This document shows, piece after piece, positions 1-64,000 of a stretch of 64,000 nucleotides of DNA. Numbering within the stretch: the stretch's first letter is position 1; every line of letters starts with the position of its first letter. Source of the DNA: a virus; the IMG/VR virus record IMGVR_UViG_3300030106_006724, positions 25,201 through 89,200 of that record; one strand, given 5' to 3'. The notes under the pieces were generated by a model, which was given only the letters and a program-made list of their open reading frames with translations, was not told where the DNA came from and did not search any database. The position numbers and the translations under genes are program-made.

Positions 1-3
1 ATT

Positions 4-35
4 ATTTGGAAAATTAAATAAAATTACTTATATTA
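4..35 (+). promoter_or_regulatory. Phage promoter (TTGG-N20-TATATT family)
   Basis: A 32-bp element with TTTGG at its left end and CTTATATTA at its right end has the same length and spacing as 18 other copies in the window. The layout matches the flavobacterial housekeeping -33/-7 promoter. The start codon of the next gene lies only 5 nt after the element, so the transcript is probably leaderless. Confidence 0.7.
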
Positions 36-40
36 TAGAT

Positions 41-1060
41 ATGAAAGACGATAAAGCAAAAGGTTACGAATGGATAGGAGATGCAGACGAAACTGTAGAA
101 GCTCCAGCTAATGAACATTCAGTGAAATACTACGAACCTGATAGAGATTATGATTCTAAATATAATCCTACTAAAGATGATATTAAAACGTTTCCTGATC
201 TTCAAAATGGTCCTTCTTCTTTGATTCAAGGGTCTCCTGTCGCTATACAGCAGGTAGGTATTCATAATTTTAGATTACCTTTAAAGTATAGCAAGAGAGG
301 AGGTGGTGATATAGAATTAGAAACTAAAGTTACTGGTACGGTTTCTTTAGCGGCTCATAAAAAAGGTATTAATATGTCTCGTATCATGAGATCATTTTAT
401 GAATATAAAGATGATTATGTATATGACAAGTTAGATGAAATATTATTAAAGTATAAAGAAAATTTAGAGACCTTTGATGCTAAAATAGGATTACATTTTT
501 CTTACCCTATATTACAACCTTCATTAAGATCAGATAATGCAGGTTATCAATATTATAACTGTACTTTAGAAGGTAATATAGATGATAAAGGTAATTTTAG
601 AAAGTTTTTACATTTCGATTTCGTTTATTCATCTGCTTGTCCTTGTTCTTATGAATTAGCAGAGCATGCTAGAAAATATAGAAATAAAGCAACAGTATCT
701 CATTCTCAAAGATCTGTAGCAAGAATATCTATTGAATTTGACGATATAGTATGGATTGAAGATTTACAAGAGATGTGTGCTAATGCTCTACAGACTGAAA
801 CTCAAGTAGTTGTTAAAAGAGAAGATGAGATGGCATTTGCTGAATTAAATGGTTCTTATCTTAAGTTTGTAGAAGATGCTGCTAGATTACTATATGAGCA
901 GTTAATAGAGGATAAAAGAGTAAAAGATTTTAGAGTTATTTGTTCTCATCAAGAGTCATTACATTCTCATGATGCTGTTTCAGTAATTACAGCTCCTGAT
1001 AGTGAATTTTGTCAAGATGTTCCTCATGAGTTATGGTCAAGTTTAATTCATATATCATAA
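41..1060 (+). CDS. folE2: GTP cyclohydrolase IB (FolE2)
   Basis: This enzyme converts GTP to 7,8-dihydroneopterin triphosphate, the first step of folate and 7-deazaguanine synthesis. Family signatures are visible: IQQVGIHNFRLPL near residues 69-80, KGINMSR at 108-114, the active-site ACPCS at 199-203 and SHSQRS at 220-225. The length, 339 aa, is slightly above the usual size because of a 60-residue acidic N-terminal extension. It heads an operon that also encodes QueF and a transglycosylase-like protein, which points to deazaguanine synthesis rather than folate. It starts directly behind a promoter element and overlaps the next gene by one base (TAATG). It was distinguished from QueF, which shares the T-fold, by the CPCS and KGxxMSR motifs. 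Confidence 0.88.
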   Translation: MKDDKAKGYEWIGDADETVEAPANEHSVKYYEPDRDYDSKYNPTKDDIKTFPDLQNGPSSLIQGSPVAIQQVGIHNFRLPLKYSKRGGGDIELETKVTGTVSLAAHKKGINMSRIMRSFYEYKDDYVYDKLDEILLKYKENLETFDAKIGLHFSYPILQPSLRSDNAGYQYYNCTLEGNIDDKGNFRKFLHFDFVYSSACPCSYELAEHARKYRNKATVSHSQRSVARISIEFDDIVWIEDLQEMCANALQTETQVVVKREDEMAFAELNGSYLKFVEDAARLLYEQLIEDKRVKDFRVICSHQESLHSHDAVSVITAPDSEFCQDVPHELWSSLIHIS

Positions 1061-1596
1061 TGTCTAAAATTGAAGAATTAAAAAAATTATGTGGTGAGTT
1101 AAGAACTTTAACTGAACAGACTTTTGATGAGGTTAAGAGTGATAAATATTCTAAATATGAAGATGCTTTAAGATCTTTTATTGATAAGTATGAAATAGAT
1201 CATAGACCATGGGGTAAGTACGAAGTAATGTACAGTAGTCCTTTTGTAAAAGTAAAGAAGATAATAGTTAAACCTCGAGGTATATTATCTTATCAGTATC
1301 ATGATCAAAGAACTGAGGATTGGATAATTACTAGAGGAAGCGCTAAAATAGTACTTGATGATGAAGAGGTATGGAGAACTGAAGGAGAAAGAATTAGAAT
1401 AAAAGTAGGACAGAAGCATAGAGTTAGTAATCCTAGTTTTGATAATATATTAGAATTTATAGAAGTGCAAACAGGAACTTACTTTGGAGAAGATGATATA
1501 ATCAGAATAGAAGATGATTATGGTAGATTAGAAGACGAGCATTTAAGAGATCATGATATAAAAGGAGGAATAATTAATAGTTATGAAAAAAAATAA
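1060..1596 (+). CDS. Cupin, mannose-6-phosphate isomerase type II-like
   Basis: A 178-residue protein in which the last 120 residues form a cupin of the ManC/type II phosphomannose isomerase family: RPWGKYE, VKKIIVKPRGILSYQYH, a double-stranded helix core, HRVSNP and the typical ending EVQTGTYFGEDDIIRIEDDYGR-like block (about residues 135-160). No GDP-mannose pyrophosphorylase domain is fused. The start ATG overlaps the folE2 stop codon; an in-frame upstream start lies inside folE2 and is less likely. It could supply mannose or fructose phosphates for the glycan cluster at 26-41 kb, or be a binding cupin without catalysis. Confidence 0.72.
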   Translation: MSKIEELKKLCGELRTLTEQTFDEVKSDKYSKYEDALRSFIDKYEIDHRPWGKYEVMYSSPFVKVKKIIVKPRGILSYQYHDQRTEDWIITRGSAKIVLDDEEVWRTEGERIRIKVGQKHRVSNPSFDNILEFIEVQTGTYFGEDDIIRIEDDYGRLEDEHLRDHDIKGGIINSYEKK

Positions 1597-1762
1597 AAGT
1601 TTAGCAGAATATATAGTTGAAATAGATGGTAAGCAATATGTACCTTACAGTAAAGCTGTAGAGGCGATAATGCAATCCGTAAGTAGAGAAGTAAGAGAAG
1701 CTATGGATGAAGTAGCTTCCGGAATGAAGGATGTAAATAGTTTATTAGAAGATAATGATTAA
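1583..1762 (+). CDS. Small acidic hypothetical protein
   Basis: A 59-residue protein starting MKKNKSLAEYIVEIDGK and ending LLEDND. It overlaps the cupin gene before it and the transglycosylase-like gene after it, in the compact style of the operon. The central part (residues 25-55) is predicted to be helical and amphipathic. No family recognised. Confidence 0.6.
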   Translation: MKKNKSLAEYIVEIDGKQYVPYSKAVEAIMQSVSREVREAMDEVASGMKDVNSLLEDND

Positions 1763-2570
1763 AATAGCGCACGAATCTCCTAAGAGTATTTTTGATGATG
1801 TACAGAAAGTAACTGACTACGATTACGCTCTAGTTCATTTATTAGAAGAAGACGAACAGTATCTTAAGCATTTTCAACAAGCTATTAAAAAAGGAAGAGA
1901 AGTAATTTTAGATAATTCAATATTTGAATTAGAAGAAGCTTTTGAAGCTGAAAAATTTGCATACTGGGTTGAAAAATTAAGACCTGAATGGTATATAGTA
2001 CCTGATGCTTTAGAAAACTCTCTTCTTACCATGGCTCAGATGGAAAAATGGAACTCTCAGTATAAAAACCTTCCCGGTAAAAAAATTGGAGTAGTACAAG
2101 GTCAAACTTATCAATCTATTATAGACTGTTATAAGTATATGGATTATGTAGCTGATGTTGATATGATAGCTATATCATTTGATTACTCTTATTATACCGA
2201 ATCAGTACCTCATGCTAATAAGTACGTTAGTTGGATGTTAGGTAGAATAAAATTATTAGGAGACTTACTTAAGCATGGTATAATAAATAAAAATAAACCT
2301 CATCACCTTTTAGGATGTGGATTACCTCAAGAATTTAGCTTTTATAAACATTCAGATTACGATTGGTTATACTCTTTAGATACTTCTAATCCAGTAGTTC
2401 ACGGTATCAAAGGTATTAAATATGGTGATGATGGTTTGTGGAGCAAAGAATCTCAAAAACTTTATGAATTAATTAATTATGAAGTTGAAGATACTAATAT
2501 AATAATGAATAATATACAAAAATTTAGATGGTTAACTAATGGGAGACACAAAGTGGATATCGTTCTTTAG
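1755..2570 (+). CDS. TGT/DpdA-like guanine transglycosylase
   Basis: A 271-aa protein with the pattern of the tRNA-guanine transglycosylase superfamily, which exchanges guanine for a 7-deazaguanine base. Visible elements are ILDNSIFEL at 51-59 (position of the base-binding Asp, compare DSGGFQ/DNGAF in TGTs), GVVQGQT at 112-118, HLLGCGLPQE at 184-193 and SLDTSNP at 207-213 (candidate nucleophile Asp209). It is much shorter than bacterial tRNA TGTs (about 370 aa) and lacks their C-terminal zinc site, as in phage DpdA proteins that act on DNA. Neighbouring FolE2, QueF and formyltransferase genes support a role in phage DNA modification. It could still act on tRNA; the DpdA subfamily was not determined. 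Confidence 0.7.
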   Translation: MIKIAHESPKSIFDDVQKVTDYDYALVHLLEEDEQYLKHFQQAIKKGREVILDNSIFELEEAFEAEKFAYWVEKLRPEWYIVPDALENSLLTMAQMEKWNSQYKNLPGKKIGVVQGQTYQSIIDCYKYMDYVADVDMIAISFDYSYYTESVPHANKYVSWMLGRIKLLGDLLKHGIINKNKPHHLLGCGLPQEFSFYKHSDYDWLYSLDTSNPVVHGIKGIKYGDDGLWSKESQKLYELINYEVEDTNIIMNNIQKFRWLTNGRHKVDIVL

Positions 2571-3102
2571 TCAAACAGGATCTGAAATAGCTGATATATC
2601 TGAAGCATTAGGACAAGCTCCTGATGTTATTATTACTAATGATAGACCCGATCATCTTAGAACTATAGATGAAAGAATAGAAAAGCAAGGTTATTTTACC
2701 TGGGCTAATAAACCTTCAGAAGAAGATTATATTAGTTTATTAGAAGCTTATCCTGATGCAATAGTTACTTTACATGGTTGGTTAAGAATAGTACCTCCGT
2801 ATGTCTGTGAACGTTCTAAAATTTATAACGGTCATCCCGGTCTGATAACTAAATATCCAGAACTAAAAGGTAAAGATCCTCAAGAGAAAGCTTTTAAATT
2901 ACAACACGAAGTTATGGGGTGTGTACTTCATGAGGTTTCTCCTGGAGTAGATGAAGGGAAAATACTAATGGAAGAAAGATTTAACTCTCATGGGTTGGAT
3001 CTTAACGGAGTTTTTCGTACCTTAAGAGATAGAAGTTTATACATGTGGATTAAATTTTTAAGAATAGCTTTAATTCATCAAAATTATTATAATGATAACT
3101 AG
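2539..3102 (+). CDS. PurN-like formyltransferase (candidate DpdN)
   Basis: A 187-aa formyltransferase-fold protein. The catalytic triad of glycinamide ribonucleotide transformylase is conserved: N97 and H99 in YNGHPGLI, and D138 in GVDEGKIL. These enzymes pass a formyl group from 10-formyl-tetrahydrofolate to an amine. It overlaps the transglycosylase-like gene by 32 nt. A phage formyltransferase (DpdN) has been proposed to formylate the aminomethyl group of preQ1 in DNA; the position next to a DpdA-like gene and QueF, which makes preQ1, supports that role here. A role in purine synthesis or sugar N-formylation cannot be excluded. Confidence 0.75.
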   Translation: MGDTKWISFFSQTGSEIADISEALGQAPDVIITNDRPDHLRTIDERIEKQGYFTWANKPSEEDYISLLEAYPDAIVTLHGWLRIVPPYVCERSKIYNGHPGLITKYPELKGKDPQEKAFKLQHEVMGCVLHEVSPGVDEGKILMEERFNSHGLDLNGVFRTLRDRSLYMWIKFLRIALIHQNYYNDN

Positions 3103-3613
3103 AATAGCTTTAGTAGGAGCAAGTAGTACAGGAAAAACTACTGTATTTGAATTACTTAAAAATAAATTACCTAAGTATGAATTCGTTAATGAATCGACTC
3201 GTACTATAGGTAACTATGGTTTTCCTATAAATGAACAAGGTACTGATGCTACTCAATTAGCTATTAGTAGCTTTCATTTAGAAGCTTTACTTCAACCTAA
3301 TAATTTAGTATTAGATAGATGCTATATGGATGTAGTAGTTTATTCTAAATTTATGGAAAATTTAAGAGCTAGAACTTATAATTATATTGAAGATACTTGG
3401 AATAGAATAAAAAAAGAGTATACTCATTATATTTATTTTCCTATTGAATTTGATTCAGTTGATGATGGAGTAAGGAGTATAGATGAGACTTGGAGAAAAG
3501 ATATAGATGATGAATTCCAAGCTGTATTAGAAGGAGTACGAAAACCTTATTTAACTGTTACTGGATCCCCGATGCAGAGAATTGAACAAATATTAAAATT
3601 TATAAATGAGTAA
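3092..3613 (+). CDS. P-loop NTPase, AAA/NadR-like kinase
   Basis: A 173-aa protein with an N-terminal Walker A motif GASSTGKTT (residues 9-17) followed by VNESTRT and LVLDRCYMDVVVYS, a pattern seen in NadR-type nucleoside kinases and other AAA_28 proteins. The DRCYMD block probably holds the Walker B-like/catalytic Asp. The substrate is unknown; a nucleotide or sugar kinase is most likely given the neighbours. It overlaps both adjacent genes by 8-11 nt. Confidence 0.65.
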   Translation: MITRIALVGASSTGKTTVFELLKNKLPKYEFVNESTRTIGNYGFPINEQGTDATQLAISSFHLEALLQPNNLVLDRCYMDVVVYSKFMENLRARTYNYIEDTWNRIKKEYTHYIYFPIEFDSVDDGVRSIDETWRKDIDDEFQAVLEGVRKPYLTVTGSPMQRIEQILKFINE

Positions 3614-4118
3614 ACAATTAGAACTAGACTTTGGCGGTCCTGAAAAATATGTACCTTTCGTTTCAGAGGTAGAAGAATTTAATGCCACGTTTGGCAAACC
3701 TAATAATTATGAACCAACTATTCCAGAGAAAAAAGAATGGCAATTCGTCTATGACTTTATTCTCGAAGAACTTGAAGAATATAGAGAAGCTTGCGAAAGA
3801 GGAGACATCGTCGAAGTTTTGGATGCTCTTTGCGATATTGCTTACGTTTCCATTGGGAACGGTACTATGTTACATGGCCTTAAGGATAAGATATGGCCTG
3901 CTTATCAAGAAGTACAAGCGTCTAATATGTCAAAAGCTTGTACTACTGAAGAAGAAGCAAAAGAAACTGTCGCCCTCAGAACTAAAGAACAGGGTGAAGA
4001 GTGTTATTATGAAAAAGTAGGTGACTATTATATAGTATACCGAAAAAGAGATAAAAAGGTTATGAAATCTATAAATTATTTCAGACCAGATTTAAGTAAA
4101 TTTTTAAAAAATGTATAA
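3606..4118 (+). CDS. MazG-like NTP pyrophosphohydrolase
   Basis: A 170-aa protein with an all-alpha NTP pyrophosphatase motif: EELEEYREA at 54-62 followed by E70, D73 and D77 (EVLDALCDIAY), the usual metal-binding ExxE...ExxD arrangement. Such enzymes hydrolyse (d)NTPs to monophosphates and are common in phages, where they adjust nucleotide pools or remove unwanted bases. The first 135 codons use noticeably more C-ending and non-AT-rich codons than the neighbours, and a second frame stays open over 3682-4020; see findings. Confidence 0.68.
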   Translation: MSKQLELDFGGPEKYVPFVSEVEEFNATFGKPNNYEPTIPEKKEWQFVYDFILEELEEYREACERGDIVEVLDALCDIAYVSIGNGTMLHGLKDKIWPAYQEVQASNMSKACTTEEEAKETVALRTKEQGEECYYEKVGDYYIVYRKRDKKVMKSINYFRPDLSKFLKNV

Positions 4119-4476
4119 ATACGGAGCAAAATTAGTTAGAGTAGTCGATGGAGATACAGCTGATGTAATGATCGACTTAGGTTTTGATACTTGGGTTAAG
4201 GCTAGACTTAGATTTAAAGGAGTTGATACCTGGGAAAAAAGAACTAGAAATAAAGAAGAAAAAATAAAAGGTTTAGCTGCTACAGCTTTTACTGCAACTT
4301 ATTTAGAAAAGAATAAAGGTAATTTTACTATTCAATCATACGGTAAAGGTAAGTACGGTAGAGTTTTAGCAGAGATCTTTATAGATGGAGAAGAAAAATC
4401 TCTTAATCAGTTATTAATAGAAAATGGTCATGCGTATATTTACGAAGGCGGTAAAAAACAAGTATTTAATGGATAA
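4111..4476 (+). CDS. Staphylococcal nuclease-like protein
   Basis: A 121-aa SNase-fold protein. Thermonuclease signatures are present: RVVDGDTADV (10-19), the Arg in ARLRFKGVDTWE, KGKYGRVLAEIFIDGE with the second catalytic Arg, and the C-terminal LNQLLIENGHA. It lacks a signal peptide, so it acts in the cytoplasm, possibly in host DNA breakdown. It overlaps queF by 8 nt. Confidence 0.82.
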   Translation: MYKYGAKLVRVVDGDTADVMIDLGFDTWVKARLRFKGVDTWEKRTRNKEEKIKGLAATAFTATYLEKNKGNFTIQSYGKGKYGRVLAEIFIDGEEKSLNQLLIENGHAYIYEGGKKQVFNG

Positions 4477-5368
4477 TCAAAGTAAAGTAAAAGAAATAGC
4501 AGGTAAACATTTAGGTAAAGTAGGTGGAGCCGGCTATAGCGATCAGTATAATAGAGACTTATTAGTAAAAGTTCCTAGAAAGTTAAATAGAGAAACTTAT
4601 AATCTTTCTGGAAATGAATTTGTAGGAGTTGATACATGGAATGCATATGAAGTATCTGCTATTACTACTAAGGGTCAACCTGTAGCGGGTATGTTAAAAA
4701 TAGTATGCCCTTCTAACTCTGAATTTCACGTAGAATCTAAGTCTATAAAGTTATATTTAAATTCTCTTAATATGACTAAGATAGGAGATACAGCTAAAGA
4801 CTGTATTAAAGGTATAGAAGCTACAGTTAAAAGAGATTTAGATGAATTATTAGAAACTAATACGACTGTATCTTTTTATGCTGATGATTCAGAAACTACT
4901 CCTCTATCCTTTAAAGATTATGAAGATGTAGCCGAAATTGCTAATTTAGATGAAATAGATTTTACCTCTTTTAAATCTGATGCTTCTCAGTTAGAAGCTC
5001 AAGATAATGATGAAGTAGAAGAATTAAGGTATAGATCTAACTTATTAAGATCGAACTGTAGAGTAACTAATCAACCTGATTGGGGTGATGTATTTATCTA
5101 TCTTAGAGGTAAAAAATTACCTACTGCAGCTTCATTAGCAAAGTATATAGTAAGCCATAGAACTGTAAGTCATTTCCATGAAGAGATATGTGAAATGGTA
5201 TTTGCTCATTTATGTGAAGCATTTCAACCAGACCAATTAATGGTTGCATGTTTATATACTAGAAGAGGAGGTTTAGATATTAATCCTATTAGAGCTACTC
5301 ATTCTAGTTTAATACCAGAATTTTTTACTAATCCTGATTTTACTATTCAAAAAACTTTAAGGCAGTAA
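4469..5368 (+). CDS. queF: NADPH-dependent 7-cyano-7-deazaguanine reductase (QueF)
   Basis: This enzyme reduces preQ0 to preQ1. The 299-aa protein has the two-domain layout of the long, E. coli-type QueF: ESKSIKLYLNS (89-99, NADPH site), SNCRVTNQPDWGD with the catalytic Cys197 and Asp204, FHEE at 236-239 and RRGGLDINP near 265-273. The linker between the T-fold halves carries an acidic insertion (about 130-185). The start is the ATG at 4469, since the longer frame would lie inside the SNase gene. QueF in a phage shows that the end product is preQ1-level or beyond, matching the formyltransferase upstream. Confidence 0.92.
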   Translation: MDNQSKVKEIAGKHLGKVGGAGYSDQYNRDLLVKVPRKLNRETYNLSGNEFVGVDTWNAYEVSAITTKGQPVAGMLKIVCPSNSEFHVESKSIKLYLNSLNMTKIGDTAKDCIKGIEATVKRDLDELLETNTTVSFYADDSETTPLSFKDYEDVAEIANLDEIDFTSFKSDASQLEAQDNDEVEELRYRSNLLRSNCRVTNQPDWGDVFIYLRGKKLPTAASLAKYIVSHRTVSHFHEEICEMVFAHLCEAFQPDQLMVACLYTRRGGLDINPIRATHSSLIPEFFTNPDFTIQKTLRQ

Positions 5369-5973
5369 TGAATAAACTATGGTCCTTTGGTGATTCTTGG
5401 ACATATGGTCAAGGAGTTAATTCTAATGAAACCTTCACACAGCTTATAGCTGATTCCCTTAATTTAGAACCTTTAAATTTAGGTATACCAGGAGCTGCTA
5501 ATAGTTACATATATAATAAACTTATTCATTACCGTATTAATTTTAAACCTGGTGATTTAGTTTTAATAAACTGGAGTAGTCCTCATAGAGATGAATATAC
5601 AGATAGATATGATTATAAACGTTCTGATAATAAATTAAACTTTAATATAAAATTCTATCCTGAATATTTAAATAATACATATAATAAATTAAAAGAGTTT
5701 AATTTTATTATGACTCAAGCTTTTAATCCTATTTTTGGTTATGACTATAGTTTAAATACTAACTATCACGGTAAAAATTTTATAGAGTGGGGCAAACCTA
5801 ATAATACTTTAGTTGATATTATAAGTGATAATTGGTGTAAAGAAAATAGAAATAATTTATTTATGTCAAATTTTCCTGTTAAAAAAGATTTTTCGATGTT
5901 TGTTAAAGACGATAATCATCCATCACCTAAAGGGCATAAATTAATAGCAGATAAACTTTTAGAATATTTATAA
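5368..5973 (+). CDS. SGNH/GDSL-type hydrolase-like protein
   Basis: A 201-aa protein starting with FGDSWTYGQGV (block I, candidate catalytic Ser) and ending with DDNHPSPKGHKLIADKLLEYL (block V, candidate Asp/His). LGIPGAANS resembles block II. No signal peptide. SGNH enzymes remove acyl groups from sugars and lipids. A second SGNH-like gene lies at 12822. Confidence 0.65.
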   Translation: MNKLWSFGDSWTYGQGVNSNETFTQLIADSLNLEPLNLGIPGAANSYIYNKLIHYRINFKPGDLVLINWSSPHRDEYTDRYDYKRSDNKLNFNIKFYPEYLNNTYNKLKEFNFIMTQAFNPIFGYDYSLNTNYHGKNFIEWGKPNNTLVDIISDNWCKENRNNLFMSNFPVKKDFSMFVKDDNHPSPKGHKLIADKLLEYL

Positions 5974-5975
5974 TT

Positions 5976-6233
5976 ATGACAAAAGAAACAGTAGAATCTA
6001 TAAAACTAATCGCAGAAAGAGTCCCCCCTGGAGATAACTGGGAATTAGTAATTGATAAAGAGAACGTAATAGAAGGTTTAGTTCAGACTCTTACTCAATA
6101 TATGCGTAAAACTAAATTTAAAGGTAACTATAGATTAGAGCCTTTACAAGGTAAATTATTCGCTATAGAAGAAGAGCAAGTAAATATTGTTGAACCTGAA
6201 CCTGAAAAGTTTGACCTTTACGGAGAATTTTAG
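5976..6233 (+). CDS. Hypothetical protein
   Basis: An 85-residue protein with a mixed alpha/beta pattern, sequence GNYRLEPLQGKLFAIEEE in the middle and an acidic, proline-containing tail (EPEPEKFDLYGEF). It is the last gene of the first operon, 2 nt after the SGNH gene. No family recognised. Confidence 0.6.
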   Translation: MTKETVESIKLIAERVPPGDNWELVIDKENVIEGLVQTLTQYMRKTKFKGNYRLEPLQGKLFAIEEEQVNIVEPEPEKFDLYGEF

Positions 6234-6239
6234 AAAATT

Positions 6240-6271
6240 AGTTGGAATTCTGAGATATTCTTCTTATATTA
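6240..6271 (+). promoter_or_regulatory. Phage promoter (TTGG-N20-TATATT family)
   Basis: AGTTGGAATTCTGAGATATT followed by CTTCTTATATTA-type end. This copy is identical over all 32 bp to the one at 44725-44756. An 18-nt leader carrying AACGGTTAT separates it from the next start codon. Confidence 0.75.
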
Positions 6272-6289
6272 GGTTAATAAAACGGTTAT

Positions 6290-6721
6290 ATGGATAAAGT
6301 TTATCATTGGTTAGAAGAAGGTTTTATTCAAGCTGGTACTTTCTTTATTTCCGATAAATATACTCAAGGTGTTGATGTAGAATTTATAGTAGATAGAAAA
6401 GATTGGTATATACCTGGAGTATATATTTTTGCTGATAAACAAGGTAGTGTACTTAAAATAGGTGAAAGTGGTAAGCTTGCCGATAGAATGTTTAATCAAT
6501 ATAAGTGTATTGATAACGTTACTAATAATCGAATTAGAGAAAGCTTAAAAGCTGATTATAAAAAAGTTAATTTTTTCTTTTTTCCGGTTCCTCAAGCAAC
6601 TGAAACTATAATGAATAGAGAGATTACAGGAGCTTTTCATAAGCAGTTAGAAGAACAATTATTAAAAGAATACTTTAAAAATACTGGTAAACTTCCTACT
6701 TGGAACGAAATGAGAAAATAA
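6290..6721 (+). CDS. GIY-YIG-like protein
   Basis: A 143-aa protein with IPGVYIFADKQGSVLKIGES (41-60) followed by KLADRM, similar to the first part of GIY-YIG/T5orf172 domains (G-x-Y-x-F, KIG-S and the catalytic-Arg position R66). The C-terminal EQLLKEYFKNTGKLPTWNE resembles the end of such proteins. The usual YIG is replaced by KIG, so nuclease activity is uncertain. It has its own promoter and precedes polA. Confidence 0.5.
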   Translation: MDKVYHWLEEGFIQAGTFFISDKYTQGVDVEFIVDRKDWYIPGVYIFADKQGSVLKIGESGKLADRMFNQYKCIDNVTNNRIRESLKADYKKVNFFFFPVPQATETIMNREITGAFHKQLEEQLLKEYFKNTGKLPTWNEMRK

Positions 6722-6724
6722 TAT

Positions 6725-9052
6725 ATGCAATTAGAGAAAAAATACTATACCGTTCAAGATAATGAAACTCTTGAACTCTTATATAAACATATTGAATCGT
6801 CTGATATACTAGCTGTCGATACTGAAACTTCTGGTCTTAATCCTCGTAAAGATAAAATAGTTGGTTGGTCAGTATCTGGCGACGAAGGTGTAGGGTTTTA
6901 CCTACCTACCTTAGTTTGGAACTTTGATAAAGATGAATTAGAACTTCAAACTATTAACGGTAAATCTACTGAAACTATATCTAAAAACTTTATGAGAATG
7001 CTAAAAGGTAAAAAATTAGTATTTCATAATGCTTCGTTTGACTGTCAGTTTATTAAAAATTATTTTGGAGTAGATCTTATTGAAGATATATGGGTTGATA
7101 CTGGTCTATTAGTTCATACTGTATATGAAGAAGGTGCGTTTGGTTATGGTAATCCTTTTGGTTTGAAACCTATTGCTATAATGAATCAGAAAGAATTAGG
7201 TTTAGATGTAGAAAAAGCTGCTAACGAAGAGCAATTAGAACTTAAAGGCTCTATAAAGAAAAATGGCGGTCAGACTACTAAGTTACTATTTGAGATTTAT
7301 AAAGCTGATTTAGATATTCTATCTAAGTATGCTTCTGCCGATACCGATTTAACTTTACGTATATGTAACTTATATCTAAAGAAATTAAAAGAAGAAGGGC
7401 TAGAGAAGTTTTTCTTTGAAGAAGAAGTTATGCCGATATATAGAGAAGTAACTGTTCCTATGGAATCTGCAGGTGTTGATTTAGATGTAGAACTAATAGA
7501 AAAGACTCATAAAGAGATTAGCGAAGACTTAATTAAAAATAAAGAGATAGTAATGAAATCTTTATTAGCTATTTCTGAAGTTAAAGAATGGGTATTAGGT
7601 ACTGCATTAAGTAACTACCCTGTATCTCATAAAGGTAACTGGGCTCAGAATTTGGTTACTCGTTATTCTTTACCTTTACCTAAGTCTGAAAAAACTGGTA
7701 AGTATTCTCTTACTAGTAAAAATATAGAAGAGTTAGAGGAATCTAATGTTAAGCAGTTTTTACTTACTGGTGATACTGATCTTATAGAAGATGTAGAAAA
7801 AGCTCGTATATCGATGGCTATGTGGAAAGAATCTAATGATGGAGAGTATATTAATATTCAATCTAAGAAGCATTTAGGTGAAATAGTATTTAAGTATATG
7901 GGTATTAAACCTAAAGTAGCTGGTGCTAATACTAAATCTGGTAGAGCTAAGTTTGATATGGATATGGTAGAAGAACTAGCGAAAGAATATCCTTGGGCTG
8001 AAAACTTAAGAATATATAATAAACTACTTAAGATTAAATCTACTTATGTAGATAGGTTTAGAGATAGAAATGAAGATGGTAAATATTATTTTTACTTTAA
8101 GCAGAATGGTACTGTATCTGGTCGATATGGATCTGATGCTCAACAGTTACCTAAACCTTTAGAAGAAGGTGAAGATGCTCCTATTATTATGAAGTATGTT
8201 AATATAGTAAGGGCTTTCTTAGTAGCCGGTAAAGGTAGAAAAGTTATTGATGCTGATTACGAATCATTAGAACCTCATTGCTTTGCCTCAGTATCTGGTG
8301 ATAAAAAACTTCAAGAAATATTCGATAATGGTTGGGACTTTTATTCTTATGTCGCTATTCAAACTGAAAAGCTTGATGGAGTATCTGCTGATAAAAAAGC
8401 TGATAACTACCTTAAAAAATTAGATCCTGTTAAAAGAAATAAAGCTAAAGCTTATTCTTTAGGAGTTGCATATGGAATGGAAGCTTATGCTCTTAAAATG
8501 ACTTTAGGAGTAGATCAAAAGACTGCTGAAGGATTAATAAAGGGTTACTTAGATGGTTTTCCTGGTTTAAGAGATTGGAGAGAAAACTCTCGTAGGCAAG
8601 TAAAAGATCATGGTTTTATTAAAAATTATGTTGGTCGTATAAGGCACGTACCTAAGGTAAAAAAGATTTATGAAAAGTTTGGTGAAAAGATGATGGATTG
8701 GAGGTTTAGAAAAGACTTAGAGAATCAAGGATATAATAGAGATGATATAGTTAAGGTTTATAGAGATTACCGTAATGGATTAAACTTCTGCCTTAACTTT
8801 CAATTACAATCTTTAGCTGCAGCGGTAGTAAATAGAGCTGCTGTAGTTATTAATAGGACTGCTAGAGAAAAAGGCTTCGATGCTTTCGTTCAAGCACAAG
8901 TACATGACCAGTTAATTATAAACGTGAAAGACGATCAAGCTGAAGCCTTTGCTCCTTTAGTTCAAGAGATTATGGAAAATACTACTAAGTTACCTGGAGT
9001 AACTTTAAAAGCTCCTCCTGAAATAGCTAATAACTGGAGAGACGGACATTAA
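6725..9052 (+). CDS. DNA polymerase I, family A
   Basis: A 775-aa replicative family A polymerase with a 3'-5' exonuclease domain (VDTETSGL at 31-38, FHNASFDCQF near 100-110, DTDLT near 205) and a polymerase domain. Motif A is DADYESLE (509-516), motif B KAKAYSLGVAYG (about 573-584), motif C QVHDQ (725-729). There is no 5'-3' exonuclease domain, as in T7-like and many marine phage enzymes. Motif C has Gln where Glu usually follows the catalytic Asp. Most T4-like phages use a family B polymerase, so this is a notable departure. It starts 3 nt after the previous gene's stop. Confidence 0.93.
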   Translation: MQLEKKYYTVQDNETLELLYKHIESSDILAVDTETSGLNPRKDKIVGWSVSGDEGVGFYLPTLVWNFDKDELELQTINGKSTETISKNFMRMLKGKKLVFHNASFDCQFIKNYFGVDLIEDIWVDTGLLVHTVYEEGAFGYGNPFGLKPIAIMNQKELGLDVEKAANEEQLELKGSIKKNGGQTTKLLFEIYKADLDILSKYASADTDLTLRICNLYLKKLKEEGLEKFFFEEEVMPIYREVTVPMESAGVDLDVELIEKTHKEISEDLIKNKEIVMKSLLAISEVKEWVLGTALSNYPVSHKGNWAQNLVTRYSLPLPKSEKTGKYSLTSKNIEELEESNVKQFLLTGDTDLIEDVEKARISMAMWKESNDGEYINIQSKKHLGEIVFKYMGIKPKVAGANTKSGRAKFDMDMVEELAKEYPWAENLRIYNKLLKIKSTYVDRFRDRNEDGKYYFYFKQNGTVSGRYGSDAQQLPKPLEEGEDAPIIMKYVNIVRAFLVAGKGRKVIDADYESLEPHCFASVSGDKKLQEIFDNGWDFYSYVAIQTEKLDGVSADKKADNYLKKLDPVKRNKAKAYSLGVAYGMEAYALKMTLGVDQKTAEGLIKGYLDGFPGLRDWRENSRRQVKDHGFIKNYVGRIRHVPKVKKIYEKFGEKMMDWRFRKDLENQGYNRDDIVKVYRDYRNGLNFCLNFQLQSLAAAVVNRAAVVINRTAREKGFDAFVQAQVHDQLIINVKDDQAEAFAPLVQEIMENTTKLPGVTLKAPPEIANNWRDGH

Positions 9053-9062
9053 AATTAATTAT

Positions 9063-10013
9063 ATGATTAGAACAGCAGAATGTATAACACCTAAGCATCC
9101 AGATAAAATCTGTGATAGAATATCAGATGCTATTTTAGATGCATGTTTAAAGCAGGATCCTAATACAAGAGCTGCTATAGAAACTATGGGAGGTCACGGA
9201 ATTATAACCGTAACCGGCGAACTAACTACAACAGCCTTTGTTGATATTCCGGAAGTAGTAAAATCAGTATACGGTAAAGATATAGGAGTACAAACCAATA
9301 TAGTAATGCAATCACCAGAAATAGCTCAAGGAGTAGATACTGGCGGAGCAGGTGATCAAGGTATTATGATAGGATATGCTTGTACTGAAAATGATGAAAT
9401 GGTACCTCTAGAGTATTATTTTGCAAGAAAGTTATGTGAATCTATCTATATAAATCATCCTTATGATGGAAAAACTCAAGTTACTATATTAGAAGATGAT
9501 TCATTAAATGTAGTAGCATCGTTTCAAAATACTTCTACTGAAGACTTAATACATCATATAAAAGATTTCTTTGCAGAAACAAATTATACCATCAATTCTC
9601 TACATTGCAACCCAGCTGGAGAATGGAATTTAGGAGGCTTTGATGCTGATACAGGATTAACAGGAAGAAAATTAGCTGTAGATAACTATGGTCCTAGAAT
9701 ACCTTTAGGTGGAGGAGCTTTTAGCGGTAAGGATAGTTCTAAAGTAGATAGATCAGCAGCATATATGGCTAGAAGAATAGCTACAGACTATATAGGAAAA
9801 TATAAAGCTAGTGAAGTTTATGTAACTCTAGCTTATGCTATAGGACATGATAAACCTTTACAAGCTACAGCTTTAGTAGATGGAAAAGAAATTTATATAA
9901 ACGACTATGATTTATCTCCAAAAGGAATAGTAGAGTTTTTAGGTTTAAAACAACCTATTTTCTACGAAACTTCTAAATGGGGGCATATGGGAAAAAACTT
10001 TTCATGGAATTAG
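9063..10013 (+). CDS. metK: S-adenosylmethionine synthetase (MetK)
   Basis: The enzyme makes SAM from methionine and ATP. Conserved elements are TPKHPDKICDRISDAILD (9-26), GGHGIITVTGE (43-53), GAGDQGIM (95-102) and GGGAFSGKDSSKVDRSAAY (216-234). At 316 aa it is shorter than bacterial MetK (about 380-390), mainly through shortened loops, but all ATP and methionine binding motifs are present. With the nucleosidase-like and Apt genes at 13.7-14.8 kb it would allow the phage to make SAM and recycle the adenine. Confidence 0.93.
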   Translation: MIRTAECITPKHPDKICDRISDAILDACLKQDPNTRAAIETMGGHGIITVTGELTTTAFVDIPEVVKSVYGKDIGVQTNIVMQSPEIAQGVDTGGAGDQGIMIGYACTENDEMVPLEYYFARKLCESIYINHPYDGKTQVTILEDDSLNVVASFQNTSTEDLIHHIKDFFAETNYTINSLHCNPAGEWNLGGFDADTGLTGRKLAVDNYGPRIPLGGGAFSGKDSSKVDRSAAYMARRIATDYIGKYKASEVYVTLAYAIGHDKPLQATALVDGKEIYINDYDLSPKGIVEFLGLKQPIFYETSKWGHMGKNFSWN

Positions 10014-10043
10014 TTGCCTATTAAATGAAAATAGTATATATTT
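10012..10043 (+). promoter_or_regulatory. Phage promoter before hsp20
   Basis: AGTTGCC at the left and TATATTT at the right with the same 20-bp spacing as the other copies. It overlaps the metK stop codon. Unlike most copies, it is followed by a long leader of about 75 nt. Confidence 0.55.
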
Positions 10044-10049
10044 ATTATA

Positions 10050-10126
10050 TATTGAAAGATCGACTCGAGAGCGATTTATTTTTAATATGTTAAACCGCGA
10101 GCTTAGGCCGCACAAATTTAAATGAT
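10050..10126 (+). promoter_or_regulatory. Structured 5' leader of hsp20, candidate RNA thermometer
   Basis: This leader is unusually long and GC-rich for the window. It holds ATCG-ACTCGAGAG-CGAT (inverted ends), then CCGCGAGCTTAGGCCGC. An ATTTATTTTT stretch can pair with AAATTTAAAT just before the start codon (8 of 10 pairs), with GCG/CGC closing a loop. Such a fold would hide the start region of a heat-shock gene. This is an inference from hand folding. Confidence 0.3.
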
Positions 10127-10534
10127 ATGAGTACATTATTTTATAGACCATCCCCTTTCGACATTTTAGTTCGAAATTTTTTTCAAGACGCAAGCCAATT
10201 TTCACCGCTTGCTGAAACCAAATTACAACATCCTGTAGATATCTATCAGACTGATAAAAGTCTTAATATTGATATAGCTTGTACAGGGATCTCTAAAGAA
10301 GAGATCGAGATTCAAATTCAAGATAATATCTTAAAAATCAATTACGATAAAGGTAAAGATGATAAATTAGAGTATATACATAAAGGTATAGCTAAAAGAT
10401 CGTTTAACTTAGGTTGGAAGATTGATAGTAAGTTTAATCTTGGAAAAGCAAACGCTAAGTTTGAAAATGGGTTGTTAGCCATTAGTATCCCTTATGCTAA
10501 AGGGTCAGAGTTAAAAACTTTGAAAATTAGCTAA
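10127..10534 (+). CDS. Small heat shock protein (Hsp20/alpha-crystallin)
   Basis: A 135-aa ATP-independent holdase. The alpha-crystallin domain runs from about residue 33 to 125: HPVDIYQTDKSLNIDIACTG, EIEIQIQDNILKINY, RSFNLGWKID and AKFENGLLAISIPY (the GxLxIxxP signature). The short N-terminal arm MSTLFYRPSPFDILVRNFF is typical. It is the first of four chaperone/DNA-packaging genes in a row. Confidence 0.9.
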   Translation: MSTLFYRPSPFDILVRNFFQDASQFSPLAETKLQHPVDIYQTDKSLNIDIACTGISKEEIEIQIQDNILKINYDKGKDDKLEYIHKGIAKRSFNLGWKIDSKFNLGKANAKFENGLLAISIPYAKGSELKTLKIS

Positions 10535-10549
10535 ATTTTTTTGTTCTCG

Positions 10550-10581
10550 AGTTGGATCTTTTATAAAAATTTATTATATTA
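10550..10581 (+). promoter_or_regulatory. Phage promoter for groES-groEL
   Basis: AGTTGGATC on the left and TTATTATATTA on the right, spacing as in the family consensus. It is followed by a 17-nt leader ending in AAAGTTAT before the groES start codon. Confidence 0.7.
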
Positions 10582-10598
10582 TATTAAAAGAAAGTTAT

Positions 10599-10910
10599 AT
10601 GCCAAAGTTATTAAACCCCGCAAATGATAGAGTACTTATCAAGCCTATAGATGAAGGTGAACAGACTTACGGGTCTATAGTTATTCCTGATATGGGTAAA
10701 GAAAAACCTGAAATGGGAGAAGTACTAGCCGTAGGACCTGGTAGATTATCAGAATATGGCAAAATGATACCGATAAGATCTTGTAAAGTAGGAGATATAG
10801 TTTTAGTTCCTAAAATAGGTTCTCTAAGAATAGATTTCGATGGAGAAGAATATTATATTACAAGAGATAGTGAAATATTAGCAGTAGTAAAAGAATCAAA
10901 TAATGAGTAA
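10599..10910 (+). CDS. groES: Co-chaperonin GroES
   Basis: A 103-aa GroES/Cpn10. NPANDRVLIKPI, the mobile-loop region EQTYGSIVIPDMGKEKPEMG, and GEVLAVGPGR, VGDIVLVPKIG and YYITRDSEILAVV follow the family order. Note a mobile loop of the usual length, unlike the elongated loop of T4 Gp31. It overlaps groEL by 8 nt, so the pair is co-translated. Confidence 0.92.
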   Translation: MPKLLNPANDRVLIKPIDEGEQTYGSIVIPDMGKEKPEMGEVLAVGPGRLSEYGKMIPIRSCKVGDIVLVPKIGSLRIDFDGEEYYITRDSEILAVVKESNNE

Positions 10911-12546
10911 AAAAATTACATTTTCAAAAGACGCTAGGAATAAATTACTAAGCGGAGTTAATCAATTAGCAAATGCTGTAACAGCAACGTTAGGCCCTTC
11001 CGGAAGAAACGTTATTATAGAAAAAGATATGGGTAATCCAGTATCTACTAAAGATGGAGTTACGGTAGCTAAATCGATAGAGTTAAAAGATAAAGTAGAA
11101 AATTTAGGAGCACAAATAGTAAAACAAGCAGCTATTAAAACTGCTGACTATGCTGGTGATGGTACTACTACGTCTACTTTATTAGCTCAAGAAATTTTAA
11201 AAGAAGGTATAACTAGAATGGAAGCTGGTAGTAATGCAGTAGATATCAAAAAAGGTATAGATAACGCTACTGAAAAAGTTACTGATTTCTTATCTAGCAT
11301 ATCTAAAGATATTACAGATGAAGTACAATTAGAACAAATTGCTACTATATCTGCAAATAATGATAAAGAAGTTGGAAAGTTAATATCAACAGCCATGGAC
11401 AAGGTAGGGAGAGATGGAGTAGTTACGATTGAAGAGTCGAAGACAGGAGAGACGTATCTGGAAACAGTAGAAGGAATGCAATTCGACAGAGGTTATAAAT
11501 CTCCATATTTTGTTACGGACAATAATTCTATGACATCAGTACTGAAGGATCCTTTTATTCTTATTGTCGATAAGAGGTTAAATCAGGTCAAAGAGTTACT
11601 TCCTATCTTGGAGGCTGTTTCTCAACAGAATAAATCGTTATTAATTATAGCAGAAGATATAGACGGAGAGGCTTTATCTACTATGGTAGTTAATAAAATG
11701 AGAGGAATATTAGCCTGTGCTGCTGTTAAAGCTCCTGATTTTGGAGATAGAAGAAAGGCTATCATGGAAGATATAGCTGAATTAACCGGAGGTCAAGTAG
11801 TATCATCCGAAAAAGGTATGAGATTAGAAAAGTTTGATACTGGATGGTTAGGTAAGGCTAATAAAGCTACTATATCTAAAGAGTCTACTACTATTATAGA
11901 TGCTCAAGGATCTGAAGAATCTATTAATCAAAGAATAGCTTATCTAAAAGATCTTATTGAAGAATCAAATTCTCCTTTCGAAAAAGAAAATTTACAAAAT
12001 AGATTAGCTAAATTTATAGGAGGAGTTGCTGTAGTTAATGTAGGCGGTCATACTGAGATAGAAATGAAGGAAAAGAAAGATAGAGTTGAAGATGCTTTAC
12101 ATGCTACTAAAGCTGCATTAGAAGAAGGAGTTTTACCTGGAGGAGGAGTAGCATTATTAAATGCTGCAAATAATTTAGTTCAAAGCTTAGATGGAGTAGA
12201 TAATCGTGATGAAAGAACTGGTTACGATATAGTTATTAATGCTATAGAACAACCTTTCTTTAAAATACTAACTAATGCAGGATTATCAGATACTTATATT
12301 ACTAATATTGAAACTAATATTAAACAAACAGGAGACGTATGGGAAGGATTTAATCCTAGAGTAGATAAATCTGTTAATATGTTTAACGAAGGAATTATCG
12401 ATCCTACTAAAGTAACGAGATTAGCATTAGAAAATGCTTCCTCTGTTGCCGGTACTTTACTTATAACTGAAGCAGTAGTATCAAAAGGAAAAGAAAAAGA
12501 AAATAAACCAGTCGGAGGCGTAGATCCAAATATGCTTTTAGGCTAA
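10903..12546 (+). CDS. groEL: Chaperonin GroEL
   Basis: A full-length 547-aa chaperonin with ATP-site motifs TLGPSGRNVIIE, DGVTVAKSIEL and DYAGDGTTTSTLLAQEI near the N-terminus, apical domain in the middle, and LPGGGVALLNA and VAGTLLITEAVV near the C-terminus. The tail ends GGVDPNMLLG without the GGM repeats of E. coli GroEL. Codons 164-246 (about 11391-11640) use G- and C-rich codons (GAC AAG, GAG TCG AAG, GTC GAT AAG) unlike the rest of the gene, suggesting a recombined patch. A phage-encoded complete GroES/GroEL pair is uncommon. Confidence 0.95.
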   Translation: MSKKITFSKDARNKLLSGVNQLANAVTATLGPSGRNVIIEKDMGNPVSTKDGVTVAKSIELKDKVENLGAQIVKQAAIKTADYAGDGTTTSTLLAQEILKEGITRMEAGSNAVDIKKGIDNATEKVTDFLSSISKDITDEVQLEQIATISANNDKEVGKLISTAMDKVGRDGVVTIEESKTGETYLETVEGMQFDRGYKSPYFVTDNNSMTSVLKDPFILIVDKRLNQVKELLPILEAVSQQNKSLLIIAEDIDGEALSTMVVNKMRGILACAAVKAPDFGDRRKAIMEDIAELTGGQVVSSEKGMRLEKFDTGWLGKANKATISKESTTIIDAQGSEESINQRIAYLKDLIEESNSPFEKENLQNRLAKFIGGVAVVNVGGHTEIEMKEKKDRVEDALHATKAALEEGVLPGGGVALLNAANNLVQSLDGVDNRDERTGYDIVINAIEQPFFKILTNAGLSDTYITNIETNIKQTGDVWEGFNPRVDKSVNMFNEGIIDPTKVTRLALENASSVAGTLLITEAVVSKGKEKENKPVGGVDPNMLLG

Positions 12547-12564
12547 ACAATTAAATTTTAAATT

Positions 12565-12732
12565 ATGAATAAGCAAGAATTATTTGAACAAATCGTTTCA
12601 CATTTTGAAGAATTTGAAGCACATCATAGTGGTACTACAAAAGTATCACAAAGAAGAGCAAGAGCTGCAATTGGTTCTATTAAGAAGTTAATTACTCCTT
12701 ATAAGAAAGCAAGTGTAGCGGAGTCGAAGTAG
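12565..12732 (+). CDS. Histone H1-like protein (Hc1-type)
   Basis: A 55-aa protein: an N-terminal helix MNKQELFEQIVSHFEEFEAH followed by a basic helix TTKVSQRRARAAIGSIKKL and the tail YKKASVAESK. This matches the short Hc1-like histones of flavobacteria, which bind DNA. It lies directly after groEL and before a terminator. A role in phage or host nucleoid compaction is likely but inferred. Confidence 0.65.
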   Translation: MNKQELFEQIVSHFEEFEAHHSGTTKVSQRRARAAIGSIKKLITPYKKASVAESK

Positions 12733-12772
12733 GGGGCGTTTTTCTCTCTTTGCCACGCGCGAATTTGAAGAA

Positions 12773-12797
12773 CCTTCCGGAGACGGAGGGTTTTTTT
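12773..12797 (+). terminator. Rho-independent terminator
   Basis: CCTTCCG, loop GAGA, CGGAGGG (7 pairs with one G-T wobble) followed by seven T residues. It closes the chaperone operon. Confidence 0.85.
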
Positions 12798-12821
12798 GTA
12801 TATTTATAGTAAACGTTTTAT

Positions 12822-13637
12822 ATGAAAGGAGACTACTACTCTCAATTTAAAAGGGTTTTTATGCGTAAACATGCAAATAGTATAGTGAATTATACTACCC
12901 CGGATAACGAAGAGCTATTTAAAGAGAACCTTGCAAAATACCCCGATAATAAAGAGTTATTACATTATCGAGATAACCCTATAAAGTATGCGTTAAATGA
13001 TTATGGTTTTAGAACACCGGATAATTTTGATAATGCTGAAGAAGAGGGTAATGTATTTCTGGGTTGTAGTCATACTTTTGGTATAGGACATTATTTAGAA
13101 AATACTTGGTCTTGGAGACTTAACCAAAAGATTGGAGGTAAGTTTTGGAATCTATCTGCGCCGGGAACAGGAATAGGAACCGCTGCGCGTTTGTTGGGAG
13201 AATTTAAAAATAAATTAAAAATAAAAAATATATTTCTCTACACTCCTTTCTGTTATAGGTATGAGGTTTATGAAGCTAAAAAAGGGGTATGGATAAATAT
13301 ATCTCCTGCTAATGTCTTTCACCATTATATAGAAGTATCAGATGAAGTAAGATTCATCTTAGGACAAGAAGAAAATATGAGATTAAATTGGAGAACTAAT
13401 CTTGCTGCTATAAAATACTATGCTCATGAAGTAGGAGCTAAATTATTTAGTATTGAAAATATAGATTTTTATGTTAATAATAATGATAACTTTCCAGAAA
13501 TAGCTAGAGATATATTACATCCAGGAGTTAGTTATCAAGATTTAGTTTATGATAAATTTTTAGATGCATATAAAAATAATTTACCATTATGGGAAGAACC
13601 TGCTAGCAGTTTTAAACCGTTAAAGACTTTGATATAA
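12822..13637 (+). CDS. SGNH hydrolase-like protein
   Basis: A 271-aa protein with NVFLGCSHTFGIGHYLENTW (about 77-96), similar to block I of SGNH proteins found in phages and sugar clusters (GxSxTxG), WNLSAPGTGIGTA as block II and DILHPG as block V. No signal peptide. The deacylated substrate is unknown. It overlaps the next gene by one base. Confidence 0.55.
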   Translation: MKGDYYSQFKRVFMRKHANSIVNYTTPDNEELFKENLAKYPDNKELLHYRDNPIKYALNDYGFRTPDNFDNAEEEGNVFLGCSHTFGIGHYLENTWSWRLNQKIGGKFWNLSAPGTGIGTAARLLGEFKNKLKIKNIFLYTPFCYRYEVYEAKKGVWINISPANVFHHYIEVSDEVRFILGQEENMRLNWRTNLAAIKYYAHEVGAKLFSIENIDFYVNNNDNFPEIARDILHPGVSYQDLVYDKFLDAYKNNLPLWEEPASSFKPLKTLI

Positions 13638-13753
13638 TGAAAAAGATAGTAGCTACAATGAAGGAAATATATGATGCGATGAAACCTAACGTTTATCGTA
13701 ATAGAAAGAAATATACTCGTAAAACAAAACATAAGAATAAAAATGAAAATTAA
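13637..13753 (+). CDS. Small basic protein
   Basis: A 38-aa protein rich in Lys and Arg (MKKIVATMKEIYDAMKPN then RNRKKYTRKTKHKNKNEN). The start overlaps the SGNH stop (TAATG) and the end overlaps apt by 11 nt. Its basic tail suggests nucleic acid binding, but no family is recognised. Confidence 0.5.
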   Translation: MKKIVATMKEIYDAMKPNVYRNRKKYTRKTKHKNKNEN

Positions 13754-14225
13754 TTTATTAGATTATATACATACTATAAAAGACTTTCCTAAAGAAGGGA
13801 TTTACTTTAAAGATATACAACCTCTATTAGCTGATACTGTAGCATTTAAACAAGCTATAACTGAAATGGGTAGATTAGTTGAACAACCTGATTATTGGGT
13901 TGGTATAGAATCTAGAGGTTTTATCTTTGCTTCTGCTTTAGCCGCTACTTTCGGAGGAGGGTTAAGATTGATAAGAAAGGAAGGTAAATTACCTCCTGAT
14001 TTTTTAGTTAAAGAATCTTACGACTTAGAATACGGCAGTGATACTATAGAAATGAAACGAGGTAATGGATCAGTAATATTAGTTGATGATGTAATCGCTA
14101 CCGGAGGCACTATGAATGCATCGGAAAACATCGTATCTAATGCAGGTTATGATTTATTAGATAAATTAGTATTAATAGATATTGGAATAGCTGAGAACAA
14201 CGTTAAATCTTTAATTAAATATTAA
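13743..14225 (+). CDS. apt: Adenine phosphoribosyltransferase (Apt)
   Basis: The enzyme makes AMP from adenine and PRPP. Signatures are FPKEGIYFKDIQPLL (15-29), GIESRGFIFASALA (54-67) and the PRPP loop VILVDDVIATGGT (111-123). At 160 aa it is close to the bacterial size (about 170). It sits one base before a nucleosidase-like gene that would release adenine, so the pair looks like a salvage unit for SAM-derived adenine. Confidence 0.88.
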   Translation: MKINLLDYIHTIKDFPKEGIYFKDIQPLLADTVAFKQAITEMGRLVEQPDYWVGIESRGFIFASALAATFGGGLRLIRKEGKLPPDFLVKESYDLEYGSDTIEMKRGNGSVILVDDVIATGGTMNASENIVSNAGYDLLDKLVLIDIGIAENNVKSLIKY

Positions 14226-14767
14226 TGGAAAATAAAATACTTTTACTTTCTGCTACTGACTACGAACATGACTGTAAAGACTTATTTGGTATACCGATTC
14301 ATATCACAGGTATAGGTAAAATTAATGCAGCAGTAAATAGTACTAGATTGATACAAAAATACGATCCTGATATAGTTATCAACTTTGGTTCTTGTGGCAA
14401 TTTAAAAGATTATCAAATAGGAGAAGTATTAGAAGTAGGAACGGTAATAAACGATTTAGATACTCTAGGATTTTATAATCAAATGTCTAATATATTAAAT
14501 AAAGATTTAAATATAAAATGTTTAACTACTGATCATATGTACGATAGCTCTCATGATGATTATGTAGAGTCATATATGGAAAAAATAGATGAATGTGATA
14601 TAGTTGATATGGAACTATTTAGTATAGCAGAAAGTTGTAAAATTGCTAAAAAATTCTTATATTCATATAAATGGGTTAGCGACGATGGGAGTAATGACGA
14701 ATGGTTAGAAAACGCTAAAGCCGGTTTTAATAATTTTAAACAAATATTTAAATCTAAACATCTATGA
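14225..14767 (+). CDS. MTA/SAH nucleosidase-like protein
   Basis: A 180-aa protein of the nucleoside phosphorylase/nucleosidase fold: GIGKINAA (29-36), INFGSCGNL (52-60), IVDMELFSIAE (126-136, the ME of the sugar site) and KWVSDDGSND (149-158, catalytic Asp region). It is about 50 residues shorter than E. coli MTAN. Such enzymes split SAH, MTA and 5'-deoxyadenosine, giving adenine. The neighbour apt would recycle that adenine. Confidence 0.72.
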   Translation: MENKILLLSATDYEHDCKDLFGIPIHITGIGKINAAVNSTRLIQKYDPDIVINFGSCGNLKDYQIGEVLEVGTVINDLDTLGFYNQMSNILNKDLNIKCLTTDHMYDSSHDDYVESYMEKIDECDIVDMELFSIAESCKIAKKFLYSYKWVSDDGSNDEWLENAKAGFNNFKQIFKSKHL

Positions 14768-15003
14768 GTGATTCAGTAAAAAAATGGCACGAAACTATTT
14801 CAGAAGATATACAAGCAGTTTATGAAACAGCAGAAGTAAGAAGAGAAAAAAAGATAAATAAGTTATTAAATGTAGCTAAAGAATCTGGTAAAATGACTGA
14901 GATAATGCTAAGAGTAGTAGAAGTTCAAAAAGAATTCAATACTAGTTCATTTTTGTTAGGTTTAGAAATAGCCTGTGATGAATTATTAAAAGATGGTGCC
15001 TGA
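14764..15003 (+). CDS. Hypothetical helical protein
   Basis: A 79-residue, mostly helical protein (MSDSVKKWHETISEDIQAVY..., VRREKKINKLLNVAK). It overlaps the preceding nucleosidase gene by 4 nt and the next gene by 11 nt. No family recognised. Confidence 0.6.
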   Translation: MSDSVKKWHETISEDIQAVYETAEVRREKKINKLLNVAKESGKMTEIMLRVVEVQKEFNTSSFLLGLEIACDELLKDGA

Positions 15004-15517
15004 TAAAAAAGATGTAGTACAATTAGTATTACATAAAGAAAATTATATTCCTATACAAGAGATCGATAACTCATTCTCCTATAAATGGTTTTATAAGTTA
15101 GATCAAGAACACGACTTTCATTCTATTATAAAAAGTATTAACTTAATGCTAGAAGATTGGAATGAAGCACCTACTTTTGATGATATAGTATCTAGATTCG
15201 AAGCAGGAAGTTTTGTAATGCTTCAATATTATAAAAATGAACCTATAGGGTGGTTTTGGGGGAATACGAGACTAACTTACGACTGGAAAAATATAGTAAA
15301 AGAATTACCCTCAGTTAATTCAATGTATGGAGGAGGTTCTTATATTACTAAAGATAGAAACATTCCTAAAAATACTGGTATTCAGCTTTATACTAAATTT
15401 TTTAATGATATATTTGATTTTTATAAATCAGCTTATGGTTATGTAGATTCATGGAATAAAGCTCCTATAAGAATTAATAAAAGATCAGGAGCTATCGAAA
15501 TAAATAATCTTTTATAA
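14993..15517 (+). CDS. GNAT-like acetyltransferase (tentative)
   Basis: A 174-aa protein with a pattern that could be a GNAT fold: FVMLQYYKNEPIGWFWGNT (beta hairpin), SYITKDRNIPKNTGIQLYTK (where the CoA loop Q/R-x-x-G-x-G/A would lie) and a C-terminal INKRSGAIEINNLL. The CoA loop is not canonical, so the assignment is weak. It ends one base into the sulfotransferase-like gene. Confidence 0.35.
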   Translation: MVPDKKDVVQLVLHKENYIPIQEIDNSFSYKWFYKLDQEHDFHSIIKSINLMLEDWNEAPTFDDIVSRFEAGSFVMLQYYKNEPIGWFWGNTRLTYDWKNIVKELPSVNSMYGGGSYITKDRNIPKNTGIQLYTKFFNDIFDFYKSAYGYVDSWNKAPIRINKRSGAIEINNLL

Positions 15518-16092
15518 TGAGAGTATGTATTTATGCTCAATCTAGATCTGGCTCTACAGTATTAAGTTTATATGTATCTAATCAATTAGGTCTTTATAAT
15601 ATTGCAGAACCTTATAATCCAAGAAATTCAGCTAGAGGAAGATACTTTCCTGATGAAGCAGTTTGGTTAGATCCTGGAGTATCGGTTAAGTTTTTATGCG
15701 GAGAGCTTAGAGTTGAACAGCAAGAATCATTAGATAAGTATTTTGATAAAGTAATTATCTTAACTAGAGAAGATGATATAGCTGGTGCTGAAAGTCATAT
15801 GATGGGGCTTATAACTAGAATATGGGAACCATATAAGTATAATTTAAAAGAATTTAACGAAGAAGAAAGAATTAAACTTCAGTATAATATAAAATGGAGA
15901 ACTGAAACTAGAGAGCAATTAACTAATTTACCTTACTTTCAAGTAACTTATGAGGAATTATTTTATAAAAAAGTTGGAATTACGAGATTAAATTCTTATC
16001 TTAATATAGAAAAGGATAACTCGGATATAGGTATGTTTGATTTAAAGCATAAGTATAGACAGGATCCTATAAATAAAAAGTCTCTAATTTGA
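15517..16092 (+). CDS. Sulfotransferase-fold P-loop protein
   Basis: A 191-aa protein beginning MRVCIYAQSRSGSTVLSLYV, where RSGST is the 5'-phosphosulfate loop of PAPS-dependent sulfotransferases. KVIILTREDDIAGAESHM at about 87-104 resembles the 3'-phosphate site (REP-type). Transfer of sulfate to a glycan or other acceptor is possible. The following ORF begins inside its stop codon. Confidence 0.6.
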   Translation: MRVCIYAQSRSGSTVLSLYVSNQLGLYNIAEPYNPRNSARGRYFPDEAVWLDPGVSVKFLCGELRVEQQESLDKYFDKVIILTREDDIAGAESHMMGLITRIWEPYKYNLKEFNEEERIKLQYNIKWRTETREQLTNLPYFQVTYEELFYKKVGITRLNSYLNIEKDNSDIGMFDLKHKYRQDPINKKSLI

Positions 16093-16565
16093 TAACTAAT
16101 AAAATTTATAATCCTCCTTTAAGTAAAGCTTGGATAATTAAGTATTTTAAGAAAGATTATTTAAAAAGGTCATATAATAGATTTCAATGGTGGAGAAGTT
16201 ATACTCCTAAAAGACCTCCTTTGAAAGCTTCTGCTTCTTTTAAAGATAAGATATATAATGGTGATTTCGATCATTCTCCTCTTTTGTTTGAAGCTTATTT
16301 AGCTGAATATAAGTTAAATGAATTATGGAATGAATGTGATCAAGATCATACTAGGTTTGGTCAGCCTGCTTCTATTCATAAGGCTAGAAGAAAAAGACTT
16401 TTAGAAGATTATCAAAAAGATGAGACTAATAGACTAGAGTATATTCGTAAAGGTTTTATGAAAGAATTTAAAATTGATCGTGAAACTTATACTAAAGAAG
16501 TAGAAAAAACTACAAAAAGTTTAAAAGATTTTTACGATTATATGTCTAGAAAATATAAACCATAA
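16089..16565 (+). CDS. Hypothetical protein (TTG start)
   Basis: A 158-residue basic protein with many aromatic residues (KAWIIKYFKKDYLKRSYNRF, QWWRSYTPKRPPLK) and a helical C-terminal half. The only fitting start is TTG, overlapping the stop of the sulfotransferase-like gene by 4 nt. No family recognised. Confidence 0.6.
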   Translation: MITNKIYNPPLSKAWIIKYFKKDYLKRSYNRFQWWRSYTPKRPPLKASASFKDKIYNGDFDHSPLLFEAYLAEYKLNELWNECDQDHTRFGQPASIHKARRKRLLEDYQKDETNRLEYIRKGFMKEFKIDRETYTKEVEKTTKSLKDFYDYMSRKYKP

Positions 16566-16594
16566 ATATTTATTAACAATAACAAACATTAATT

Positions 16595-16900
16595 ATGAAT
16601 ACAATTTTTATTATTTTAGGGATTCTTGCAGTAGGAGCAGGTGTCTATTTCTTTTTCTACTCTAAGGGAAAGATTAACGATAGAGACGGAGATTTTATTC
16701 CTGACGAAGTTGAAGATAAAGTCGACGAAGTTAAGGAAAAAGTTGATAATGTCAAAAAAGAAGTTAAACGTAGAGTTAAAAATGTTAAAGCTGAAGTAAA
16801 AGACGTAAAAGAGTCTGCTGTAGATTTAGCAAAAGATGTGAGAGATGTAGGAAGAGCTGCTAGAGGTAAGAGCCGTAGAGGCCGCAAACCTAAAAAATAA
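16595..16900 (+). CDS. Membrane-anchored coiled-coil protein with basic tail
   Basis: 101 aa. One N-terminal transmembrane helix (residues 4-22), then a polar linker and a long charged helix with heptad-like VKxxVKxxVKNV repeats (40-85), then a basic tail GKSRRGRKPKK. The start is preceded by an A/T-rich stretch ending AATT. The gene may anchor DNA or another acidic partner to the inner membrane; function unknown. Confidence 0.7.
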   Translation: MNTIFIILGILAVGAGVYFFFYSKGKINDRDGDFIPDEVEDKVDEVKEKVDNVKKEVKRRVKNVKAEVKDVKESAVDLAKDVRDVGRAARGKSRRGRKPKK

Positions 16901-16902
16901 TT

Positions 16903-17124
16903 ATGCAGCAACAGCTAAATGTCGACATCAACCAAACAACAGGAGTTACATGCGATGAATGTGGAGGAATCTACTTTGAAAACGGACTTATTATCCGAGC
17001 AGCAAGTGGACTTCTCACCGGAACAGGTAAAAAGACTTACATCCCAATACCCGTCTTCAATTGTAAGAAGTGCGGACACGTTAATAGCGAGTTCCAACCC
17101 AAAGAACTTGAGTCATTGGTCTAG
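16903..17124 (+). CDS. Zinc-ribbon protein
   Basis: A 73-aa protein with two CxxC pairs (TCDECGG at 16-22, FNCKKCGHVNSEF at 52-64), a typical zinc ribbon. Similar short zinc-ribbon proteins starting MQQQLNVD occur in T4-like marine phages. Codon usage here is less AT-rich than in its neighbours. The frame is followed by an open stretch in the -1 frame; see findings. Confidence 0.8.
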   Translation: MQQQLNVDINQTTGVTCDECGGIYFENGLIIRAASGLLTGTGKKTYIPIPVFNCKKCGHVNSEFQPKELESLV

Positions 17125-17156
17125 GTACTGCTATTCCGGAATACAGGGACAGATAT

Positions 17157-17207
17157 ATGGTGATTCCTCTGATGAGGAATATGATGGAGAGACTAGTTAG
17201 AGGGTAG
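17157..17207 (+). CDS. Possible micropeptide after zinc-ribbon gene
   Basis: The reading frame 17112-17207 is open and encodes GTAIPEYRDRYMVIPLMRN-like residues ending RLVRG. The only ATG gives a 16-residue peptide; the more protein-like upstream part has no standard start and would need a frameshift from the zinc-ribbon gene or a rare start codon. Confidence 0.3.
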   Translation: MVIPLMRNMMERLVRG

Positions 17208-17228
17208 GAGCTCGACTAGTTAGAAATT

Positions 17229-17251
17229 GAGGCCTTCGGGCCTCTTTTTTT
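17229..17251 (+). terminator. Rho-independent terminator
   Basis: A perfect GAGGCC stem with a TTCG tetraloop and GGCCTC, followed by seven T residues. It separates the preceding block from the holin-like and outer membrane protein genes. Confidence 0.92.
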
Positions 17252-17298
17252 ATATATTTAAATCTATTTATAATAAAGTTTTCTAAAATAAGTTACAT

Positions 17299-17556
17299 AT
17301 GAATTGGATAAAAAAAACATTTATGGACTTTAAAAATTTATTTAAAGACAATAACGACATTAACGAAAAGTCGATTGTCGGTTTTATAGCTTTTATAGTA
17401 ATGATATTATTTGCATTTGCAGACTTACTTACTGGTTACTTTGGAAAAGATTTAGTTATAAACGAATTTATTTATGATTCATTCCTTTGGATAGTACTTG
17501 GTTGTTTCGGTATAGCTGAAGCAGGTAGAGCTATTAACCCTAATAATAAAAAATAA
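17299..17556 (+). CDS. Holin-like small membrane protein
   Basis: 85 aa with two transmembrane helices, about residues 26-46 (IVGFIAFIVMILFAFADLLT) and 58-78, and charged ends. The size and topology fit a class II holin, and lysis-type genes follow within 5 kb. No sequence family is recognised, so the role is inferred. It has a 47-nt AT-rich upstream region after a terminator. Confidence 0.5.
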   Translation: MNWIKKTFMDFKNLFKDNNDINEKSIVGFIAFIVMILFAFADLLTGYFGKDLVINEFIYDSFLWIVLGCFGIAEAGRAINPNNKK

Positions 17557-17560
17557 AAAA

Positions 17561-18799
17561 ATGAAAAAAACATTATTAATTGCTCTTGCTTTATTGATAG
17601 CAGTACCATCATTAGCTCAAGAGGAAAAGAAAAAGAAAAACTTCTTCAAAGAGCTATATTCTGACTTTTTAAAATATGGAACATTATATGCAGCTGGAGA
17701 TATTAGAAATGCATATGAAAACTCAAGAAAAGACTTTTTTGTAGAAAGACCAGCTGACGGTGACTTATATGCAATACCAAGAGTAATAGAGGTAACTGAA
17801 TATTTCGACTTCGATTATAGATACGGAGTAGGTATTCGTAAATTAGGAAGATTCGGTTATGAAAGAAAACCAGGTAACTTTTGGACTGGTAACCAATATA
17901 GAGAGAGTCAATTAGCATTATCAGCTCCAACATCTGCAGTAGATGGTTTTGAATATTTATTTCATTTTGAAAAAGAAAGATTAAGAGGAGAAGAATTTGA
18001 AAACTTTAGATATTTTTTAAGACATACAGGTAAATACCATATAGCTAAAATAGAATCTAGAGAGCAAGGTGCATATGACTTTTCTTATAAGTCAGCTGAA
18101 TTAAGAGCTAGATTACCTATCGGTAAAAAATTCAGTATATCAGCAGGAGCAATATATAGAACACACGAAAGAGCTTATGGATATAATCCTATCGAAATTT
18201 GGTTAAATGAAACCGAAACTTGGACTAATCCTACTACAGGAGAAGAAATTGAATACCCAGCTAACCCTTGGTACAGCTTAGGATTCCAATATGGATATAG
18301 CGACCACTATACTACTTATACAGATGTTAATACTGGAGAGGTACTTAACGATTGGATTTGGAAAGATGAACAAGGAAACATAGTAGCATATTCAGATTTA
18401 GATTTTAGGAATACAGTATTTAGAGACCTAATTAACAGATATAATAATGAAATCTGGGATACTATAGACCCCTTCGGTGTTGTATCTCCAATCATAGGAG
18501 CAGATTTTTATCATTATAAATCTAATTTCTGGCTTCACGCTTATGCTAACTATTTACCTCCATTCCACAAATATGTCTCAGGAGATGAAGACTTTAGTTA
18601 CTTAAATAGAAATAACTGGGGTAAAGGCGGATTAATACAGGATGCTGAAGGAGAACAATGGGAAGATTATCAAGTAGGACTTAATTTTGGTTGGAAAATA
18701 GGAAAAAATTTAGGAGTATTTATAGAAGGAGAGTATAATAAAATGTGGGATACTAAATTCTATAACTCAACATTTGGTATAAATTATACATTTAGATAA
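17561..18799 (+). CDS. Secreted outer-membrane beta-barrel protein
   Basis: 412 aa with a signal peptide (residues 1-19, cleavage near SLA-QEE), alternating hydrophobic beta strands in the second half (LNFGWKIGKNLGVFIEGEY, FGINYTFR) and a C-terminal aromatic residue followed by Arg, like the signals read by the BAM complex. Repeated aromatic Tyr/Trp/Phe girdles are visible. A phage gene for an outer-membrane barrel is unusual. It may change the host surface, for example to exclude other phages, or aid nutrient uptake. No family assigned. Confidence 0.65.
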   Translation: MKKTLLIALALLIAVPSLAQEEKKKKNFFKELYSDFLKYGTLYAAGDIRNAYENSRKDFFVERPADGDLYAIPRVIEVTEYFDFDYRYGVGIRKLGRFGYERKPGNFWTGNQYRESQLALSAPTSAVDGFEYLFHFEKERLRGEEFENFRYFLRHTGKYHIAKIESREQGAYDFSYKSAELRARLPIGKKFSISAGAIYRTHERAYGYNPIEIWLNETETWTNPTTGEEIEYPANPWYSLGFQYGYSDHYTTYTDVNTGEVLNDWIWKDEQGNIVAYSDLDFRNTVFRDLINRYNNEIWDTIDPFGVVSPIIGADFYHYKSNFWLHAYANYLPPFHKYVSGDEDFSYLNRNNWGKGGLIQDAEGEQWEDYQVGLNFGWKIGKNLGVFIEGEYNKMWDTKFYNSTFGINYTFR

Positions 18800-18801
18800 A
18801 A

Positions 18802-19086
18802 ATGGCAAAACAAATAGGTGAAGATACTAAGGTTACTTTAGATCTAAAAACAATAGGTATGTTAGCAGTAGGTATAGCTACCTTAGTTGGTATGTGGTTT
18901 GCCCTGCAAGGAGATATACAAGAAGCAAAAGAACTACCAGCACCAGTGATAGACAGGGTTGAATACGATTTGAAAGATGAATTGATTCGACAAACAATAA
19001 TGGATACTCAAGAAGACGTAGAAGATATAAAGGAACAGTTGGATAAGATTGATGAACGTCTTTATGAGTTACAACAAAAAAGATAA
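18802..19086 (+). CDS. Membrane-anchored coiled-coil protein
   Basis: 94 aa: a transmembrane helix at about 16-35 (IGMLAVGIATLVGMWFALQG) followed by a helical coiled-coil tail (DVEDIKEQLDKIDERLYEL). The start is two bases after the barrel gene. This design is common for phage inner-membrane proteins near lysis genes; its function is unknown. Confidence 0.65.
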   Translation: MAKQIGEDTKVTLDLKTIGMLAVGIATLVGMWFALQGDIQEAKELPAPVIDRVEYDLKDELIRQTIMDTQEDVEDIKEQLDKIDERLYELQQKR

Positions 19087-19088
19087 GT

Positions 19089-19490
19089 ATGAAAAAAGTT
19101 ATTTTCATTTTACTACTCTTTCTTCCTTTTATTAATAATGCACAAGAATTTATCGATGATTCTAACTTTGATAATAAAATCAACGAACAATCTGCTTTTG
19201 GAGATGATGAGACTAACATAGTAGTTGTTGAGTTTTGGGCTAAATTTAATGAAGCTAATGCTTTTGCTGATTGGGATAAAGTAGAAGGTGTAAAGTACTA
19301 TAGAGTAGATATAGGAGCAGCACCAGAAGCTAAAAAAGAATATAGAGTAAGAATGGCTCCTACCATAATAATATTCAAAAACGGTATTAACCAAGAATCA
19401 TTTAAAGCAGGTTTAGACTTAGAATGTCCTGTAACTTTAGATGAGTTGATAGAATCTATTGAAGAAGTCAAAACAGCAGATCAATTTTAA
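19089..19490 (+). CDS. Periplasmic thioredoxin-fold protein without CxxC
   Basis: 133 aa with a signal peptide (1-18). The mature part follows the thioredoxin fold (IVVVEFWAKFNEANAFADWDKVE, then YRVDIGAAPEAKKEYRVRMAPTIIIFKNG with the cis-Pro motif). The usual CxxC after FWA is replaced by KFNEAN, so it cannot act as a classic redox enzyme. It may be a periplasmic binding or chaperone-like protein. Confidence 0.65.
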   Translation: MKKVIFILLLFLPFINNAQEFIDDSNFDNKINEQSAFGDDETNIVVVEFWAKFNEANAFADWDKVEGVKYYRVDIGAAPEAKKEYRVRMAPTIIIFKNGINQESFKAGLDLECPVTLDELIESIEEVKTADQF

Positions 19491-19500
19491 TTTTATAATA

Positions 19501-20061
19501 ATGAAAAAGTTAGTATTATTTTTAGCAATGGTTTTACTAATAAGTTGTGATAAAGAGGAAGAAGTAATCTTAGAACCAGTATTTGAAATAAGTCTTAATG
19601 GTGAGTCCTTCGATCCTTATGAAAGATACTCTAAAATAGAATCATTCGGCGGTACTAAATATGTCGATGGAGTTGTAAAAAAGATATTTATTCTTTATCT
19701 TCAAATAGATGATGGTCCTCCTCGATTAGATAGACAGCATTTTGCTCTTTATACATTAGACCATGATGCTAATGATGATGGAGAGTTATTAGATGTTGGT
19801 ACCTATACTTGGGAAGCACCTGATGGTAAATATGCTGGTGTAGAAATACCCGGTAATGACGAGTATATAGTATGGAATGAAGTTATAGTACAAGATGCAG
19901 GACAATTAGGCGGACCTCATACAGGTCTAATTTGCTTAACTGCTGAAGGAGTATTTTATAATCCTTACATACAGTCTAATATGAGTGTAAGTTTAAAACT
20001 AGAAAATTTTCCTATAGGGTTAGATATAGATGCTACTCCTTATGGTTACTTATTAAACTAA
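19501..20061 (+). CDS. Secreted lipoprotein
   Basis: 186 aa starting MKKLVLFLAMVLLISCDKEEE: a lipoprotein signal with the lipobox Cys at residue 16 and an acidic stretch following, as in Bacteroidetes lipoproteins exported to the surface. The rest is beta-rich and has a Gly/Asp-rich HDANDDGELLD loop. An in-frame start 42 nt upstream is possible, but the inner start gives a proper signal peptide. Confidence 0.75.
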   Translation: MKKLVLFLAMVLLISCDKEEEVILEPVFEISLNGESFDPYERYSKIESFGGTKYVDGVVKKIFILYLQIDDGPPRLDRQHFALYTLDHDANDDGELLDVGTYTWEAPDGKYAGVEIPGNDEYIVWNEVIVQDAGQLGGPHTGLICLTAEGVFYNPYIQSNMSVSLKLENFPIGLDIDATPYGYLLN

Positions 20062-20241
20062 GTGAAATATTTAATTTTATTGATATGTTTATTTGGATGT
20101 GCGGAGATAATATATACTCCTCCAACAGTATCCTATATAACTTCAATAACTCAAAAGGGAGATACTGTCAAAGTTATACAAGTTAAGGATAAGTATAAAA
20201 CTAGTTATTATGTTCCTCCTTGTAATAAAATAAATAAATAA
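20062..20241 (+). CDS. Small lipoprotein (GTG start)
   Basis: 59 aa starting with GTG immediately after the preceding stop: a hydrophobic signal VKYLILLICLFGCAE with the lipobox Cys at residue 13. The short mature part holds a Thr/Ser-rich strand (TVSYITSITQKGDTVKVIQV). No family recognised. Confidence 0.65.
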   Translation: MKYLILLICLFGCAEIIYTPPTVSYITSITQKGDTVKVIQVKDKYKTSYYVPPCNKINK

Positions 20242-20246
20242 AAGTT

Positions 20247-20450
20247 ATGGCTTTTCCTTGCCCTTCCTGTGGAAACCCTCTAGGGTTAACTATCGAACAT
20301 ATTATGAAGCACGATCAAATGGCTTGTCCTCATTGTTTTGCTATTTTATCTTTTAAAGTAAAAGAAGAAACTACTAAAAGGATGAAGAAAGGATTAGCTG
20401 AGATTGAAAAAATCAAAAAAAAGTATAGTAATATAGCTAAGTTTGGATAG
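20247..20450 (+). CDS. Zinc-ribbon protein
   Basis: 67 aa with two zinc knuckles: PCPSCG at residues 4-9 and CPHC at 27-30, followed by a basic helix KRMKKGLAEIEKIKKKYSN. A nucleic-acid-binding role is likely but unproven. Confidence 0.7.
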   Translation: MAFPCPSCGNPLGLTIEHIMKHDQMACPHCFAILSFKVKEETTKRMKKGLAEIEKIKKKYSNIAKFG

Positions 20451-20493
20451 TAGTATTCTATTTATTACTATATAACCTTTAAATTTTATGTAA

Positions 20494-21120
20494 ATGTCAC
20501 AAATTGCAGATCAATTCGTCGGATTACCAATCGAAGATCTTATCACCGGACCATTAGTAGGTATAGCAAAAGGACAAGCAAAACTAAACGAAGTAACTTG
20601 GGATTATGTTCAAGAGGTAGCTTTTGAAACAGGATCAGTAGTTAACGGAGTTGACGTTTTAAAGACCAGAGCTATAGATGTTCAAATTACTAAGGCAGTT
20701 ACAAACTCAAATTTAGATACTGGTAGCAATACCGATGGTAGTATTAAAGAATGGAAAACTTTCTATAGTAAAGTTCCAATGATTGCTTTAATTCCATTAC
20801 CATCTTTAGCAGTTACAAAAGCAGATATTAACTTTACAATGGAGGTCAAAGAATCTTCTGTTAGCAAAGACACTACGTCAAAATCAGGACAGTTTAGTGC
20901 TTCTATGGGATACAGCGGATGGGGCTTCAATGTTAAAGCTAATATATCTGGTAAAGTAGCTACTACGAAAGAAAATACCAGAAGTACTGATAATTCAGCT
21001 AAATATGTAGTTAATGTACATGCAGAACAATTAAAACCTACTGAAGGTATGTTAAAACTCTACGATGCAGTAAACTCAATGATTGAGCCAGTAGATCTAG
21101 CACCATCAGGTTCTAACTAA
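20494..21120 (+). CDS. DUF2589 family protein
   Basis: 208 aa. N-terminal LPIEDLITGPLVGIAKGQAKL and the block MIALIPLPSLAVTKADINFTMEVKES are typical of DUF2589 proteins, whose function is unknown. The C-terminal part contains a Ser/Thr-rich region (SSVSKDTTSKSGQFSASMGYSGWGFNVK). A second, related gene follows downstream. Confidence 0.72.
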   Translation: MSQIADQFVGLPIEDLITGPLVGIAKGQAKLNEVTWDYVQEVAFETGSVVNGVDVLKTRAIDVQITKAVTNSNLDTGSNTDGSIKEWKTFYSKVPMIALIPLPSLAVTKADINFTMEVKESSVSKDTTSKSGQFSASMGYSGWGFNVKANISGKVATTKENTRSTDNSAKYVVNVHAEQLKPTEGMLKLYDAVNSMIEPVDLAPSGSN

Positions 21121-21134
21121 ATTTTTATAGAATA

Positions 21135-21166
21135 AGTTGGTAATTAGGATAGTTTTTACTATCTTA
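21135..21166 (+). promoter_or_regulatory. Phage promoter variant (TATCTTA)
   Basis: AGTTGGTAATT on the left and TATCTTA on the right, with the 20-bp spacer of the family. The spacer and -7 region form a 6-bp inverted repeat (GATAGT/ACTATC), which is probably incidental. It precedes the second DUF2589-like gene. Confidence 0.5.
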
Positions 21167-21185
21167 TAAAAAAAGGTTTCTATCA

Positions 21186-21671
21186 ATGGCAAAATTACAA
21201 ATTGAAGAGCTAGTAAGCGGTCTCCTTGAGGCCGCTATCGTAGCTAAACAGATAAGTGAAAGGCAACATATTAATGCCTTATCTAATTATTTTGACGATA
21301 AAGGTCAACCTATCACGACTGATGTACAGGTAGGAGACAAAAAAATCACTATACCTTATTATAGTATCGCAGATCATTCATCTATAGGATTAGACGAAAT
21401 GGAAATAGAGTTTGATGCAAGATTAGGATTCGATACTAGAAAAGGACCATCAGATCTTAAAAAATCATTGTTGGGTAAATTTAAAGGAGGAAAAAGGTAT
21501 AAGCATTTAGTTAAGAATATTGAGGTAGATCACGCTCATAATCCTAATAATATTGCTTGTGCTAAGATTAGAGTAAAATTTAAGAAAGATGAAACTCCTG
21601 AGACAGTTTCACGATTAGTAGATAGTTACATATCTATTATGGACGAACCAAATATAAACGATAAAGTATGA
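21186..21671 (+). CDS. DUF2589-like protein
   Basis: 161 aa: N-terminal helix MAKLQIEELVSGLLEAAIVAKQ, IPYYSIADHSSIGLDEMEIEFDARLG (the counterpart of the LIPLPSL...I-F block), and IACAKIRVKFKKDETPETVSRLVD at the C-terminus. Its size and block order resemble the gene before it. It overlaps the next gene by 4 nt. Confidence 0.62.
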   Translation: MAKLQIEELVSGLLEAAIVAKQISERQHINALSNYFDDKGQPITTDVQVGDKKITIPYYSIADHSSIGLDEMEIEFDARLGFDTRKGPSDLKKSLLGKFKGGKRYKHLVKNIEVDHAHNPNNIACAKIRVKFKKDETPETVSRLVDSYISIMDEPNINDKV

Positions 21672-22273
21672 GCTATACAAGAGAACAAATAGAAGCGGCA
21701 GTTAAAAAAGAAGGACATAAATGGTTTGAAAATGGAGACTATAATGTTAATATAGTCGGTGTAAGAAACTCTGCAACACATAATGAAGTAACTAATAAAT
21801 TTGATGATTGGATGACAATCTCATATAAAGTCAATGGAGAATGGAATTTCCATTGCTATGACTGTACTACTGACCCTGGTAAGTATTGGGTTGATAACCT
21901 AATGAACCCAGATGGAGTAGCAATAGTAGTACCAGGACAGTATAGATCATCTCATAAGATTGGACTACATCAAGGTAAATATGAAGCTTTGAGACAACAA
22001 AAACCAATTAAAGTATGGAGAGATGATAATAAAGATAACGTTTATGATCATATTGCTGACGATATTCAAGATGGAGTATTCGGTATTAATATACATAGAG
22101 CAACTAAATATCCAGGTCATGAATCTACTCAAGTTGATAAATGGTCTGCAGGTTGCCAAGTAATAGCAGCATATAATGACTTCGAAGAATTTATGAACGT
22201 AATGTATAAAGCTAGAGATGCTTGGAGTAACTCTTTTACCTACACTTTGATAGAGTCTAAATATATAGACTAA
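21668..22273 (+). CDS. YkuD-like peptidoglycan-active protein, candidate endolysin
   Basis: 201 aa. The motif GINIHRATKYPGHE...WSAGCQVI (about 139-166) matches the HxGxxxxxxSxGC layout of L,D-transpeptidase (YkuD) active sites, with Cys163 as nucleophile. No signal peptide is present, so a holin or leakage would be needed for access to the wall. Position directly before the spanin-like pair supports a role as endolysin. A YkuD-type enzyme would be an uncommon endolysin class. Confidence 0.6.
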   Translation: MSYTREQIEAAVKKEGHKWFENGDYNVNIVGVRNSATHNEVTNKFDDWMTISYKVNGEWNFHCYDCTTDPGKYWVDNLMNPDGVAIVVPGQYRSSHKIGLHQGKYEALRQQKPIKVWRDDNKDNVYDHIADDIQDGVFGINIHRATKYPGHESTQVDKWSAGCQVIAAYNDFEEFMNVMYKARDAWSNSFTYTLIESKYID

Positions 22274-22659
22274 TGAAAAATAAAGATATAAGAACTTATC
22301 TCTTCTGGGCTATACTCGGTATATTTGTCGGGTATGTGATATTCGGTAGAGGAACCATCAAAGTTGATGTAAAAAAATATGAAGCACAAATAGAAGCTTT
22401 AAACATAGTTATTGATTCAGCAAGAACAAAAAATAAAGAATTAGAAAAAGAAGTCGCAGATTTTCAATTAGTGATTTCTGAAGCTAATAGTAAGATTAGT
22501 AATCTTAATGATAAAATTTTTATAATTAAAAAGCAAACAGATGAAAAGATTAATGCTATCAACAGTCTTAATAATGATGAGCTTTATCAGTTTTTCACAG
22601 AACGATACAGACAGTACCTCGATTCGATTGGAAGTACCGATAGTAAAGCTAGTAATTAA
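22273..22659 (+). CDS. Inner-membrane spanin-like protein
   Basis: 128 aa: N-terminal transmembrane helix (9-25, YLFWAILGIFVGYVIFG) followed by a long charged coiled coil (35-100) and INSLNNDELYQFFTERYRQYL, reminiscent of the C-terminal segment of Rz-type i-spanins. It follows the endolysin candidate with a TAATG overlap. Confidence 0.6.
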   Translation: MKNKDIRTYLFWAILGIFVGYVIFGRGTIKVDVKKYEAQIEALNIVIDSARTKNKELEKEVADFQLVISEANSKISNLNDKIFIIKKQTDEKINAINSLNNDELYQFFTERYRQYLDSIGSTDSKASN

Positions 22660-22951
22660 AGATCTAATTAACGGTGATGCAGCTAAAGAAGAACTAATAG
22701 TATTAGATACTATTTTACATCATAAAGATATTCAGTTAAACGTTAAAGATACTATCATTTTAAATCTTAATTCACAAATAGCTAACTTTAATAAAATAGT
22801 TTCTACTAAGGATAAACAACGAGAAATCCAAGAGAATCTTCAAAAGGACTTAGAAAAAGCTTTAAAAAAAGCTAAAAGAAGAGAGTTTCTATATAAAGTA
22901 GGTACTATAGCCGGCGGTGTAATGACCGTTCTTTACTTAACCACCAAGTAA
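22541..22951 (+). CDS. Exported coiled-coil protein, overlapping spanin-like partner
   Basis: 136 aa with a signal peptide (MKRLMLSTVLIMMSFISFSQ), a periplasmic coiled coil (LQKDLEKALKKAKRREFL) and a C-terminal transmembrane segment (GTIAGGVMTVLYLTTK). Its first 119 nt overlap the end of the previous spanin-like gene in another frame, a layout reminiscent of overlapping Rz/Rz1 genes. A lipobox is not obvious, so an outer-membrane anchor is not proven. Confidence 0.5.
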   Translation: MKRLMLSTVLIMMSFISFSQNDTDSTSIRLEVPIVKLVIKDLINGDAAKEELIVLDTILHHKDIQLNVKDTIILNLNSQIANFNKIVSTKDKQREIQENLQKDLEKALKKAKRREFLYKVGTIAGGVMTVLYLTTK

Positions 22952-22975
22952 AAACTATTTATATTAAAGAAAATC

Positions 22976-24232
22976 ATGCTAAAAACTTTAAGAAAAGGTT
23001 TTTTTCCTTTTATTATAGCTATCTCTGCTCTTTCCGTTTCTGGTTCAGCAGCTTTTTATTCAGTATTTGGTTTAAGTAAACTATTTGCTGGTGCTACTGT
23101 AGAGGTAATTATAATGGCCGGTTCTTTAGAAGTAGCTAAATTAGTTATAGCTTCTCTACTTTATCAGTATTGGGATACTATAAATAAACTTTTAAGAACT
23201 TATTTAACAATAGCAGCTATTATACTTGTACTTATAACCAGTATGGGTATATATGGATTCTTATCAGCTGCATATCAAGATACATACCAAACATTACTAC
23301 TTAATGAAAATAGAATCGAATTTCTAGATAATAAAGCTAAATTTTATGAAGACGATATTCAAAGATACGATAAAGAACTTGAACAAATACTGGACAATAT
23401 TAGTACTCTTTCTAACGCCAAGTCGGTTTCTATACAAGTCAAGGACACCAGTGTGGCTGGAGGCATTCGAAATACGATTTCCACGGTTGACTTACGTCTT
23501 GCACAAGATAGACTCAGAGTTGAAGAAAGTAACAGGAAAGATGTCTATTTAAGAAGAAGTATAGCTGCAGATAGTTTACAAAAATATAAATTTGAAATAT
23601 TAGAGTTACAAAATAATTCTGATGCTGCAGGTGAATTAGGTCCTTTAAAATACTTATCTGGATTAACTGGTACTCCTATGGATAGCATAATTAATATTTT
23701 ATTATTAGTTATTATATTTGTATTTGATCCTTTAGCAGTAGCTTTAGTTGTAGCAGCTAATATGGCTTTCGCAAATGCTTTTCCTAGAAAAGAAGAAAAT
23801 ATATATGGAGAAGTAGAAGAAGAAGACGATTCGTGGGAGGCTTTTATAGAAGATGAAACTTACGAACCTACAAAAAATTATACTGAAGAGGATGAAAAGA
23901 GGATGGACATTATAGGTCAAAACGGAAATGATGGAGAACATTACGAAGCTCCTGTAATACAGACTTTATTAGCTGATGTAGAAGCATTAAAAAAAGAAGA
24001 AAAACAAGTACCTGCACCTAAAATTAAACCGAAAGAGGAACCTGTAGGTAATGTAAATGATCTTAAGTCTAATCCTAATACTTTTCAAATAGTCAATAAA
24101 GATGGATCTAGAGAATTTTTAAATGAAGAACCTAAAATAGATATTAGAGGTACTAGAGCATATGTAAAACTAAATGACGGTAGAGAAGGATGGATGGATC
24201 GAGACAATAGTGATAGAATAATTTACATGTAA
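22976..24232 (+). CDS. Multi-pass membrane protein with acidic tail
   Basis: 418 aa. Four hydrophobic helices are visible (about 8-35, 42-62, 70-100 and 226-260), with a coiled-coil domain between them (105-215) and a soluble acidic tail. The region with IIMAGSLEVAKLVIASLLYQYWD and LRTYLTIAAIILVLITSMGIYGF resembles conserved membrane proteins of marine T4-like phages. The stretch 23400-23530 uses more GC-rich codons than the rest. Function unknown. Confidence 0.7.
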   Translation: MLKTLRKGFFPFIIAISALSVSGSAAFYSVFGLSKLFAGATVEVIIMAGSLEVAKLVIASLLYQYWDTINKLLRTYLTIAAIILVLITSMGIYGFLSAAYQDTYQTLLLNENRIEFLDNKAKFYEDDIQRYDKELEQILDNISTLSNAKSVSIQVKDTSVAGGIRNTISTVDLRLAQDRLRVEESNRKDVYLRRSIAADSLQKYKFEILELQNNSDAAGELGPLKYLSGLTGTPMDSIINILLLVIIFVFDPLAVALVVAANMAFANAFPRKEENIYGEVEEEDDSWEAFIEDETYEPTKNYTEEDEKRMDIIGQNGNDGEHYEAPVIQTLLADVEALKKEEKQVPAPKIKPKEEPVGNVNDLKSNPNTFQIVNKDGSREFLNEEPKIDIRGTRAYVKLNDGREGWMDRDNSDRIIYM

Positions 24233-24233
24233 A

Positions 24234-24265
24234 AGTTGTTCGTCTGATATATTTTTATTATATTA
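24234..24265 (+). promoter_or_regulatory. Phage promoter (AGTTG...TATATTA)
   Basis: AGTTGTTCGTCTGA on the left, TTATTATATTA on the right, spacing conserved. The next ATG begins only four bases after the element, indicating a leaderless transcript. Confidence 0.65.
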
Positions 24266-24269
24266 TAGT

Positions 24270-24476
24270 ATGGAAAAAGAAGTATATAAATTTTTAAAAG
24301 CAGAAGCAGAAGCTGATAAAGCTAAAGCATTAGCTAGTATTAAATTATTAACTAAACACTCAGCAGGTATAGGAGATCATTCTACTAAAGACTATTGGGA
24401 TAACTGTAATGAATCCTTAAAGTTACTTGCTTCAGCTGACGAAAGATTAGAAGTACTCGATAAGTATTTCAAGTAA
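24270..24476 (+). CDS. Small helical protein
   Basis: 68 aa, almost entirely helical (EVYKFLKAEAEADKAKALASIKLL) with an acidic C-terminal half. Probably leaderless. The next gene follows after 19 nt. No family recognised. Confidence 0.65.
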   Translation: MEKEVYKFLKAEAEADKAKALASIKLLTKHSAGIGDHSTKDYWDNCNESLKLLASADERLEVLDKYFK

Positions 24477-24495
24477 AATTATTAATAAAAGTTAT

Positions 24496-24837
24496 ATGAG
24501 TAAAAAAACTATAGAAGTTTTAAAGAAAGAATACCCTACCATTTACAACGCTTATAAAGAGATAATGGATGAGCAGTTTGAACTGTTCGCTAAAAAGCAT
24601 CTCGATTACGGAATGGGTAATGTATCAGCTGGTACTCAATTAGTAAATGAAGAAGAGAAAGAATTTGCTATGACAGGACTTTGGTATAGACTATCTGATA
24701 AAATTAACAGATGGAAAAATATGATACTTACTGGTCGTAAAGCTCAAAATGAAACGTTGATAGATACCTTCCAGGATATTACTAACTACGGAATTATCGC
24801 TCAGTTAGTATTTAACGGTAAATGGAAAAATAAATAA
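24496..24837 (+). CDS. Nmad1/DUF1599-like protein
   Basis: 113 aa with FAKKHLDYG near residues 31-39, RLSDKINRWKNMILTGR near 65-81 and IDTFQDITNYGIIAQL near 88-103, the block order of the nucleotide-modification-associated domain 1 (DUF1599). Members are found with DNA hypermodification genes in phages. This would fit the deazaguanine genes at the left end. The start is preceded by AAAAGTTAT. Confidence 0.6.
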   Translation: MSKKTIEVLKKEYPTIYNAYKEIMDEQFELFAKKHLDYGMGNVSAGTQLVNEEEKEFAMTGLWYRLSDKINRWKNMILTGRKAQNETLIDTFQDITNYGIIAQLVFNGKWKNK

Positions 24838-24838
24838 T

Positions 24839-25762
24839 ATGCCTAAAAAAATTCCAAAGCAAGTAAAACTTGTTAGGGATAGTTATATAAAGCAGAGTAA
24901 GAGTAATAAACATATCTCTTATAGTCAGCTATTTACTTACCTTAGTTGTAAACGTAAATGGGAATTACAGTATTTACGTAATATAGCTCCTTTCGAACCA
25001 TCAATACATGCTGTATTCGGATCAGCATTTCATGAAACATTGCAAAATTATTTAAATGTAATGTATACTGATACTGCAAAAGCAGCTGATGAAATAGATA
25101 CTAATGCGTATCTGTACGAAAGGATGACTAAAAATTATAAAAGACAGAAAATGCAGAACGGTAACGAGCATTTTTCTAATGCCGACGAAATGAATATGTT
25201 TTGGTTAGATGGGAAGCATATAATGGAATTTATTAAAAAGAAAAGAAGAGGTTATTTTTCTAAAAAGAATACTTACTTAGCAGGTATCGAGACTTTACTA
25301 TATCAAGAATTAAAACCAGGAGTTTATTTTAAAGGTTTTATAGATTTAGTTTTTTATAATAAATTTTTAGATGAATATACTTTAGTCGATATTAAAACGT
25401 CTACTAAAGGATGGAATAAATTTGCTAAAGCTGATGATAAAAAAATATTTCAATTACTTTTATATAAAGAATTTTTTGCTAAGCAATTTAATATTCCTAT
25501 TGAAAAAGTAAACGTAGAATACTTTATAGTAAAAAGAAGAGTACCTGTAGAAGCTGATTTTGCTTCTATGCAAAGAAGAGTACAAGAGTTTAGACCAACA
25601 GCTGGTAAAATAAAAAGAGGTAAAGCTCTATCAGCTATGAATAACTTTATAAAAGATGTATTAGATGAAAATAATAACTATATAGATAAAAGCTATCACT
25701 GTACTGGAGATAGAAATCCGTGCTGGCATTGTAACGTTTACGATGGAGTTTTAGAAAAATAG
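24839..25762 (+). CDS. PD-(D/E)XK nuclease, Cas4/AddB-like with Fe-S cluster
   Basis: 307 aa. SYSQLFTYLSCKRKWELQYL (28-46, first cluster Cys37), GSAFHETL with His65, FKGFIDLVF (motif II Asp) and LVDIKTSTKG (motif III D-x-K) make up a RecB-family nuclease. The C-terminal CTGDRNPCWHC supplies three more Cys, as in 4Fe-4S nucleases of the AddB/Cas4 type. A role in DNA end processing or recombination is likely. Confidence 0.8.
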   Translation: MPKKIPKQVKLVRDSYIKQSKSNKHISYSQLFTYLSCKRKWELQYLRNIAPFEPSIHAVFGSAFHETLQNYLNVMYTDTAKAADEIDTNAYLYERMTKNYKRQKMQNGNEHFSNADEMNMFWLDGKHIMEFIKKKRRGYFSKKNTYLAGIETLLYQELKPGVYFKGFIDLVFYNKFLDEYTLVDIKTSTKGWNKFAKADDKKIFQLLLYKEFFAKQFNIPIEKVNVEYFIVKRRVPVEADFASMQRRVQEFRPTAGKIKRGKALSAMNNFIKDVLDENNNYIDKSYHCTGDRNPCWHCNVYDGVLEK

Positions 25763-25811
25763 CCTATTTATATATAAATATATACTTATATATAGTTATA
25801 AAACATTAGTT

Positions 25812-26000
25812 ATGATAAAAGATGAAAAGTTAACATCCGTTAAAATCACACAGCCTCACTTCGATAAATTTAAAATGGCTTGCTTACAAGATAATTTTTC
25901 TTTTAAAAAGCTTGCAGATCGGGCAATTTTTCTTTATATTACAGATAAGGAGTTTAAGAAATTAATTCATGATACTGTATCAATTAAATTAAAAAGATGA
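25812..26000 (+). CDS. Small ribbon-helix-helix-like protein (tentative)
   Basis: 62 aa: a strand LTSVKITQPHFDKFK then helices FKKLADRAIFLYIT and KEFKKLIHDTV. The pattern fits a ribbon-helix-helix DNA-binding protein, which could regulate the glycan cluster that follows. The last codons overlap the next gene by 4 nt. Confidence 0.45.
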   Translation: MIKDEKLTSVKITQPHFDKFKMACLQDNFSFKKLADRAIFLYITDKEFKKLIHDTVSIKLKR

Positions 26001-27430
26001 TAGAAGGGTATATTCCAAAAGCAGATAGAAAAAAGATACTACTATTGTGCGATGATATAAGAATGCATTCAGGTATTGCTACTATGGCAAGAGAGTTTGT
26101 AGTAAACTTATCACATAAATATAATTGGTTCCAATTAGGTGCAGCACTTAAACATCCTGATGCTGGTAAGACCTTTGATATAAGTCAAGACGTTGGTAAG
26201 AGAGCAGGAATAAATGATGCTGATATAAAAGTTATGCCATGGAATGGTTACGGAGACGCAGGTGTAGTAAGAAATTTAATGGCAAAAGAAGACCCTGATG
26301 CTATTTTTATATTTACTGATCCAAGATATTGGATATGGTTATTTGAAATAGAAAGAGAAATAAGAAGTAAAATTCCTATATTTTGGTTAAATATTTGGGA
26401 CGACTATCCTGCTCCTATGTACAATAGACCTTATTATGAATCAGTAGACTTATTAATGGGTATATCAAAACAAACAGTTAATATTAATAAATTAGTATTA
26501 GAAGAAAAAGCTAATGATAAAGTTATAGAATATGTACCTCATGGAATAGATACTAAAGATTTCTTCCCTATCAGAGAAGGAGATGAACTTTACCCTAAGT
26601 TAATAGAATTTAAAAAACAAACAGTACCTGTTGAAACTGACTTTATAGTATATTTTAATTCCAGAAATATTCATAGAAAAAGACCAGGTGATACATTAAT
26701 GGCTTATAAACATTTTTGTGATATAATAGGAGAAGAGAAAGCTAAAAGAACTGCATTAGTAATGCATACTCAACCAACTGATAATAACGGTACTGATCTT
26801 CAAGCGATGAAAAATACTTTTTATCCTAATGGTAATATATTTTTCTCTAGTGCTAAAATTAGTCCTCAACAGATGAACTTTATGTATAATATGGCTGACT
26901 TAACTGTATTACTATCATCTAATGAAGGATGGGGATTAGCATTAACTGAATCGATGATGTGCGGTACTATGATATCAGCTAATGTTACTGGAGGTATGCA
27001 AGATCAAATGAGATTTGTAGATGATAAAGGTAAATGGATAGAATTCGATGCTGATTTTCCTTCTAATCATAGAGGTACATATAAAGAACATGGTGAATGG
27101 GCTATACCAGTATTTCCTTCTAATATTTCCTTTACTGGTTCTCCTCTGACTCCTTATATATACGATGATAGATTAAGCCCTGAAGATGCTGCTCAAGCTA
27201 TATTAAAAGCTTATAATTTAAGTAAAGAAGAGAGAGATAAAAGAGGAATGAAAGGCCACGAATGGGTTATGTCTGATGAAGCAGGTATGTCTTCTAAGAA
27301 TATGAGTAAAAAAGTAGGAGAGTGTATGGAAAAAGCATTTAAAAACTTTAAGCCTAGACCTTCATATAACGTAATAAAAATAAAAGAGTATAAACCTCCA
27401 ACTGTTAAACATAAAATTATAGGTTATTAA
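25997..27430 (+). CDS. Glycosyltransferase, GT-B fold, family 4-like
   Basis: 477 aa. N-terminal ILLLCDDIRMHSGIATMAREF, YVPHGIDTKDFFPI (about 183-196), VYFNSRNIHRKRPGDTLMAY and the donor-site block VLLSSNEGWGLALTESMMCGT (E-x7-E) identify a GT4-type retaining glycosyltransferase. It is the first of at least six transferases in the cluster and precedes a second GT4-like gene by one base. Confidence 0.85.
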   Translation: MIEGYIPKADRKKILLLCDDIRMHSGIATMAREFVVNLSHKYNWFQLGAALKHPDAGKTFDISQDVGKRAGINDADIKVMPWNGYGDAGVVRNLMAKEDPDAIFIFTDPRYWIWLFEIEREIRSKIPIFWLNIWDDYPAPMYNRPYYESVDLLMGISKQTVNINKLVLEEKANDKVIEYVPHGIDTKDFFPIREGDELYPKLIEFKKQTVPVETDFIVYFNSRNIHRKRPGDTLMAYKHFCDIIGEEKAKRTALVMHTQPTDNNGTDLQAMKNTFYPNGNIFFSSAKISPQQMNFMYNMADLTVLLSSNEGWGLALTESMMCGTMISANVTGGMQDQMRFVDDKGKWIEFDADFPSNHRGTYKEHGEWAIPVFPSNISFTGSPLTPYIYDDRLSPEDAAQAILKAYNLSKEERDKRGMKGHEWVMSDEAGMSSKNMSKKVGECMEKAFKNFKPRPSYNVIKIKEYKPPTVKHKIIGY

Positions 27431-27431
27431 T

Positions 27432-28697
27432 ATGGATAAAATATCAGTAGTAATTAGTTCTCCTGTAGATACTTATTCAGGATATGGAGCAAGAGCTAGA
27501 GACTTTGTTAAAGCAGTTATGGCTTTAGATAAGTATGATGTTAAGTTATTATCTCAACGTTGGGGTAATACTAGATTCGGTTATTTAGAAGATCATGGTG
27601 AAGATGATATGTTAGTAAATATTATTCCTCAAATGACCTCACAACCTGATATATGGATACAGATTACTGTACCGAATGAATTTCAAAAGATAGGTAAATA
27701 TAATATAGGAGTTACTGCAGGTATAGAAACTACTCTTTGTGCAAAAGAATGGATTGACGGATTAAATAGAATGGATCTAGTTCTTACTTCTTCTAATCAT
27801 TCTAAAAACGTATTAGAAGAAACTAAATGGGATATTAAAGATAATAGAACTAATCAAATAGTAGAAACTACTAAAGCTACAGTTCCTATTAAAGTTTTAT
27901 TTGAAGGTATTGATAATAATAAGTACAAAGTAAGTCCTAGTAAAGAATTTGATTTATCTATAGTACAAGAAGAATTTTGTTTTTTATTTGTAGGACATTG
28001 GCTGCAAGGTAGTTTTGGTCATGATAGAAAGAATATAAGTTACATGATTAAATCTTTCTTAGAAACGTTTAAAAATAAACCTAAACAACCTGCATTAGTA
28101 TTAAAAACCTCTCATGTAGGAAGTTCTATAATAGATGAAGATAGAATACTTAAAAAAATAGGAGAAATAAGACAATCAGTAAAAGGTAAATTACCTAATA
28201 TATATTTAGTTCATGGAGAGATTTCAGATACTGAAATGAATAATTTATATAATCATCCTAGAATTAAAGCAATGGTTTCGTTTACTAAAGGAGAAGGTTT
28301 CGGAAGACCTTTACTTGAATTTAGTGTAGTTAAAAAACCTATTATAGCATCAGGATGGTCTGGTCAAACTGATTTCCTTAATAATAAACAGTCTTTTTTA
28401 GTAGGAGGTCAAGTTCATAAATTAGATAAGTCATCGGTACAGAAAGGAGTATTATTAGAAGAAAGTGAATGGTTCCAACCTGAAGATGCTCAAGTAGGTG
28501 CAGCATATAAAGAAATTTATAAAAATTATAAAAAATGGGTTCCTTTAGCTAAACAGTTAGGATTTAAAAATTCTAAAGATTTTAGTTTTGAAGCTATGAC
28601 TAAACTACTAGGTGAAATACTAGATGAAAGTTTACCTGAGTTTCCTAAACAAGTTGAGTTAGAGTTACCTAAATTAGATTTACCTAAATTAAAATAG
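27432..28697 (+). CDS. Glycosyltransferase, GT-B fold
   Basis: 421 aa with DTYSGYGARARDFVKAV near the start, FEGIDNNKYKVSP (about 157-169), FLFVGHWLQGSFGHDRKN and the donor block VSFTKGEGFGRPLLEFSVVKKP (E-x7-E). The C-terminal tail is a Leu/Pro/Lys repeat (ELPKLDLPKLK). It likely acts in the same glycan pathway as its neighbours. Confidence 0.82.
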   Translation: MDKISVVISSPVDTYSGYGARARDFVKAVMALDKYDVKLLSQRWGNTRFGYLEDHGEDDMLVNIIPQMTSQPDIWIQITVPNEFQKIGKYNIGVTAGIETTLCAKEWIDGLNRMDLVLTSSNHSKNVLEETKWDIKDNRTNQIVETTKATVPIKVLFEGIDNNKYKVSPSKEFDLSIVQEEFCFLFVGHWLQGSFGHDRKNISYMIKSFLETFKNKPKQPALVLKTSHVGSSIIDEDRILKKIGEIRQSVKGKLPNIYLVHGEISDTEMNNLYNHPRIKAMVSFTKGEGFGRPLLEFSVVKKPIIASGWSGQTDFLNNKQSFLVGGQVHKLDKSSVQKGVLLEESEWFQPEDAQVGAAYKEIYKNYKKWVPLAKQLGFKNSKDFSFEAMTKLLGEILDESLPEFPKQVELELPKLDLPKLK

Positions 28698-28699
28698 TT

Positions 28700-29173
28700 A
28701 TGAGTGATAATTTAACAAAAGATAGATTAGTAAAAGGTCCTTTTGGTAGTGATGCTTGTTATGAGCAATCATTTCAGCAAGAAGGTAAAGAAGTTAAAAC
28801 TTGGCTTTGTATGGGAAGTGGTTTCAGTACTTCAACTATGATGGATAAAGATTCTAAATTAGTAAAAGATACTTTAGAAACTTCCCCTGAATTATATAAA
28901 GATCTTATGCATATAGATGAAAATGATAGAGCATGGTTTCCTGCTACAATAACTCTTCCTGGAAAAGGAATGGTATTTGCAGATGGTACTAATAAAAAAG
29001 ATTGGAAATGGGCTGCAGTTAGAGCTCAAGAATTAACTAACGAAGAAGTTGAATCAGGAAAGTTTCCTAAAGATCAAACGCACAAAATGGATATGAAAAA
29101 TATGACTTATTTTGATGCTCATAGAGGATTTATGGATGCTTTAGAAGTAATAGGGTTTTATGAAATCAATTAG
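28700..29173 (+). CDS. Conserved phage hypothetical protein
   Basis: 157 aa, probably a small alpha/beta domain with Trp-rich motifs (GKEVKTWLCMGSGFSTSTMM, DWKWAAVRAQELT, MTYFDAHRGFMDALEV). Similar short proteins appear in marine T4-like phages. No function inferred. It overlaps the next gene by 14 nt. Confidence 0.6.
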   Translation: MSDNLTKDRLVKGPFGSDACYEQSFQQEGKEVKTWLCMGSGFSTSTMMDKDSKLVKDTLETSPELYKDLMHIDENDRAWFPATITLPGKGMVFADGTNKKDWKWAAVRAQELTNEEVESGKFPKDQTHKMDMKNMTYFDAHRGFMDALEVIGFYEIN

Positions 29174-29792
29174 TTACGCTATAACAGTTTGTAATGAGTT
29201 TATAGAAATACAAAAACTCGTTCCTTTTCTTTTAGAACATAAAAGAGATGAAGACCAGATAGTAGTATTGTATGATCAAAGTAATGGTACTGAAGGAGTA
29301 GAAGACTTCTTAAGAGCTAAGAGTATTAATTATGATTTTAGTTGGTATCCAGGATCATTCAATAAAAATTTTAGTGAATGGAAAAATTTATTAACTAGCT
29401 ATTGTTCAGGAGATTATATATTTCAAATAGATGCTGACGAATTACCTGATGAAGGATTAATTAAAGATCTTCCTAGAATTATAGAAGCTAATCCTGATAA
29501 TGAAGTATATTTAACCCCTAGAATTAATACAGTCGAAGGATTAACTCAAGAGCATATAGGTAGATGGCAATGGAGAGTAAATGAAAAAGGATGGGTTAAC
29601 TGGCCTGATTACCAATGGAGAATCTGGAAAAATATACCTAGTATAAAATGGATAAATAAAGTTCATGAAAAATTATCTGGGTATAAAACTTATGCTGCAC
29701 TACCTGCTTCTCCTAAATATGCTTTATATCATCCAAAAGATATTAAGAGACAGGAAAGACAAAATGAATTTTATAACACTTTAACAGATTAA
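29160..29792 (+). CDS. Glycosyltransferase, GT-A fold, family 2-like
   Basis: 210 aa: SYAITVCNEFIEIQKLVPFL at the start, DQIVVLYDQSNGTEGVE and DYIFQIDADELPDEGL, where DAD is the metal-binding DxD. It is short for family 2, with the acceptor part reduced. It may act on a short chain built in this cluster. Confidence 0.75.
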   Translation: MKSISYAITVCNEFIEIQKLVPFLLEHKRDEDQIVVLYDQSNGTEGVEDFLRAKSINYDFSWYPGSFNKNFSEWKNLLTSYCSGDYIFQIDADELPDEGLIKDLPRIIEANPDNEVYLTPRINTVEGLTQEHIGRWQWRVNEKGWVNWPDYQWRIWKNIPSIKWINKVHEKLSGYKTYAALPASPKYALYHPKDIKRQERQNEFYNTLTD

Positions 29793-29794
29793 AT

Positions 29795-30211
29795 ATGGGA
29801 GCACCTTTTATATTACAAGAAGAATCAGTAAAAGATGTAGTTAACTCAGTAGGAGTAATTACTGATTATCTAAAAAAGTTTGAACAAAAAGATATATCAT
29901 TAGTAAAATTATTTTCAAAAGATGTAGAACTTATAGATTGGAACATACATAAGAAAGGATTTAGCGATGTAGTCAAAGCTTATGAAGATATATTTACATC
30001 AGTTAATACTTTTAAAATTACCAGTCCTGGTATAGGAGATGTATCTTCAACCGATTCAGTTTTACTTTATCCAGTTATTAAAGTTGACGCTCAAGCATTT
30101 CTTTGTAGAATCGATATAGCTATAGATGGTAAAGAACCTTTAAAAGTAATAGATATTATAACTTTAAATAATGAAGGGTTAATTAGTAAGATTAATGCTT
30201 TTAAACAATAA
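29795..30211 (+). CDS. NTF2/SnoaL-like protein
   Basis: 138 aa with the cone-like alpha+beta pattern of the SnoaL/NTF2 superfamily: VITDYLKKFEQKDISLVKLFSKDVELIDWNIHKKG and KVIDIITLNNEGLISKINAFKQ at the end. Function inside the glycan cluster is unknown; it could be an isomerase or binding protein. Confidence 0.5.
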   Translation: MGAPFILQEESVKDVVNSVGVITDYLKKFEQKDISLVKLFSKDVELIDWNIHKKGFSDVVKAYEDIFTSVNTFKITSPGIGDVSSTDSVLLYPVIKVDAQAFLCRIDIAIDGKEPLKVIDIITLNNEGLISKINAFKQ

Positions 30212-31023
30212 TGAAAGTAGGAATAATTGGTAATGGTTTTGTAGGAGAAGCTCAAGCTTTTGCTTTTAGTCCTACGTATGAAATAAAGATCTACGATGTT
30301 GATCCTCTTAAAAGTCTAAATACATTAGATGAAGTACATAACTGTGATGTAGTATTTGTTTGTGTTCCTTCTCCTATGAACGAAGATGGATCTCAAAATT
30401 TAACCTATATTGAAGACGTTTTTGATAATGCTGATCCTGGCCCAGTATATGTAATAAAATCAACTGTTATACCTGGTACTACACGTCTCTTACAAAAGAA
30501 ATATAAAGATTTAAGTATTGTATTTAGTCCTGAATTTTTAACTCAAAGAACCGCTAAATTAGATATGATGACTCAAGCAAGAGTTATCTTTGGAGGTGAC
30601 GATATAACTACTGGAGCATTAGAAAAATTTTATTCTAAAAGGTTTAAGAATAGAAACTATATACATACCGATCCAACAACAGCTGAATTAATCAAGTATA
30701 TGAATAATACTTTTTTTGCTACTAAAGTATCGTTTATGAATGAATTTAAAATATTAGCTAATAAGCTAGGAGTTGATTGGGATACAGCAGTATGGGGATT
30801 TGCATCTGATCATAGATTAGGAGATAGTCATTTAGATGTTCCTGGTCCTGATGGTAAGTTAGGATTTGGAGGAACTTGTTTTCCAAAAGATATAAACGCT
30901 ATTATTGATGTTGCTAATAGTAATAAAGTAGATATGAAAGTATTAAAAGCAGCTTGGGAAACCAATTTAGTAGTAAGACCAGAAAAAGATTGGGAAGAAT
31001 TAAAAGGAAAAGCAGTAGTATGA
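30211..31023 (+). CDS. UDP-glucose/GDP-mannose dehydrogenase-like (short)
   Basis: 270 aa. N-terminal GIIGNGFVGEAQAFAF Rossmann motif, VFVCVPSPM, KSTVIPGTT, and the catalytic Cys in GFGGTCFPKD near residue 226. It lacks most of the C-terminal nucleotide-sugar domain of full-length UGD enzymes, yet keeps the active-site Cys. A longer relative is encoded at 35566. It may oxidise a nucleotide sugar to the uronate. Confidence 0.78.
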   Translation: MKVGIIGNGFVGEAQAFAFSPTYEIKIYDVDPLKSLNTLDEVHNCDVVFVCVPSPMNEDGSQNLTYIEDVFDNADPGPVYVIKSTVIPGTTRLLQKKYKDLSIVFSPEFLTQRTAKLDMMTQARVIFGGDDITTGALEKFYSKRFKNRNYIHTDPTTAELIKYMNNTFFATKVSFMNEFKILANKLGVDWDTAVWGFASDHRLGDSHLDVPGPDGKLGFGGTCFPKDINAIIDVANSNKVDMKVLKAAWETNLVVRPEKDWEELKGKAVV

Positions 31024-32108
31024 AAACAAAGATACGTAAAAAGTCCGCTTTAGTCTTAGGCGGAGGAGGATTTATAGGAGGACATTTAGCTAAAAGATTA
31101 AAAGAAGAAGGCTTTTGGGTTAGAATAGTTGATATAAAAACTAATCATGAATACTTTAACCATAAAGATATTTGTAACGATTACGTATCAGGTGATTTAA
31201 GGGATCCTAAAGTAGTAGAAGCAATCTTTAGAATAGAAACAGATCCTAATCATAAGGACGTAATTTATAATTATACTTTTTATAAACAACCTTTTACTAA
31301 CGTAGAAGCATTTGATGAAGTTTACCAACTAGCTGCTGATATGGGTGGTGCAGGTTATATCTTTACAGGAGATAATGATGCAAATGTTATGCACAACTCA
31401 GCATTAGTTAATTTAAACGTAGTAAATGAAGCTACTAAAACTGGAGTAGGTAGAATATTTTATTCTTCTTCTGCTTGTATGTATCCAGAACATAATCAAT
31501 TAGATCCTGATAATCCTAACTGTGAAGAGTCTTCAGCTTATCCAGCTGATCCTGATAGCGAATACGGATGGGAGAAACTATTTAGTGAAAGATTGTATTT
31601 TGCTTTTAATAGAAATTATAACTTAGATGTTAGAGTAGCTCGTTATCATAATATATTCGGTCCTGAAGGAACATACGATGGAGGAAGAGAAAAAGCTCCA
31701 GCTGCTATGTGCCGTAAAGCTGCTGAAGGTAAAGAAGAAATAGAAGTATGGGGTAGCGGTAATCAAACAAGATCGTTTATGTATGTAGATGAATGTGTTG
31801 AAGCAACTTTAAGATTAATGAGACAAGATAAATTTTTAGGACCTGTAAATATAGGCTCAGAAGAAATGGTAACTATTAATGAATTAGCTCAAATAGCAAT
31901 AGATCTTTCCGGAAATAATCTTTCTATAAAAAATATAGATGGTCAAGAGTTTATAGACAAATATGGCTTTCCATGTCCGTTAGGAGTAAATGGTAGAAAC
32001 TCTCATAATAAATTATATAAAGAAAAAATAGGATGGGAATCTAAAGCTACTCTTAAAGAAGGAATGGCTAAAACTTTTGAATGGATCAATAAAAAAATTA
32101 ATGGATAA
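31020..32108 (+). CDS. GDP-mannose 3,5-epimerase-like NAD-dependent epimerase
   Basis: 362 aa extended SDR: GGGGFIGGHLAKRLKEEGFWV at the N-terminus, AADMGGAGYIF, IFYSSSACMYPE, the YxxxK of the active site (EYGWEK) and RYHNIFGPEGTYDGGREKAPAAMCRKA. The GAGY/ACMYPE and ADMGG blocks are diagnostic of plant and bacterial GME, which makes GDP-L-galactose. Start chosen at the ATG overlapping the previous TGA. Confidence 0.82.
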   Translation: MKTKIRKKSALVLGGGGFIGGHLAKRLKEEGFWVRIVDIKTNHEYFNHKDICNDYVSGDLRDPKVVEAIFRIETDPNHKDVIYNYTFYKQPFTNVEAFDEVYQLAADMGGAGYIFTGDNDANVMHNSALVNLNVVNEATKTGVGRIFYSSSACMYPEHNQLDPDNPNCEESSAYPADPDSEYGWEKLFSERLYFAFNRNYNLDVRVARYHNIFGPEGTYDGGREKAPAAMCRKAAEGKEEIEVWGSGNQTRSFMYVDECVEATLRLMRQDKFLGPVNIGSEEMVTINELAQIAIDLSGNNLSIKNIDGQEFIDKYGFPCPLGVNGRNSHNKLYKEKIGWESKATLKEGMAKTFEWINKKING

Positions 32109-32892
32109 GAAAATATTATTATTTACAACTATTGGTAAACTCTCAGAAGAGTCTCAAGCTCATGTTAATGCTAGCTTTCAATCTTGGAAAGATTATGGGT
32201 TAGATATATTAGTATTTGGAGAAACATTTCATAAAGATTTATGTAGTAAGTTTGACGCTATATTAGATACATCAGTTGAAAAATCTGAGTTTGGTATACC
32301 TTTAGTAAGAAGCCTATTTGTTAAAGCATCACAATATGAAGGATACGATTTATTTTGTTATATTAATTCTGATATTATTTTTAATAAAGATCCTAGACCT
32401 ATACTGGAACTAATTAAATATAAAGAGTTTATGGCTGTAGGTCAAAGACTAGATGTATGGAACTGGCCTAATATTACTAAAAAGAAGGTACATAATCCTG
32501 GAGGTATAGATTACTTTTTTATGACCAAAGGGTTTAGAGATTGGAATGATATGCCTGACTTTAGCGTTGCAAGGGGTAGATTCGATCATTGGATTATGGG
32601 TAAAGCATTAGAAAGCGGTAAAGCAGTAGTAGACTTAACTAAGGTATTTTTACCTATCCATCCCGAACCTATAAATAGAATATCAGCAAATCCTGATATA
32701 CAGTACGCTAACGGTATGATTAAGTTAGGGTACCAGCAATATAGAAATATGAATATTTTTTTAGATCTACAATGTCATGGTCAAACTAATATGACTCCAT
32801 TTGTTATGACTAAAAAAGGATTAGAAAAAAGAAAAGACATACCTTTAAATGAATTTAAACATCAGTTCGAATATGACTACGAAAAATTTTGA
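32101..32892 (+). CDS. Glycosyltransferase-like protein (GT-A type)
   Basis: 263 aa. FTTIGKLSEESQAHVNASFQSW and CYINSDIIFNKDPRP (DxD-like NSD) point to a GT-A nucleotide-sugar transferase. RFDHWIMGKALESGKAVVDLT includes a motif often seen near the donor site. The acceptor is unknown. Confidence 0.6.
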   Translation: MDKKILLFTTIGKLSEESQAHVNASFQSWKDYGLDILVFGETFHKDLCSKFDAILDTSVEKSEFGIPLVRSLFVKASQYEGYDLFCYINSDIIFNKDPRPILELIKYKEFMAVGQRLDVWNWPNITKKKVHNPGGIDYFFMTKGFRDWNDMPDFSVARGRFDHWIMGKALESGKAVVDLTKVFLPIHPEPINRISANPDIQYANGMIKLGYQQYRNMNIFLDLQCHGQTNMTPFVMTKKGLEKRKDIPLNEFKHQFEYDYEKF

Positions 32893-33253
32893 TTTATCTG
32901 AACCTAAAACTATAGTATTCGATTTAGATGGAACATTACTTAATGTTGATAGAAACTATTACGATAAAGCTACTCCTATCAAACATAGAATCAATATGGT
33001 TAATAAACTATACGATGAAGGCCACACGATAATAATAGAAACAGCTAGAGGCTGTGTAAGTGGAAAAAATTATTTCTTTTATACTTTAGATCAACTTAAA
33101 GAATTTGGTTTAAAATTTCATACTCTACGTACTGGAGTTAAATATGGAGCGGATTTATTTGTAGATGATAAGGGTATATCTGATAATAATTTTTTTAAAG
33201 ATAACGGTAAAGGTAAAAAATTAGAACCTTGGCAGTTAAAAGATCGTGATTAA
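32873..33253 (+). CDS. HAD-like phosphatase
   Basis: 126 aa with KTIVFDLDGTLLNVD (motif I DxDGT), IIIETARG (motif II T) and YGADLFVDDKG (motif IV DD). Short HAD proteins of this kind occur in capsule and LPS clusters. It begins 20 nt inside the previous gene. Confidence 0.75.
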   Translation: MTTKNFDLSEPKTIVFDLDGTLLNVDRNYYDKATPIKHRINMVNKLYDEGHTIIIETARGCVSGKNYFFYTLDQLKEFGLKFHTLRTGVKYGADLFVDDKGISDNNFFKDNGKGKKLEPWQLKDRD

Positions 33254-34581
33254 TGGCAAGTATAAAAAAGTTTATAAATAAAAGTCCAAACATAGTAAAA
33301 AAGTTATATTATAAATTAGTTCCATTTTATAAAAGATATGGGTCTGAATTTAAAGATACTTATGACTTTTTACTACATTCATTAGATTTTACTCCTAAGC
33401 AGTTAAAAGATTATCAGTTTAGTAAACTACGAGAGACTATTTCTAATGCTTATGAGAACGTACCATACTATCATAAGTTAATGGTAGATTACGGAGTACC
33501 TAAGTATATTCAAGATCCATCTGATATTTCTAAATTACCTATACTTACAAAACAAATAGTTAAAGATAATTGGAAAGATTTAATTAATAAGAAATACAAA
33601 GATGATATAATAACTTTTAAAACCTCAGGTTCTACTGGAGAAAAATTTAAGTTTTTAGGGAACGATAATTTATATAAAAGAGAAGCAGCATTTGTACTAA
33701 GAGCATTTAATATGCATAACGCTTCTCTATATGATAAACCTTCAGTTTGGGTTAGACGATATGCTCCTAAAGCCGGAGACCCAATTTCCTATACTGATCA
33801 TGAATTAAATAGAGTATATTTATCTCCTTTTAATTTGTCTCCTTCAACTATAGAAAGTTATGTTAGAGAAATAGATAGAACATCAGCTGAAACTTTAGTT
33901 ACTTATCCTTCGTTAGCTAATTTTATGGCTAACTTAATGTATGATAAATGTTTAAGATTTAAAAAGATTAGAAGTATTCATGTAGCTTCTGAAATGGTCC
34001 TTCCGGAATGGAGAAATAATATTAGAGCTAAGTTAGGAATTAATTTATATGCTCATTATGGTATGATGGAAAAGGTTTCTTTCTTTTCTAATTTTTTAGG
34101 TAGTGATAAGTATGCTGAAAGTTTAGAATATGGTTATACTGAAATAGTGAACGGTGATGTTATAGGTACTGGCTTCTTAAACGATGTTATGCCTTTTATA
34201 CGTTATTCTCCCGGTGATAGAGCTGTTAAAAATAGTAACATTGAATACTTTAATGCATTACCGGTTAGTATAGATGATTTTATAGGAAGATCCACAGATA
34301 TGATTTTTACAAAAGATGGTAGAAAGTTATCCGGAGTTAATTTTTATACTATGATGTATAAAATACCTGGAGTAGAAATGTTTCAAATTATTCAAAAATC
34401 ATTGGATGAAATAATAGTTAATTATATACCTTCTGATGAATGGGGTAAAGATACAGAAAACTGTATAATAGATGGTATGGAAGATAGAGCAGGAAAAGAT
34501 ATTAAGTTACAAGTTAATTCAGTTATAGAGTTGGAAAGAAGTTCTACTGGGAAGTTAAAAACGATTAAGAATGAATGTTAA
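33253..34581 (+). CDS. CapK/PaaK-like adenylate-forming enzyme
   Basis: 442 aa with an acyl/AMP-ligase-type P-loop TFKTSGSTGEKFKF (about 115-128), HYGMMEKVSFFS and IGRSTDMIFTKDGRKLSGV. Such proteins, relatives of phenylacetate-CoA ligase, are found in capsule gene clusters and activate carboxylic acids. It may activate an amino or acyl group added to a sugar. Confidence 0.78.
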   Translation: MASIKKFINKSPNIVKKLYYKLVPFYKRYGSEFKDTYDFLLHSLDFTPKQLKDYQFSKLRETISNAYENVPYYHKLMVDYGVPKYIQDPSDISKLPILTKQIVKDNWKDLINKKYKDDIITFKTSGSTGEKFKFLGNDNLYKREAAFVLRAFNMHNASLYDKPSVWVRRYAPKAGDPISYTDHELNRVYLSPFNLSPSTIESYVREIDRTSAETLVTYPSLANFMANLMYDKCLRFKKIRSIHVASEMVLPEWRNNIRAKLGINLYAHYGMMEKVSFFSNFLGSDKYAESLEYGYTEIVNGDVIGTGFLNDVMPFIRYSPGDRAVKNSNIEYFNALPVSIDDFIGRSTDMIFTKDGRKLSGVNFYTMMYKIPGVEMFQIIQKSLDEIIVNYIPSDEWGKDTENCIIDGMEDRAGKDIKLQVNSVIELERSSTGKLKTIKNEC

Positions 34582-35566
34582 TTTAGATAATGTAAAACCT
34601 TATATACTTTCTGATAGAGTTATATCATCTGATATGACTTACTTAGATTGGAATGAAGGTAGTCCTATACCTATAGAACTTTTAGATAATATTAAAAGAA
34701 AATTAACTGACCTACACCACTACTCAGACCCTTCTAATAATGAATTAAAAGAAGCATTAGAGAACCATACAGGAGTAGATAAAACTTTTATCGAAGTATT
34801 TAACGGATCTGATTCAGCTTTAGATTATACATTTAGAGTTTTACTTAACAGTAATGATAAAGTCTGTATACCTTACCCTAATTATACTCAAGTAAATCAA
34901 ACTATAACTTCATTAGGATGTCGAGTTCTTAATTGCGATATTAGTACTTTAGAAGAGAATATTAAATCTTTTAAACCTAAAGTAGTTTACTTATCAGTAC
35001 CTAATAATCCTTTAGGGTATGTTTATAATACTTTACCTCTTGCTGAGAAGTACCCTAATACTTTCTTTATAGTAGATGAAGCTTATGCTGAATACTTTCC
35101 TAAATGCTCAGTATTTGATCAAGCTTATAAGTATTCAAATGTAATAGTTACAAGAACTTTTTCAAAAGGTTTTGGATTAGCTGGGATTAGGCTTGGATAT
35201 TTGACAACTAATTCATATATTATGAATAAGATAAGGTCTATTAATAACTTTAAACAAGTAAATACTTTAGCAGCAATAGCTGGAGTAGAAGCATTAAAAG
35301 ATTTTAAAACTATACAAGCAAGTATTAATTTAACTAATATAGTTAAAAAGAGTTTTTTAAATGTACTTAAAGATTATAGAATAAGAGATAGTCATGCTAA
35401 CTTTGTATTATTAGAGCATACTAGAGCTAAAGAAATAATAGAAGAATTAAAAAGATCAGGTATTTTAGTTAGAGATAGAAGTAAATTTATTAATAATACT
35501 ATGAGAATTACTATTGGAGATGGATCTATAATGAAAAAAATAGCTGAAATTATAAAAAAATATTAA
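34571..35566 (+). CDS. HisC-like aminotransferase
   Basis: 331 aa, fold-type I PLP enzyme of the histidinol-phosphate aminotransferase branch: FNGSDSALDYTFRVL, YPNYTQVNQTI, SVPNNPLGYVY (NPxG variant), FFIVDEAYAEYF and the PLP-Lys motif TFSKGFGLAGIRLGY. Together with the adenylating enzyme before it, it could make an amino-acid-like decoration. Confidence 0.83.
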   Translation: MNVNLDNVKPYILSDRVISSDMTYLDWNEGSPIPIELLDNIKRKLTDLHHYSDPSNNELKEALENHTGVDKTFIEVFNGSDSALDYTFRVLLNSNDKVCIPYPNYTQVNQTITSLGCRVLNCDISTLEENIKSFKPKVVYLSVPNNPLGYVYNTLPLAEKYPNTFFIVDEAYAEYFPKCSVFDQAYKYSNVIVTRTFSKGFGLAGIRLGYLTTNSYIMNKIRSINNFKQVNTLAAIAGVEALKDFKTIQASINLTNIVKKSFLNVLKDYRIRDSHANFVLLEHTRAKEIIEELKRSGILVRDRSKFINNTMRITIGDGSIMKKIAEIIKKY

Positions 35567-36846
35567 TGTATAAAAAGATATCCTTTGTAGGTTTAGGTAA
35601 GCTAGGTCTTCCTTTAGCTACTAATTTTGCTAAAAACGGTCACGAAGTATTAGCAGTAGATAAAAATACTAGATTAATTGAAATACTAAACGCAGGTAAA
35701 GAACCTTGGTTGGAGGTAGGACTATTAGATAATATTAAGCAAGCAAAAAAGAATATAACATATACCACAGGTTACGATGGAGTAGGCAAATCTGATGTTA
35801 GTATAATATTAGTTAATACTCCTTCAATTAAAAAAGATGGATCGTTTTCAAATTTATATGTTGAACAGTCTATCCAATCTATATGTGAACAACTTGAATT
35901 AGAAAGAAAAAAAGAACATCATATAATACTATCTTCTACAGTAATGCCTGGTTCGATTAATAATGATTTTATTCCTCTAATTAAATCTTTAACTAAATGC
36001 AAAGTAAGTTTTAGTTATGTACCTGATTTTGTAGCTATAGGACAAGTTATAAAAGATTTTGAGAACCCAGACTTTTTATTAATAGGAAGTGATTCAAAAA
36101 AATCTTCTACGTTTACAAAAAAATTATATAAAAGTATTTTAAAAAGTAAACCTCCTGTAAAAGAATTAACGTTAGCTGAAGCTGAACTTTGTAAGGTATC
36201 GTTAAATGCATATATTACTACTAAAATATCTTTTGCTAACTATTTAGGATTATTAGCGAATAAATTAGATCCTAATATTCAAGTTGATAATATTACTGAT
36301 ACGATAGGATTAGATGCTCGTATAGGAACTAAATACTTTAAATCTGGAGGTCCGTACGGCGGTACTTGTTTTCCTAGAGATACCTGGGCATTCGCAAAAG
36401 TATCTGAAAAAGTAGGATTAGAATCTTTTCAAATGTTTGCCAATGAAAAAATTAACGATCAAACCGATAAAGATATATTCAATCAGGTAATGGATAGAAA
36501 TCCTGATAATATTGGTTTAATTGGTTTAGGTTTTAAACCCGGTACTTCTGTTATTACTGAAGGAGTTGCTACTAAATTTTTAGAAAAAATAAAGAATTAT
36601 CATTGTAAAGTTTATTTGTACGATAGATATTCTGATAGTATAGATAATATTATTAATGAGCATCCAGAGATAGATTTTGTAGACTGTAGAATAAATAATT
36701 ATACTATAAGAGATGTAGTTAGTGCTTGTGATTCTATTTTATTTTGCAACGGTGATAGAGAATATTTAGAAGACAAACATTTCGGAGAAGTAGATATGTT
36801 TGAAATTAATACTAAGACTGTTATAGACCCTTGGAGAATGTTATGA
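35566..36846 (+). CDS. Nucleotide-sugar dehydrogenase (UGD/WecC family)
   Basis: 426 aa, full length: ISFVGLGKLGLPLATNFAKNGH (NAD site), SIILVNTP, LSSTVMPGSI, the catalytic Cys in GGPYGGTCFPRDTWAF, and the C-terminal nucleotide-binding domain IGLIGLGFKPGTS. It should oxidise UDP- or GDP-sugars to uronates. Confidence 0.88.
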   Translation: MYKKISFVGLGKLGLPLATNFAKNGHEVLAVDKNTRLIEILNAGKEPWLEVGLLDNIKQAKKNITYTTGYDGVGKSDVSIILVNTPSIKKDGSFSNLYVEQSIQSICEQLELERKKEHHIILSSTVMPGSINNDFIPLIKSLTKCKVSFSYVPDFVAIGQVIKDFENPDFLLIGSDSKKSSTFTKKLYKSILKSKPPVKELTLAEAELCKVSLNAYITTKISFANYLGLLANKLDPNIQVDNITDTIGLDARIGTKYFKSGGPYGGTCFPRDTWAFAKVSEKVGLESFQMFANEKINDQTDKDIFNQVMDRNPDNIGLIGLGFKPGTSVITEGVATKFLEKIKNYHCKVYLYDRYSDSIDNIINEHPEIDFVDCRINNYTIRDVVSACDSILFCNGDREYLEDKHFGEVDMFEINTKTVIDPWRML

Positions 36847-37883
36847 AGATATTATTTGCAAAACAACAATTAGATTTAGTAGGACCAAGACAATCATTTG
36901 CTTATGCCGATGATCATGAATTAGAAATATTAAGAGGTTTTCAAGGTAAAGTTTCTTTATGGGAAATGTTATGTGCATTAAAAGCTGACTTTCTTATAAC
37001 TCCTACTTTAGTTCAAGCACCTTGGTTAGGTACTTTATTACAACAAGAAGGTTATAAAGATACTATGCAAAGAACTACTCCACAAGTTATAGATCCTAAC
37101 CATTTTGACTTTGGAGCCTACGATGTAGTAATAACTCATGATTCATTTTTAGGATTACAGATAGATGCTTTAAAAGAAAAGTTTCCTAAAACAGTTTTTG
37201 CTTATTTATTAGCTGAACATTCAAGTTGGCAAATGCATAGAATAGGATATAAATATGATTTATACTTAGATCATACTTTAGAATCAGTAGATAAGGTAGT
37301 AAGATTACCTCAAGCAGTTAACTTTTTATTTCCAAGAATACCTCAAAGAGTAAGAGAGTTATTTAAACAAGAAAGAACCTCAGTATTTTTAGATTATAGA
37401 ACCTTAGGTTATTTTATTGGTCATGGATCAAATAACTTTTTACTTACTGAAGATAAAGTAAATAACTTTTATGATAATTTAAAATTAGATTTACCGATAG
37501 AAAGAATAAGTAATATTTCTATGAAACCTTTTATGTTTGATGAAACATACAATAACGATTCGATTGAATATTATAGTAAATTATGTAGAACTAAATACTT
37601 CTTTACTATAGCTAATAGAGTAGGTCAAGCTGCTTTTGATGCAGCATCTGCAAATTGTATAGTATTTGGTAATTCTAAATCTAAACTTCATAAATTACTT
37701 TGTCATCCTTTTACTTTGATGGATGAAGAGATAAAAATAGAACATGTTAAAGATGCAATTAATACATTAGAAAACGATCAAGATTTATGTATGAAAATTT
37801 TAGATCATCAAAATAAATTTTTATTTGAAACTTGTGTAGAGCATCCTATAAACGTATTTAAAAAAGCAATTGAATTAAAATGA
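36843..37883 (+). CDS. Glycosyltransferase-like protein (GT-B type, tentative)
   Basis: 346 aa without a clear named family. A Rossmann-type start (MKILFAKQQLDLVGPRQSF), a central beta-alpha region and RVGQAAFDAASANCIVFGNSKSKLHKL near the end resemble GT-B donor domains. Its place between a dehydrogenase and an epimerase supports a glycan role. Confidence 0.5.
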   Translation: MKILFAKQQLDLVGPRQSFAYADDHELEILRGFQGKVSLWEMLCALKADFLITPTLVQAPWLGTLLQQEGYKDTMQRTTPQVIDPNHFDFGAYDVVITHDSFLGLQIDALKEKFPKTVFAYLLAEHSSWQMHRIGYKYDLYLDHTLESVDKVVRLPQAVNFLFPRIPQRVRELFKQERTSVFLDYRTLGYFIGHGSNNFLLTEDKVNNFYDNLKLDLPIERISNISMKPFMFDETYNNDSIEYYSKLCRTKYFFTIANRVGQAAFDAASANCIVFGNSKSKLHKLLCHPFTLMDEEIKIEHVKDAINTLENDQDLCMKILDHQNKFLFETCVEHPINVFKKAIELK

Positions 37884-38071
37884 AAAAACTTATAATACTA
37901 TTTTTACTATTTACTAGTTGTGCAAGCGTACAACAGGAAAGATTAGCACCAGATAATATATTTGATGCAGTTAATATTAATGATAATAATCCTAAAAGGA
38001 ATAAAGGCATAATGAAAACATTAGTATTTAGTACTGCTGTATTTATATTAACTACAATAGCAAACAAATAA
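37880..38071 (+). CDS. Small lipoprotein
   Basis: 63 aa: signal MKKLIILFLLFTSCASVQQE with lipobox Cys14, a polar middle and a second hydrophobic helix (TLVFSTAVFILTTIANK) at the C-terminus. It sits inside the glycan cluster with 4-nt and 1-nt overlaps on either side. Confidence 0.7.
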   Translation: MKKLIILFLLFTSCASVQQERLAPDNIFDAVNINDNNPKRNKGIMKTLVFSTAVFILTTIANK

Positions 38072-38922
38072 TGAAAATATTAGTAACAGGAGGTGCAGGT
38101 GCAGTAGGTACTAACCTTATAGAAAAATTATTAGAATTAGGACATAAAGTAACTAGCTGGGATAATTACTCTGCTGGTTTAGAATCTAATCATATTGAAG
38201 GTGCTACATATATTAATAGAGATACTAGAGAGATGAGTTATGGTACAGGTCCTGGGAGTATAAAAGGATTTGATTTAGTATACCATTTAGGAGAGTACTC
38301 TAAAGTTGTTCCTTCGTTTGATATACCTGAATTAGCTTTTAGATATAACTTAGATGGAAGTATGAGGGTATTAGAATCTTGCAGGCATGAAAATATACCT
38401 GTAGTATATGCAGGTTCTTCTACTAAGCTATCATACCCAGGAGAATTAGGATCTCCTTATGCTTTATATAAATCTACAGTAGCTAAATTATTTCAATGCT
38501 ATGGTGATTGGTATGATTTAAAATTTAATATATGCTATTTTTATAATGTTTATGGTCCTAGAACTGAAACTTGGGGTAATGAATGGCAAACAGTTATTAA
38601 TATATTTAGGGATCAAAAGAAAGCAGGAAAGAATTTAACTGTTACAGGAGATGGAACTCAAAAAAGAGATTTTACTCATGTAGAAGATATAATACAAGGT
38701 TTAGTTTTAGCAGGAGAAAATATTAATAATGAAGAATATCAATTAGGTACTGGGGAAGAGTTTAGTATTTTAGAAATAGCTGAAGCATTTGATCATCCTC
38801 ATGAGTTTATTGATCCTAGACCTGGAGATAGACCTAATGGATTAGCTGATATTAGTTTTACTAAAGAACGTTTAGGATATAAACCTAAGCATAAAATAAT
38901 GGATTATATAAAAAATATATGA
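38071..38922 (+). CDS. NAD-dependent epimerase/dehydratase
   Basis: 283 aa extended SDR like UDP-glucose 4-epimerase: TGGAGAVGTNLIEKLLELGHKV, HLGEYSKV, GSSTKLSYP, the SPYALYKS active site (YxxxK) and FYNVYGPR. The C-terminal half is compact. It probably inverts a sugar hydroxyl in a nucleotide sugar used by the cluster. Confidence 0.83.
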   Translation: MKILVTGGAGAVGTNLIEKLLELGHKVTSWDNYSAGLESNHIEGATYINRDTREMSYGTGPGSIKGFDLVYHLGEYSKVVPSFDIPELAFRYNLDGSMRVLESCRHENIPVVYAGSSTKLSYPGELGSPYALYKSTVAKLFQCYGDWYDLKFNICYFYNVYGPRTETWGNEWQTVINIFRDQKKAGKNLTVTGDGTQKRDFTHVEDIIQGLVLAGENINNEEYQLGTGEEFSILEIAEAFDHPHEFIDPRPGDRPNGLADISFTKERLGYKPKHKIMDYIKNI

Positions 38923-39866
38923 AAATAGCTTATATAAGTGAAATGGGTAATAGAGGGCAAATTGCCCGAGTAGGAAGAGAATATGATATGATGAGAACGG
39001 AATGGGCATGGCCGTGTGCATTAGAAGCTGATCTATTTCCATTCGATACTGAACCTCAAGGTGTTATGTATGATTTAGCTATAGTAATATTACCTAAGCA
39101 GAATTTACGTTTATGGAGAGAAAGTAAATTTTTTGAAAGAGCTAGAAAGTTCTGTAAGAAAATTGCTATAATGCAAGAAGGACCTCACTGGTGCTTTCAA
39201 GATTACGAATTAGCAGATCAGATATGGTACTATAATAGTTTAAAAAATGCTGATATTTTATACGTTCATAATAAATTAGATATTATATACTATAAAGGTA
39301 TTACTGATCATAAAGATATTAGAATACTTCCTTCATTAATGGTTACAGATTCAGTAGAAGATTTACCTAAAGTAAAAAGAGATGGAATAATGATAGGTGG
39401 TAACTTCGTTAGTTGGTATGGAGGATTTGATTCATATGTAGTTGCTAAAAGCATAGATGAACCTATTTACTCTCCTCAAATGGGAAGAAGACAACAAGGA
39501 GAAGAACAATTAGGGATTAATCAACTTCCTTATATGAGTTGGGTTGATTGGATTAAGGCATTAAATAATAGAAAGTACGGTATTCATTTAATGAGAACAC
39601 ATGCAGCAGGTACCTTTGCTCTTAATTGTGCTTTTTTAGGTATACCCTGTATTGGTTATAAAGGATTAGATACTCAGGAAAAATGCCACCCTGAGTTAAG
39701 TATAGAAATAGGAGATATTGAAAAAGCTAAGTATTTACTTGGAGAATTGAAAAATAATTCGTATTTTTATAAAGAGTGTACGTATCAAGCAAAAGAAAAT
39801 TATAAAGAATATTATCATGAAGATAAGTTTAATTCAACCTTCAAGAAACAATTTGAAATACCTTAA
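38919..39866 (+). CDS. Glycosyltransferase-like protein (tentative)
   Basis: 315 aa with an alpha/beta pattern (MKIAYISEMGNRGQIARVG, DLAIVILPKQNLRLW) and RTHAAGTFALNCAFLGIPCIG near the end, which resembles a nucleotide-sugar binding region of GT-B enzymes. No family firmly recognised. Overlaps the next glycosyltransferase by 50 nt. Confidence 0.45.
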   Translation: MKIAYISEMGNRGQIARVGREYDMMRTEWAWPCALEADLFPFDTEPQGVMYDLAIVILPKQNLRLWRESKFFERARKFCKKIAIMQEGPHWCFQDYELADQIWYYNSLKNADILYVHNKLDIIYYKGITDHKDIRILPSLMVTDSVEDLPKVKRDGIMIGGNFVSWYGGFDSYVVAKSIDEPIYSPQMGRRQQGEEQLGINQLPYMSWVDWIKALNNRKYGIHLMRTHAAGTFALNCAFLGIPCIGYKGLDTQEKCHPELSIEIGDIEKAKYLLGELKNNSYFYKECTYQAKENYKEYYHEDKFNSTFKKQFEIP

Positions 39867-40992
39867 ATGGTCTTATGATTCTATAAGAAAGAATCAAGGA
39901 GATCATGAAGTACAGATATGTGTAGCAGATGATGCCTCATCTGACGGTACGTTAGAATGGTGTAAAAAAGTAGCTAAGGAAGATAAACTATTTAAGTTTA
40001 TTAGAAATGAAGGACCTAAAAGATTAGGTCATACTATACTATATGATAGGTTAATTAATGAAGTAGCTACGTTTGATATTGCTATGATCTATCATGCTGA
40101 TATGTATTTATGTCCCGGAGCTTTAGATAGTATAGAAGAATTAATAGAACCTAAAGTAATAGTTTCATTAACTAGAATAGAACCTCCTTTACATCCAGAC
40201 GGTCCTGAAAAAGTTTTATTAGCTTGCGGAGAAGAACCTGAAAGATTTAGAGAGCAAGCAGTACTTGATTATGTTTTTAAGAATGCTGATAAAGATAAAG
40301 TAACTGAAGGTATATTTGCTCCTTGGGCATTTTATAGAAAGGACTTTCAAGAAATAGGAGGACATGATCCATTATATGCTCCTCAATCAAAAGAAGATAC
40401 CGATATCTTTAATAGATTTCAGCTAAATGGAGTTAAGTTTAAACAGACATGGTCAGGTTTCGTTTATCATATGACTTGTAGAGGTAGTAGAAGAAATGTA
40501 TTAGATGCAGCTAAAAATATACATGAAGATAGCCCTGAATGGTTAGAACAGAATATGAGATCTACTCGTAATTTTATTCGAAAGTGGGGTCATTTCTGTT
40601 TACATGATGCTTATATGAAACCTATTATTCCTCCAAAGTATAATATTAGGTTTAATCTTACTAATACTACTATTGATAAATTACATATGTTAGAACCTTG
40701 GTGCGATAATATGGATACTGATATCCCAACAGATGAATTAAAAAAGTATATTGAAAGAGAACAAAAGAATACTATTATAAAATTAGAACCTAAATTTAAT
40801 TATAATCGAAATAGCGATATTACAGTTAATATTGATTGTAATACTTTTACTAACGAAGATTTTATTAATTTATCGAGAATGTCTCAAATAATAAAAGATA
40901 GTGGAGCAGTAGGAGAGTTTAATTTAGGTAATCTATTTATTAATATAGTAAGAATAAAAGAATATACAGATAATTTAATTAAGTTAAAATGA
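39817..40992 (+). CDS. Glycosyltransferase family 2
   Basis: 391 aa: ISLIQPSRNNLKYLKWSYDSI, VCVADDASSDGTLEW (nucleotide-binding DDAS), DIAMIYHADMYLCPGAL (HxD metal site), and the acceptor-side block GGHDPLYAPQSKEDTDIF (ED). The C-terminal 100 residues are a separate alpha/beta extension. Overlap with the previous gene is 50 nt. Confidence 0.83.
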   Translation: MKISLIQPSRNNLKYLKWSYDSIRKNQGDHEVQICVADDASSDGTLEWCKKVAKEDKLFKFIRNEGPKRLGHTILYDRLINEVATFDIAMIYHADMYLCPGALDSIEELIEPKVIVSLTRIEPPLHPDGPEKVLLACGEEPERFREQAVLDYVFKNADKDKVTEGIFAPWAFYRKDFQEIGGHDPLYAPQSKEDTDIFNRFQLNGVKFKQTWSGFVYHMTCRGSRRNVLDAAKNIHEDSPEWLEQNMRSTRNFIRKWGHFCLHDAYMKPIIPPKYNIRFNLTNTTIDKLHMLEPWCDNMDTDIPTDELKKYIEREQKNTIIKLEPKFNYNRNSDITVNIDCNTFTNEDFINLSRMSQIIKDSGAVGEFNLGNLFINIVRIKEYTDNLIKLK

Positions 40993-41174
40993 CAAGAAAG
41001 TATTTAGTAGAATTTACTTATCAAACAGGAGAAGTAGAAGAAGTTGAATTAATTACTGATAGAATAGAGTGGTCAATTAATCAATGGAGTAGAAATAGAG
41101 CTATAATAAATCATAAAATTATAGCAACTATTAATGAACATCCTAATAATGATAACAAAATGCTTTTTGGCTAA
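40989..41174 (+). CDS. Small hypothetical protein
   Basis: 61 aa, beta-rich start (RKYLVEFTYQTGEVEEVELI) and basic middle. Overlaps the glycosyltransferase by 4 nt. No family recognised. Confidence 0.6.
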   Translation: MTRKYLVEFTYQTGEVEEVELITDRIEWSINQWSRNRAIINHKIIATINEHPNNDNKMLFG

Positions 41175-41186
41175 CTATTTATTAAT

Positions 41187-41561
41187 ATGAAACTAGAAAA
41201 CTTAGTAAAACAGATTACTGAAGCAGCTAAAATTAACTTTGCTGGTCATCAATTTATATTAAAAGTTGATACTAATGAAGATCCTCAAAAGAAAGGTGTT
41301 AAAGTACAGTTCATTCCTACCGAATTTGGTTCTATTTCAGCTACTGAACAAAACGATATTGCTATTGAATTAGAAGAAAGACTAGAACAAGGTCTATCAG
41401 ATTATGATTTAAGAGTAGAAAGAGATAGAAATTTAAAAGATAAAACTATTATAGGATTCTTTATTTATATAGAGTATTTCGATAGAATTATTAGAAAAGC
41501 ATTAGCAGATCAAAACCCAGATTTAGACGAACCAGTACAAGATATACCAGGAGATGAATAA
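41187..41561 (+). CDS. Conserved phage hypothetical protein
   Basis: 124 aa. An N-terminal helix (KLENLVKQITEAAKINFAG), an alpha/beta middle and an acidic tail (DPDLDEPVQDIPGDE-like). It overlaps the next gene by 8 nt. Position between glycan genes and other accessory genes gives no function. Confidence 0.6.
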   Translation: MKLENLVKQITEAAKINFAGHQFILKVDTNEDPQKKGVKVQFIPTEFGSISATEQNDIAIELEERLEQGLSDYDLRVERDRNLKDKTIIGFFIYIEYFDRIIRKALADQNPDLDEPVQDIPGDE

Positions 41562-41955
41562 ATTTACAGCTTCATTAAAGCAAACATTTTTTTCGTTACA
41601 TAAAGTTCCTTTTAGAATTAAACAAAAGCAACTTGATCGCACTTCTGTTAACCAAAAATTATTCTTTGATTTCTTACAAAATATGCAAAGAATAGAAGTA
41701 AGAAGAGAAAAACTCTTAGATATAGGTTTAGATGTTACTGGTTATGAAGATATGTTTTTCCACGTTATTGAAAGTTTACTTAATCTTACCTTTAATAAAA
41801 AACAATTAGAATTATTACATACCTATTTATACGAACTAGCTCCTAATCCTGATTGGGATGGAACTATAAAATTAAAAATTAACGAAAAAGAAGAAAGAGT
41901 AGTTAATTTAAAGACACCAAAAGATGTATGGGAAGTACTTCAGAAAATGGGGTAA
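41554..41955 (+). CDS. Hypothetical protein
   Basis: 133 aa, alpha/beta, with FRIKQKQLDRTSVNQKLFFDFL and a conserved-looking LYELAPNPDWDGTIKLKIN. It ends two bases before a promoter element. No family recognised. Confidence 0.6.
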   Translation: MNKFTASLKQTFFSLHKVPFRIKQKQLDRTSVNQKLFFDFLQNMQRIEVRREKLLDIGLDVTGYEDMFFHVIESLLNLTFNKKQLELLHTYLYELAPNPDWDGTIKLKINEKEERVVNLKTPKDVWEVLQKMG

Positions 41956-41957
41956 AT

Positions 41958-41989
41958 AGTTGTTTTTCTGAATAATTTTTCTTATATTT
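41958..41989 (+). promoter_or_regulatory. Phage promoter (AGTTG...TATATTT)
   Basis: AGTTGTTTTTCTGA on the left and TTCTTATATTT on the right, consensus spacing. A leader with AAAACGGTTATAT separates it from the next ATG. Confidence 0.65.
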
Positions 41990-42019
41990 AAGATTGATTA
42001 ATTTAAAACGGTTATATAT

Positions 42020-42433
42020 ATGCAAAACAATGTAAAAATGCTACAATGCCCAGCTTGTGGGCAATATACTTTACATCCTCAAAGAAAAGCTTTAGGATTT
42101 CACGTTTGTGTTAATTGTTCAACTACTGATAGAGTAGTAGGTATTACTACTGTAGAAGGTAAAGGAGATCATACATGGAATGATATTATTATTATGGATA
42201 GAAAGAAAGCTTTAGGTATTGCTAAAAAAGAAGCTGAGTTAAAAGGAAAAAGATTCGATCCAGGAGTTGAAATACAAGATTACGAAAAGGATGAAAACGT
42301 AGTTACTCAATCAGTTAATGAGAAAGTAAGCGCTTCTTTAAATCCTTCTGACGAAATGGATCTTAAATTTCCAGAATACGATACTTATGATCCTAATGCT
42401 GAACCTGAAGGAATACAAGGAATAGATTACTAA
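42020..42433 (+). CDS. Zinc-ribbon protein with acidic tail
   Basis: 137 aa. N-terminal zinc ribbon with two CxxC knuckles (LQCPACGQY at 8-16 and HVCVNCST at 31-38) and a long acidic C-terminal region (PEYDTYDPNAEPEGIQGIDY). Starts from its own promoter. Possibly a DNA- or RNA-binding adapter. Confidence 0.68.
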   Translation: MQNNVKMLQCPACGQYTLHPQRKALGFHVCVNCSTTDRVVGITTVEGKGDHTWNDIIIMDRKKALGIAKKEAELKGKRFDPGVEIQDYEKDENVVTQSVNEKVSASLNPSDEMDLKFPEYDTYDPNAEPEGIQGIDY

Positions 42434-42849
42434 TGTCTTGGATAGGAGAAAATAGAGCTATATCAGCTATAGATTGGATAGAGGAAAATAAACCTCATGA
42501 TGGTCCTTTTATAGTTTACTTTAAAGATGATCCTATCTCAGTAACTTTAGATATAAATGAATCTAAAAATAGGCAGGTAAGATGGGAGATGTACTTTAAA
42601 GATGGGGAAAGAGCAGATGGTAATTCTTACGGTTGGTATTTTGACGGTACTTTAAAGCAAATTATAAGTTGGAAAAATGGAGTTAAGCATGGAGCTAATA
42701 TTAGATTTCATCCTAACGGTATGTTAATAGATCAATGGCATTATAAAGATGGTAAGAGAGATGGAGTATGGTTATCCAGACATAATAAGATTGAAGATAA
42801 TATTAGAAGAAAAGATTTATACGATAACGGAATTATGTTAAATGGCTAG
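42433..42849 (+). CDS. MORN/YwqK-like repeat protein
   Basis: 138 aa with three short repeats of the MORN-variant type (NSYGWYFDGTLKQIISWKNG, KHGANIRFHPNGMLIDQWHY, KDGKRDGVWLSRHN) typical of YwqK-like proteins. Role unknown. It follows the zinc-ribbon gene with a TAATG overlap. Confidence 0.6.
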   Translation: MSWIGENRAISAIDWIEENKPHDGPFIVYFKDDPISVTLDINESKNRQVRWEMYFKDGERADGNSYGWYFDGTLKQIISWKNGVKHGANIRFHPNGMLIDQWHYKDGKRDGVWLSRHNKIEDNIRRKDLYDNGIMLNG

Positions 42850-43471
42850 ACCAAGTAAAATACTTACTAAGGAAGATATACTTAGAGCTCAAAAGATGAC
42901 TAGATCTAATTTTGCAGCTGCTAGATATCTTCATGTATCTTATAATCATTATAAAAAATATGCTAAAATGTATAAAGATGATGATGGTAAGACTTTATTA
43001 GAAGCTCATATGAATCAAGCCGGCAAAGGTATTCCTAAGTTCTTAACTAATAAAGGTAAAGAACCTCCTTTAATGGATCTATTAGAAGGTAGGATTCCTA
43101 TAGAGCATTTTGATGCTCAAAAAGTAAAGCAGAGAATCTTACAAGAATGTTTATTAGAAGAAAAATGTGATAAATGTGACTTTATGGAGAGAAGAGTACA
43201 CGATACTAAAGTACCGTTAGTCTTAACTCATAAAGATAGAAACAGAAAAAATTGGAAATTAGATAATTTACAGTTCTTATGTTATAATTGTGCTTTCTTA
43301 TATTATGCTGATCCTATTACTGAACAGCAAGTTGAAGCTATGGAAGACTACGTAGATAAATCTAAAGAAGAATTTAACTGGGAAATGGATCAACATCATA
43401 TCGATCATTTAAAAGAGTTAGGACTATATGATGAAGAGAAACCAGGTGATGAATTTATAGAAAAGCTATAA
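42842..43471 (+). CDS. HNH endonuclease-like protein
   Basis: 209 aa: an N-terminal helix-turn-helix-like part (ILTKEDILRAQKMTRSNFAAARYL), then a zinc-bound HNH-like block with CDKCDF (about 113-118), LVLTHKDRNRKNWKLDNLQFLCYNC (126-150). Free-standing HNH proteins with an HTH are common in phages and may act as homing or resolving nucleases. Ends with an acidic tail. Confidence 0.62.
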   Translation: MARPSKILTKEDILRAQKMTRSNFAAARYLHVSYNHYKKYAKMYKDDDGKTLLEAHMNQAGKGIPKFLTNKGKEPPLMDLLEGRIPIEHFDAQKVKQRILQECLLEEKCDKCDFMERRVHDTKVPLVLTHKDRNRKNWKLDNLQFLCYNCAFLYYADPITEQQVEAMEDYVDKSKEEFNWEMDQHHIDHLKELGLYDEEKPGDEFIEKL

Positions 43472-43483
43472 CTATTTATATTC

Positions 43484-43633
43484 ATGAAAACTAATAAGAA
43501 TAAAAAGTTTTCTACGTTTAAAAGACGTAAATCTCACGAAAGAAAAGTTGCTGATGACCTCGTTAAGCAACACGAGCGAAACGAAAAGTTACGCGAAAAG
43601 GAGATAGGAAATAAATTTCTTGATCTCTTCTAA
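43484..43633 (+). CDS. Small basic protein
   Basis: 49 aa, strongly basic (MKTNKNKKFSTFKRRKSHER) with a helical charged tail. Such small basic proteins often bind nucleic acid, but no family is recognised. Preceded by an A/T-rich leader. Confidence 0.5.
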   Translation: MKTNKNKKFSTFKRRKSHERKVADDLVKQHERNEKLREKEIGNKFLDLF

Positions 43634-43653
43634 GTTTAATTTAATTTTATTTT

Positions 43654-44247
43654 ATGAAAAAAATCTCAACTATAGCTATGTTAGTATTTGGAATTAGTAT
43701 TATATCACTCTTTGCAAGTACTCCATTATTTATACCTTACTATCAAACAAAAGTATCAGTAGTTGAAGCCCAGCCAGTTTATTTTGTAGAAGCTGAACCA
43801 ATAAAAGTAAATATAAATCTTGATATTAAAAACCATAATGCTTTTTTAGAAGCTATGGGTAAAAGAGAATCTTCTAATAATTATAGAGCAGTTAATAGAT
43901 TCGGTTATATGGGTAAATATCAATTTGGTAAATCGACTTTAAAGACTCTAAAAATTAAAGTTAGCAAAGAAGAGTTCTTAAATAACCCAGACCTACAAGA
44001 AGAAGCTATGCATAAGCTACTTTTATATAATCAGAAAAAATTAAAAAAATATATAGAAAAGTACGATGGTAAAATAGTTCATGGTGTTTTTGTTACTGAA
44101 TCTGGACTATTAGCAGCAGCTCACCTAGGAGGACCAGGTAGCGTTAGAAAATGGTTTAGAACCGGTGCAGTTAGAAAGGATGGTAACGGAGTAAAAATAA
44201 CATCTTATATGAAAAACTTTTCAGGTTATTCCTTGGAGAATTTATAA
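43654..44247 (+). CDS. Membrane-anchored lytic transglycosylase-like protein
   Basis: 197 aa: N-terminal transmembrane or signal segment (MKKISTIAMLVFGISIISLF), then a lysozyme-like domain with AMGKRESSNNYRAVNRFGYMG (catalytic Glu68 in RESS) and KYQFGKSTL. This matches phage-type transglycosylases. It could help cell entry or wall remodelling. Its 3' end overlaps a promoter. Confidence 0.75.
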   Translation: MKKISTIAMLVFGISIISLFASTPLFIPYYQTKVSVVEAQPVYFVEAEPIKVNINLDIKNHNAFLEAMGKRESSNNYRAVNRFGYMGKYQFGKSTLKTLKIKVSKEEFLNNPDLQEEAMHKLLLYNQKKLKKYIEKYDGKIVHGVFVTESGLLAAAHLGGPGSVRKWFRTGAVRKDGNGVKITSYMKNFSGYSLENL

Positions 44248-44262
44248 TTTTTTACTATATTT
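44231..44262 (+). promoter_or_regulatory. Phage promoter overlapping transglycosylase stop
   Basis: CCTTGGAGAATT on the left and TTTACTATATTT on the right, consensus spacing. It spans the last codons and stop of the transglycosylase gene. The next start codon is six bases behind it, indicating a leaderless or nearly leaderless transcript. Confidence 0.55.
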
Positions 44263-44268
44263 AAAGAT

Positions 44269-44565
44269 ATGATTAAGTTACATTTTGAATCTACTCACGA
44301 ATTTGAGAAGTTATTTTCATCTAAAAATAAAGAAGTTACAGACGGTATAGTTAGCGGAGTTGAAAATGCTATGGATAAGAATAAAAAAGTAGCATTTTTA
44401 TTTGAAGTTACTTTTAGTAATGGTGATCATGCATACGAAATAACTTTATCATCTCATTTATGGGCTGAAGCTCTACAAAGCTGCTTAGATTTTTATCATG
44501 AAGAAGGACATACTGACGAAGCAATCGATTGTTGGAAACTGTTAGAATGTGCTAAAGTATGGTAA
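44269..44565 (+). CDS. Hypothetical protein
   Basis: 98 aa with a helical N-terminus (TDGIVSGVENAMDKNKKVAFLFEVTF) and an acidic C-terminal part rich in Trp and Cys (WAEALQSCLDFYHEEGHTDEAI). No family recognised. Overlaps the SWIM-finger gene by 7 nt. Confidence 0.6.
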   Translation: MIKLHFESTHEFEKLFSSKNKEVTDGIVSGVENAMDKNKKVAFLFEVTFSNGDHAYEITLSSHLWAEALQSCLDFYHEEGHTDEAIDCWKLLECAKVW

Positions 44566-44738
44566 AACCTTTTGAGGAATTATTCGTAGAACCTAGAACT
44601 TGGAAGTTTAAATCATCTAGTTCTGATAAAGAATATACAGTAACTGAAGGTAAATGGCTATACTGTGATTGTTGGGGTTATATAGCTCATAAGCGTTGTA
44701 AGCATATAAAAAAAGTTAAAGAACAGTTGGAATTCTGA
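44559..44738 (+). CDS. SWIM-type zinc finger protein
   Basis: 59 aa with CDCWGYIAHKRCKHI (residues 36-50), the CxCx(n)CxH pattern of a SWIM zinc finger that binds DNA or proteins. The small size suggests an accessory adapter. Its last codons and stop lie inside the next promoter element. Confidence 0.6.
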   Translation: MVKPFEELFVEPRTWKFKSSSSDKEYTVTEGKWLYCDCWGYIAHKRCKHIKKVKEQLEF

Positions 44739-44756
44739 GATATTCTTCTTATATTA
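44725..44756 (+). promoter_or_regulatory. Phage promoter overlapping SWIM gene stop
   Basis: Identical over all 32 bp to the copy at 6240-6271. The upstream gene's final codons GTT-GAA-TTC-TGA (AGTTGGAATTCTGA) are part of it. The leader ends in AATTAAGGTT before the ATG. Confidence 0.75.
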
Positions 44757-44774
44757 AGGTATAAAATTAAGGTT

Positions 44775-45053
44775 ATGTATAATATAAATTTCGATGTTTG
44801 GCTTAAAGATGAAGTTAAAGATATCTTAGAAGCTAATTATGTAGATAAATCTCTATCTACGGATGATTTTGTAGGATTAGTTAATGAAGTTAAGAATGAA
44901 TATAAGGAGTGTGATTCTCCTGAAGATGTTGATATAGAAGACTTAGTTAACTATATTTTTGAATCTTCTTCTTATAAGGATAGTATGTGGGTAATTTATC
45001 CCGATTGGCATAAATATGCTGGTCAGGAAAGAAGTTTAATTCCTAATTGTTAA
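44775..45053 (+). CDS. Hypothetical acidic protein
   Basis: 92 aa, acidic and mostly helical (FDVWLKDEVKDILEANYVD, FVGLVNEVKNEYKECDSPED). No family recognised; typical small phage early-type protein with its own promoter. Confidence 0.6.
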   Translation: MYNINFDVWLKDEVKDILEANYVDKSLSTDDFVGLVNEVKNEYKECDSPEDVDIEDLVNYIFESSSYKDSMWVIYPDWHKYAGQERSLIPNC

Positions 45054-45055
45054 TT

Positions 45056-45343
45056 ATGACTAGAAGAGAAAAGCAAAGAGCGTTTACTAAAGAGTTTCTT
45101 ACGTGGGTTAAAGCTATTTATCCTAAAGCAGAGTTTGATGATTCTGAAGGATATGGATATACTGATATTTCTATAGATGGTGATTGGGAAGGAGATAATG
45201 TTATATCTTATAGAAGACATCAGAATGAAGTTTGCGCTTATAGTTATGCTCAGGATCATATATTAGAAGCTGAGAAAGTTATGGATAAAAAATTAGATAA
45301 ATTAAAAGAAAATTATAATTTGCATTATGGTAGAAGTAATTAA
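45056..45343 (+). CDS. Hypothetical protein
   Basis: 95 aa with a basic start (MTRREKQRAFTKEFL) and a beta-rich middle (YTDISIDGDWEGDNVISYRR). Start ATG chosen just after the previous stop; an upstream in-frame ATG overlaps the previous gene. No family recognised. Confidence 0.55.
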   Translation: MTRREKQRAFTKEFLTWVKAIYPKAEFDDSEGYGYTDISIDGDWEGDNVISYRRHQNEVCAYSYAQDHILEAEKVMDKKLDKLKENYNLHYGRSN

Positions 45344-45497
45344 GCATGTACTAGGAATTTGTGGAGATCATTGGCATCCGAATATTTGGACTGCTCTAGC
45401 TGGATCTCCTGTTATAGCTTCAACGGTTTACTACGTTAAATGTAAATGTGGTAATTGGTTTAATCATAAGAAAGGTTGCGATCATGAAGTGCATTAA
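45327..45497 (+). CDS. Small Cys/His protein
   Basis: 56 aa with CGDHWHPNIW and the cysteine/histidine cluster CKCGNWFNHKKGCDHEVH, which could bind zinc. Overlaps its neighbours by 17 and 14 nt. Confidence 0.5.
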   Translation: MVEVIKHVLGICGDHWHPNIWTALAGSPVIASTVYYVKCKCGNWFNHKKGCDHEVH

Positions 45498-45720
45498 ATG
45501 TGCTGAGGAAATAAACCCTCTTAGATTAAAAGCCTTACCGGAAACGAAAACGTGTGTTAGTTGTAGTAGTACTGGAAGATGGTATGTAAGGAATGTTATT
45601 TCCGGAAAAACTACTTATGCTGAGACCGAAGTAATAAAAGATCCTAATGTAGCTAAAAGTATAGCTGCTATGGATCGAAGACAAGGATGGGGGAGTAACC
45701 TTCATAAAGTTAGAAGATAA
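45484..45720 (+). CDS. DksA/TraR-like C4 zinc finger protein
   Basis: 78 aa starting MKCIKCAEEINPLRLKALPE then CVSC, the Cx2C...Cx2C layout and RL-x-ALPE-x-x-C motif of DksA/TraR C4 zinc fingers. Proteins of this type often touch RNA polymerase. It lacks the coiled-coil part of DksA. Confidence 0.6.
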   Translation: MKCIKCAEEINPLRLKALPETKTCVSCSSTGRWYVRNVISGKTTYAETEVIKDPNVAKSIAAMDRRQGWGSNLHKVRR

Positions 45721-45735
45721 ATTTAAATTAAAGTT

Positions 45736-45975
45736 ATGAATAAATTAAAGTTGTATTTAAGTCTATATTATCCTATTATATTATCATTCTTATCATTCCT
45801 ATATTCAGTTGGATTATGGTTCAGCGGATATCAATTAGAAGGAATATTCGTTGGTATTTGGGTACCATCTATATTATGTTTTGCTATTTGTATTAGACAG
45901 AGAAGAAATGATTTTTTTCAAGCTATAGCTAGACAAAATAAATTTAATAAAAACCAAAGAAGAAAAAGAAAATGA
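45736..45975 (+). CDS. Small membrane protein
   Basis: 79 aa with two transmembrane helices (PIILSFLSFLYSVGLWFSG, IFVGIWVPSILCFAICI) and a basic tail. No family recognised. Preceded by ATTAAAGTT. Confidence 0.6.
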   Translation: MNKLKLYLSLYYPIILSFLSFLYSVGLWFSGYQLEGIFVGIWVPSILCFAICIRQRRNDFFQAIARQNKFNKNQRRKRK

Positions 45976-46265
45976 TAACCGGTAATATGTTATTAATGTT
46001 TATTATAGGATTTATTATATTCTGTATTTATATATCAGGTTTAATATATGCTATATACTGGGGTCATAGTACTCAGAGAAAAGAAATGATGGAAGATCCT
46101 GAACTTCAAAATTACTATAACAGGCATAATAATTATGATGCTGATATAGACTGGTCTAAATATAATCCTCATGTAGATGAATCTGATAGTTATGTTAAAA
46201 ATCTTTTTAAACCTAAAACAAATAAGAAAAAAGAAAACGTAGGTAAGAGTACGTTTTGGGATTAA
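45972..46265 (+). CDS. Small membrane protein
   Basis: 97 aa with one long N-terminal helix (LLMFIIGFIIFCIYISGLIY) and a soluble tail rich in Asn and Lys. No family recognised. Overlaps both neighbouring genes. Confidence 0.6.
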   Translation: MITGNMLLMFIIGFIIFCIYISGLIYAIYWGHSTQRKEMMEDPELQNYYNRHNNYDADIDWSKYNPHVDESDSYVKNLFKPKTNKKKENVGKSTFWD

Positions 46266-46846
46266 TGAAGAAAAGACATTTAATCGTAATAGGTCATCCA
46301 GATAAAAAATCATTTTGTTGGAATGGTATATATAAAACTATAATCCGACAAATGCGAAAGCATAAACAGAATTATAGAACTATTGATTTATATAGAGATA
46401 GTTTTTCAAGACCTAGAACTGAATTAGTAGAAAAATATCAAGATTGGGTTTCGTGGAGTACTCACATTTATTTTATTTCTCCTGTATGGTGGTTTAGATT
46501 AACTCCTAGAATGGAAGTATTTTTCGACGAAGTATTTACTCCCGGATGGGCATATAAGTTTGTTAATATTACAAAGTTGTATGCTTACCCTAAACCTTTT
46601 TTAAAAGATAAGAGAGTTAGAACTTATATTACTCACGGAGCTCCTTCTTTACCAGTTAGAACTTTATACCTAAATTCAGTTAAATTAAGATTAGTATTAG
46701 GAGTATTTACTTTTGTATTTGGATGGAAATTATCCAGATGGTTAAAGACTAAGCAGTTTTGGTCAGTACCGTTCGTAAGTCAAAAGAAAAGAACTAAATA
46801 TTTAAGAGTAGTTAAAGAAGATATTAGAAACGATTTAGGATTATGA
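46265..46846 (+). CDS. Flavodoxin-like NAD(P)H reductase (KefF/MdaB-like)
   Basis: 193 aa. LIVIGHPDKKSFCWNGIYKTI (FMN or FAD-phosphate site), THIYFISPVWWFRLTPRMEVFFD and THGAPS motifs match the flavodoxin-like fold of quinone reductases. With the flavodoxin and reductase at 51.6-53.4 kb it may form part of a phage electron-transfer set. Start chosen to overlap the previous stop. Confidence 0.68.
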   Translation: MKKRHLIVIGHPDKKSFCWNGIYKTIIRQMRKHKQNYRTIDLYRDSFSRPRTELVEKYQDWVSWSTHIYFISPVWWFRLTPRMEVFFDEVFTPGWAYKFVNITKLYAYPKPFLKDKRVRTYITHGAPSLPVRTLYLNSVKLRLVLGVFTFVFGWKLSRWLKTKQFWSVPFVSQKKRTKYLRVVKEDIRNDLGL

Positions 46847-47022
46847 AAAAATTTAAAGAAAGATTATATAGATACGCTATGAAGTCCTCACTCAGAAAAT
46901 GGGCATTAGGATTAGATGGATGGAAATATTGGGTCTGGCAATTAGGAGTAGGTTTAGTATTTTTTACTATAATCGAAATAATATTAAATAAAATTGGTAT
47001 GACTATGTTACCTTGGAAATAA
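46843..47022 (+). CDS. Small membrane protein
   Basis: 59 aa with a basic N-terminus (KERLYRYAMKSSLRKW) and one transmembrane helix (VWQLGVGLVFFTIIEIIL). Overlaps its neighbours (ATGA, TAATG). No family recognised. Confidence 0.55.
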   Translation: MKKFKERLYRYAMKSSLRKWALGLDGWKYWVWQLGVGLVFFTIIEIILNKIGMTMLPWK

Positions 47023-47294
47023 TGAGAAGAGGAAAAAAATCATTTAAGGTTCAGTTTTTAAGATGGTGGGTAAGAGATAGAGAACTTACTCCATTAGAAA
47101 GAAATAGTAGTAAAGTAGGTTATATGGGAGCAGGTTTTTTAATGGCTGGTCATTGGACTGTAGAACCTATTCTTTTTATGTTAGGTTTTTGCTGCATACT
47201 TTTTCAAGTTACAGTTAAAAAGCAATGGAACTTAGTTGTTTTACAGCTAAATGGATTAATAGCATGGACTATACATTTTTTTAGTAACTTGTAG
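47022..47294 (+). CDS. Small membrane protein
   Basis: 90 aa with basic N-terminal region (MRRGKKSFKVQFLRWWVRDR) and two hydrophobic helices (about 31-65 and 72-85). No family recognised. Its stop codon overlaps the next promoter element. Confidence 0.6.
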   Translation: MRRGKKSFKVQFLRWWVRDRELTPLERNSSKVGYMGAGFLMAGHWTVEPILFMLGFCCILFQVTVKKQWNLVVLQLNGLIAWTIHFFSNL

Positions 47295-47324
47295 TTGGAA
47301 TTTAAGATAAAATTAATTATATTA
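47293..47324 (+). promoter_or_regulatory. Phage promoter, leaderless start
   Basis: AGTTGGAATTTAAGA on the left and TTAATTATATTA on the right, consensus spacing. Only TAAT separates the element from the next ATG, so the transcript is probably leaderless. Confidence 0.7.
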
Positions 47325-47328
47325 TAAT

Positions 47329-47481
47329 ATGGAAACCTTTGAAGATTATATGAATAAAAAAAAACACGAAGATATTGTTAATGAAATAATAGATTTAAAA
47401 ATGAGACATCCGCTATCTGAGGAGGATAAGTTAAAACTACAAAAATTACAACAAAAATTAAATGGCGAAAAAGAAATATAA
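47329..47481 (+). CDS. Small charged protein
   Basis: 50 aa, highly charged and helical (METFEDYMNKKKHEDIVNEI, LKLQKLQQKLNGEKEI). Overlaps the nucleotidyltransferase gene by 20 nt. No family recognised. Probably leaderless. Confidence 0.55.
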   Translation: METFEDYMNKKKHEDIVNEIIDLKMRHPLSEEDKLKLQKLQQKLNGEKEI

Positions 47482-47932
47482 AGTGATGCTATTAAGCGGT
47501 GGATTCGATCCGGTTCACAAAGGTCATGTAGAAATGATAGAGCAAGCTAGAGAGTTAGCTGACGAAATATGGATTATTCTTAATAATGATAGTTGGTTAA
47601 GAAGCAAAAAAGGTAAATCTTTTATGAAGGAATCAGAAAGAGAATATATAATGTCACAATTTAAAGGAGTAACTAAAACCTTTATATGTAATCCTAGAAT
47701 TCCAACCGACAAAACAGTTAGTGATGGTATATACTCAGCAGTAATGACTTATAGAAGAGAATTTGATGGTAAGATGAGAATGGCTTTTGGTAATGGAGGA
47801 GATAGAAAGCAAGGTAATATTCCGGAAGAAGATTATTGTAATTCAATGGAAGTTGATATGGTTTGGAACTTAGGTAATAAAGTTCAATCTTCTTCTTGGT
47901 TACTTGAAAAGTATGAAAACGCAGCAGTATAA
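47462..47932 (+). CDS. Cytidylyltransferase-like nucleotidyltransferase
   Basis: 156 aa with the HxGH fold: MLLSGGFDPVHKGHVEMIEQA (9-29, HKGH), LNNDSWLRSKKGK and a conserved ending. It resembles RfaE-C/TagD enzymes that activate sugars or phospho-alcohols with CTP or ATP. It may supply an activated precursor for the phage glycans. Confidence 0.75.
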   Translation: MAKKKYKVMLLSGGFDPVHKGHVEMIEQARELADEIWIILNNDSWLRSKKGKSFMKESEREYIMSQFKGVTKTFICNPRIPTDKTVSDGIYSAVMTYRREFDGKMRMAFGNGGDRKQGNIPEEDYCNSMEVDMVWNLGNKVQSSSWLLEKYENAAV

Positions 47933-48584
47933 GGAATACTGTATTGAGAAGAATATATTTGATTGTAAACATAAACTCTTCTATGATCCTAAATATGACG
48001 GAGGAGGACCTTTATTTATCGAACATATATTTTCAAAAAAAGATTTTTTAAATAGTAATAAAAACGTTAAAAGTATATTAGAGTTATGCTCAGGTCCAGG
48101 TTTTATAGGGTGGTATCTTTTTCACAAACTCGAAGCAGAAATAGTTTCTTTTTCCGACTTAAACCAAGAAGTTTCGGAAGGATTAAGTCTAACTAATAAA
48201 AGTAATAATAGTAATTTTTTATTTTATCATAGTGATGGGTTTAATGATTACACTGGGGATAAGGTAGATCTTATCGTTTCTAACCCTCCATTTTTTAATA
48301 ATGAACAACAACTTTATTCTTTTATTAATTGGTATCAGCTACAAGATGAAAAATTAGCAAGGTTTATAGCTTTAGATCAAGATTTTAATCTTCATAAAAG
48401 AATTATAAATGAGTATCCTAATTATTTAAATGATGGAGGTAAGTTTATTTTAATAAATGATATAAGATTTACCGATCCTGAAACATTAGTATCGTTTGCT
48501 AAACCTAATGTTAAGTATGAAGTTAATCAATTTAAAATTAATAATAAAAACCCAAATTATTATACATTAACTTTTTATAAGTGA
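47913..48584 (+). CDS. SAM-dependent methyltransferase (HemK-like)
   Basis: 223 aa with motif I LELCSGPGFIGWYLF (SAM site) and motif IV DLIVSNPPFF (NPPF), the catalytic motif of N-methyltransferases acting on Gln, Asn or adenine amino groups. It starts with ATG inside the previous gene; a TTG three codons earlier is less likely. Targets could be protein or nucleic acid. Confidence 0.72.
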   Translation: MKTQQYKEYCIEKNIFDCKHKLFYDPKYDGGGPLFIEHIFSKKDFLNSNKNVKSILELCSGPGFIGWYLFHKLEAEIVSFSDLNQEVSEGLSLTNKSNNSNFLFYHSDGFNDYTGDKVDLIVSNPPFFNNEQQLYSFINWYQLQDEKLARFIALDQDFNLHKRIINEYPNYLNDGGKFILINDIRFTDPETLVSFAKPNVKYEVNQFKINNKNPNYYTLTFYK

Positions 48585-48606
48585 TATTTATATTAAAGTA
48601 TTTTAT

Positions 48607-50925
48607 ATGCAAGGAACATTATTTTCTTCAGATTATGTTATAGATGCTAACGGTAACGAAAGATTAATTGAAATCAATACCGATACTGCATTTACACAAG
48701 AATTTATAGATAGCTATATAAACTTAACTGACTTTATTAACGTACTTTCGTCTAATAATATAGCAGAAGTAGTAGTAATATACAAAGATTTCCATTATAA
48801 TTTTGTTGAGAAGTTAGAAGCTACGTTAAGCTCTCAACTTCCCTCAGTAACTTTAACTAAACAGATTGAAGATATTAATAGTATTTATCCTAACTCAGTT
48901 ACTGATGCTGCTAATAAATTTATATTAAGACTTGCTTATAACGAAAATGCATTACTAGACTCTACTTATGCTAAAAATAAATTAAATCTATTTGAATTAT
49001 TTGTAGATAATAATAATACAACAGAAATAGCTGAATTTTATCATTCAGGTTCTAACGGTATTATAAATACTATTACAGCATCATCTAACGCATCAAATAT
49101 TCCTGATTATATTTCTAAACCATCTGAGGTTCAGCATCAAACATATAACTTATTTAAAGGAGTATCAGGCTCTACTGATCAAGAACAATTAGATAATATT
49201 ATTGAAGATGTAGAAAATATAGAACGAGTAGATAGGATGGTACAAAAATACCATTATAATAGCGGACAAGTAGTTAATAATAGAATTACTTCTATAAGAT
49301 TATTTTCAATAGTATATGATACTGATATAAAATTACTACATTTAGGAATAGCAAAAGCTTCTGCTATGTTAAATATTCCTGGAGTAGTCGAGTATGATAC
49401 CAGAGGAGTAGGTAGATTAAAACTTCAACATTATTATGAGTTTGCTACTAACTATCCTAAGTTTAATCGTAAGCAAGGAGGTTTTTTACCTACAGTACAT
49501 GTTTTAAAACCTGATAATTCAGGAGTTCAGATTAGCTCAGTTCAGTTAAATGATAGTTTAGCTTCATATTATGTTTCTGGCTCTCCTGATACTGATAGCG
49601 GTTCAGTATTAGTTCAATGGAGTATTCCTGGCAATGAAATTCCTTCCGGTTCTTATGTAACCAGCTCAATAGTACATACTGCTATGTCTTCATCAGCAGG
49701 TGATGCAGCTTTAGGAAGATTAGTAACTGATAGCGGTTACGAACTACCAGTAAGTCCTGCCTCGATATTTTTAGTACATGACTCAGCTTCTAATACGGTT
49801 ACTTTCGAAAGTATGCATAATATAAATCCTGGAGATAGTTTATTTAATTTAGATGGTAGTAAGTATTTAATATCTCAATCTCTTCTTGATGTTTATTCTA
49901 ATCAGGATAATCCAATTTATGAATTAAATATGGAATCTACCGATATGTACATATTAAGTTCATCAGGTATATTAGTTCATAATGCTCCTTGTTTTATAGC
50001 AGGAACTATGATTGAATGCGAAGATTCAGTTAAACCTATTGAAATAATTGACCCAGGAGAAAAAGTATTAACTTATAATCACGAAACTAACGAAATAGAA
50101 CCTAAAGAAGTATTAGAAATATGTGTTTGTAAAGATACTCCTGTTATTAAAATTACTATAGGAGAAATAGAAGTTACTTGTACTCATGATCATCCTTTCT
50201 ATATTGAAAATAAAGGGTACGCTTCTTATAATCCAATACAGACATACGAAGATGCTGGAATGGAAGTAGCTAAATTAGAAATAGGAGACAAGGTATTAGA
50301 TGCTAATAAAGTATATACTGAAGTAAAAAGTATAGAAGAGTTAGAGGAACATGAAACTGTATATAATTTAAAGCAGGTTAAAGATAATCATAATTTTTAT
50401 GCTAATAGTTTTTTAGTTCATAATAGAGGAGGTTTTTGTTTTGCAGCTGGTAGTGAAGTAGCGTTAGCTAATGGAGATTATAAAAATATAGAAGATATAG
50501 TAATAGGAGATCAAGTTTTAAGTTGGAATGAAGAAACACATAAAGTGGAAGCTGATACTGTTTACGATATTACTAAACCAGTTTATAGCAATCTAATAGA
50601 CTTAACTTTTGAAAATTCATATACTAATAAAGAATCTAATATTAGCTATATTAGTTGTACTAAAGATCATCCTATATATATTTGGAATGAAGATAATTTT
50701 AAACTAGCATCTTCTGATCCAGATAGAAGTAATGAAATTTATGATATTCCTCACAAAGTTGAAAAATTAGTAATAGGTAATAATGCTATTAATATTCATA
50801 ACGGTCACAGTGAATTAAAAGATTTACAATTTGCTGAAGATAAAGATCCACAAGTTACGTATTGTTTAAGAGTTAAAAATAATAATAACTTTTTTGTTAA
50901 TAATATTTTAGTACACAATAAATAA
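48607..50925 (+). CDS. Large phage protein with tandem C-terminal Hint domains
   Basis: 772 aa. Residues 1-400 contain an alpha/beta module (RLIEINTDTAF is reminiscent of ATP-grasp ends) and then beta-rich repeats with Ser/Gly. From 390 to 772 three Hint-like segments follow: a degenerate one ending VHN (457-459), a complete one with Cys462 (CFIAGTMIECE), THDH (526-529) and VHN (604-606), and a second complete one with Cys611 (CFAAGSEVALA), TKDH (685-688) and terminal VHNK. The residues after VHN are Ala, Arg and Lys, not Ser, Thr or Cys, so ordinary intein splicing is unlikely; self-cleavage like bacterial intein-like or Hedgehog domains is possible. Probably a virion or secreted protein. 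Preceded by no clear promoter. Confidence 0.72.
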   Translation: MQGTLFSSDYVIDANGNERLIEINTDTAFTQEFIDSYINLTDFINVLSSNNIAEVVVIYKDFHYNFVEKLEATLSSQLPSVTLTKQIEDINSIYPNSVTDAANKFILRLAYNENALLDSTYAKNKLNLFELFVDNNNTTEIAEFYHSGSNGIINTITASSNASNIPDYISKPSEVQHQTYNLFKGVSGSTDQEQLDNIIEDVENIERVDRMVQKYHYNSGQVVNNRITSIRLFSIVYDTDIKLLHLGIAKASAMLNIPGVVEYDTRGVGRLKLQHYYEFATNYPKFNRKQGGFLPTVHVLKPDNSGVQISSVQLNDSLASYYVSGSPDTDSGSVLVQWSIPGNEIPSGSYVTSSIVHTAMSSSAGDAALGRLVTDSGYELPVSPASIFLVHDSASNTVTFESMHNINPGDSLFNLDGSKYLISQSLLDVYSNQDNPIYELNMESTDMYILSSSGILVHNAPCFIAGTMIECEDSVKPIEIIDPGEKVLTYNHETNEIEPKEVLEICVCKDTPVIKITIGEIEVTCTHDHPFYIENKGYASYNPIQTYEDAGMEVAKLEIGDKVLDANKVYTEVKSIEELEEHETVYNLKQVKDNHNFYANSFLVHNRGGFCFAAGSEVALANGDYKNIEDIVIGDQVLSWNEETHKVEADTVYDITKPVYSNLIDLTFENSYTNKESNISYISCTKDHPIYIWNEDNFKLASSDPDRSNEIYDIPHKVEKLVIGNNAINIHNGHSELKDLQFAEDKDPQVTYCLRVKNNNNFFVNNILVHNK

Positions 50926-50928
50926 ATT

Positions 50929-51069
50929 ATGTCAGCACCAATATATAAAACAGTTTCATTTAGTGAAGTCAAAGAAGGAAAACTAAACTCAGTTGATTCT
51001 ACTCAAGAAACTAATACTAAAGCTATTATAGGAAGATTTATAACTTACTTTAAAGCAAAACACTTATAA
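50929..51069 (+). CDS. Small hypothetical protein
   Basis: 46 aa (MSAPIYKTVSFSEVKEGKLN start). Short beta/alpha pattern, no family. Three bases after the Hint gene and just before a promoter. Confidence 0.5.
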   Translation: MSAPIYKTVSFSEVKEGKLNSVDSTQETNTKAIIGRFITYFKAKHL

Positions 51070-51073
51070 AAAT

Positions 51074-51105
51074 AGTTGCTTTTTCGAGTTATTTTACTTA
51101 TATTA
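51074..51105 (+). promoter_or_regulatory. Phage promoter (AGTTGC...TATATTA)
   Basis: AGTTGCTTTTTCGAG on the left, TTACTTATATTA on the right, consensus spacing. The next ATG follows after 13 nt. Confidence 0.65.
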
Positions 51106-51118
51106 TTATTTAAATGTT

Positions 51119-51313
51119 ATGATTATGAACCAGTTATTTTTTATAAAATCACATAAAGTTAACCATAAAACTATAGATTCAGTAATGGAAGGTTGCCATA
51201 TTGAATTAGATGGTTATCGATACGAACAACTTAATAAAAGACCTTTTGGTAGATCGATTGAGAGAAGATTGAGAAGTATGGATGAAGAAACTCAATTAGT
51301 AGTCTATAAGTAA
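51119..51313 (+). CDS. Small basic hypothetical protein
   Basis: 64 aa with MNQLFFIKSHKVNHKTIDSV and a basic C-terminal RSIERRLRSMDEETQ. Two adjacent ATGs (51119 and 51125) are possible starts. Overlaps the next gene (TAATG). No family recognised. Confidence 0.5.
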   Translation: MIMNQLFFIKSHKVNHKTIDSVMEGCHIELDGYRYEQLNKRPFGRSIERRLRSMDEETQLVVYK

Positions 51314-51669
51314 TGGAAAAACTAAATTGGTATTATATTTTTCTAGGGTTTGTAGTTACTGTTATAGCTCAGATAGGAGCTTGGTTTCAACATAATCTTC
51401 AATTTAAAGATCCTAAATACGATGAAACTTGGTGGGGTATGTATGCTTTGGCTATACCTCTAACTTATGTTTTTATTTTAGCTACTAAATATAATGTAGT
51501 TGGGTATGGAGGTTCTATATGGGGAGCTAGATTTGTAGGTTTTGCTTTAGGAATGTTAGTATATGCTATAATGATTCAAATATTTTTTAAAGAACCTTTT
51601 ACTATCAAGATAGCAGTTCAGTTATTATTATGTTTTACTATATTAGCAGTCCAAGCTTTTTGGAAATAA
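51313..51669 (+). CDS. Four-helix membrane protein
   Basis: 118 aa with four hydrophobic segments (YYIFLGFVVTVIAQIGAWF, MYALAIPLTYVFILATKY, FVGFALGMLVYAIMIQIFF, IAVQLLLCFTILAVQAFW). No family recognised. It immediately precedes flavodoxin. Confidence 0.65.
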   Translation: MEKLNWYYIFLGFVVTVIAQIGAWFQHNLQFKDPKYDETWWGMYALAIPLTYVFILATKYNVVGYGGSIWGARFVGFALGMLVYAIMIQIFFKEPFTIKIAVQLLLCFTILAVQAFWK

Positions 51670-51672
51670 ATT

Positions 51673-52200
51673 ATGGATATAAAAATTATTTACGGATCAG
51701 ATACAGGTAATACAGAAGATGTAACTAATATGATAGTTGATCTTTTAATGGCAGGCGAAGGTAGGTACATTACAAAAATAGTAACTGTTGAAGATTTAGA
51801 GCCTGAAGATTGGACCTCTCACGATTATTACTTTTTAGGTATTCCTACTTGGTACGATGGAGAACTTCAGAGTGATTGGGAAGAATACTTTGAAGAATTT
51901 AAAACTATAGATTTTACTGGTAAAACAGTAGCTATATTTGGATTAGGAGATCAATATACTTATGCTACGTGGTTCTGTGACGGAGTAGGAATATTAGCTA
52001 AAGTTATTATGGAAAATGGAGGTAAAGTTATAGGTTATACTGAAAAAGATGACTCTTATGATTTTGAAACTATTCCTAAAGCTTTATTAGATGAAAATAC
52101 TTTTTATGGGTTATGTATTGACCAGGATAATCAAGAAGAATTAACTGAAAGTAGAGTTAATAACTGGGTTGAAAAAGTTAAAAAAGAGTTGGAATCCTGA
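51673..52200 (+). CDS. Flavodoxin (long chain)
   Basis: 175 aa with IIYGSDTGNTEDV (FMN phosphate loop, residues 4-16), FLGIPTWYDGELQSDWEEYF (long-chain flavodoxin loop) and IFGLGDQYTYATWFCDGVG. The fold acts as a one-electron carrier in the cytoplasm. With the reductase at 52683 it makes a complete shuttle, useful for radical SAM or reductase enzymes. Its stop codon lies inside the next promoter. Confidence 0.9.
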   Translation: MDIKIIYGSDTGNTEDVTNMIVDLLMAGEGRYITKIVTVEDLEPEDWTSHDYYFLGIPTWYDGELQSDWEEYFEEFKTIDFTGKTVAIFGLGDQYTYATWFCDGVGILAKVIMENGGKVIGYTEKDDSYDFETIPKALLDENTFYGLCIDQDNQEELTESRVNNWVEKVKKELES

Positions 52201-52218
52201 TATATTTTTCTTATATTT
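52187..52218 (+). promoter_or_regulatory. Phage promoter overlapping flavodoxin stop
   Basis: AGTTGGAATCCTGATATATT and TTTCTTATATTT at the right end, consensus spacing. The flavodoxin C-terminus (ELES stop) is encoded inside the element. A second, similar coding-end overlap occurs at 44725. Confidence 0.7.
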
Positions 52219-52236
52219 ATAGATAAAGGAAGTAAT

Positions 52237-52479
52237 ATGGCAGATACAAATAGATACGTAGTAAAAATTGAAGCTTACGTTTATGGTAAAGATGATTATC
52301 ATGTAAGAATGAAAGCTCATAAAATGCTCGATAAAATTAACGCTGATAACTTAAATGCAGATGCTGAAATAAAAGAACTTGGTTCTCAACCTTTCGGTAC
52401 CTTTAAGTATAGAGAATTAGAAGACTTTAGTCGACCATCTAAATTAGATGAACCTGACGATAGTCCTTTACCGTTTTAA
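52237..52479 (+). CDS. Conserved phage hypothetical protein
   Basis: 80 aa with a strand-rich N-terminus (YVVKIEAYVYGKDDYHVRMKA) and a flexible acidic, proline-rich tail (PDDSPLPF). Similar small proteins occur in T4-like marine phages. Preceded by GGAAGTAAT. No function. Confidence 0.6.
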   Translation: MADTNRYVVKIEAYVYGKDDYHVRMKAHKMLDKINADNLNADAEIKELGSQPFGTFKYRELEDFSRPSKLDEPDDSPLPF

Positions 52480-52480
52480 T

Positions 52481-52705
52481 ATGTTTGAAATTATAAGAAT
52501 TGTAAGTGGCTATTTAGTCATAGGTTGTATTTGGATAATATGGTTCGAATGGTTTTGTAAAAAAAATAAAATAGGAGGTGCATTTACTAATCAAGAAAGA
52601 TATATTCAGTTAGTATTATGGCCTTTAAATTTATCTGTATTCCTTTTTACTTGGATACAGGAGGCTTTTAAAAATAGTAACGATGGCGGACCTAGCGGTT
52701 ATTAA
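52481..52705 (+). CDS. Small membrane protein
   Basis: 74 aa with two hydrophobic helices (IIRIVSGYLVIGCIWIIWF, QLVLWPLNLSVFLFTWI) and Gly-rich end. A farther in-frame ATG lies inside the preceding gene. Overlaps the reductase gene by 23 nt. Confidence 0.6.
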   Translation: MFEIIRIVSGYLVIGCIWIIWFEWFCKKNKIGGAFTNQERYIQLVLWPLNLSVFLFTWIQEAFKNSNDGGPSGY

Positions 52706-53396
52706 AGAAATAATTAAAGAAACTAAAAATGTATGGAGATTTAAAATAGAATCTCCTTTATACGATAAATTAAATTATAAACCAGGACAACTTATTAATT
52801 TATTTTTAAGAAGTCCTATGGATCCTCCTCACGTAAGAAGTTATTCTATTTCTTCTTGGCCTGATGATACAAATCAACTAGAGATAATAGTTACCGATCA
52901 GCCTGGCGGTATTATGAGTGAATTATTATTTAGACAAGCTAAGGTAGGAACTGAATTAGAATATAGTGGACCTATGGGGGTATTTACCCTTCCGGAAGAA
53001 ATTAATAGAGATATTTTCTTTGTTTGTACTGGTTCAGGTATAAGTCCTTTTAGATCCATGGTAAATTACGTTACTAAAAATAATATTAAGACTAAAAATA
53101 TTCATCTTATATATGGTTGTAGAACTAAAGCAGATCTACTTTATTACGATGAATTAAAAGAATTAGAAAAAGAAAATCCTAACTTTCATTATCATTGTAC
53201 TCTTTCTAGAGAGAAAGTAGAAGGATTTCATAACGGTTATGTTCATCCAATTTATTTAGATTTAATTAAAGATCTAAAAAATAAACCTCTATTCTACTTA
53301 TGTGGTTGGAAGCAGATGATTACCGATGTTAGAACTAATCTAAATAGATTAGATTATAAGATGGGTAAAGATATAAGGATAGAAATATTCGGATAA
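52683..53396 (+). CDS. Ferredoxin/flavodoxin-NADP reductase
   Basis: 237 aa with KPGQLINLFLRSP and HVRSYSISSWPDD (RxYS FAD motif), GPMGVF, CTGSGISPFRSMV (NADP pyrophosphate) and FYLCGWKQMI (NADP adenine). The length fits the plant-type FNR family. It likely reduces the flavodoxin encoded 0.5 kb upstream with NADPH. Confidence 0.9.
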   Translation: MADLAVIKEIIKETKNVWRFKIESPLYDKLNYKPGQLINLFLRSPMDPPHVRSYSISSWPDDTNQLEIIVTDQPGGIMSELLFRQAKVGTELEYSGPMGVFTLPEEINRDIFFVCTGSGISPFRSMVNYVTKNNIKTKNIHLIYGCRTKADLLYYDELKELEKENPNFHYHCTLSREKVEGFHNGYVHPIYLDLIKDLKNKPLFYLCGWKQMITDVRTNLNRLDYKMGKDIRIEIFG

Positions 53397-53399
53397 ATC

Positions 53400-54518
53400 T
53401 TGAAAAATAAAAAGGTTATAATATCTAAGGATAGAATATTTTATTCTGACGGTAATAAAAATAAAGGTATCGTTATGGATAAAATAGCTAAACCTATTAC
53501 TGAAGAGTTCTGTAGTATAGTAGGTAAGAGTAGAGGAGATATACTAGATATAGGATTTGGTTTAGGATACTCAGCTGATAGATTTTATTCTATGGGTGTT
53601 AAGAGTTATACTTGTATCGAAATTAATAAGCAAATTTATGATACAGCTATAAAGTGGGCAGAAGATAAAGATAATGTTAATATTATTTACGGAGACTGGA
53701 TAGATATAATTCCAACTCTTAATAAAAAATTTGATGGTATCTTTATGGATACCTATGAAGATAAAAATTATTCTAAATTTGAAGATTATGCAAAATTAAT
53801 CTCAAATGAAAATTGTTGTTTATCAATTTATGAATATCCTGAACTTAAAAGTTTAAATTTATTAAATTCAAAAGCTATAAAATTAGAACAAGAAGGTTAT
53901 GAATTGCTATTAAAACCTTATCATAGAGTATGTTGGACATATTTCGTAGCTAATAAATTTAGAAAAAATAAGTTCTTTAGTTCTAAAAAGTTACTCTCAA
54001 AAAAGCTATGTAATAAATTAATATCAGATAATAAAGATTCTCTTATTAAAGAAGAAGTAGAGAAAGAAGTAGATGGTATTTTACATAAAAGAATCTATAA
54101 GTTTACTAATTTAAAATATAATAAAGCTTTTGAAGATATATTAAATAATACTTTCTTCTTAAATTATCAAAAAGTAAACTTAAAAGATATATTATGCGTT
54201 ATGGTTGAATACGGTGTAGGTGAAGGTTACGATAGACATGTTGAAACTATTAAAGGATTATCTTTAGATCATAAAGAGCAATATAATATGATATACGACT
54301 TTACTCTTAATGATGATTATGAAGGAGGAGAAGTTGAAATATATGACGCATGGCATAAAAATGACAGAGATACATTTTCAGCTATAAAACCTAATATAGG
54401 AGAATGTTTAATTTACAAACCTTATCAACATGCTACTTATAAGAAAGTAACTAAAAATAAAAAGTATCAAATCATAGTAATGATTAAAAATAAAGATTTA
54501 AAAAAAACTTTAATATAA
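53400..54518 (+). CDS. Fusion of methyltransferase and 2OG-Fe(II) oxygenase
   Basis: 372 aa from a TTG start. The N-terminal half has a Rossmann methyltransferase core (DILDIGFGLGYSADRFYS, CIEINKQIYDTAIKWAE, YGDWIDI, DGIFMDTYED). The C-terminal half resembles prolyl-4-hydroxylase-type 2-oxoglutarate oxygenases: RHVE (His280, Glu282 in place of Asp), a jellyroll core LNDDYEGGEVEIYD, GECLIYKPYQHATYKKV (second His344) and a basic residue. If real, this could methylate and then hydroxylate one substrate. The Glu for Asp swap and the fusion are unusual. Confidence 0.68.
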   Translation: MKNKKVIISKDRIFYSDGNKNKGIVMDKIAKPITEEFCSIVGKSRGDILDIGFGLGYSADRFYSMGVKSYTCIEINKQIYDTAIKWAEDKDNVNIIYGDWIDIIPTLNKKFDGIFMDTYEDKNYSKFEDYAKLISNENCCLSIYEYPELKSLNLLNSKAIKLEQEGYELLLKPYHRVCWTYFVANKFRKNKFFSSKKLLSKKLCNKLISDNKDSLIKEEVEKEVDGILHKRIYKFTNLKYNKAFEDILNNTFFLNYQKVNLKDILCVMVEYGVGEGYDRHVETIKGLSLDHKEQYNMIYDFTLNDDYEGGEVEIYDAWHKNDRDTFSAIKPNIGECLIYKPYQHATYKKVTKNKKYQIIVMIKNKDLKKTLI

Positions 54519-54688
54519 TGTCGATGAATAAATACTGGAGATTATGGGCTCAAGCATTAGGTGAAAAAACAGGACAAAGTAATGAAGAAGCAGATGCAGT
54601 AGCAAGATTTAGAACTATATTAATATTACAAGCTGTTATAACTAATGTGCTAATATCTATTAATATATTAATTACTTGGTTAAAATAA
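54518..54688 (+). CDS. Conserved small membrane protein
   Basis: 56 aa with WRLWAQALGEKTGQSN and a single hydrophobic helix (ILILQAVITNVLISINILIT). Proteins beginning similarly (YWRLWAKALG) are present in marine T4-like phages. The TAATG start overlaps the oxygenase gene. Confidence 0.6.
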   Translation: MSMNKYWRLWAQALGEKTGQSNEEADAVARFRTILILQAVITNVLISINILITWLK

Positions 54689-54698
54689 CTAAGAAAAA

Positions 54699-54730
54699 AG
54701 TTGCTTTTCTGGAAAATTTTTACTATATTA
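54699..54730 (+). promoter_or_regulatory. Phage promoter (AGTTGC...TATATTA)
   Basis: AGTTGCTTTTCTGG on the left and TTTACTATATTA on the right, consensus spacing. Leader of 26 nt with AAAACGGTT before the ATG. Confidence 0.65.
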
Positions 54731-54756
54731 AGGTATATTAAAAATTAAAAACGGTT

Positions 54757-55260
54757 ATGAAATATAAAAATTCTACTAAAATTATATCTGGTTCAGATAG
54801 TAAAAAAGCTAAAAACGAAAAAAAAGACTGTGTAGTAAAAGCTATTGCTTCTTCTACTAGTGTGGATTATAATACTGCTCATAGTTGGGTTAAAGAAAAC
54901 TTTGAGAGAGAAGATAAAAAAGGAACTAGTAATTGGATGATTTCTAAAAGATTTAAAAATGAAAAAATGGAAATCGGAGGTAAAGAGTTCAAAGTTAGAA
55001 AACTAAAAAGCTGGGAAACTACAAATAGTTATAAGCTTTATGGTGAGTTAATAAATCGTCAGAAAACTGTTAAGTCTTTTAGAAAAGATAAACCTAACGG
55101 TACTTATATGGTATTAGTTAGTAAGCATGCTTTTACTATTAAAGAAGGTACTTTGATAGATAATGTAGGAGAAGAATGGAGACCTACTAGAAAAGTAATC
55201 GGAGCTTATCAGTTTGTTCCAGTTAGTAAAGAAGTTCAACTTTCCCTAGATTTTTCTTAG
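54757..55260 (+). CDS. Possible papain-like cysteine peptidase-type protein
   Basis: 167 aa. A KDCVVKAIASSTSVDYNTAH block with Cys near residue 25 and a later VLVSKHAFTIKEGTLIDN with His near 125 and Asn/Asp give the layout of a papain-like Cys-His-Asn peptidase. The assignment rests on spacing only. Starts from its own promoter. Confidence 0.4.
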   Translation: MKYKNSTKIISGSDSKKAKNEKKDCVVKAIASSTSVDYNTAHSWVKENFEREDKKGTSNWMISKRFKNEKMEIGGKEFKVRKLKSWETTNSYKLYGELINRQKTVKSFRKDKPNGTYMVLVSKHAFTIKEGTLIDNVGEEWRPTRKVIGAYQFVPVSKEVQLSLDFS

Positions 55261-55265
55261 GGAAT

Positions 55266-55297
55266 AGTTGGAAGTCTGAGAAAAAGTTCTTATATTT
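55266..55297 (+). promoter_or_regulatory. Phage promoter (AGTTGG...TATATTT)
   Basis: AGTTGGAAGTCTGAG on the left and GTTCTTATATTT on the right, consensus spacing. Leader of about 29 nt ends in AAAAAGGTT before the ATG. Confidence 0.7.
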
Positions 55298-55326
55298 AAG
55301 TATATAAATCAATAATAAAAAAGGTT

Positions 55327-56241
55327 ATGTCAAATCAATTAATTTTCGAAACTCTTAAAGCTAAAGAGGATAAACTGCAAGCTAAATTAGATAAATTACA
55401 AGAAAAACATAGAGAAGTTAGAGATGCTAAAACTAAAGCTCTTAACGATACTTTAAGATCTTATTTTGAACCAACTATTGCAGGTGATTCAGCTACTAAC
55501 TTAGTAGATGTTAAGTATGAAACTTCTTATGGTTCTTCTATGGAGATTACTGCTCAAGGTAATTCATATGAAAAAGACGTATGGAATCAAGAAAAAGAAG
55601 AATATGAAGTTAAAACTTTATTTAGAAGAAAAGAAGTATGTACTGTAAAAGTAAAAGAGTATAGTAGATATGATAATGACGAAGATACTGGAGATCATTT
55701 TACTGATTTAGGTATTAGTACTTATTCTTCTTCTGATAATTACTCAGAGTTTACTTTAGATAGAATGTTATTTACTGGTCAAGTTGCTTTAACTATTAAA
55801 GACTTTAAAGATGATATCTTAGCTGATATGAATAAAGTTTATGAGCAGCATACTAAATTAACTGATAAGTCATTGGATAAAGTAAATGTGGTTAGGGATC
55901 AGATCCAAGAAATCGAAGATCAGAGATCTAAATTTAAGCATGATATCTTCATGGAAGATCTTAAGAATGGTATCGAACTTTTAGATGATAAAACTGCTTC
56001 GATCCAGGTAAGATACGATTGGCATGTTGGTAGCATTATAGCTGCTAAGATTACTAGAACTTCTTACTCAGGTAAGTCTGTTGACTTAGAAGTTAAGACT
56101 AAAGGAAGATCTTGGAATAGTGAAACTGAAAAGTATGAAGATCAGATCTTTACTAAGACTTTAGATAAAGTAAGAGTTTCTAAACTTCAGGATTCTTTTT
56201 TAAACGGTTATAGTAATTTAACTTGGAAAAAAGTATCGTAA
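55327..56241 (+). CDS. Coiled-coil protein with two similar halves
   Basis: 304 aa. An N-terminal helix with heptads (LKAKEDKLQAKLDKLQEKHREV) and two related beta-rich parts, each with W-N-x-E-x-E-x-Y-E (VWNQEKEEYEVKTLFRRKE and SWNSETEKYEDQIFTK), about 140 residues apart, separated by a second coiled coil (170-205). This suggests an internal duplication. No family recognised. Confidence 0.65.
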   Translation: MSNQLIFETLKAKEDKLQAKLDKLQEKHREVRDAKTKALNDTLRSYFEPTIAGDSATNLVDVKYETSYGSSMEITAQGNSYEKDVWNQEKEEYEVKTLFRRKEVCTVKVKEYSRYDNDEDTGDHFTDLGISTYSSSDNYSEFTLDRMLFTGQVALTIKDFKDDILADMNKVYEQHTKLTDKSLDKVNVVRDQIQEIEDQRSKFKHDIFMEDLKNGIELLDDKTASIQVRYDWHVGSIIAAKITRTSYSGKSVDLEVKTKGRSWNSETEKYEDQIFTKTLDKVRVSKLQDSFLNGYSNLTWKKVS

Positions 56242-56270
56242 GTATAATTAATAAGACTGATTTAGTCATC

Positions 56271-56450
56271 ATGAGCTGCAACTGTTTAGAGCAGCTCTTG
56301 GTGGCTGAAAAGTATGCAGATCGAGCCGAAGACTTTATGTTGTTTAAGTTTGGATCTGGTTTAACTGCTGAAGAAGTAGTAATTTATGATGAGTTTAGGA
56401 GTAATAATAAGCAGAAAATAGCTGCTAAGAAAATAATGTTAAAAAATTAA
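56271..56450 (+). CDS. Small hypothetical protein
   Basis: 59 aa with SCNCLEQLLVAEKYADRAEDF and a basic tail. ATG at 56271 gives a clean start 29 nt after the previous stop; an earlier TTG would overlap the preceding gene. No family recognised. Confidence 0.5.
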   Translation: MSCNCLEQLLVAEKYADRAEDFMLFKFGSGLTAEEVVIYDEFRSNNKQKIAAKKIMLKN

Positions 56451-56451
56451 T

Positions 56452-56652
56452 ATGTTAATAATAAAAGTAGGTAAAAAAGAAAATATAAATCAAGCTGTAA
56501 AGCGATTAAAAAGAAAGGTCCGTAATACTGGTCTTATTAAACAGATAAGAGAGAATAAGTATTTTGAGAAACCTTCTGCTGCTAGAAGAAAGAAAAAACA
56601 AAAAGCTGTCTTTCAGAAGAATTGGGAACTTAAAAACGGAATAGATGTATAG
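56452..56652 (+). CDS. Small basic protein
   Basis: 66 aa, strongly basic (AVKRLKRKVRNTGLIKQIREN, PSAARRKKKQKAVFQKNW). It may bind nucleic acids or ribosomes. No family recognised. Confidence 0.55.
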   Translation: MLIIKVGKKENINQAVKRLKRKVRNTGLIKQIRENKYFEKPSAARRKKKQKAVFQKNWELKNGIDV

Positions 56653-56746
56653 CGATTTAAACGTAACAGAAGAAGGTATGCTAGTTTTTATAGTTACCGC
56701 GTTGTTGTTATATATGTTAACTTATTTAATAGATAATAAAAAATAA
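56645..56746 (+). CDS. Mini membrane protein
   Basis: 33 aa, essentially one transmembrane helix (MLVFIVTALLLYMLTYLI) after a short polar start. Overlaps the previous gene by 8 nt. Confidence 0.45.
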   Translation: MYSDLNVTEEGMLVFIVTALLLYMLTYLIDNKK

Positions 56747-56750
56747 AAGT

Positions 56751-57128
56751 ATGAACCATTTTATGAATAACGGAAAAGAATATCTTAAAAAAGATAAAGT
56801 ACGTCATTTTAGGTCTAATCAAGGTAGAAGCCCTCAACAAGAAAGAGGAAATAATATAGCTGCTTTTATTAGTATAGTTGGGTTAATAATAACTTTTATA
56901 ATAATATTGTTAACTAGCTGCTCTAAAGAGCCTGCAATATTAGATAATTGTTTAGAAGATAAAGATCCAAATATGGTTTGTACTATGGATGTAAATTATC
57001 AATGTGGATGTGATGGTTGGATATATATTAATCCTTGTCATGCTACTAAAAATGGAGTTAAAAGAATTAGACCTCACGATCCATCTTATCCAGATGGTTA
57101 TTCAGGTGATGGTTGTCAACCTTGGTAA
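56751..57128 (+). CDS. Kazal-type inhibitor-like lipoprotein
   Basis: 125 aa with a basic N-terminal region, one hydrophobic helix (IAAFISIVGLIITFIIILL) ending in a lipobox-like LLTSCSK with Cys57, and a domain with six Cys: C67, C77, C85, C87, C96 and C122. The arrangement QCGCDGWIYINPCHA is the Kazal hallmark (CGCDGxxYxNxC). Kazal domains inhibit serine proteases. If exported, it could protect against host or predator proteases. Not previously noted in phages to my knowledge. Start preceded by AAAAGT. Confidence 0.6.
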   Translation: MNHFMNNGKEYLKKDKVRHFRSNQGRSPQQERGNNIAAFISIVGLIITFIIILLTSCSKEPAILDNCLEDKDPNMVCTMDVNYQCGCDGWIYINPCHATKNGVKRIRPHDPSYPDGYSGDGCQPW

Positions 57129-57137
57129 ATTAAAATT

Positions 57138-57539
57138 ATGAAAAATAAATTTGAATTAATAGATTACTTTATGATATTTGCTATAGCATTCTTTATACTT
57201 ATAGGTACTATGAGTACTATGGCTCAATCGTATACTGTTACTAAATGTGAAATGCATGATCATTATGTAATTAGTTTTATAGATGAGTTTAATGATAGAT
57301 GGTACGTAGATGGAGAAGAGGTTATTAGTTATGGTAAATTAGATCTAACTAAAAAAGAATATGTCCAGCTCATTAAAGATATTAAAAAAACATTTAAACA
57401 ATCAGAGAAAGAATTAGATAGAGCTAACTATGCTGTTATTAAATACGGTTGGGTTAGAGATAGTGTTTGGGTGTATTGGGATAATAAGGCATTTAGCGTA
57501 ACTAAAGAAGATATAGAATACTTAAATAGTAAACTATAA
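57138..57539 (+). CDS. Exported or membrane-anchored hypothetical protein
   Basis: 133 aa with an N-terminal hydrophobic segment (FMIFAIAFFILIGTMSTMAQ, possibly cleaved at TMAQ) and a soluble domain rich in Lys and Asp. No family recognised. The tRNA-like gene starts four bases after its stop. Confidence 0.6.
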   Translation: MKNKFELIDYFMIFAIAFFILIGTMSTMAQSYTVTKCEMHDHYVISFIDEFNDRWYVDGEEVISYGKLDLTKKEYVQLIKDIKKTFKQSEKELDRANYAVIKYGWVRDSVWVYWDNKAFSVTKEDIEYLNSKL

Positions 57540-57543
57540 AATA

Positions 57544-57687
57544 TACCCAGTAGAGCAGTAGGTAGCTCGCTTTGGCTTAACCTGGCGCGGAGAAGTAACT
57601 TGTACGTAAAAGTGAAACTCGTAATACAATCGATCGTGAAAAGCAAAAGGGTCAAAGAGGTCGCAGGTTCGAGTCCTGCCTGGGCAG
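57544..57687 (+). tRNA. tRNA with an intron-like insertion in the anticodon loop
   Basis: Every arm except the anticodon loop is canonical: acceptor TACCCAG/CTGGGCA (6 of 7 pairs; A57545 against C57685), T8 A9, D arm GAGC-AGTAGGTA-GCTC, G26, anticodon stem CTTTG/CAAAG (57570-57574 with 57653-57657), a 5-nt variable loop AGGTC and T arm GCAGG-TTCGAGT-CCTGC. Between the stem halves lie 78 nt instead of 7, so about 71 nt are extra. The insert can extend the stem in alternative ways (GCTT/AAGC or ACCT/GGGT). The amino acid identity is uncertain: a stem shift (TTTGG/TCAAA) would give Leu-like anticodons, while the simplest stem gives C33. CCA is not fully encoded. Confidence 0.7.
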
Positions 57688-57705
57688 CAAAATAAACTTT
57701 AAACT

Positions 57706-57737
57706 AGTTGGAGAATAGAAATATTTTTCTTATATTA
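57706..57737 (+). promoter_or_regulatory. Phage promoter (AGTTGG...TATATTA)
   Basis: AGTTGGAGAATAGAA on the left and TTTCTTATATTA on the right, consensus spacing. A leader with AAACGGTTAT and a second AAGGTT precede the ATG. Confidence 0.7.
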
Positions 57738-57767
57738 AAGGAATAAACGGTTATAAAAATTAAGGTT

Positions 57768-57926
57768 ATGAATAGTGAATTAATAGATTTTCTTTTAGAT
57801 AAAAAAAGTAAAGGTTTACCTATGAATGTAGGACAGGCTATGTCTGAGTTAAATATGTGGAGAGAAGGTAAAGTTGAATCTGTAGCTAATACTTTCAGAA
57901 TCGAATGGGAAAAAAATAATAAATAA
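57768..57926 (+). CDS. Small hypothetical protein
   Basis: 52 aa with helix NSELIDFLLDKKSKG and charged tail (RIEWEKNNK). No family recognised. Ends with a stop codon directly before the next ATG. Confidence 0.55.
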   Translation: MNSELIDFLLDKKSKGLPMNVGQAMSELNMWREGKVESVANTFRIEWEKNNK

Positions 57927-58253
57927 ATGGCAGCAGAGAAAAGAGGCTTTACTGGTAAATTAGATTATGACTTTCCTACTCATGGAGTATGTGAAGTACA
58001 GATGAGAAACGATTTATGGTATAGAGTAACTGAAAGGGACTTTAGATCGTTTGATGGTCCTAGAAGAATAACTCTTCCTGATTATACTAAGCATAAAAAT
58101 GTAGAGGTTCCTATGACTACATACGAGTATAATGGTCCTGTTTATATGTGGGGTACTAATACTGAAGTATTCCATCCTAAAGGAACTAGAAAGTTATTAG
58201 AGTCTGATGAAAGAATCAAAGAGAGAGAAGAGTTAAATAGACAAAGAGCATGA
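57927..58253 (+). CDS. Hypothetical protein
   Basis: 108 aa, beta-rich with aromatic residues (GFTGKLDYDFPTHGVCEVQM, YRVTERDFRSFDGPRR). Acidic/basic tail. No family recognised. Overlaps the next gene by 4 nt. Confidence 0.6.
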   Translation: MAAEKRGFTGKLDYDFPTHGVCEVQMRNDLWYRVTERDFRSFDGPRRITLPDYTKHKNVEVPMTTYEYNGPVYMWGTNTEVFHPKGTRKLLESDERIKEREELNRQRA

Positions 58254-58468
58254 TAAAATATCCAGACATAGTAGCGGTATATAAATTATCTAAAAGAGCT
58301 AATGCTAAAAAGTATATGAAGATCTTTAAAAATACTCTTATAGATAAGATTATAGATAATAGATCTAGAGCAATACCTAAAGGAGCTACAATAGTAGACT
58401 TAGGAGTAGGAAAAGGATTTAAAAAGCTTTGGAAAGCTAAACATAAGATTTATACTTTAACTAAGTGA
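58250..58468 (+). CDS. Small basic hypothetical protein
   Basis: 72 aa, basic (LSKRANAKKYMKIFKNTLIDK) with TIVDLGVGKGFKKLWKAKHK, which recalls a nucleotide- or methyltransferase-type loop but is too short to call. No family. Confidence 0.5.
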   Translation: MIKYPDIVAVYKLSKRANAKKYMKIFKNTLIDKIIDNRSRAIPKGATIVDLGVGKGFKKLWKAKHKIYTLTK

Positions 58469-58569
58469 GAAAAGTATATATATGGTTAAGAGTATTTTTT
58501 ATAAGGATACCAAAAGAAATAAAGTACAAATTATTAGAGATGTACGATATGGAATATTTTAAACGATAA
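58465..58569 (+). CDS. Mini protein (GTG start)
   Basis: 34 aa reading VRKVYIWLRVFFIRIPKEIK and ending EYFKR. A GTG start overlaps the preceding stop (GTGA). An ATG-started alternative in another frame (58482) is shorter and looks less natural. Confidence 0.35.
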   Translation: MRKVYIWLRVFFIRIPKEIKYKLLEMYDMEYFKR

Positions 58570-58572
58570 GTT

Positions 58573-58725
58573 ATGCATTCATTCAAAGTAGAGTATTGGT
58601 ATAGGTTTAATGGAGATGATATGGACTTTAGAGTTATACAAGTAGAAGCAGAAGATGAAACTACTGCTTTAAAGATAGCTAAGATAAGAGCCGAAAGAGG
58701 TGCAAAGAATTTTAAAGTATTATAA
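58573..58725 (+). CDS. Small hypothetical protein
   Basis: 50 aa, beta-alpha: HSFKVEYWYRFNGDDMDFRV then DETTALKIAKIRAERGAK. Preceded by GATAAGTT. No family recognised, but the fold looks like other tiny T4-like phage proteins. Confidence 0.55.
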   Translation: MHSFKVEYWYRFNGDDMDFRVIQVEAEDETTALKIAKIRAERGAKNFKVL

Positions 58726-58761
58726 GATTTTGTTTTTGTTTTATATTTTTAATTATTAATT

Positions 58762-58956
58762 ATGAAGAAGCAAACTTTAGAGCAGAGGCTCGAAGGGTGG
58801 GGCTTTGACATGCCAAGGTTGAGGGAGAGCGAGGGGGCGATTTCCTCCTCTCTCGACCGAAGGTCGCCACGCGCATTTTCGACTACCGTCTCAAATGATC
58901 CTCCTAACTACTGCCATTATAGTGGTTTAAGGACTGTAAGGAGTTATATGGAATAA
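58762..58956 (+). CDS. Small GC-rich ORF (uncertain)
   Basis: 64 aa (MKKQTLEQRLEGWGFDMPRL...). Its base composition is far more GC-rich than its neighbours, and an inverted repeat CGACC-GAA-GGTCG lies inside. It shares two short blocks (AGGGGGCG and GCCACGCGC) with the region after the H1-like gene. It could be a real protein or a non-coding element that happens to be open. Confidence 0.4.
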   Translation: MKKQTLEQRLEGWGFDMPRLRESEGAISSSLDRRSPRAFSTTVSNDPPNYCHYSGLRTVRSYME

Positions 58957-59289
58957 ATAAAGGCTGAGGTATAGTAGACTTTGGTTAATACTCTATATCG
59001 TTTGATATAAGATCTAATGAGAGAGAACCTCTTAGATATATTAGATAAAGGAATATAAACTATACTTACCATAAAGCCTATTATAAACGATAAGTGTATA
59101 TATTCATATATAGATATACACATATAAAGCTATAAAGATATATAATGTTATATAGAATAAACCGGTATGATCGTATAGAAAACAGAAGGATTATATCAGG
59201 GGCGTGTACCTCCCTACCCTTTTTTCTCTCTATATAGTCGATATCGATAGATCGAATCGATGTCCAGGCCGGAAAAAAACTTAAGAAAT
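58957..59289. other. Intergenic region, no gene seen
   Basis: AT-rich except for short GC patches. It contains GTGTATAT...ATATACAC (59094-59121, 8-bp inverted repeat) and a cluster of TCGAT/ATCGAT-like motifs (GTCGATATCGATAG..ATCGAATCGATG near 59238-59263). A C/T-rich stretch (CCTCCCTACCC) precedes TTTTTT at 59219-59225. No open frame above 30 codons looks real. Confidence 0.5.
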
Positions 59290-59321
59290 AGTTGGATATA
59301 TGAGATATTTTTACTATATTT
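59290..59321 (+). promoter_or_regulatory. Phage promoter (AGTTGG...TATATTT)
   Basis: AGTTGGATATATGAGATATT then TTTACTATATTT; consensus spacing. Leader AAGTATTAAAAGGTTATATT before the ATG. Confidence 0.72.
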
Positions 59322-59341
59322 AAGTATTAAAAGGTTATATT

Positions 59342-59542
59342 ATGAAAGAATTCTTTAATAAAGGCCTATGGTATCTTATAATAGTATCAGTCCTTATAGC
59401 CGGAGTTAGTCTATTAGTACTATTGATAGATCTATTAGTGTACGGCCTATATATGGTCTTAATGTATCCTCTACATACTATTATTATCTCAGGTATATTA
59501 TTTACAACCGGCCTATTATATTTTCTATATACGGAAAAGTAA
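59342..59542 (+). CDS. Small membrane protein
   Basis: 66 aa with two long hydrophobic helices (YLIIVSVLIAGVSLLVLLID and PLHTIIISGILFTTGLLYFL). Transcribed from its own promoter. No family recognised. Confidence 0.6.
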   Translation: MKEFFNKGLWYLIIVSVLIAGVSLLVLLIDLLVYGLYMVLMYPLHTIIISGILFTTGLLYFLYTEK

Positions 59543-59795
59543 ATGCCTATTATGGTCACCCTTATGGCCGTCTGACATCACCTTGATATAACACTGACAG
59601 TATAGTTCCCTTATACGTACGTTACTATATTGCTTTGCCCAAACCTATCCGTATATTTCTTACGATTTTTAGTGATATAGGTATATATATTTATATATTT
59701 ATATATAATAATATATTTAATCTACCCTTATTGTATTATCTATCGTAGTACTTATTGTGCTATCTATGGTAATATTGATGACTCTGATGTTAAAC
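59543..59795. other. AT-rich non-coding region
   Basis: No supported plus-strand gene. A run of TATATATTTATATATTTATATATAATAATATATT-type sequence (59679-59720) is followed by a tandem pair of 24-bp repeats. It ends at the stop codon of the minus-strand gene. This gap separates convergent coding. Confidence 0.5.
59728..59775. repeat. Tandem 24-bp repeat (two copies)
   Basis: TTATTGTATTATCTATCGTA (first copy, 59728-59751) and TTATTGTGCTATCTATGGTA (second, 59752-59775), each followed by four less conserved bases. Roughly 18 of 24 positions match. Possibly a protein binding site. Confidence 0.5.
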
Positions 59796-59951
59796 TTAGA
59801 AGAATCTCCAAGTTAACTTAACTATACCTAAGAAAATATTAAGTTCAGTCCAGTCTTCATCTTCGAATCCTTCTACTCTATCGCCTTTAGGAAAGTAAGT
59901 AATACCTATTAGGAATCCATCTCCTAATCCAGTAATTCTAAAATCGTTCAT
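59796..59951 (-). CDS. Small protein, only minus-strand gene
   Basis: 51 aa reading MNDFRITGLGDGFLIGITYF and ending VKLTWRFF. It is supported by a promoter of the family on the minus strand (59976-60007) and by the start context AAAGGTTATG. It is the only well supported minus-strand gene found here. Its function is unknown. The convergent neighbour ends at 59542. Confidence 0.65.
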   Translation of the reverse strand: MNDFRITGLGDGFLIGITYFPKGDRVEGFEDEDWTELNIFLGIVKLTWRFF

Positions 59952-59975
59952 AACCTTTATTTTAATTTATACCTT

Positions 59976-60007
59976 TAATATAAGAACTTTTTTGGTAATA
60001 TCCTACT
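59976..60007 (-). promoter_or_regulatory. Minus-strand phage promoter
   Basis: On the minus strand the element reads AGTAGGATATTACC then TTCTTATATTA, matching the family length and spacing (TTGG replaced by TAGG). The leader carries AAAATAAAGGTT before the ATG. Confidence 0.6.
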
Positions 60008-60026
60008 AGATCCGGGGATTTTTTTC

Positions 60027-60040
60027 GGAAAAATTTTTCC
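60027..60040. repeat. Perfect palindrome GGAAAAATTTTTCC
   Basis: A 14-bp perfect inverted repeat lies between the divergent minus-strand gene and the next plus-strand gene. It may be an operator. Confidence 0.4.
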
Positions 60041-60070
60041 ATATATGGGGTTTTCTTCTATTTATAGGAA

Positions 60071-60514
60071 ATGAAACCTATAGATCCTAATCAATTATTT
60101 AATCTTTTCGAAGTAGGCGATGAAGAAGTCTATGAAGAGAACGGAGTTAAGGATGTTCTACAGAATCCTTACGTTTTAATGGGTATGGTTGTAAGAGGAT
60201 TAGAAAATTACAAGCTTTTAGATAAATTATACTTGAGAAACCACAAAAAACACTACGAAAACGTTAGACATGACGTAAGATTCAAGTATTTTTCTAAAAT
60301 CTTCGGTTATCTTGAAAGAATTAACCCTAATAAATTTGAAAGTAAGTATATAATTACAGAAAACTACGATGTAGTTAAGGTAAATGTTGTTCTAAACGAG
60401 TTTCTTCGATATTTTGAGGGTATAGAGCATTACGAAAAGTGTGCAGTCATTAAAAAGTACATAGATCTTATATATTCCGACCCTAAAGTTACGCTACCAG
60501 AGAACTTAACTTAA
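60071..60514 (+). CDS. Hypothetical protein
   Basis: 147 aa, helical and acidic at the start (NQLFNLFEVGDEEVYEE) with basic middle (RNHKKHYENVRHDVRFKYFSK). No family recognised. Upstream sequence is T-rich (TATATGGGGTTTTCTTCTAT). Confidence 0.6.
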   Translation: MKPIDPNQLFNLFEVGDEEVYEENGVKDVLQNPYVLMGMVVRGLENYKLLDKLYLRNHKKHYENVRHDVRFKYFSKIFGYLERINPNKFESKYIITENYDVVKVNVVLNEFLRYFEGIEHYEKCAVIKKYIDLIYSDPKVTLPENLT

Positions 60515-60520
60515 AATTAT

Positions 60521-60601
60521 ATGATATTCTTTAAAGTCATCTTTATGTTGGCTGTCTTTTGGTTCATTATGAACAGATGGTTCAAATATTTAGATAAATA
60601 A
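60521..60601 (+). CDS. Mini membrane protein
   Basis: 26 aa, one hydrophobic helix (IFFKVIFMLAVFWFIMNRW). Six bases after the preceding stop. Confidence 0.4.
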   Translation: MIFFKVIFMLAVFWFIMNRWFKYLDK

Positions 60602-60611
60602 AAGGGGAGAT

Positions 60612-60643
60612 AGTTGGAATTCTGCTAAATTCTTCTTATATTA
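60612..60643 (+). promoter_or_regulatory. Phage promoter (AGTTGG...TATATTA)
   Basis: AGTTGGAATTCTGCTAAATT then TTCTTATATTA; the left part is nearly identical to the 6240 and 44725 copies. Leader with AAAACGGTTAT before the ATG. Confidence 0.75.
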
Positions 60644-60665
60644 TGGTATATTTAAAAACGGTTAT

Positions 60666-60986
60666 ATGAATTATCAAGAAAAAGTCAATCAATCTAAGAG
60701 AATTATTAGAGAAATAGAATCTTTAGAGCCCGGAGAGGAGTTCGAAGTTACCTATGGAGTAGATAGAGATGGTAAACCCAGAGTATTTACAATAAAGGCA
60801 TATAATGGCTTTAAAGATGAGATAGATTATACTATAAGAGAAGGAAATGGATATTTAGGTGGTAGTATGAATATAGAAAAAGTAACTAATACTCAATTGA
60901 AAGGGTATACGTTTGATATGATGGCTAATAAGACTACTTATAACTTTCCATTATACTTGTTAAAGATAAGAAACGTACATAATTAA
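60666..60986 (+). CDS. Hypothetical protein
   Basis: 106 aa with a helical start (NYQEKVNQSKRIIREIESL) and beta-rich rest (GVDRDGKPRVFTIKAYNG). No family recognised. Confidence 0.6.
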   Translation: MNYQEKVNQSKRIIREIESLEPGEEFEVTYGVDRDGKPRVFTIKAYNGFKDEIDYTIREGNGYLGGSMNIEKVTNTQLKGYTFDMMANKTTYNFPLYLLKIRNVHN

Positions 60987-61004
60987 TATAGTCTAACCAA
61001 AGTC

Positions 61005-61271
61005 ATGATAGTACCTCAGCACATTCAATCTCAGCTCTCTGATTTTATATCCCATAAATTTAAAGATATAGACATAGATAGATACTCTATGGACTCTTCA
61101 GACTGGAATCTTACCGTTACGGGCAAATACTCTTTTATTATGAGTGTAAGGAAAGGCCGTCCTATAGATGTAATGGTATCGGAGATAGCTAACCAAAAGC
61201 ATACCGAAGAGGCCTTCTATAATAGAGCTGCTTTAGAATATGAATTAAACGATAATATAAAGTATGAATAA
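61005..61271 (+). CDS. Hypothetical protein
   Basis: 88 aa (MIVPQHIQSQLSDFISHKFK start, beta hairpin WNLTVTGKYSFIMSVRKG). No family recognised. Overlaps the lipoprotein gene by 8 nt. Confidence 0.55.
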   Translation: MIVPQHIQSQLSDFISHKFKDIDIDRYSMDSSDWNLTVTGKYSFIMSVRKGRPIDVMVSEIANQKHTEEAFYNRAALEYELNDNIKYE

Positions 61272-61890
61272 ACTAATAGAAAAAATTTCGTGGCAACTTT
61301 GCGCGTTTTGCGCGGCGGGCGCGACGCTTTTTATGAGTTGTACCCCCGATGACCTCCCTTCCTCCCCTTGTATAGATGGAGATTGTAATGCAGAGATGGT
61401 TTTACCGGGTTATTTAGATGATAACGGATATTACCATATTGATTTAGATTTTGACGGAGACTATCTTCCTTGGTTTCAAGTAGATGTTTATGCAGATAAA
61501 GTATTACCTCAATACGAATATAATGGAGTTCAACCAGTTGAGGCTAGATTCGATAGTGATACTCATTGGACTATTGGAGATTCTCTAATGGTAACCGTAA
61601 ACAACTATAATCCTTTCCAAGGACCTTACGATTATAACGGTAATTTACTGCCTAATTCTTCATACGATATCATTCTAAACCAGTTTGCAGGTACAAAAGT
61701 TAATATAGTTCAAGGAACTACTATATACTTTTCCGATGATCATGAACGTTTAAGATCCAAAAGAGTAGTTGGACCTATTCCTCCTATGGCTCAAAACGAT
61801 ACTATTACCCTTTATATGGAGGTTTATTGGGAAGGAGTTGGTAATTCCGTAGTAAAAGATCATTATTTTGAAAAATTTATTGTAGAATAG
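61264..61890 (+). CDS. Secreted lipoprotein
   Basis: 208 aa with a signal peptide ending LFMSCTPDD (lipobox Cys26) and a beta-rich, acidic mature part with aromatic repeats (LDFDGDYLPWFQVDVYAD, NPFQGPYDYNGNL). The signal region is encoded by an oddly GC-rich stretch (TTTGCGCGTTTTGCGCGGC). Probably faces the cell surface. Confidence 0.75.
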   Translation: MNKLIEKISWQLCAFCAAGATLFMSCTPDDLPSSPCIDGDCNAEMVLPGYLDDNGYYHIDLDFDGDYLPWFQVDVYADKVLPQYEYNGVQPVEARFDSDTHWTIGDSLMVTVNNYNPFQGPYDYNGNLLPNSSYDIILNQFAGTKVNIVQGTTIYFSDDHERLRSKRVVGPIPPMAQNDTITLYMEVYWEGVGNSVVKDHYFEKFIVE

Positions 61891-61920
61891 TTGATCTTTT
61901 GAAAAAAAATCATTATCTTA
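61889..61920 (+). promoter_or_regulatory. Phage promoter variant (TATCTTA)
   Basis: AGTTGATCTTTTGA on the left and CATTATCTTA on the right; spacing as in the family. It overlaps the lipoprotein stop and is followed by a 90-nt A/T-only leader. Confidence 0.45.
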
Positions 61921-62010
61921 ATTATATATTAAGAATTAAATATAAATAAATACTTAATTATAGTAATAATATAAGAATAATTTAATAATTAAACAAATAA
62001 TTAATCTAAT

Positions 62011-62745
62011 ATGTCATTGAAAGCGGAGAAAATCCATTCGAATTATGAGAAACATCTTAAAATTATAGATACTTATTTAGGTACTCGTAAAGAATCTTGT
62101 AAAAAACTTATAGAACACTTAGGCGAAGCCTATATTATGGCACCTGCTAGCGGTAAATCTTGGCATCACAATGCTTTTGCCGGAGGTTATGTAGACCATG
62201 TTAATAGAGTAGTTGAATTTGCTATTAAACAAATGAGATTATTTGAGGATATGGGCGGTACTATAGATTTTACAGAAGAAGAATTAGTTTTTGCTGCTTT
62301 ATTTCATGATCTCGGTAAGATAGGTGATGGAGATAAGGAAAACTATATACCTCAGACCGATAAATGGAGGCAAGATAAGCTACACGAAATGTATACTTAT
62401 AATCCAGACCTTGGATTTATGCTTATCCCAGACAGATCGTTATTTATATTACAAAAATTCGGTATCAAAGTATCTAAAAACGAGTTCCTAGGTATCAGAC
62501 TACACGATGGAGTGTTCGATAAAGCTAATGAAGCATATTTCTTTAGTAATGTACCTTCATCCAGAATGAAAACTAACATAGTATTCGTACTACATACAGC
62601 TGATTTCTTAGCTTCTAAGGTAGAATACGATAAATGGCTAGCAGAAGGTGGAAATACTGCTCCAAAAGCAAAAAAAACTAAGTCCTCTACGGGAAAACGA
62701 GTAAATTCCTCTCAAGGACTAAAGAATATGTTAAATAAACTATAA
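62011..62745 (+). CDS. HD-domain phosphohydrolase
   Basis: 244 aa with HHNAFAGGYVDHVNRV (His63), the HD pair H99-D100 in FHDLGKIG, and LRLHDG later. This metal-binding fold hydrolyses nucleotides or phosphodiesters. It may trim nucleotides or second messengers. The C-terminal 40 residues are disordered and Ser/Lys-rich. Confidence 0.82.
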   Translation: MSLKAEKIHSNYEKHLKIIDTYLGTRKESCKKLIEHLGEAYIMAPASGKSWHHNAFAGGYVDHVNRVVEFAIKQMRLFEDMGGTIDFTEEELVFAALFHDLGKIGDGDKENYIPQTDKWRQDKLHEMYTYNPDLGFMLIPDRSLFILQKFGIKVSKNEFLGIRLHDGVFDKANEAYFFSNVPSSRMKTNIVFVLHTADFLASKVEYDKWLAEGGNTAPKAKKTKSSTGKRVNSSQGLKNMLNKL

Positions 62746-63056
62746 TGAACGTAACTTTATACATAATAATCGGTATTTTAGTTGCCATTTCGGGAACTTT
62801 AGTGTATATTATTAGAAACCTTATGGTAAAAGTGGAGAAATACGAAGATGTTACAGTAGATCAAACACAATATCTTCAAAATATTTCCAATATCATAGGG
62901 GAGTCTAACAAACACTTACAGAATCTCGACGAAAAGGGGGTCTTTCAATCAGATGATGAAGTTGGTGAATTTTTTAACCAAATGAAAGCAGTACAGGACG
63001 AATTGAATAGGTACATGCTCCCAGAGAACTATGGCAAGGAAGAGAGCGAAAGCTAA
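62745..63056 (+). CDS. Membrane-anchored coiled-coil protein
   Basis: 103 aa: N-terminal transmembrane helix (LYIIIGILVAISGTLVYIIR) and a coiled-coil tail. Similar proteins precede gp55-type sigma genes in marine T4-like phages. It overlaps the sigma factor gene by 26 nt. Confidence 0.62.
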   Translation: MNVTLYIIIGILVAISGTLVYIIRNLMVKVEKYEDVTVDQTQYLQNISNIIGESNKHLQNLDEKGVFQSDDEVGEFFNQMKAVQDELNRYMLPENYGKEESES

Positions 63057-63735
63057 TTACTTTACAAAAGAGACAGAAGAGTACATCGTAAGGTTTAATG
63101 AATCAGAAGACCAAACTTATAGAAGTAAGATCTTTACCGAACACATCTATTACCCATTTTATAAACTAGCAGAAAACATAATTCATACTTTTAAGTTCTA
63201 TTATACAGATGTAGATAAGATAGAAGACTTAAAACATGAAATAGTATCAGTATTATACGAAGAAAAAATTATGAAATTTGATCCTACTAATGGAGCAAAA
63301 GCATATTCTTACTTTGGTACTATTGTCAAGAGGTGGTTAATAAACTATAACAATAAGAACTATAAGAAGTTAAAACAGATAGGTCAGTTTGCCGATATGG
63401 AGGATTCTTATAAACAAGCCTATGATGTAGATCACAGCTATGCTAAGTCATTAAGCGATTTTATAGACACCTGGGTTGATGAAACTTATTTAATAATAGA
63501 TGAACTTTTCGTAAAAGAACAAGATAAAAGAATAGCTGATGCTGTTCTTACTATTTTTAAGACTAGACACGATTTAGATATATTTAAAAAGAAAGCTCTT
63601 TATATTTACATTAGAGAAATGACTGATTGCGATACTCCTAACTTAACTAAGGTTATAAACGTATTAAAAGCTAGGTTTAGAGAAAAGTATCAAAAAAGCT
63701 ATGAATTAGGATTATTATCTAATAATTCACAATAA
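63031..63735 (+). CDS. T4 gp55-like late sigma factor
   Basis: 234 aa. The block IMKFDPTNGAKAYSYFGTIVKRWLINYNNKNYKKLKQ-type (about 80-117) is the sigma region 2 signature of gp55 homologues, with basic and aromatic residues for -10 contact. In T4-like phages gp55 directs RNA polymerase to late promoters. The start lies inside the previous gene (ATGGCAAGGAAG). This is the strongest evidence for a T4-like phage here. Confidence 0.75.
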   Translation: MARKRAKANYFTKETEEYIVRFNESEDQTYRSKIFTEHIYYPFYKLAENIIHTFKFYYTDVDKIEDLKHEIVSVLYEEKIMKFDPTNGAKAYSYFGTIVKRWLINYNNKNYKKLKQIGQFADMEDSYKQAYDVDHSYAKSLSDFIDTWVDETYLIIDELFVKEQDKRIADAVLTIFKTRHDLDIFKKKALYIYIREMTDCDTPNLTKVINVLKARFREKYQKSYELGLLSNNSQ

Positions 63736-63756
63736 CTCTATTTATTATAAAACATT

Positions 63757-64000
63757 ATGAGTTTAGATAAAGAAATATTTAAGGGAAAAACCTTATCTGA
63801 CCTCTTTAGTGAAATATACGATAATTCTAAAGAAACTAAATCACAAGTTAAAGGTCTCATAGCAGAACTTAAACCTCTTATAGAGAATATAGGAGATGCT
63901 ACTCTGCTTGTTCCTATGATAAAAGAGTATATGGAGATAGGTGTAAAAAACGATGAACACCTAATTAAACTTGCCACAGTAATACAGAGGTTAGAAATAG
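63757..64000 (+). CDS. Conserved T4-like phage protein (partial)
   Basis: The first 81 residues of a protein that runs off the window end: KEIFKGKTLSDLFSEIYDNS, IENIGDATLLVPMIKEYMEI, NDEHLIKLATVIQRLE. Proteins with this pattern lie next to gp55 in marine T4-like phages. The function is not known to me. Confidence 0.65.
   Translation, partial: MSLDKEIFKGKTLSDLFSEIYDNSKETKSQVKGLIAELKPLIENIGDATLLVPMIKEYMEIGVKNDEHLIKLATVIQRLEI

What the first reader, a model, noticed from the sequence alone, without database searches (positions are those of the whole stretch)
57544..57687. A tRNA whose anticodon loop is interrupted by about 71 nt
All other arms are canonical, including T8/A9, GG in the D loop, a 5-nt variable loop and a TTCGAGT T loop, so this looks like a functional tRNA rather than a decayed one. 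The anticodon stem CTTTG/CAAAG is split by 78 nt instead of 7. This is far too short for a group I intron, and no group I core is visible. Alternative pairings (GCTT/AAGC, or ACCT/GGGT flanked by unpaired GCTTA and AAAA) could form a bulge-helix-bulge-like site. No simple excision in this stem register gives U33, so identity and processing are unclear. A removable insert would imply an unusual tRNA-splicing route in a phage.
Basis: partly seen in the sequence, partly recalled or inferred. Interest (0 to 1): 0.8.

Follow-up and report, generated by a model that had tools for sequence, protein, structure and literature searches.

The report
Phage tRNA-like RNA with conserved insert
A family of phages related to a Flavobacterium virus carries one gene for a tRNA-shaped RNA whose decoding loop is replaced by a strongly conserved folded insert; it is not in the RNA-family library searched here and probably serves as a scaffolded working RNA rather than a tRNA that reads codons.

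Summary
Window 57544-57690 (+) has intact tRNA acceptor, D, anticodon and T stems, with 78 nt between the anticodon-stem strands instead of 7. It is not a lone disruption. The same element occurs once in each of 33 other IMG/VR phage contigs, with short (~45 nt) or long (~71 nt) inserts, and a more divergent copy was found in one more. Twenty-seven aligned sequences support one fold by compensatory changes (22 of 35 pairs change on both sides; 0/500 shuffles). The anticodon stem continues through 32:38 and 33:37, then a UUAA bulge, a 3-bp helix in which CYN pairs with the nominal anticodon N'RG, and an apical domain with an invariant core, CGAUCGUGAAAAGC. Rfam does not list it, and a pattern scan of about 85,000 bacterial and archaeal genomes found only chance matches. 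The phages are Immutovirus-like. The body mostly resembles phage initiator tRNA, but the nominal anticodon drifts freely, position 33 is C, and the top of the acceptor is frayed. No excision register restores a normal anticodon loop, and no RtcB, PF09414 ligase or EndA-type splicing protein was found in the records. Best reading: a non-decoding, tRNA-scaffolded RNA acting through its insert. A tiny new tRNA intron remains possible.

The parts
57544..57690 (+). whole tRNA-like RNA (acceptor 5' end to trailing CAA)
   Evidence: CM R1 hit 169 bits
57544..57550 (+). acceptor stem 5' strand UACCCAG (top two pairs frayed in the family)
   Evidence: helix 1: col 2:146 paired in only 6 of 26 sequences
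57553..57568 (+). D arm GAGC-AGUAGGUA-GCUC (A11:U24, as in initiator tRNAs)
   Evidence: covarying GAGC/GCUC, GUUC/GAAC, CCUC/GAGG; all 43 uninterrupted phage genes with this exact arm are tRNA-fMet(CAU)
57570..57576 (+). extended anticodon stem, 5' strand CUUUGGC (27-33)
   Evidence: 7 bp, 100% of cells paired, 5 pairs with double changes
57577..57580 (+). UUAA bulge (UAAA, AUAA or UUUAUAA in relatives)
57581..57583 (+). CCU, 5' strand of inner helix P2, complementary to nominal anticodon
   Evidence: third pair seen as CG, UA, GC and AU, 27/27 paired
57584..57588 (+). GGCGC; last two bases pair with GC of the core, first three form a 3x3 internal loop
57589..57620 (+). peripheral hairpin present only in long-insert members
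   Evidence: helices 6 and 7; absent in L026, L032, L058, L129, L131, L133, L142, L151
57621..57647 (+). apical core GUAAUACAAUC-GAUCGUGAAAAGC-AAA; CGAUCGUGAAAAGC is invariant
   Evidence: invariant columns (scan pattern GATCGTGAAAAGC, so invariance of those bases is partly by selection; L291, found by CM, differs)
57648..57652 (+). AGG (positions 34-36 counted from the 3' stem), G37, U38
   Evidence: 3' strand of P2 plus 33:37 and 32:38 pairs
57653..57657 (+). anticodon stem 3' strand CAAAG
57658..57679 (+). variable loop AGGUC and T arm
57680..57690 (+). acceptor 3' strand CUGGGCA, G73, then CAA (no encoded CCA)
57706..57736 (+). phage promoter-like sequence (AGTTGG ... TTCTTATATT) just downstream, for the next genes
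   Evidence: same motif before several window genes; similar motif directly before the RNA in L026, L131, L134, L142, L147

Best explanation
It is a stand-alone structured RNA of Immutovirus-like phages that uses a tRNA body, mostly initiator-tRNA-like, as a folding, processing and stability scaffold. The anticodon loop is replaced by a conserved extension: the anticodon stem continues through 32:38 and 33:37, then a UUAA bulge, a 3-bp helix that ties up the former anticodon, and an apical domain with an invariant core. The RNA most likely is not spliced and does not decode. The conserved apical domain would be the working part, binding a host or phage protein or RNA, for example as a decoy or inhibitor of a tRNA-targeting defence or of the translation machinery. 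Shown: the fold, its conservation, one copy per record, and promoter-like sequences directly upstream in some relatives. Inferred: no excision, a trans-acting role. Not known: the binding partner.
For: Compensatory changes throughout stem and insert (RNAalifold; 96% of cells paired against 31-53% when slid, 122 double-change cells against 34 in shuffles, 0/500). Exactly one full copy per record in all 33 element-bearing records searched, in changing genome positions: after queC in about 18 loci, elsewhere in others. Phage promoter motif directly upstream in L026, L131, L134, L142, L147. Nominal anticodon drifts between near-identical sisters while always remaining paired to an internal complement. 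The 1:72 pair forms in 6 of 26 members and 2:71 in 19 of 26, against 140/143 and 143/143 in ordinary non-Met tRNAs of the loci examined. The insert core is more constant than the tRNA body. Most element-bearing records have no other tRNA over the Rfam cut-off. No RtcB, PF09414 ligase or EndA in the records.
Against: No expression or processing data. The D and T arms and discriminator region are kept well enough that a spliced, charged tRNA cannot be ruled out. The codon-like CYN paired to 34-36 also resembles intron-anticodon pairing of eukaryotic pre-tRNAs. The host could supply RtcB. All partner proposals are inference.
Confidence: 0.57

Rival explanations
1. A tRNA gene with a new kind of very small intron (45-75 nt), removed by self-splicing or by cleavage plus host ligation; the intron's CYN pairs with the anticodon before removal, as in eukaryotic and archaeal pre-tRNAs.
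For: tRNA arms intact; ARAGORN with introns calls a tRNA in every complete member; intron-anticodon-like pairing covaries; the element sits next to canonical tRNA-Gln/Ala in L095, L115, L135, L150 and L052; insert size is variable but its ends are fixed.
Against: No register gives U33; the anticodon is not conserved in the 3' register; strict BHB geometry not met; no EndA, RtcB or PF09414 ligase found in the records; frayed acceptor.
Confidence: 0.2
2. The extension is a small ribozyme that cuts or processes the transcript in cis, the invariant core being the catalytic centre.
For: Invariant unpaired core with bulge and internal loops; constant architecture around it.
Against: No Rfam ribozyme match at relaxed thresholds for the three members tested; L291 keeps stem, bulge and P2 but has a different apical domain.
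Confidence: 0.08
3. After excision just before the 3' stem the loop would be N-C-UUA-A-U/C: an ochre (UAA) suppressor tRNA.
For: UUA with A37 in 25 of 28 members in that register.
Against: C33 in 27 of 28; two members give UAA and one AUA; leaves the P2 covariation unexplained; UAA is a common stop in these genes (sequence reading).
Confidence: 0.05
4. A dead or disrupted tRNA (pseudogene or assembly error).
For: The window copy is missed by default ARAGORN and by Rfam at gathering score.
Against: 34 records, compensatory changes, invariant core.
Confidence: 0.02

Closest known systems
Phage initiator tRNA-fMet(CAU)
   Same: D arm GAGC-AGUAGGUA-GCUC with A11:U24, 1:72 mismatch, AGGUC variable loop; all 43 uninterrupted genes with this D arm are fMet; C33 occurs in some of them
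   Different: No CAU anticodon, no run of three G:C pairs at 29-31:39-41, 45-75 nt extension; six alignment rows have elongator-type 11:24 pairs
Intron-containing tRNAs (archaeal/eukaryotic BHB introns; bacterial group I introns in anticodon loops)
   Same: Insertion in the anticodon loop; intron-like segment pairs with positions 34-36
   Different: 3-bp central helix, 4-6-nt 5' bulge, no 3-nt 3' bulge, no EndA family found in the records; no group I match in Rfam
YrlA / bacterial Y RNAs and other tRNA-like noncoding RNAs
   Same: tRNA-like module carrying a separate functional RNA part
   Different: Rfam YrlA only at chance level; YrlA has its T arm before its D arm; here the order is canonical
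Engineered tRNA scaffolds (foreign RNA placed in the anticodon stem; e.g. PMC3753655)
   Same: tRNA fold used to carry a foreign hairpin in place of the anticodon loop (design recalled from general knowledge; the paper was listed, not read)
   Different: Natural, conserved, and with a constant core
Phage tRNAs that evade anticodon nucleases (PMC10264068)
   Same: Phage tRNA with altered anticodon loop; VapC of some bacteria targets initiator tRNA
   Different: That work describes point changes in decoding tRNAs, not a conserved extension
tmRNA
   Same: tRNA-like domain joined to another RNA through the anticodon-stem position
   Different: Full D stem kept; ~45-75 nt insert; no Rfam tmRNA match

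Membership tests
tRNA (RF00005) | cloverleaf recognised by the tRNA covariance model at gathering score | tested here: met
   Short-insert members 33.7-41.8 bits against 29; the window's long-insert copy scores below threshold
decoding tRNA | stable anticodon with U33 in a 7-nt loop after any processing | tested here: not met
   no excision register gives U33 in more than 3 of 28
decoding tRNA | paired 7-bp acceptor | tested here: not met
   1:72 paired in 6/26 and 2:71 in 19/26, against 140/143 and 143/143 in ordinary tRNAs
initiator tRNA | 1:72 mismatch and A11:U24 | tested here: inconclusive
   1:72 unpaired in 20/26; A11:U24 in 21/27
initiator tRNA | three G:C pairs at 29-31:39-41 | tested here: not met
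   CUUUG/CAAAG and variants
BHB tRNA intron | 4-bp helix flanked by two 3-nt bulges | tested here: not met
   3 bp, UUAA bulge, 3x3 loop; definition in part from PMC4090602, bulge length from general knowledge
BHB tRNA intron | splicing endonuclease (PF01974) encoded by the phage | tested here: not met
   0 of 25 records, archaeal controls positive; most records are fragments
BHB tRNA intron | precise excision and ligation in vivo | not testable with these tools
   needs RNA
group I / group II intron or known small ribozyme | Rfam family match | tested here: not met
YrlA (RF02553) | gathering score 69 | tested here: not met
   14.5 and 16.7 bits

The most novel reading that the evidence does not exclude
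A 45-75 nt RNA element in phage tRNA-like genes is a new class of miniature intron or ribozyme that excises itself, or is excised, from an initiator-like tRNA in bacteria, using internal pairing with the anticodon to define the site.
Probability: 0.17. Interest if true: 0.93.

Novelty: new variant of a known kind. Interest (0 to 1): 0.74.

Why it matters
It is a conserved, compensatory-change-supported RNA family not found in Rfam, apparently confined to one phage group, that repurposes a tRNA fold by swapping the anticodon loop for a conserved domain. If unspliced, it is a natural counterpart of the engineered tRNA scaffold and a candidate phage counter-defence or translation-control RNA. If spliced, it would be an RNA-processing route unknown in bacteria. 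Either reading can be tested with one RNA sequencing experiment. It also shows that default tRNA finders miss such RNAs.

Tried and rejected
Rfam at gathering and relaxed thresholds on three members: no known RNA besides tRNA. INPHARED blastn with four queries: no homologue of the insert; the many short T-arm hits are ordinary tRNAs and tmRNAs. Genome contigs (GTDB) pattern scan: 11 hits, all chance sequence without tRNA context. Immuto phage (complete, cultured): no element. Codon-mimic reading frame (CYN RRY GCR ... stop), tmRNA-like: not pursued, frame not conserved in the long forms. Homodimer through palindromic CGAUCG: energetically possible (-12.6 and -8.9 kcal/mol), but no evidence. 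A scan for divergent cores was mis-specified and says nothing; L168 is chance. The single-sequence fold of the window is no better than shuffles (z = 0.67), so the case rests on comparison, not energy. The PF09511 search had no positive control, so it does not show absence. Literature searches found no description of this RNA; the library is open-access only.

Full report
OBSERVATION. Window 57544-57690 (+) reads as a tRNA cloverleaf with intact D, anticodon and T stems and a 5-nt variable loop. The anticodon-stem strands CTTTG (57570-57574) and CAAAG (57653-57657) are 78 nt apart. Default ARAGORN finds no tRNA in the window. Rfam gives only a weak T-arm hit for the window copy, but short-insert homologues pass the tRNA gathering score: 33.7-41.8 bits against 29.

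IT IS A FAMILY. Contigs related to the neighbouring gene 55327-56241 include three with the element in the same place (L005, L006, L008). The others lack it at that place, but one (L002) carries it elsewhere (L146, same contig). A pattern scan of IMG/VR for GATCGTGAAAAGC followed by a T loop gave 33 contigs. A covariance model built from 27 distinct sequences (R1) finds one full copy in each of 33 element-bearing records searched, the window's record included (one of them, G023, is cut by the contig end), and none in cultured Flavobacterium phage immuto. The GTDB scan gave only chance hits. Among 48 further records with a related DNA polymerase, R1 found one divergent member (L291, 68 bits).

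STRUCTURE. RNAalifold, given only the alignment, returns the tRNA arms plus a continued anticodon stem (32:38, 33:37), then an inner helix CYN:N'RG and a GC:GC pair. With the peripheral hairpin of the long form, 35 pairs were counted: 96% of cells paired, 22 pairs with double changes, 122 double-change cells against 34 in shuffles, covariation 0.406 against 0.157, 0/500 shuffles reaching it; sliding partners by 1-3 columns drops pairing to 31-53%. The N:N' pair occurs as CG, UA, GC and AU in 27/27 sequences; D, T and acceptor stems covary too. Between helices lie a UUAA bulge, a 3x3 loop (RRY/AAA) and an apical domain with CGAUCGUGAAAAGC. The scan pattern forced part of this constancy, and L291, which was found by the model, has a different apical domain while keeping stem, bulge (AUAA) and P2 (CUU/AAG). 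Short and long forms differ by a peripheral hairpin between RGCGC and RUAAUA. The single-sequence fold is unremarkable, so the case rests on comparison.

WHAT THE tRNA BODY IS. An IMG/VR scan for the uninterrupted D arm with a T loop at tRNA distance gave 43 loci, and all of them are initiator tRNA-fMet(CAU). The element shares A11:U24 (21 of 27), the 1:72 mismatch (20 of 26) and the AGGUC variable loop. Six rows have elongator-type 11:24 pairs, and none has the three G:C anticodon-stem pairs of initiators. In ordinary non-Met tRNAs of the loci examined, 1:72 pairs in 140/143 and 2:71 in 143/143; here 6/26 and 19/26. Ranking by similarity is biased by how the fMet set was fetched; the 43/43 result is not biased with respect to anticodon.

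CONTEXT. The window's DNA polymerase is 69% identical to that of Flavobacterium phage immuto, so the host is probably a flavobacterium (inference). In about 18 loci the element lies just after queC in a region with queD, queE, folE and DpdA-like genes; in others it lies elsewhere, so its position changes. The phage promoter motif (TTGG ~20 nt TTCNTATATT) stands directly before it in L026, L131, L134, L142 and L147. Most of the 18 element-bearing records searched have no other tRNA over the Rfam cut-off and the rest have one or two, while several related records without the element have 10-22. Fragmentation and ancestry confound this contrast.

MECHANISM. I listed all excision registers that leave a 7-nt loop. 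None gives U33 in more than 3 of 28. The 3' register gives six anticodons; the 5' register gives mostly UUA. The records searched encode no RtcB, no PF09414 ligase and no EndA-type endonuclease; the PF09511 search lacked a working control. Most records are fragments, so absence is not proven. The simplest reading is that the anticodon has been released from decoding and serves as one strand of a helix, and that the tRNA body is a scaffold for the apical domain. Shown: fold, conservation, one copy per record, promoter-like sequence in some relatives. Inferred: unspliced, trans-acting. Unknown: partner. A decoy or inhibitor of a tRNA-targeting defence is a reasonable special case; phage tRNA changes that evade anticodon nucleases, and VapC enzymes that cut initiator tRNA, are discussed in PMC10264068.

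KNOWN KINDS. It meets the tRNA model but fails tests for a decoding tRNA, a strict BHB intron, group I/II introns, known small ribozymes and YrlA (membership table). It works most like the engineered tRNA scaffold (PMC3753655, listed), as a natural and conserved version.

NOVELTY. No match in Rfam 15, none in INPHARED at blastn sensitivity, none in the papers searched (open-access only). I call it a new variant of the tRNA-like RNA kind, because tRNA-like noncoding RNAs exist but none with this architecture was found here.

Noticed in passing
L321 722-1908 (G068:41321-42507); also L323 354-463 and 516-626, L324 428-536: Related phages carry a second class of odd tRNA-like genes, 74-165 nt, several sharing one acceptor stem AGTCAGG/CCTGACT and T arm, with completely different centres; L321 has seven in 1.2 kb. 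They may be another case of tRNA ends carrying variable inserts.
   Followed up: partly
L213 20246-20331 (immuto phage): Annotated 'tRNA-Cys' of 86 nt near queC, not called by ARAGORN, has a weak D arm and an 11-nt anticodon loop; possibly another non-decoding tRNA-like RNA.
   Followed up: no
window 6231-6270, 41949-41990, 44716-44756, 52178-52220, 55257-55300, 57706-57736, 60603-60645: Repeated phage promoter-like motif AGTTGG...TTCTTATATT before genes.
   Followed up: partly
window 48607-50925: 772-aa protein with a strong intein-type Hint domain (Pfam Intein_splicing) at residues ~468-606; a possible intein-containing phage protein.
   Followed up: no
window 1755-2570; L032 1378-2166: DpdA-like protein in the window (resembles F12-type proteins of relatives; no Pfam hit) and QueC in relatives: 7-deazaguanine DNA modification genes in this phage group.
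   Followed up: partly
3' ends of tRNAs in these phages: Discriminator is commonly followed by CAA or CTA rather than CCA, in ordinary tRNAs and in the element.
   Followed up: no
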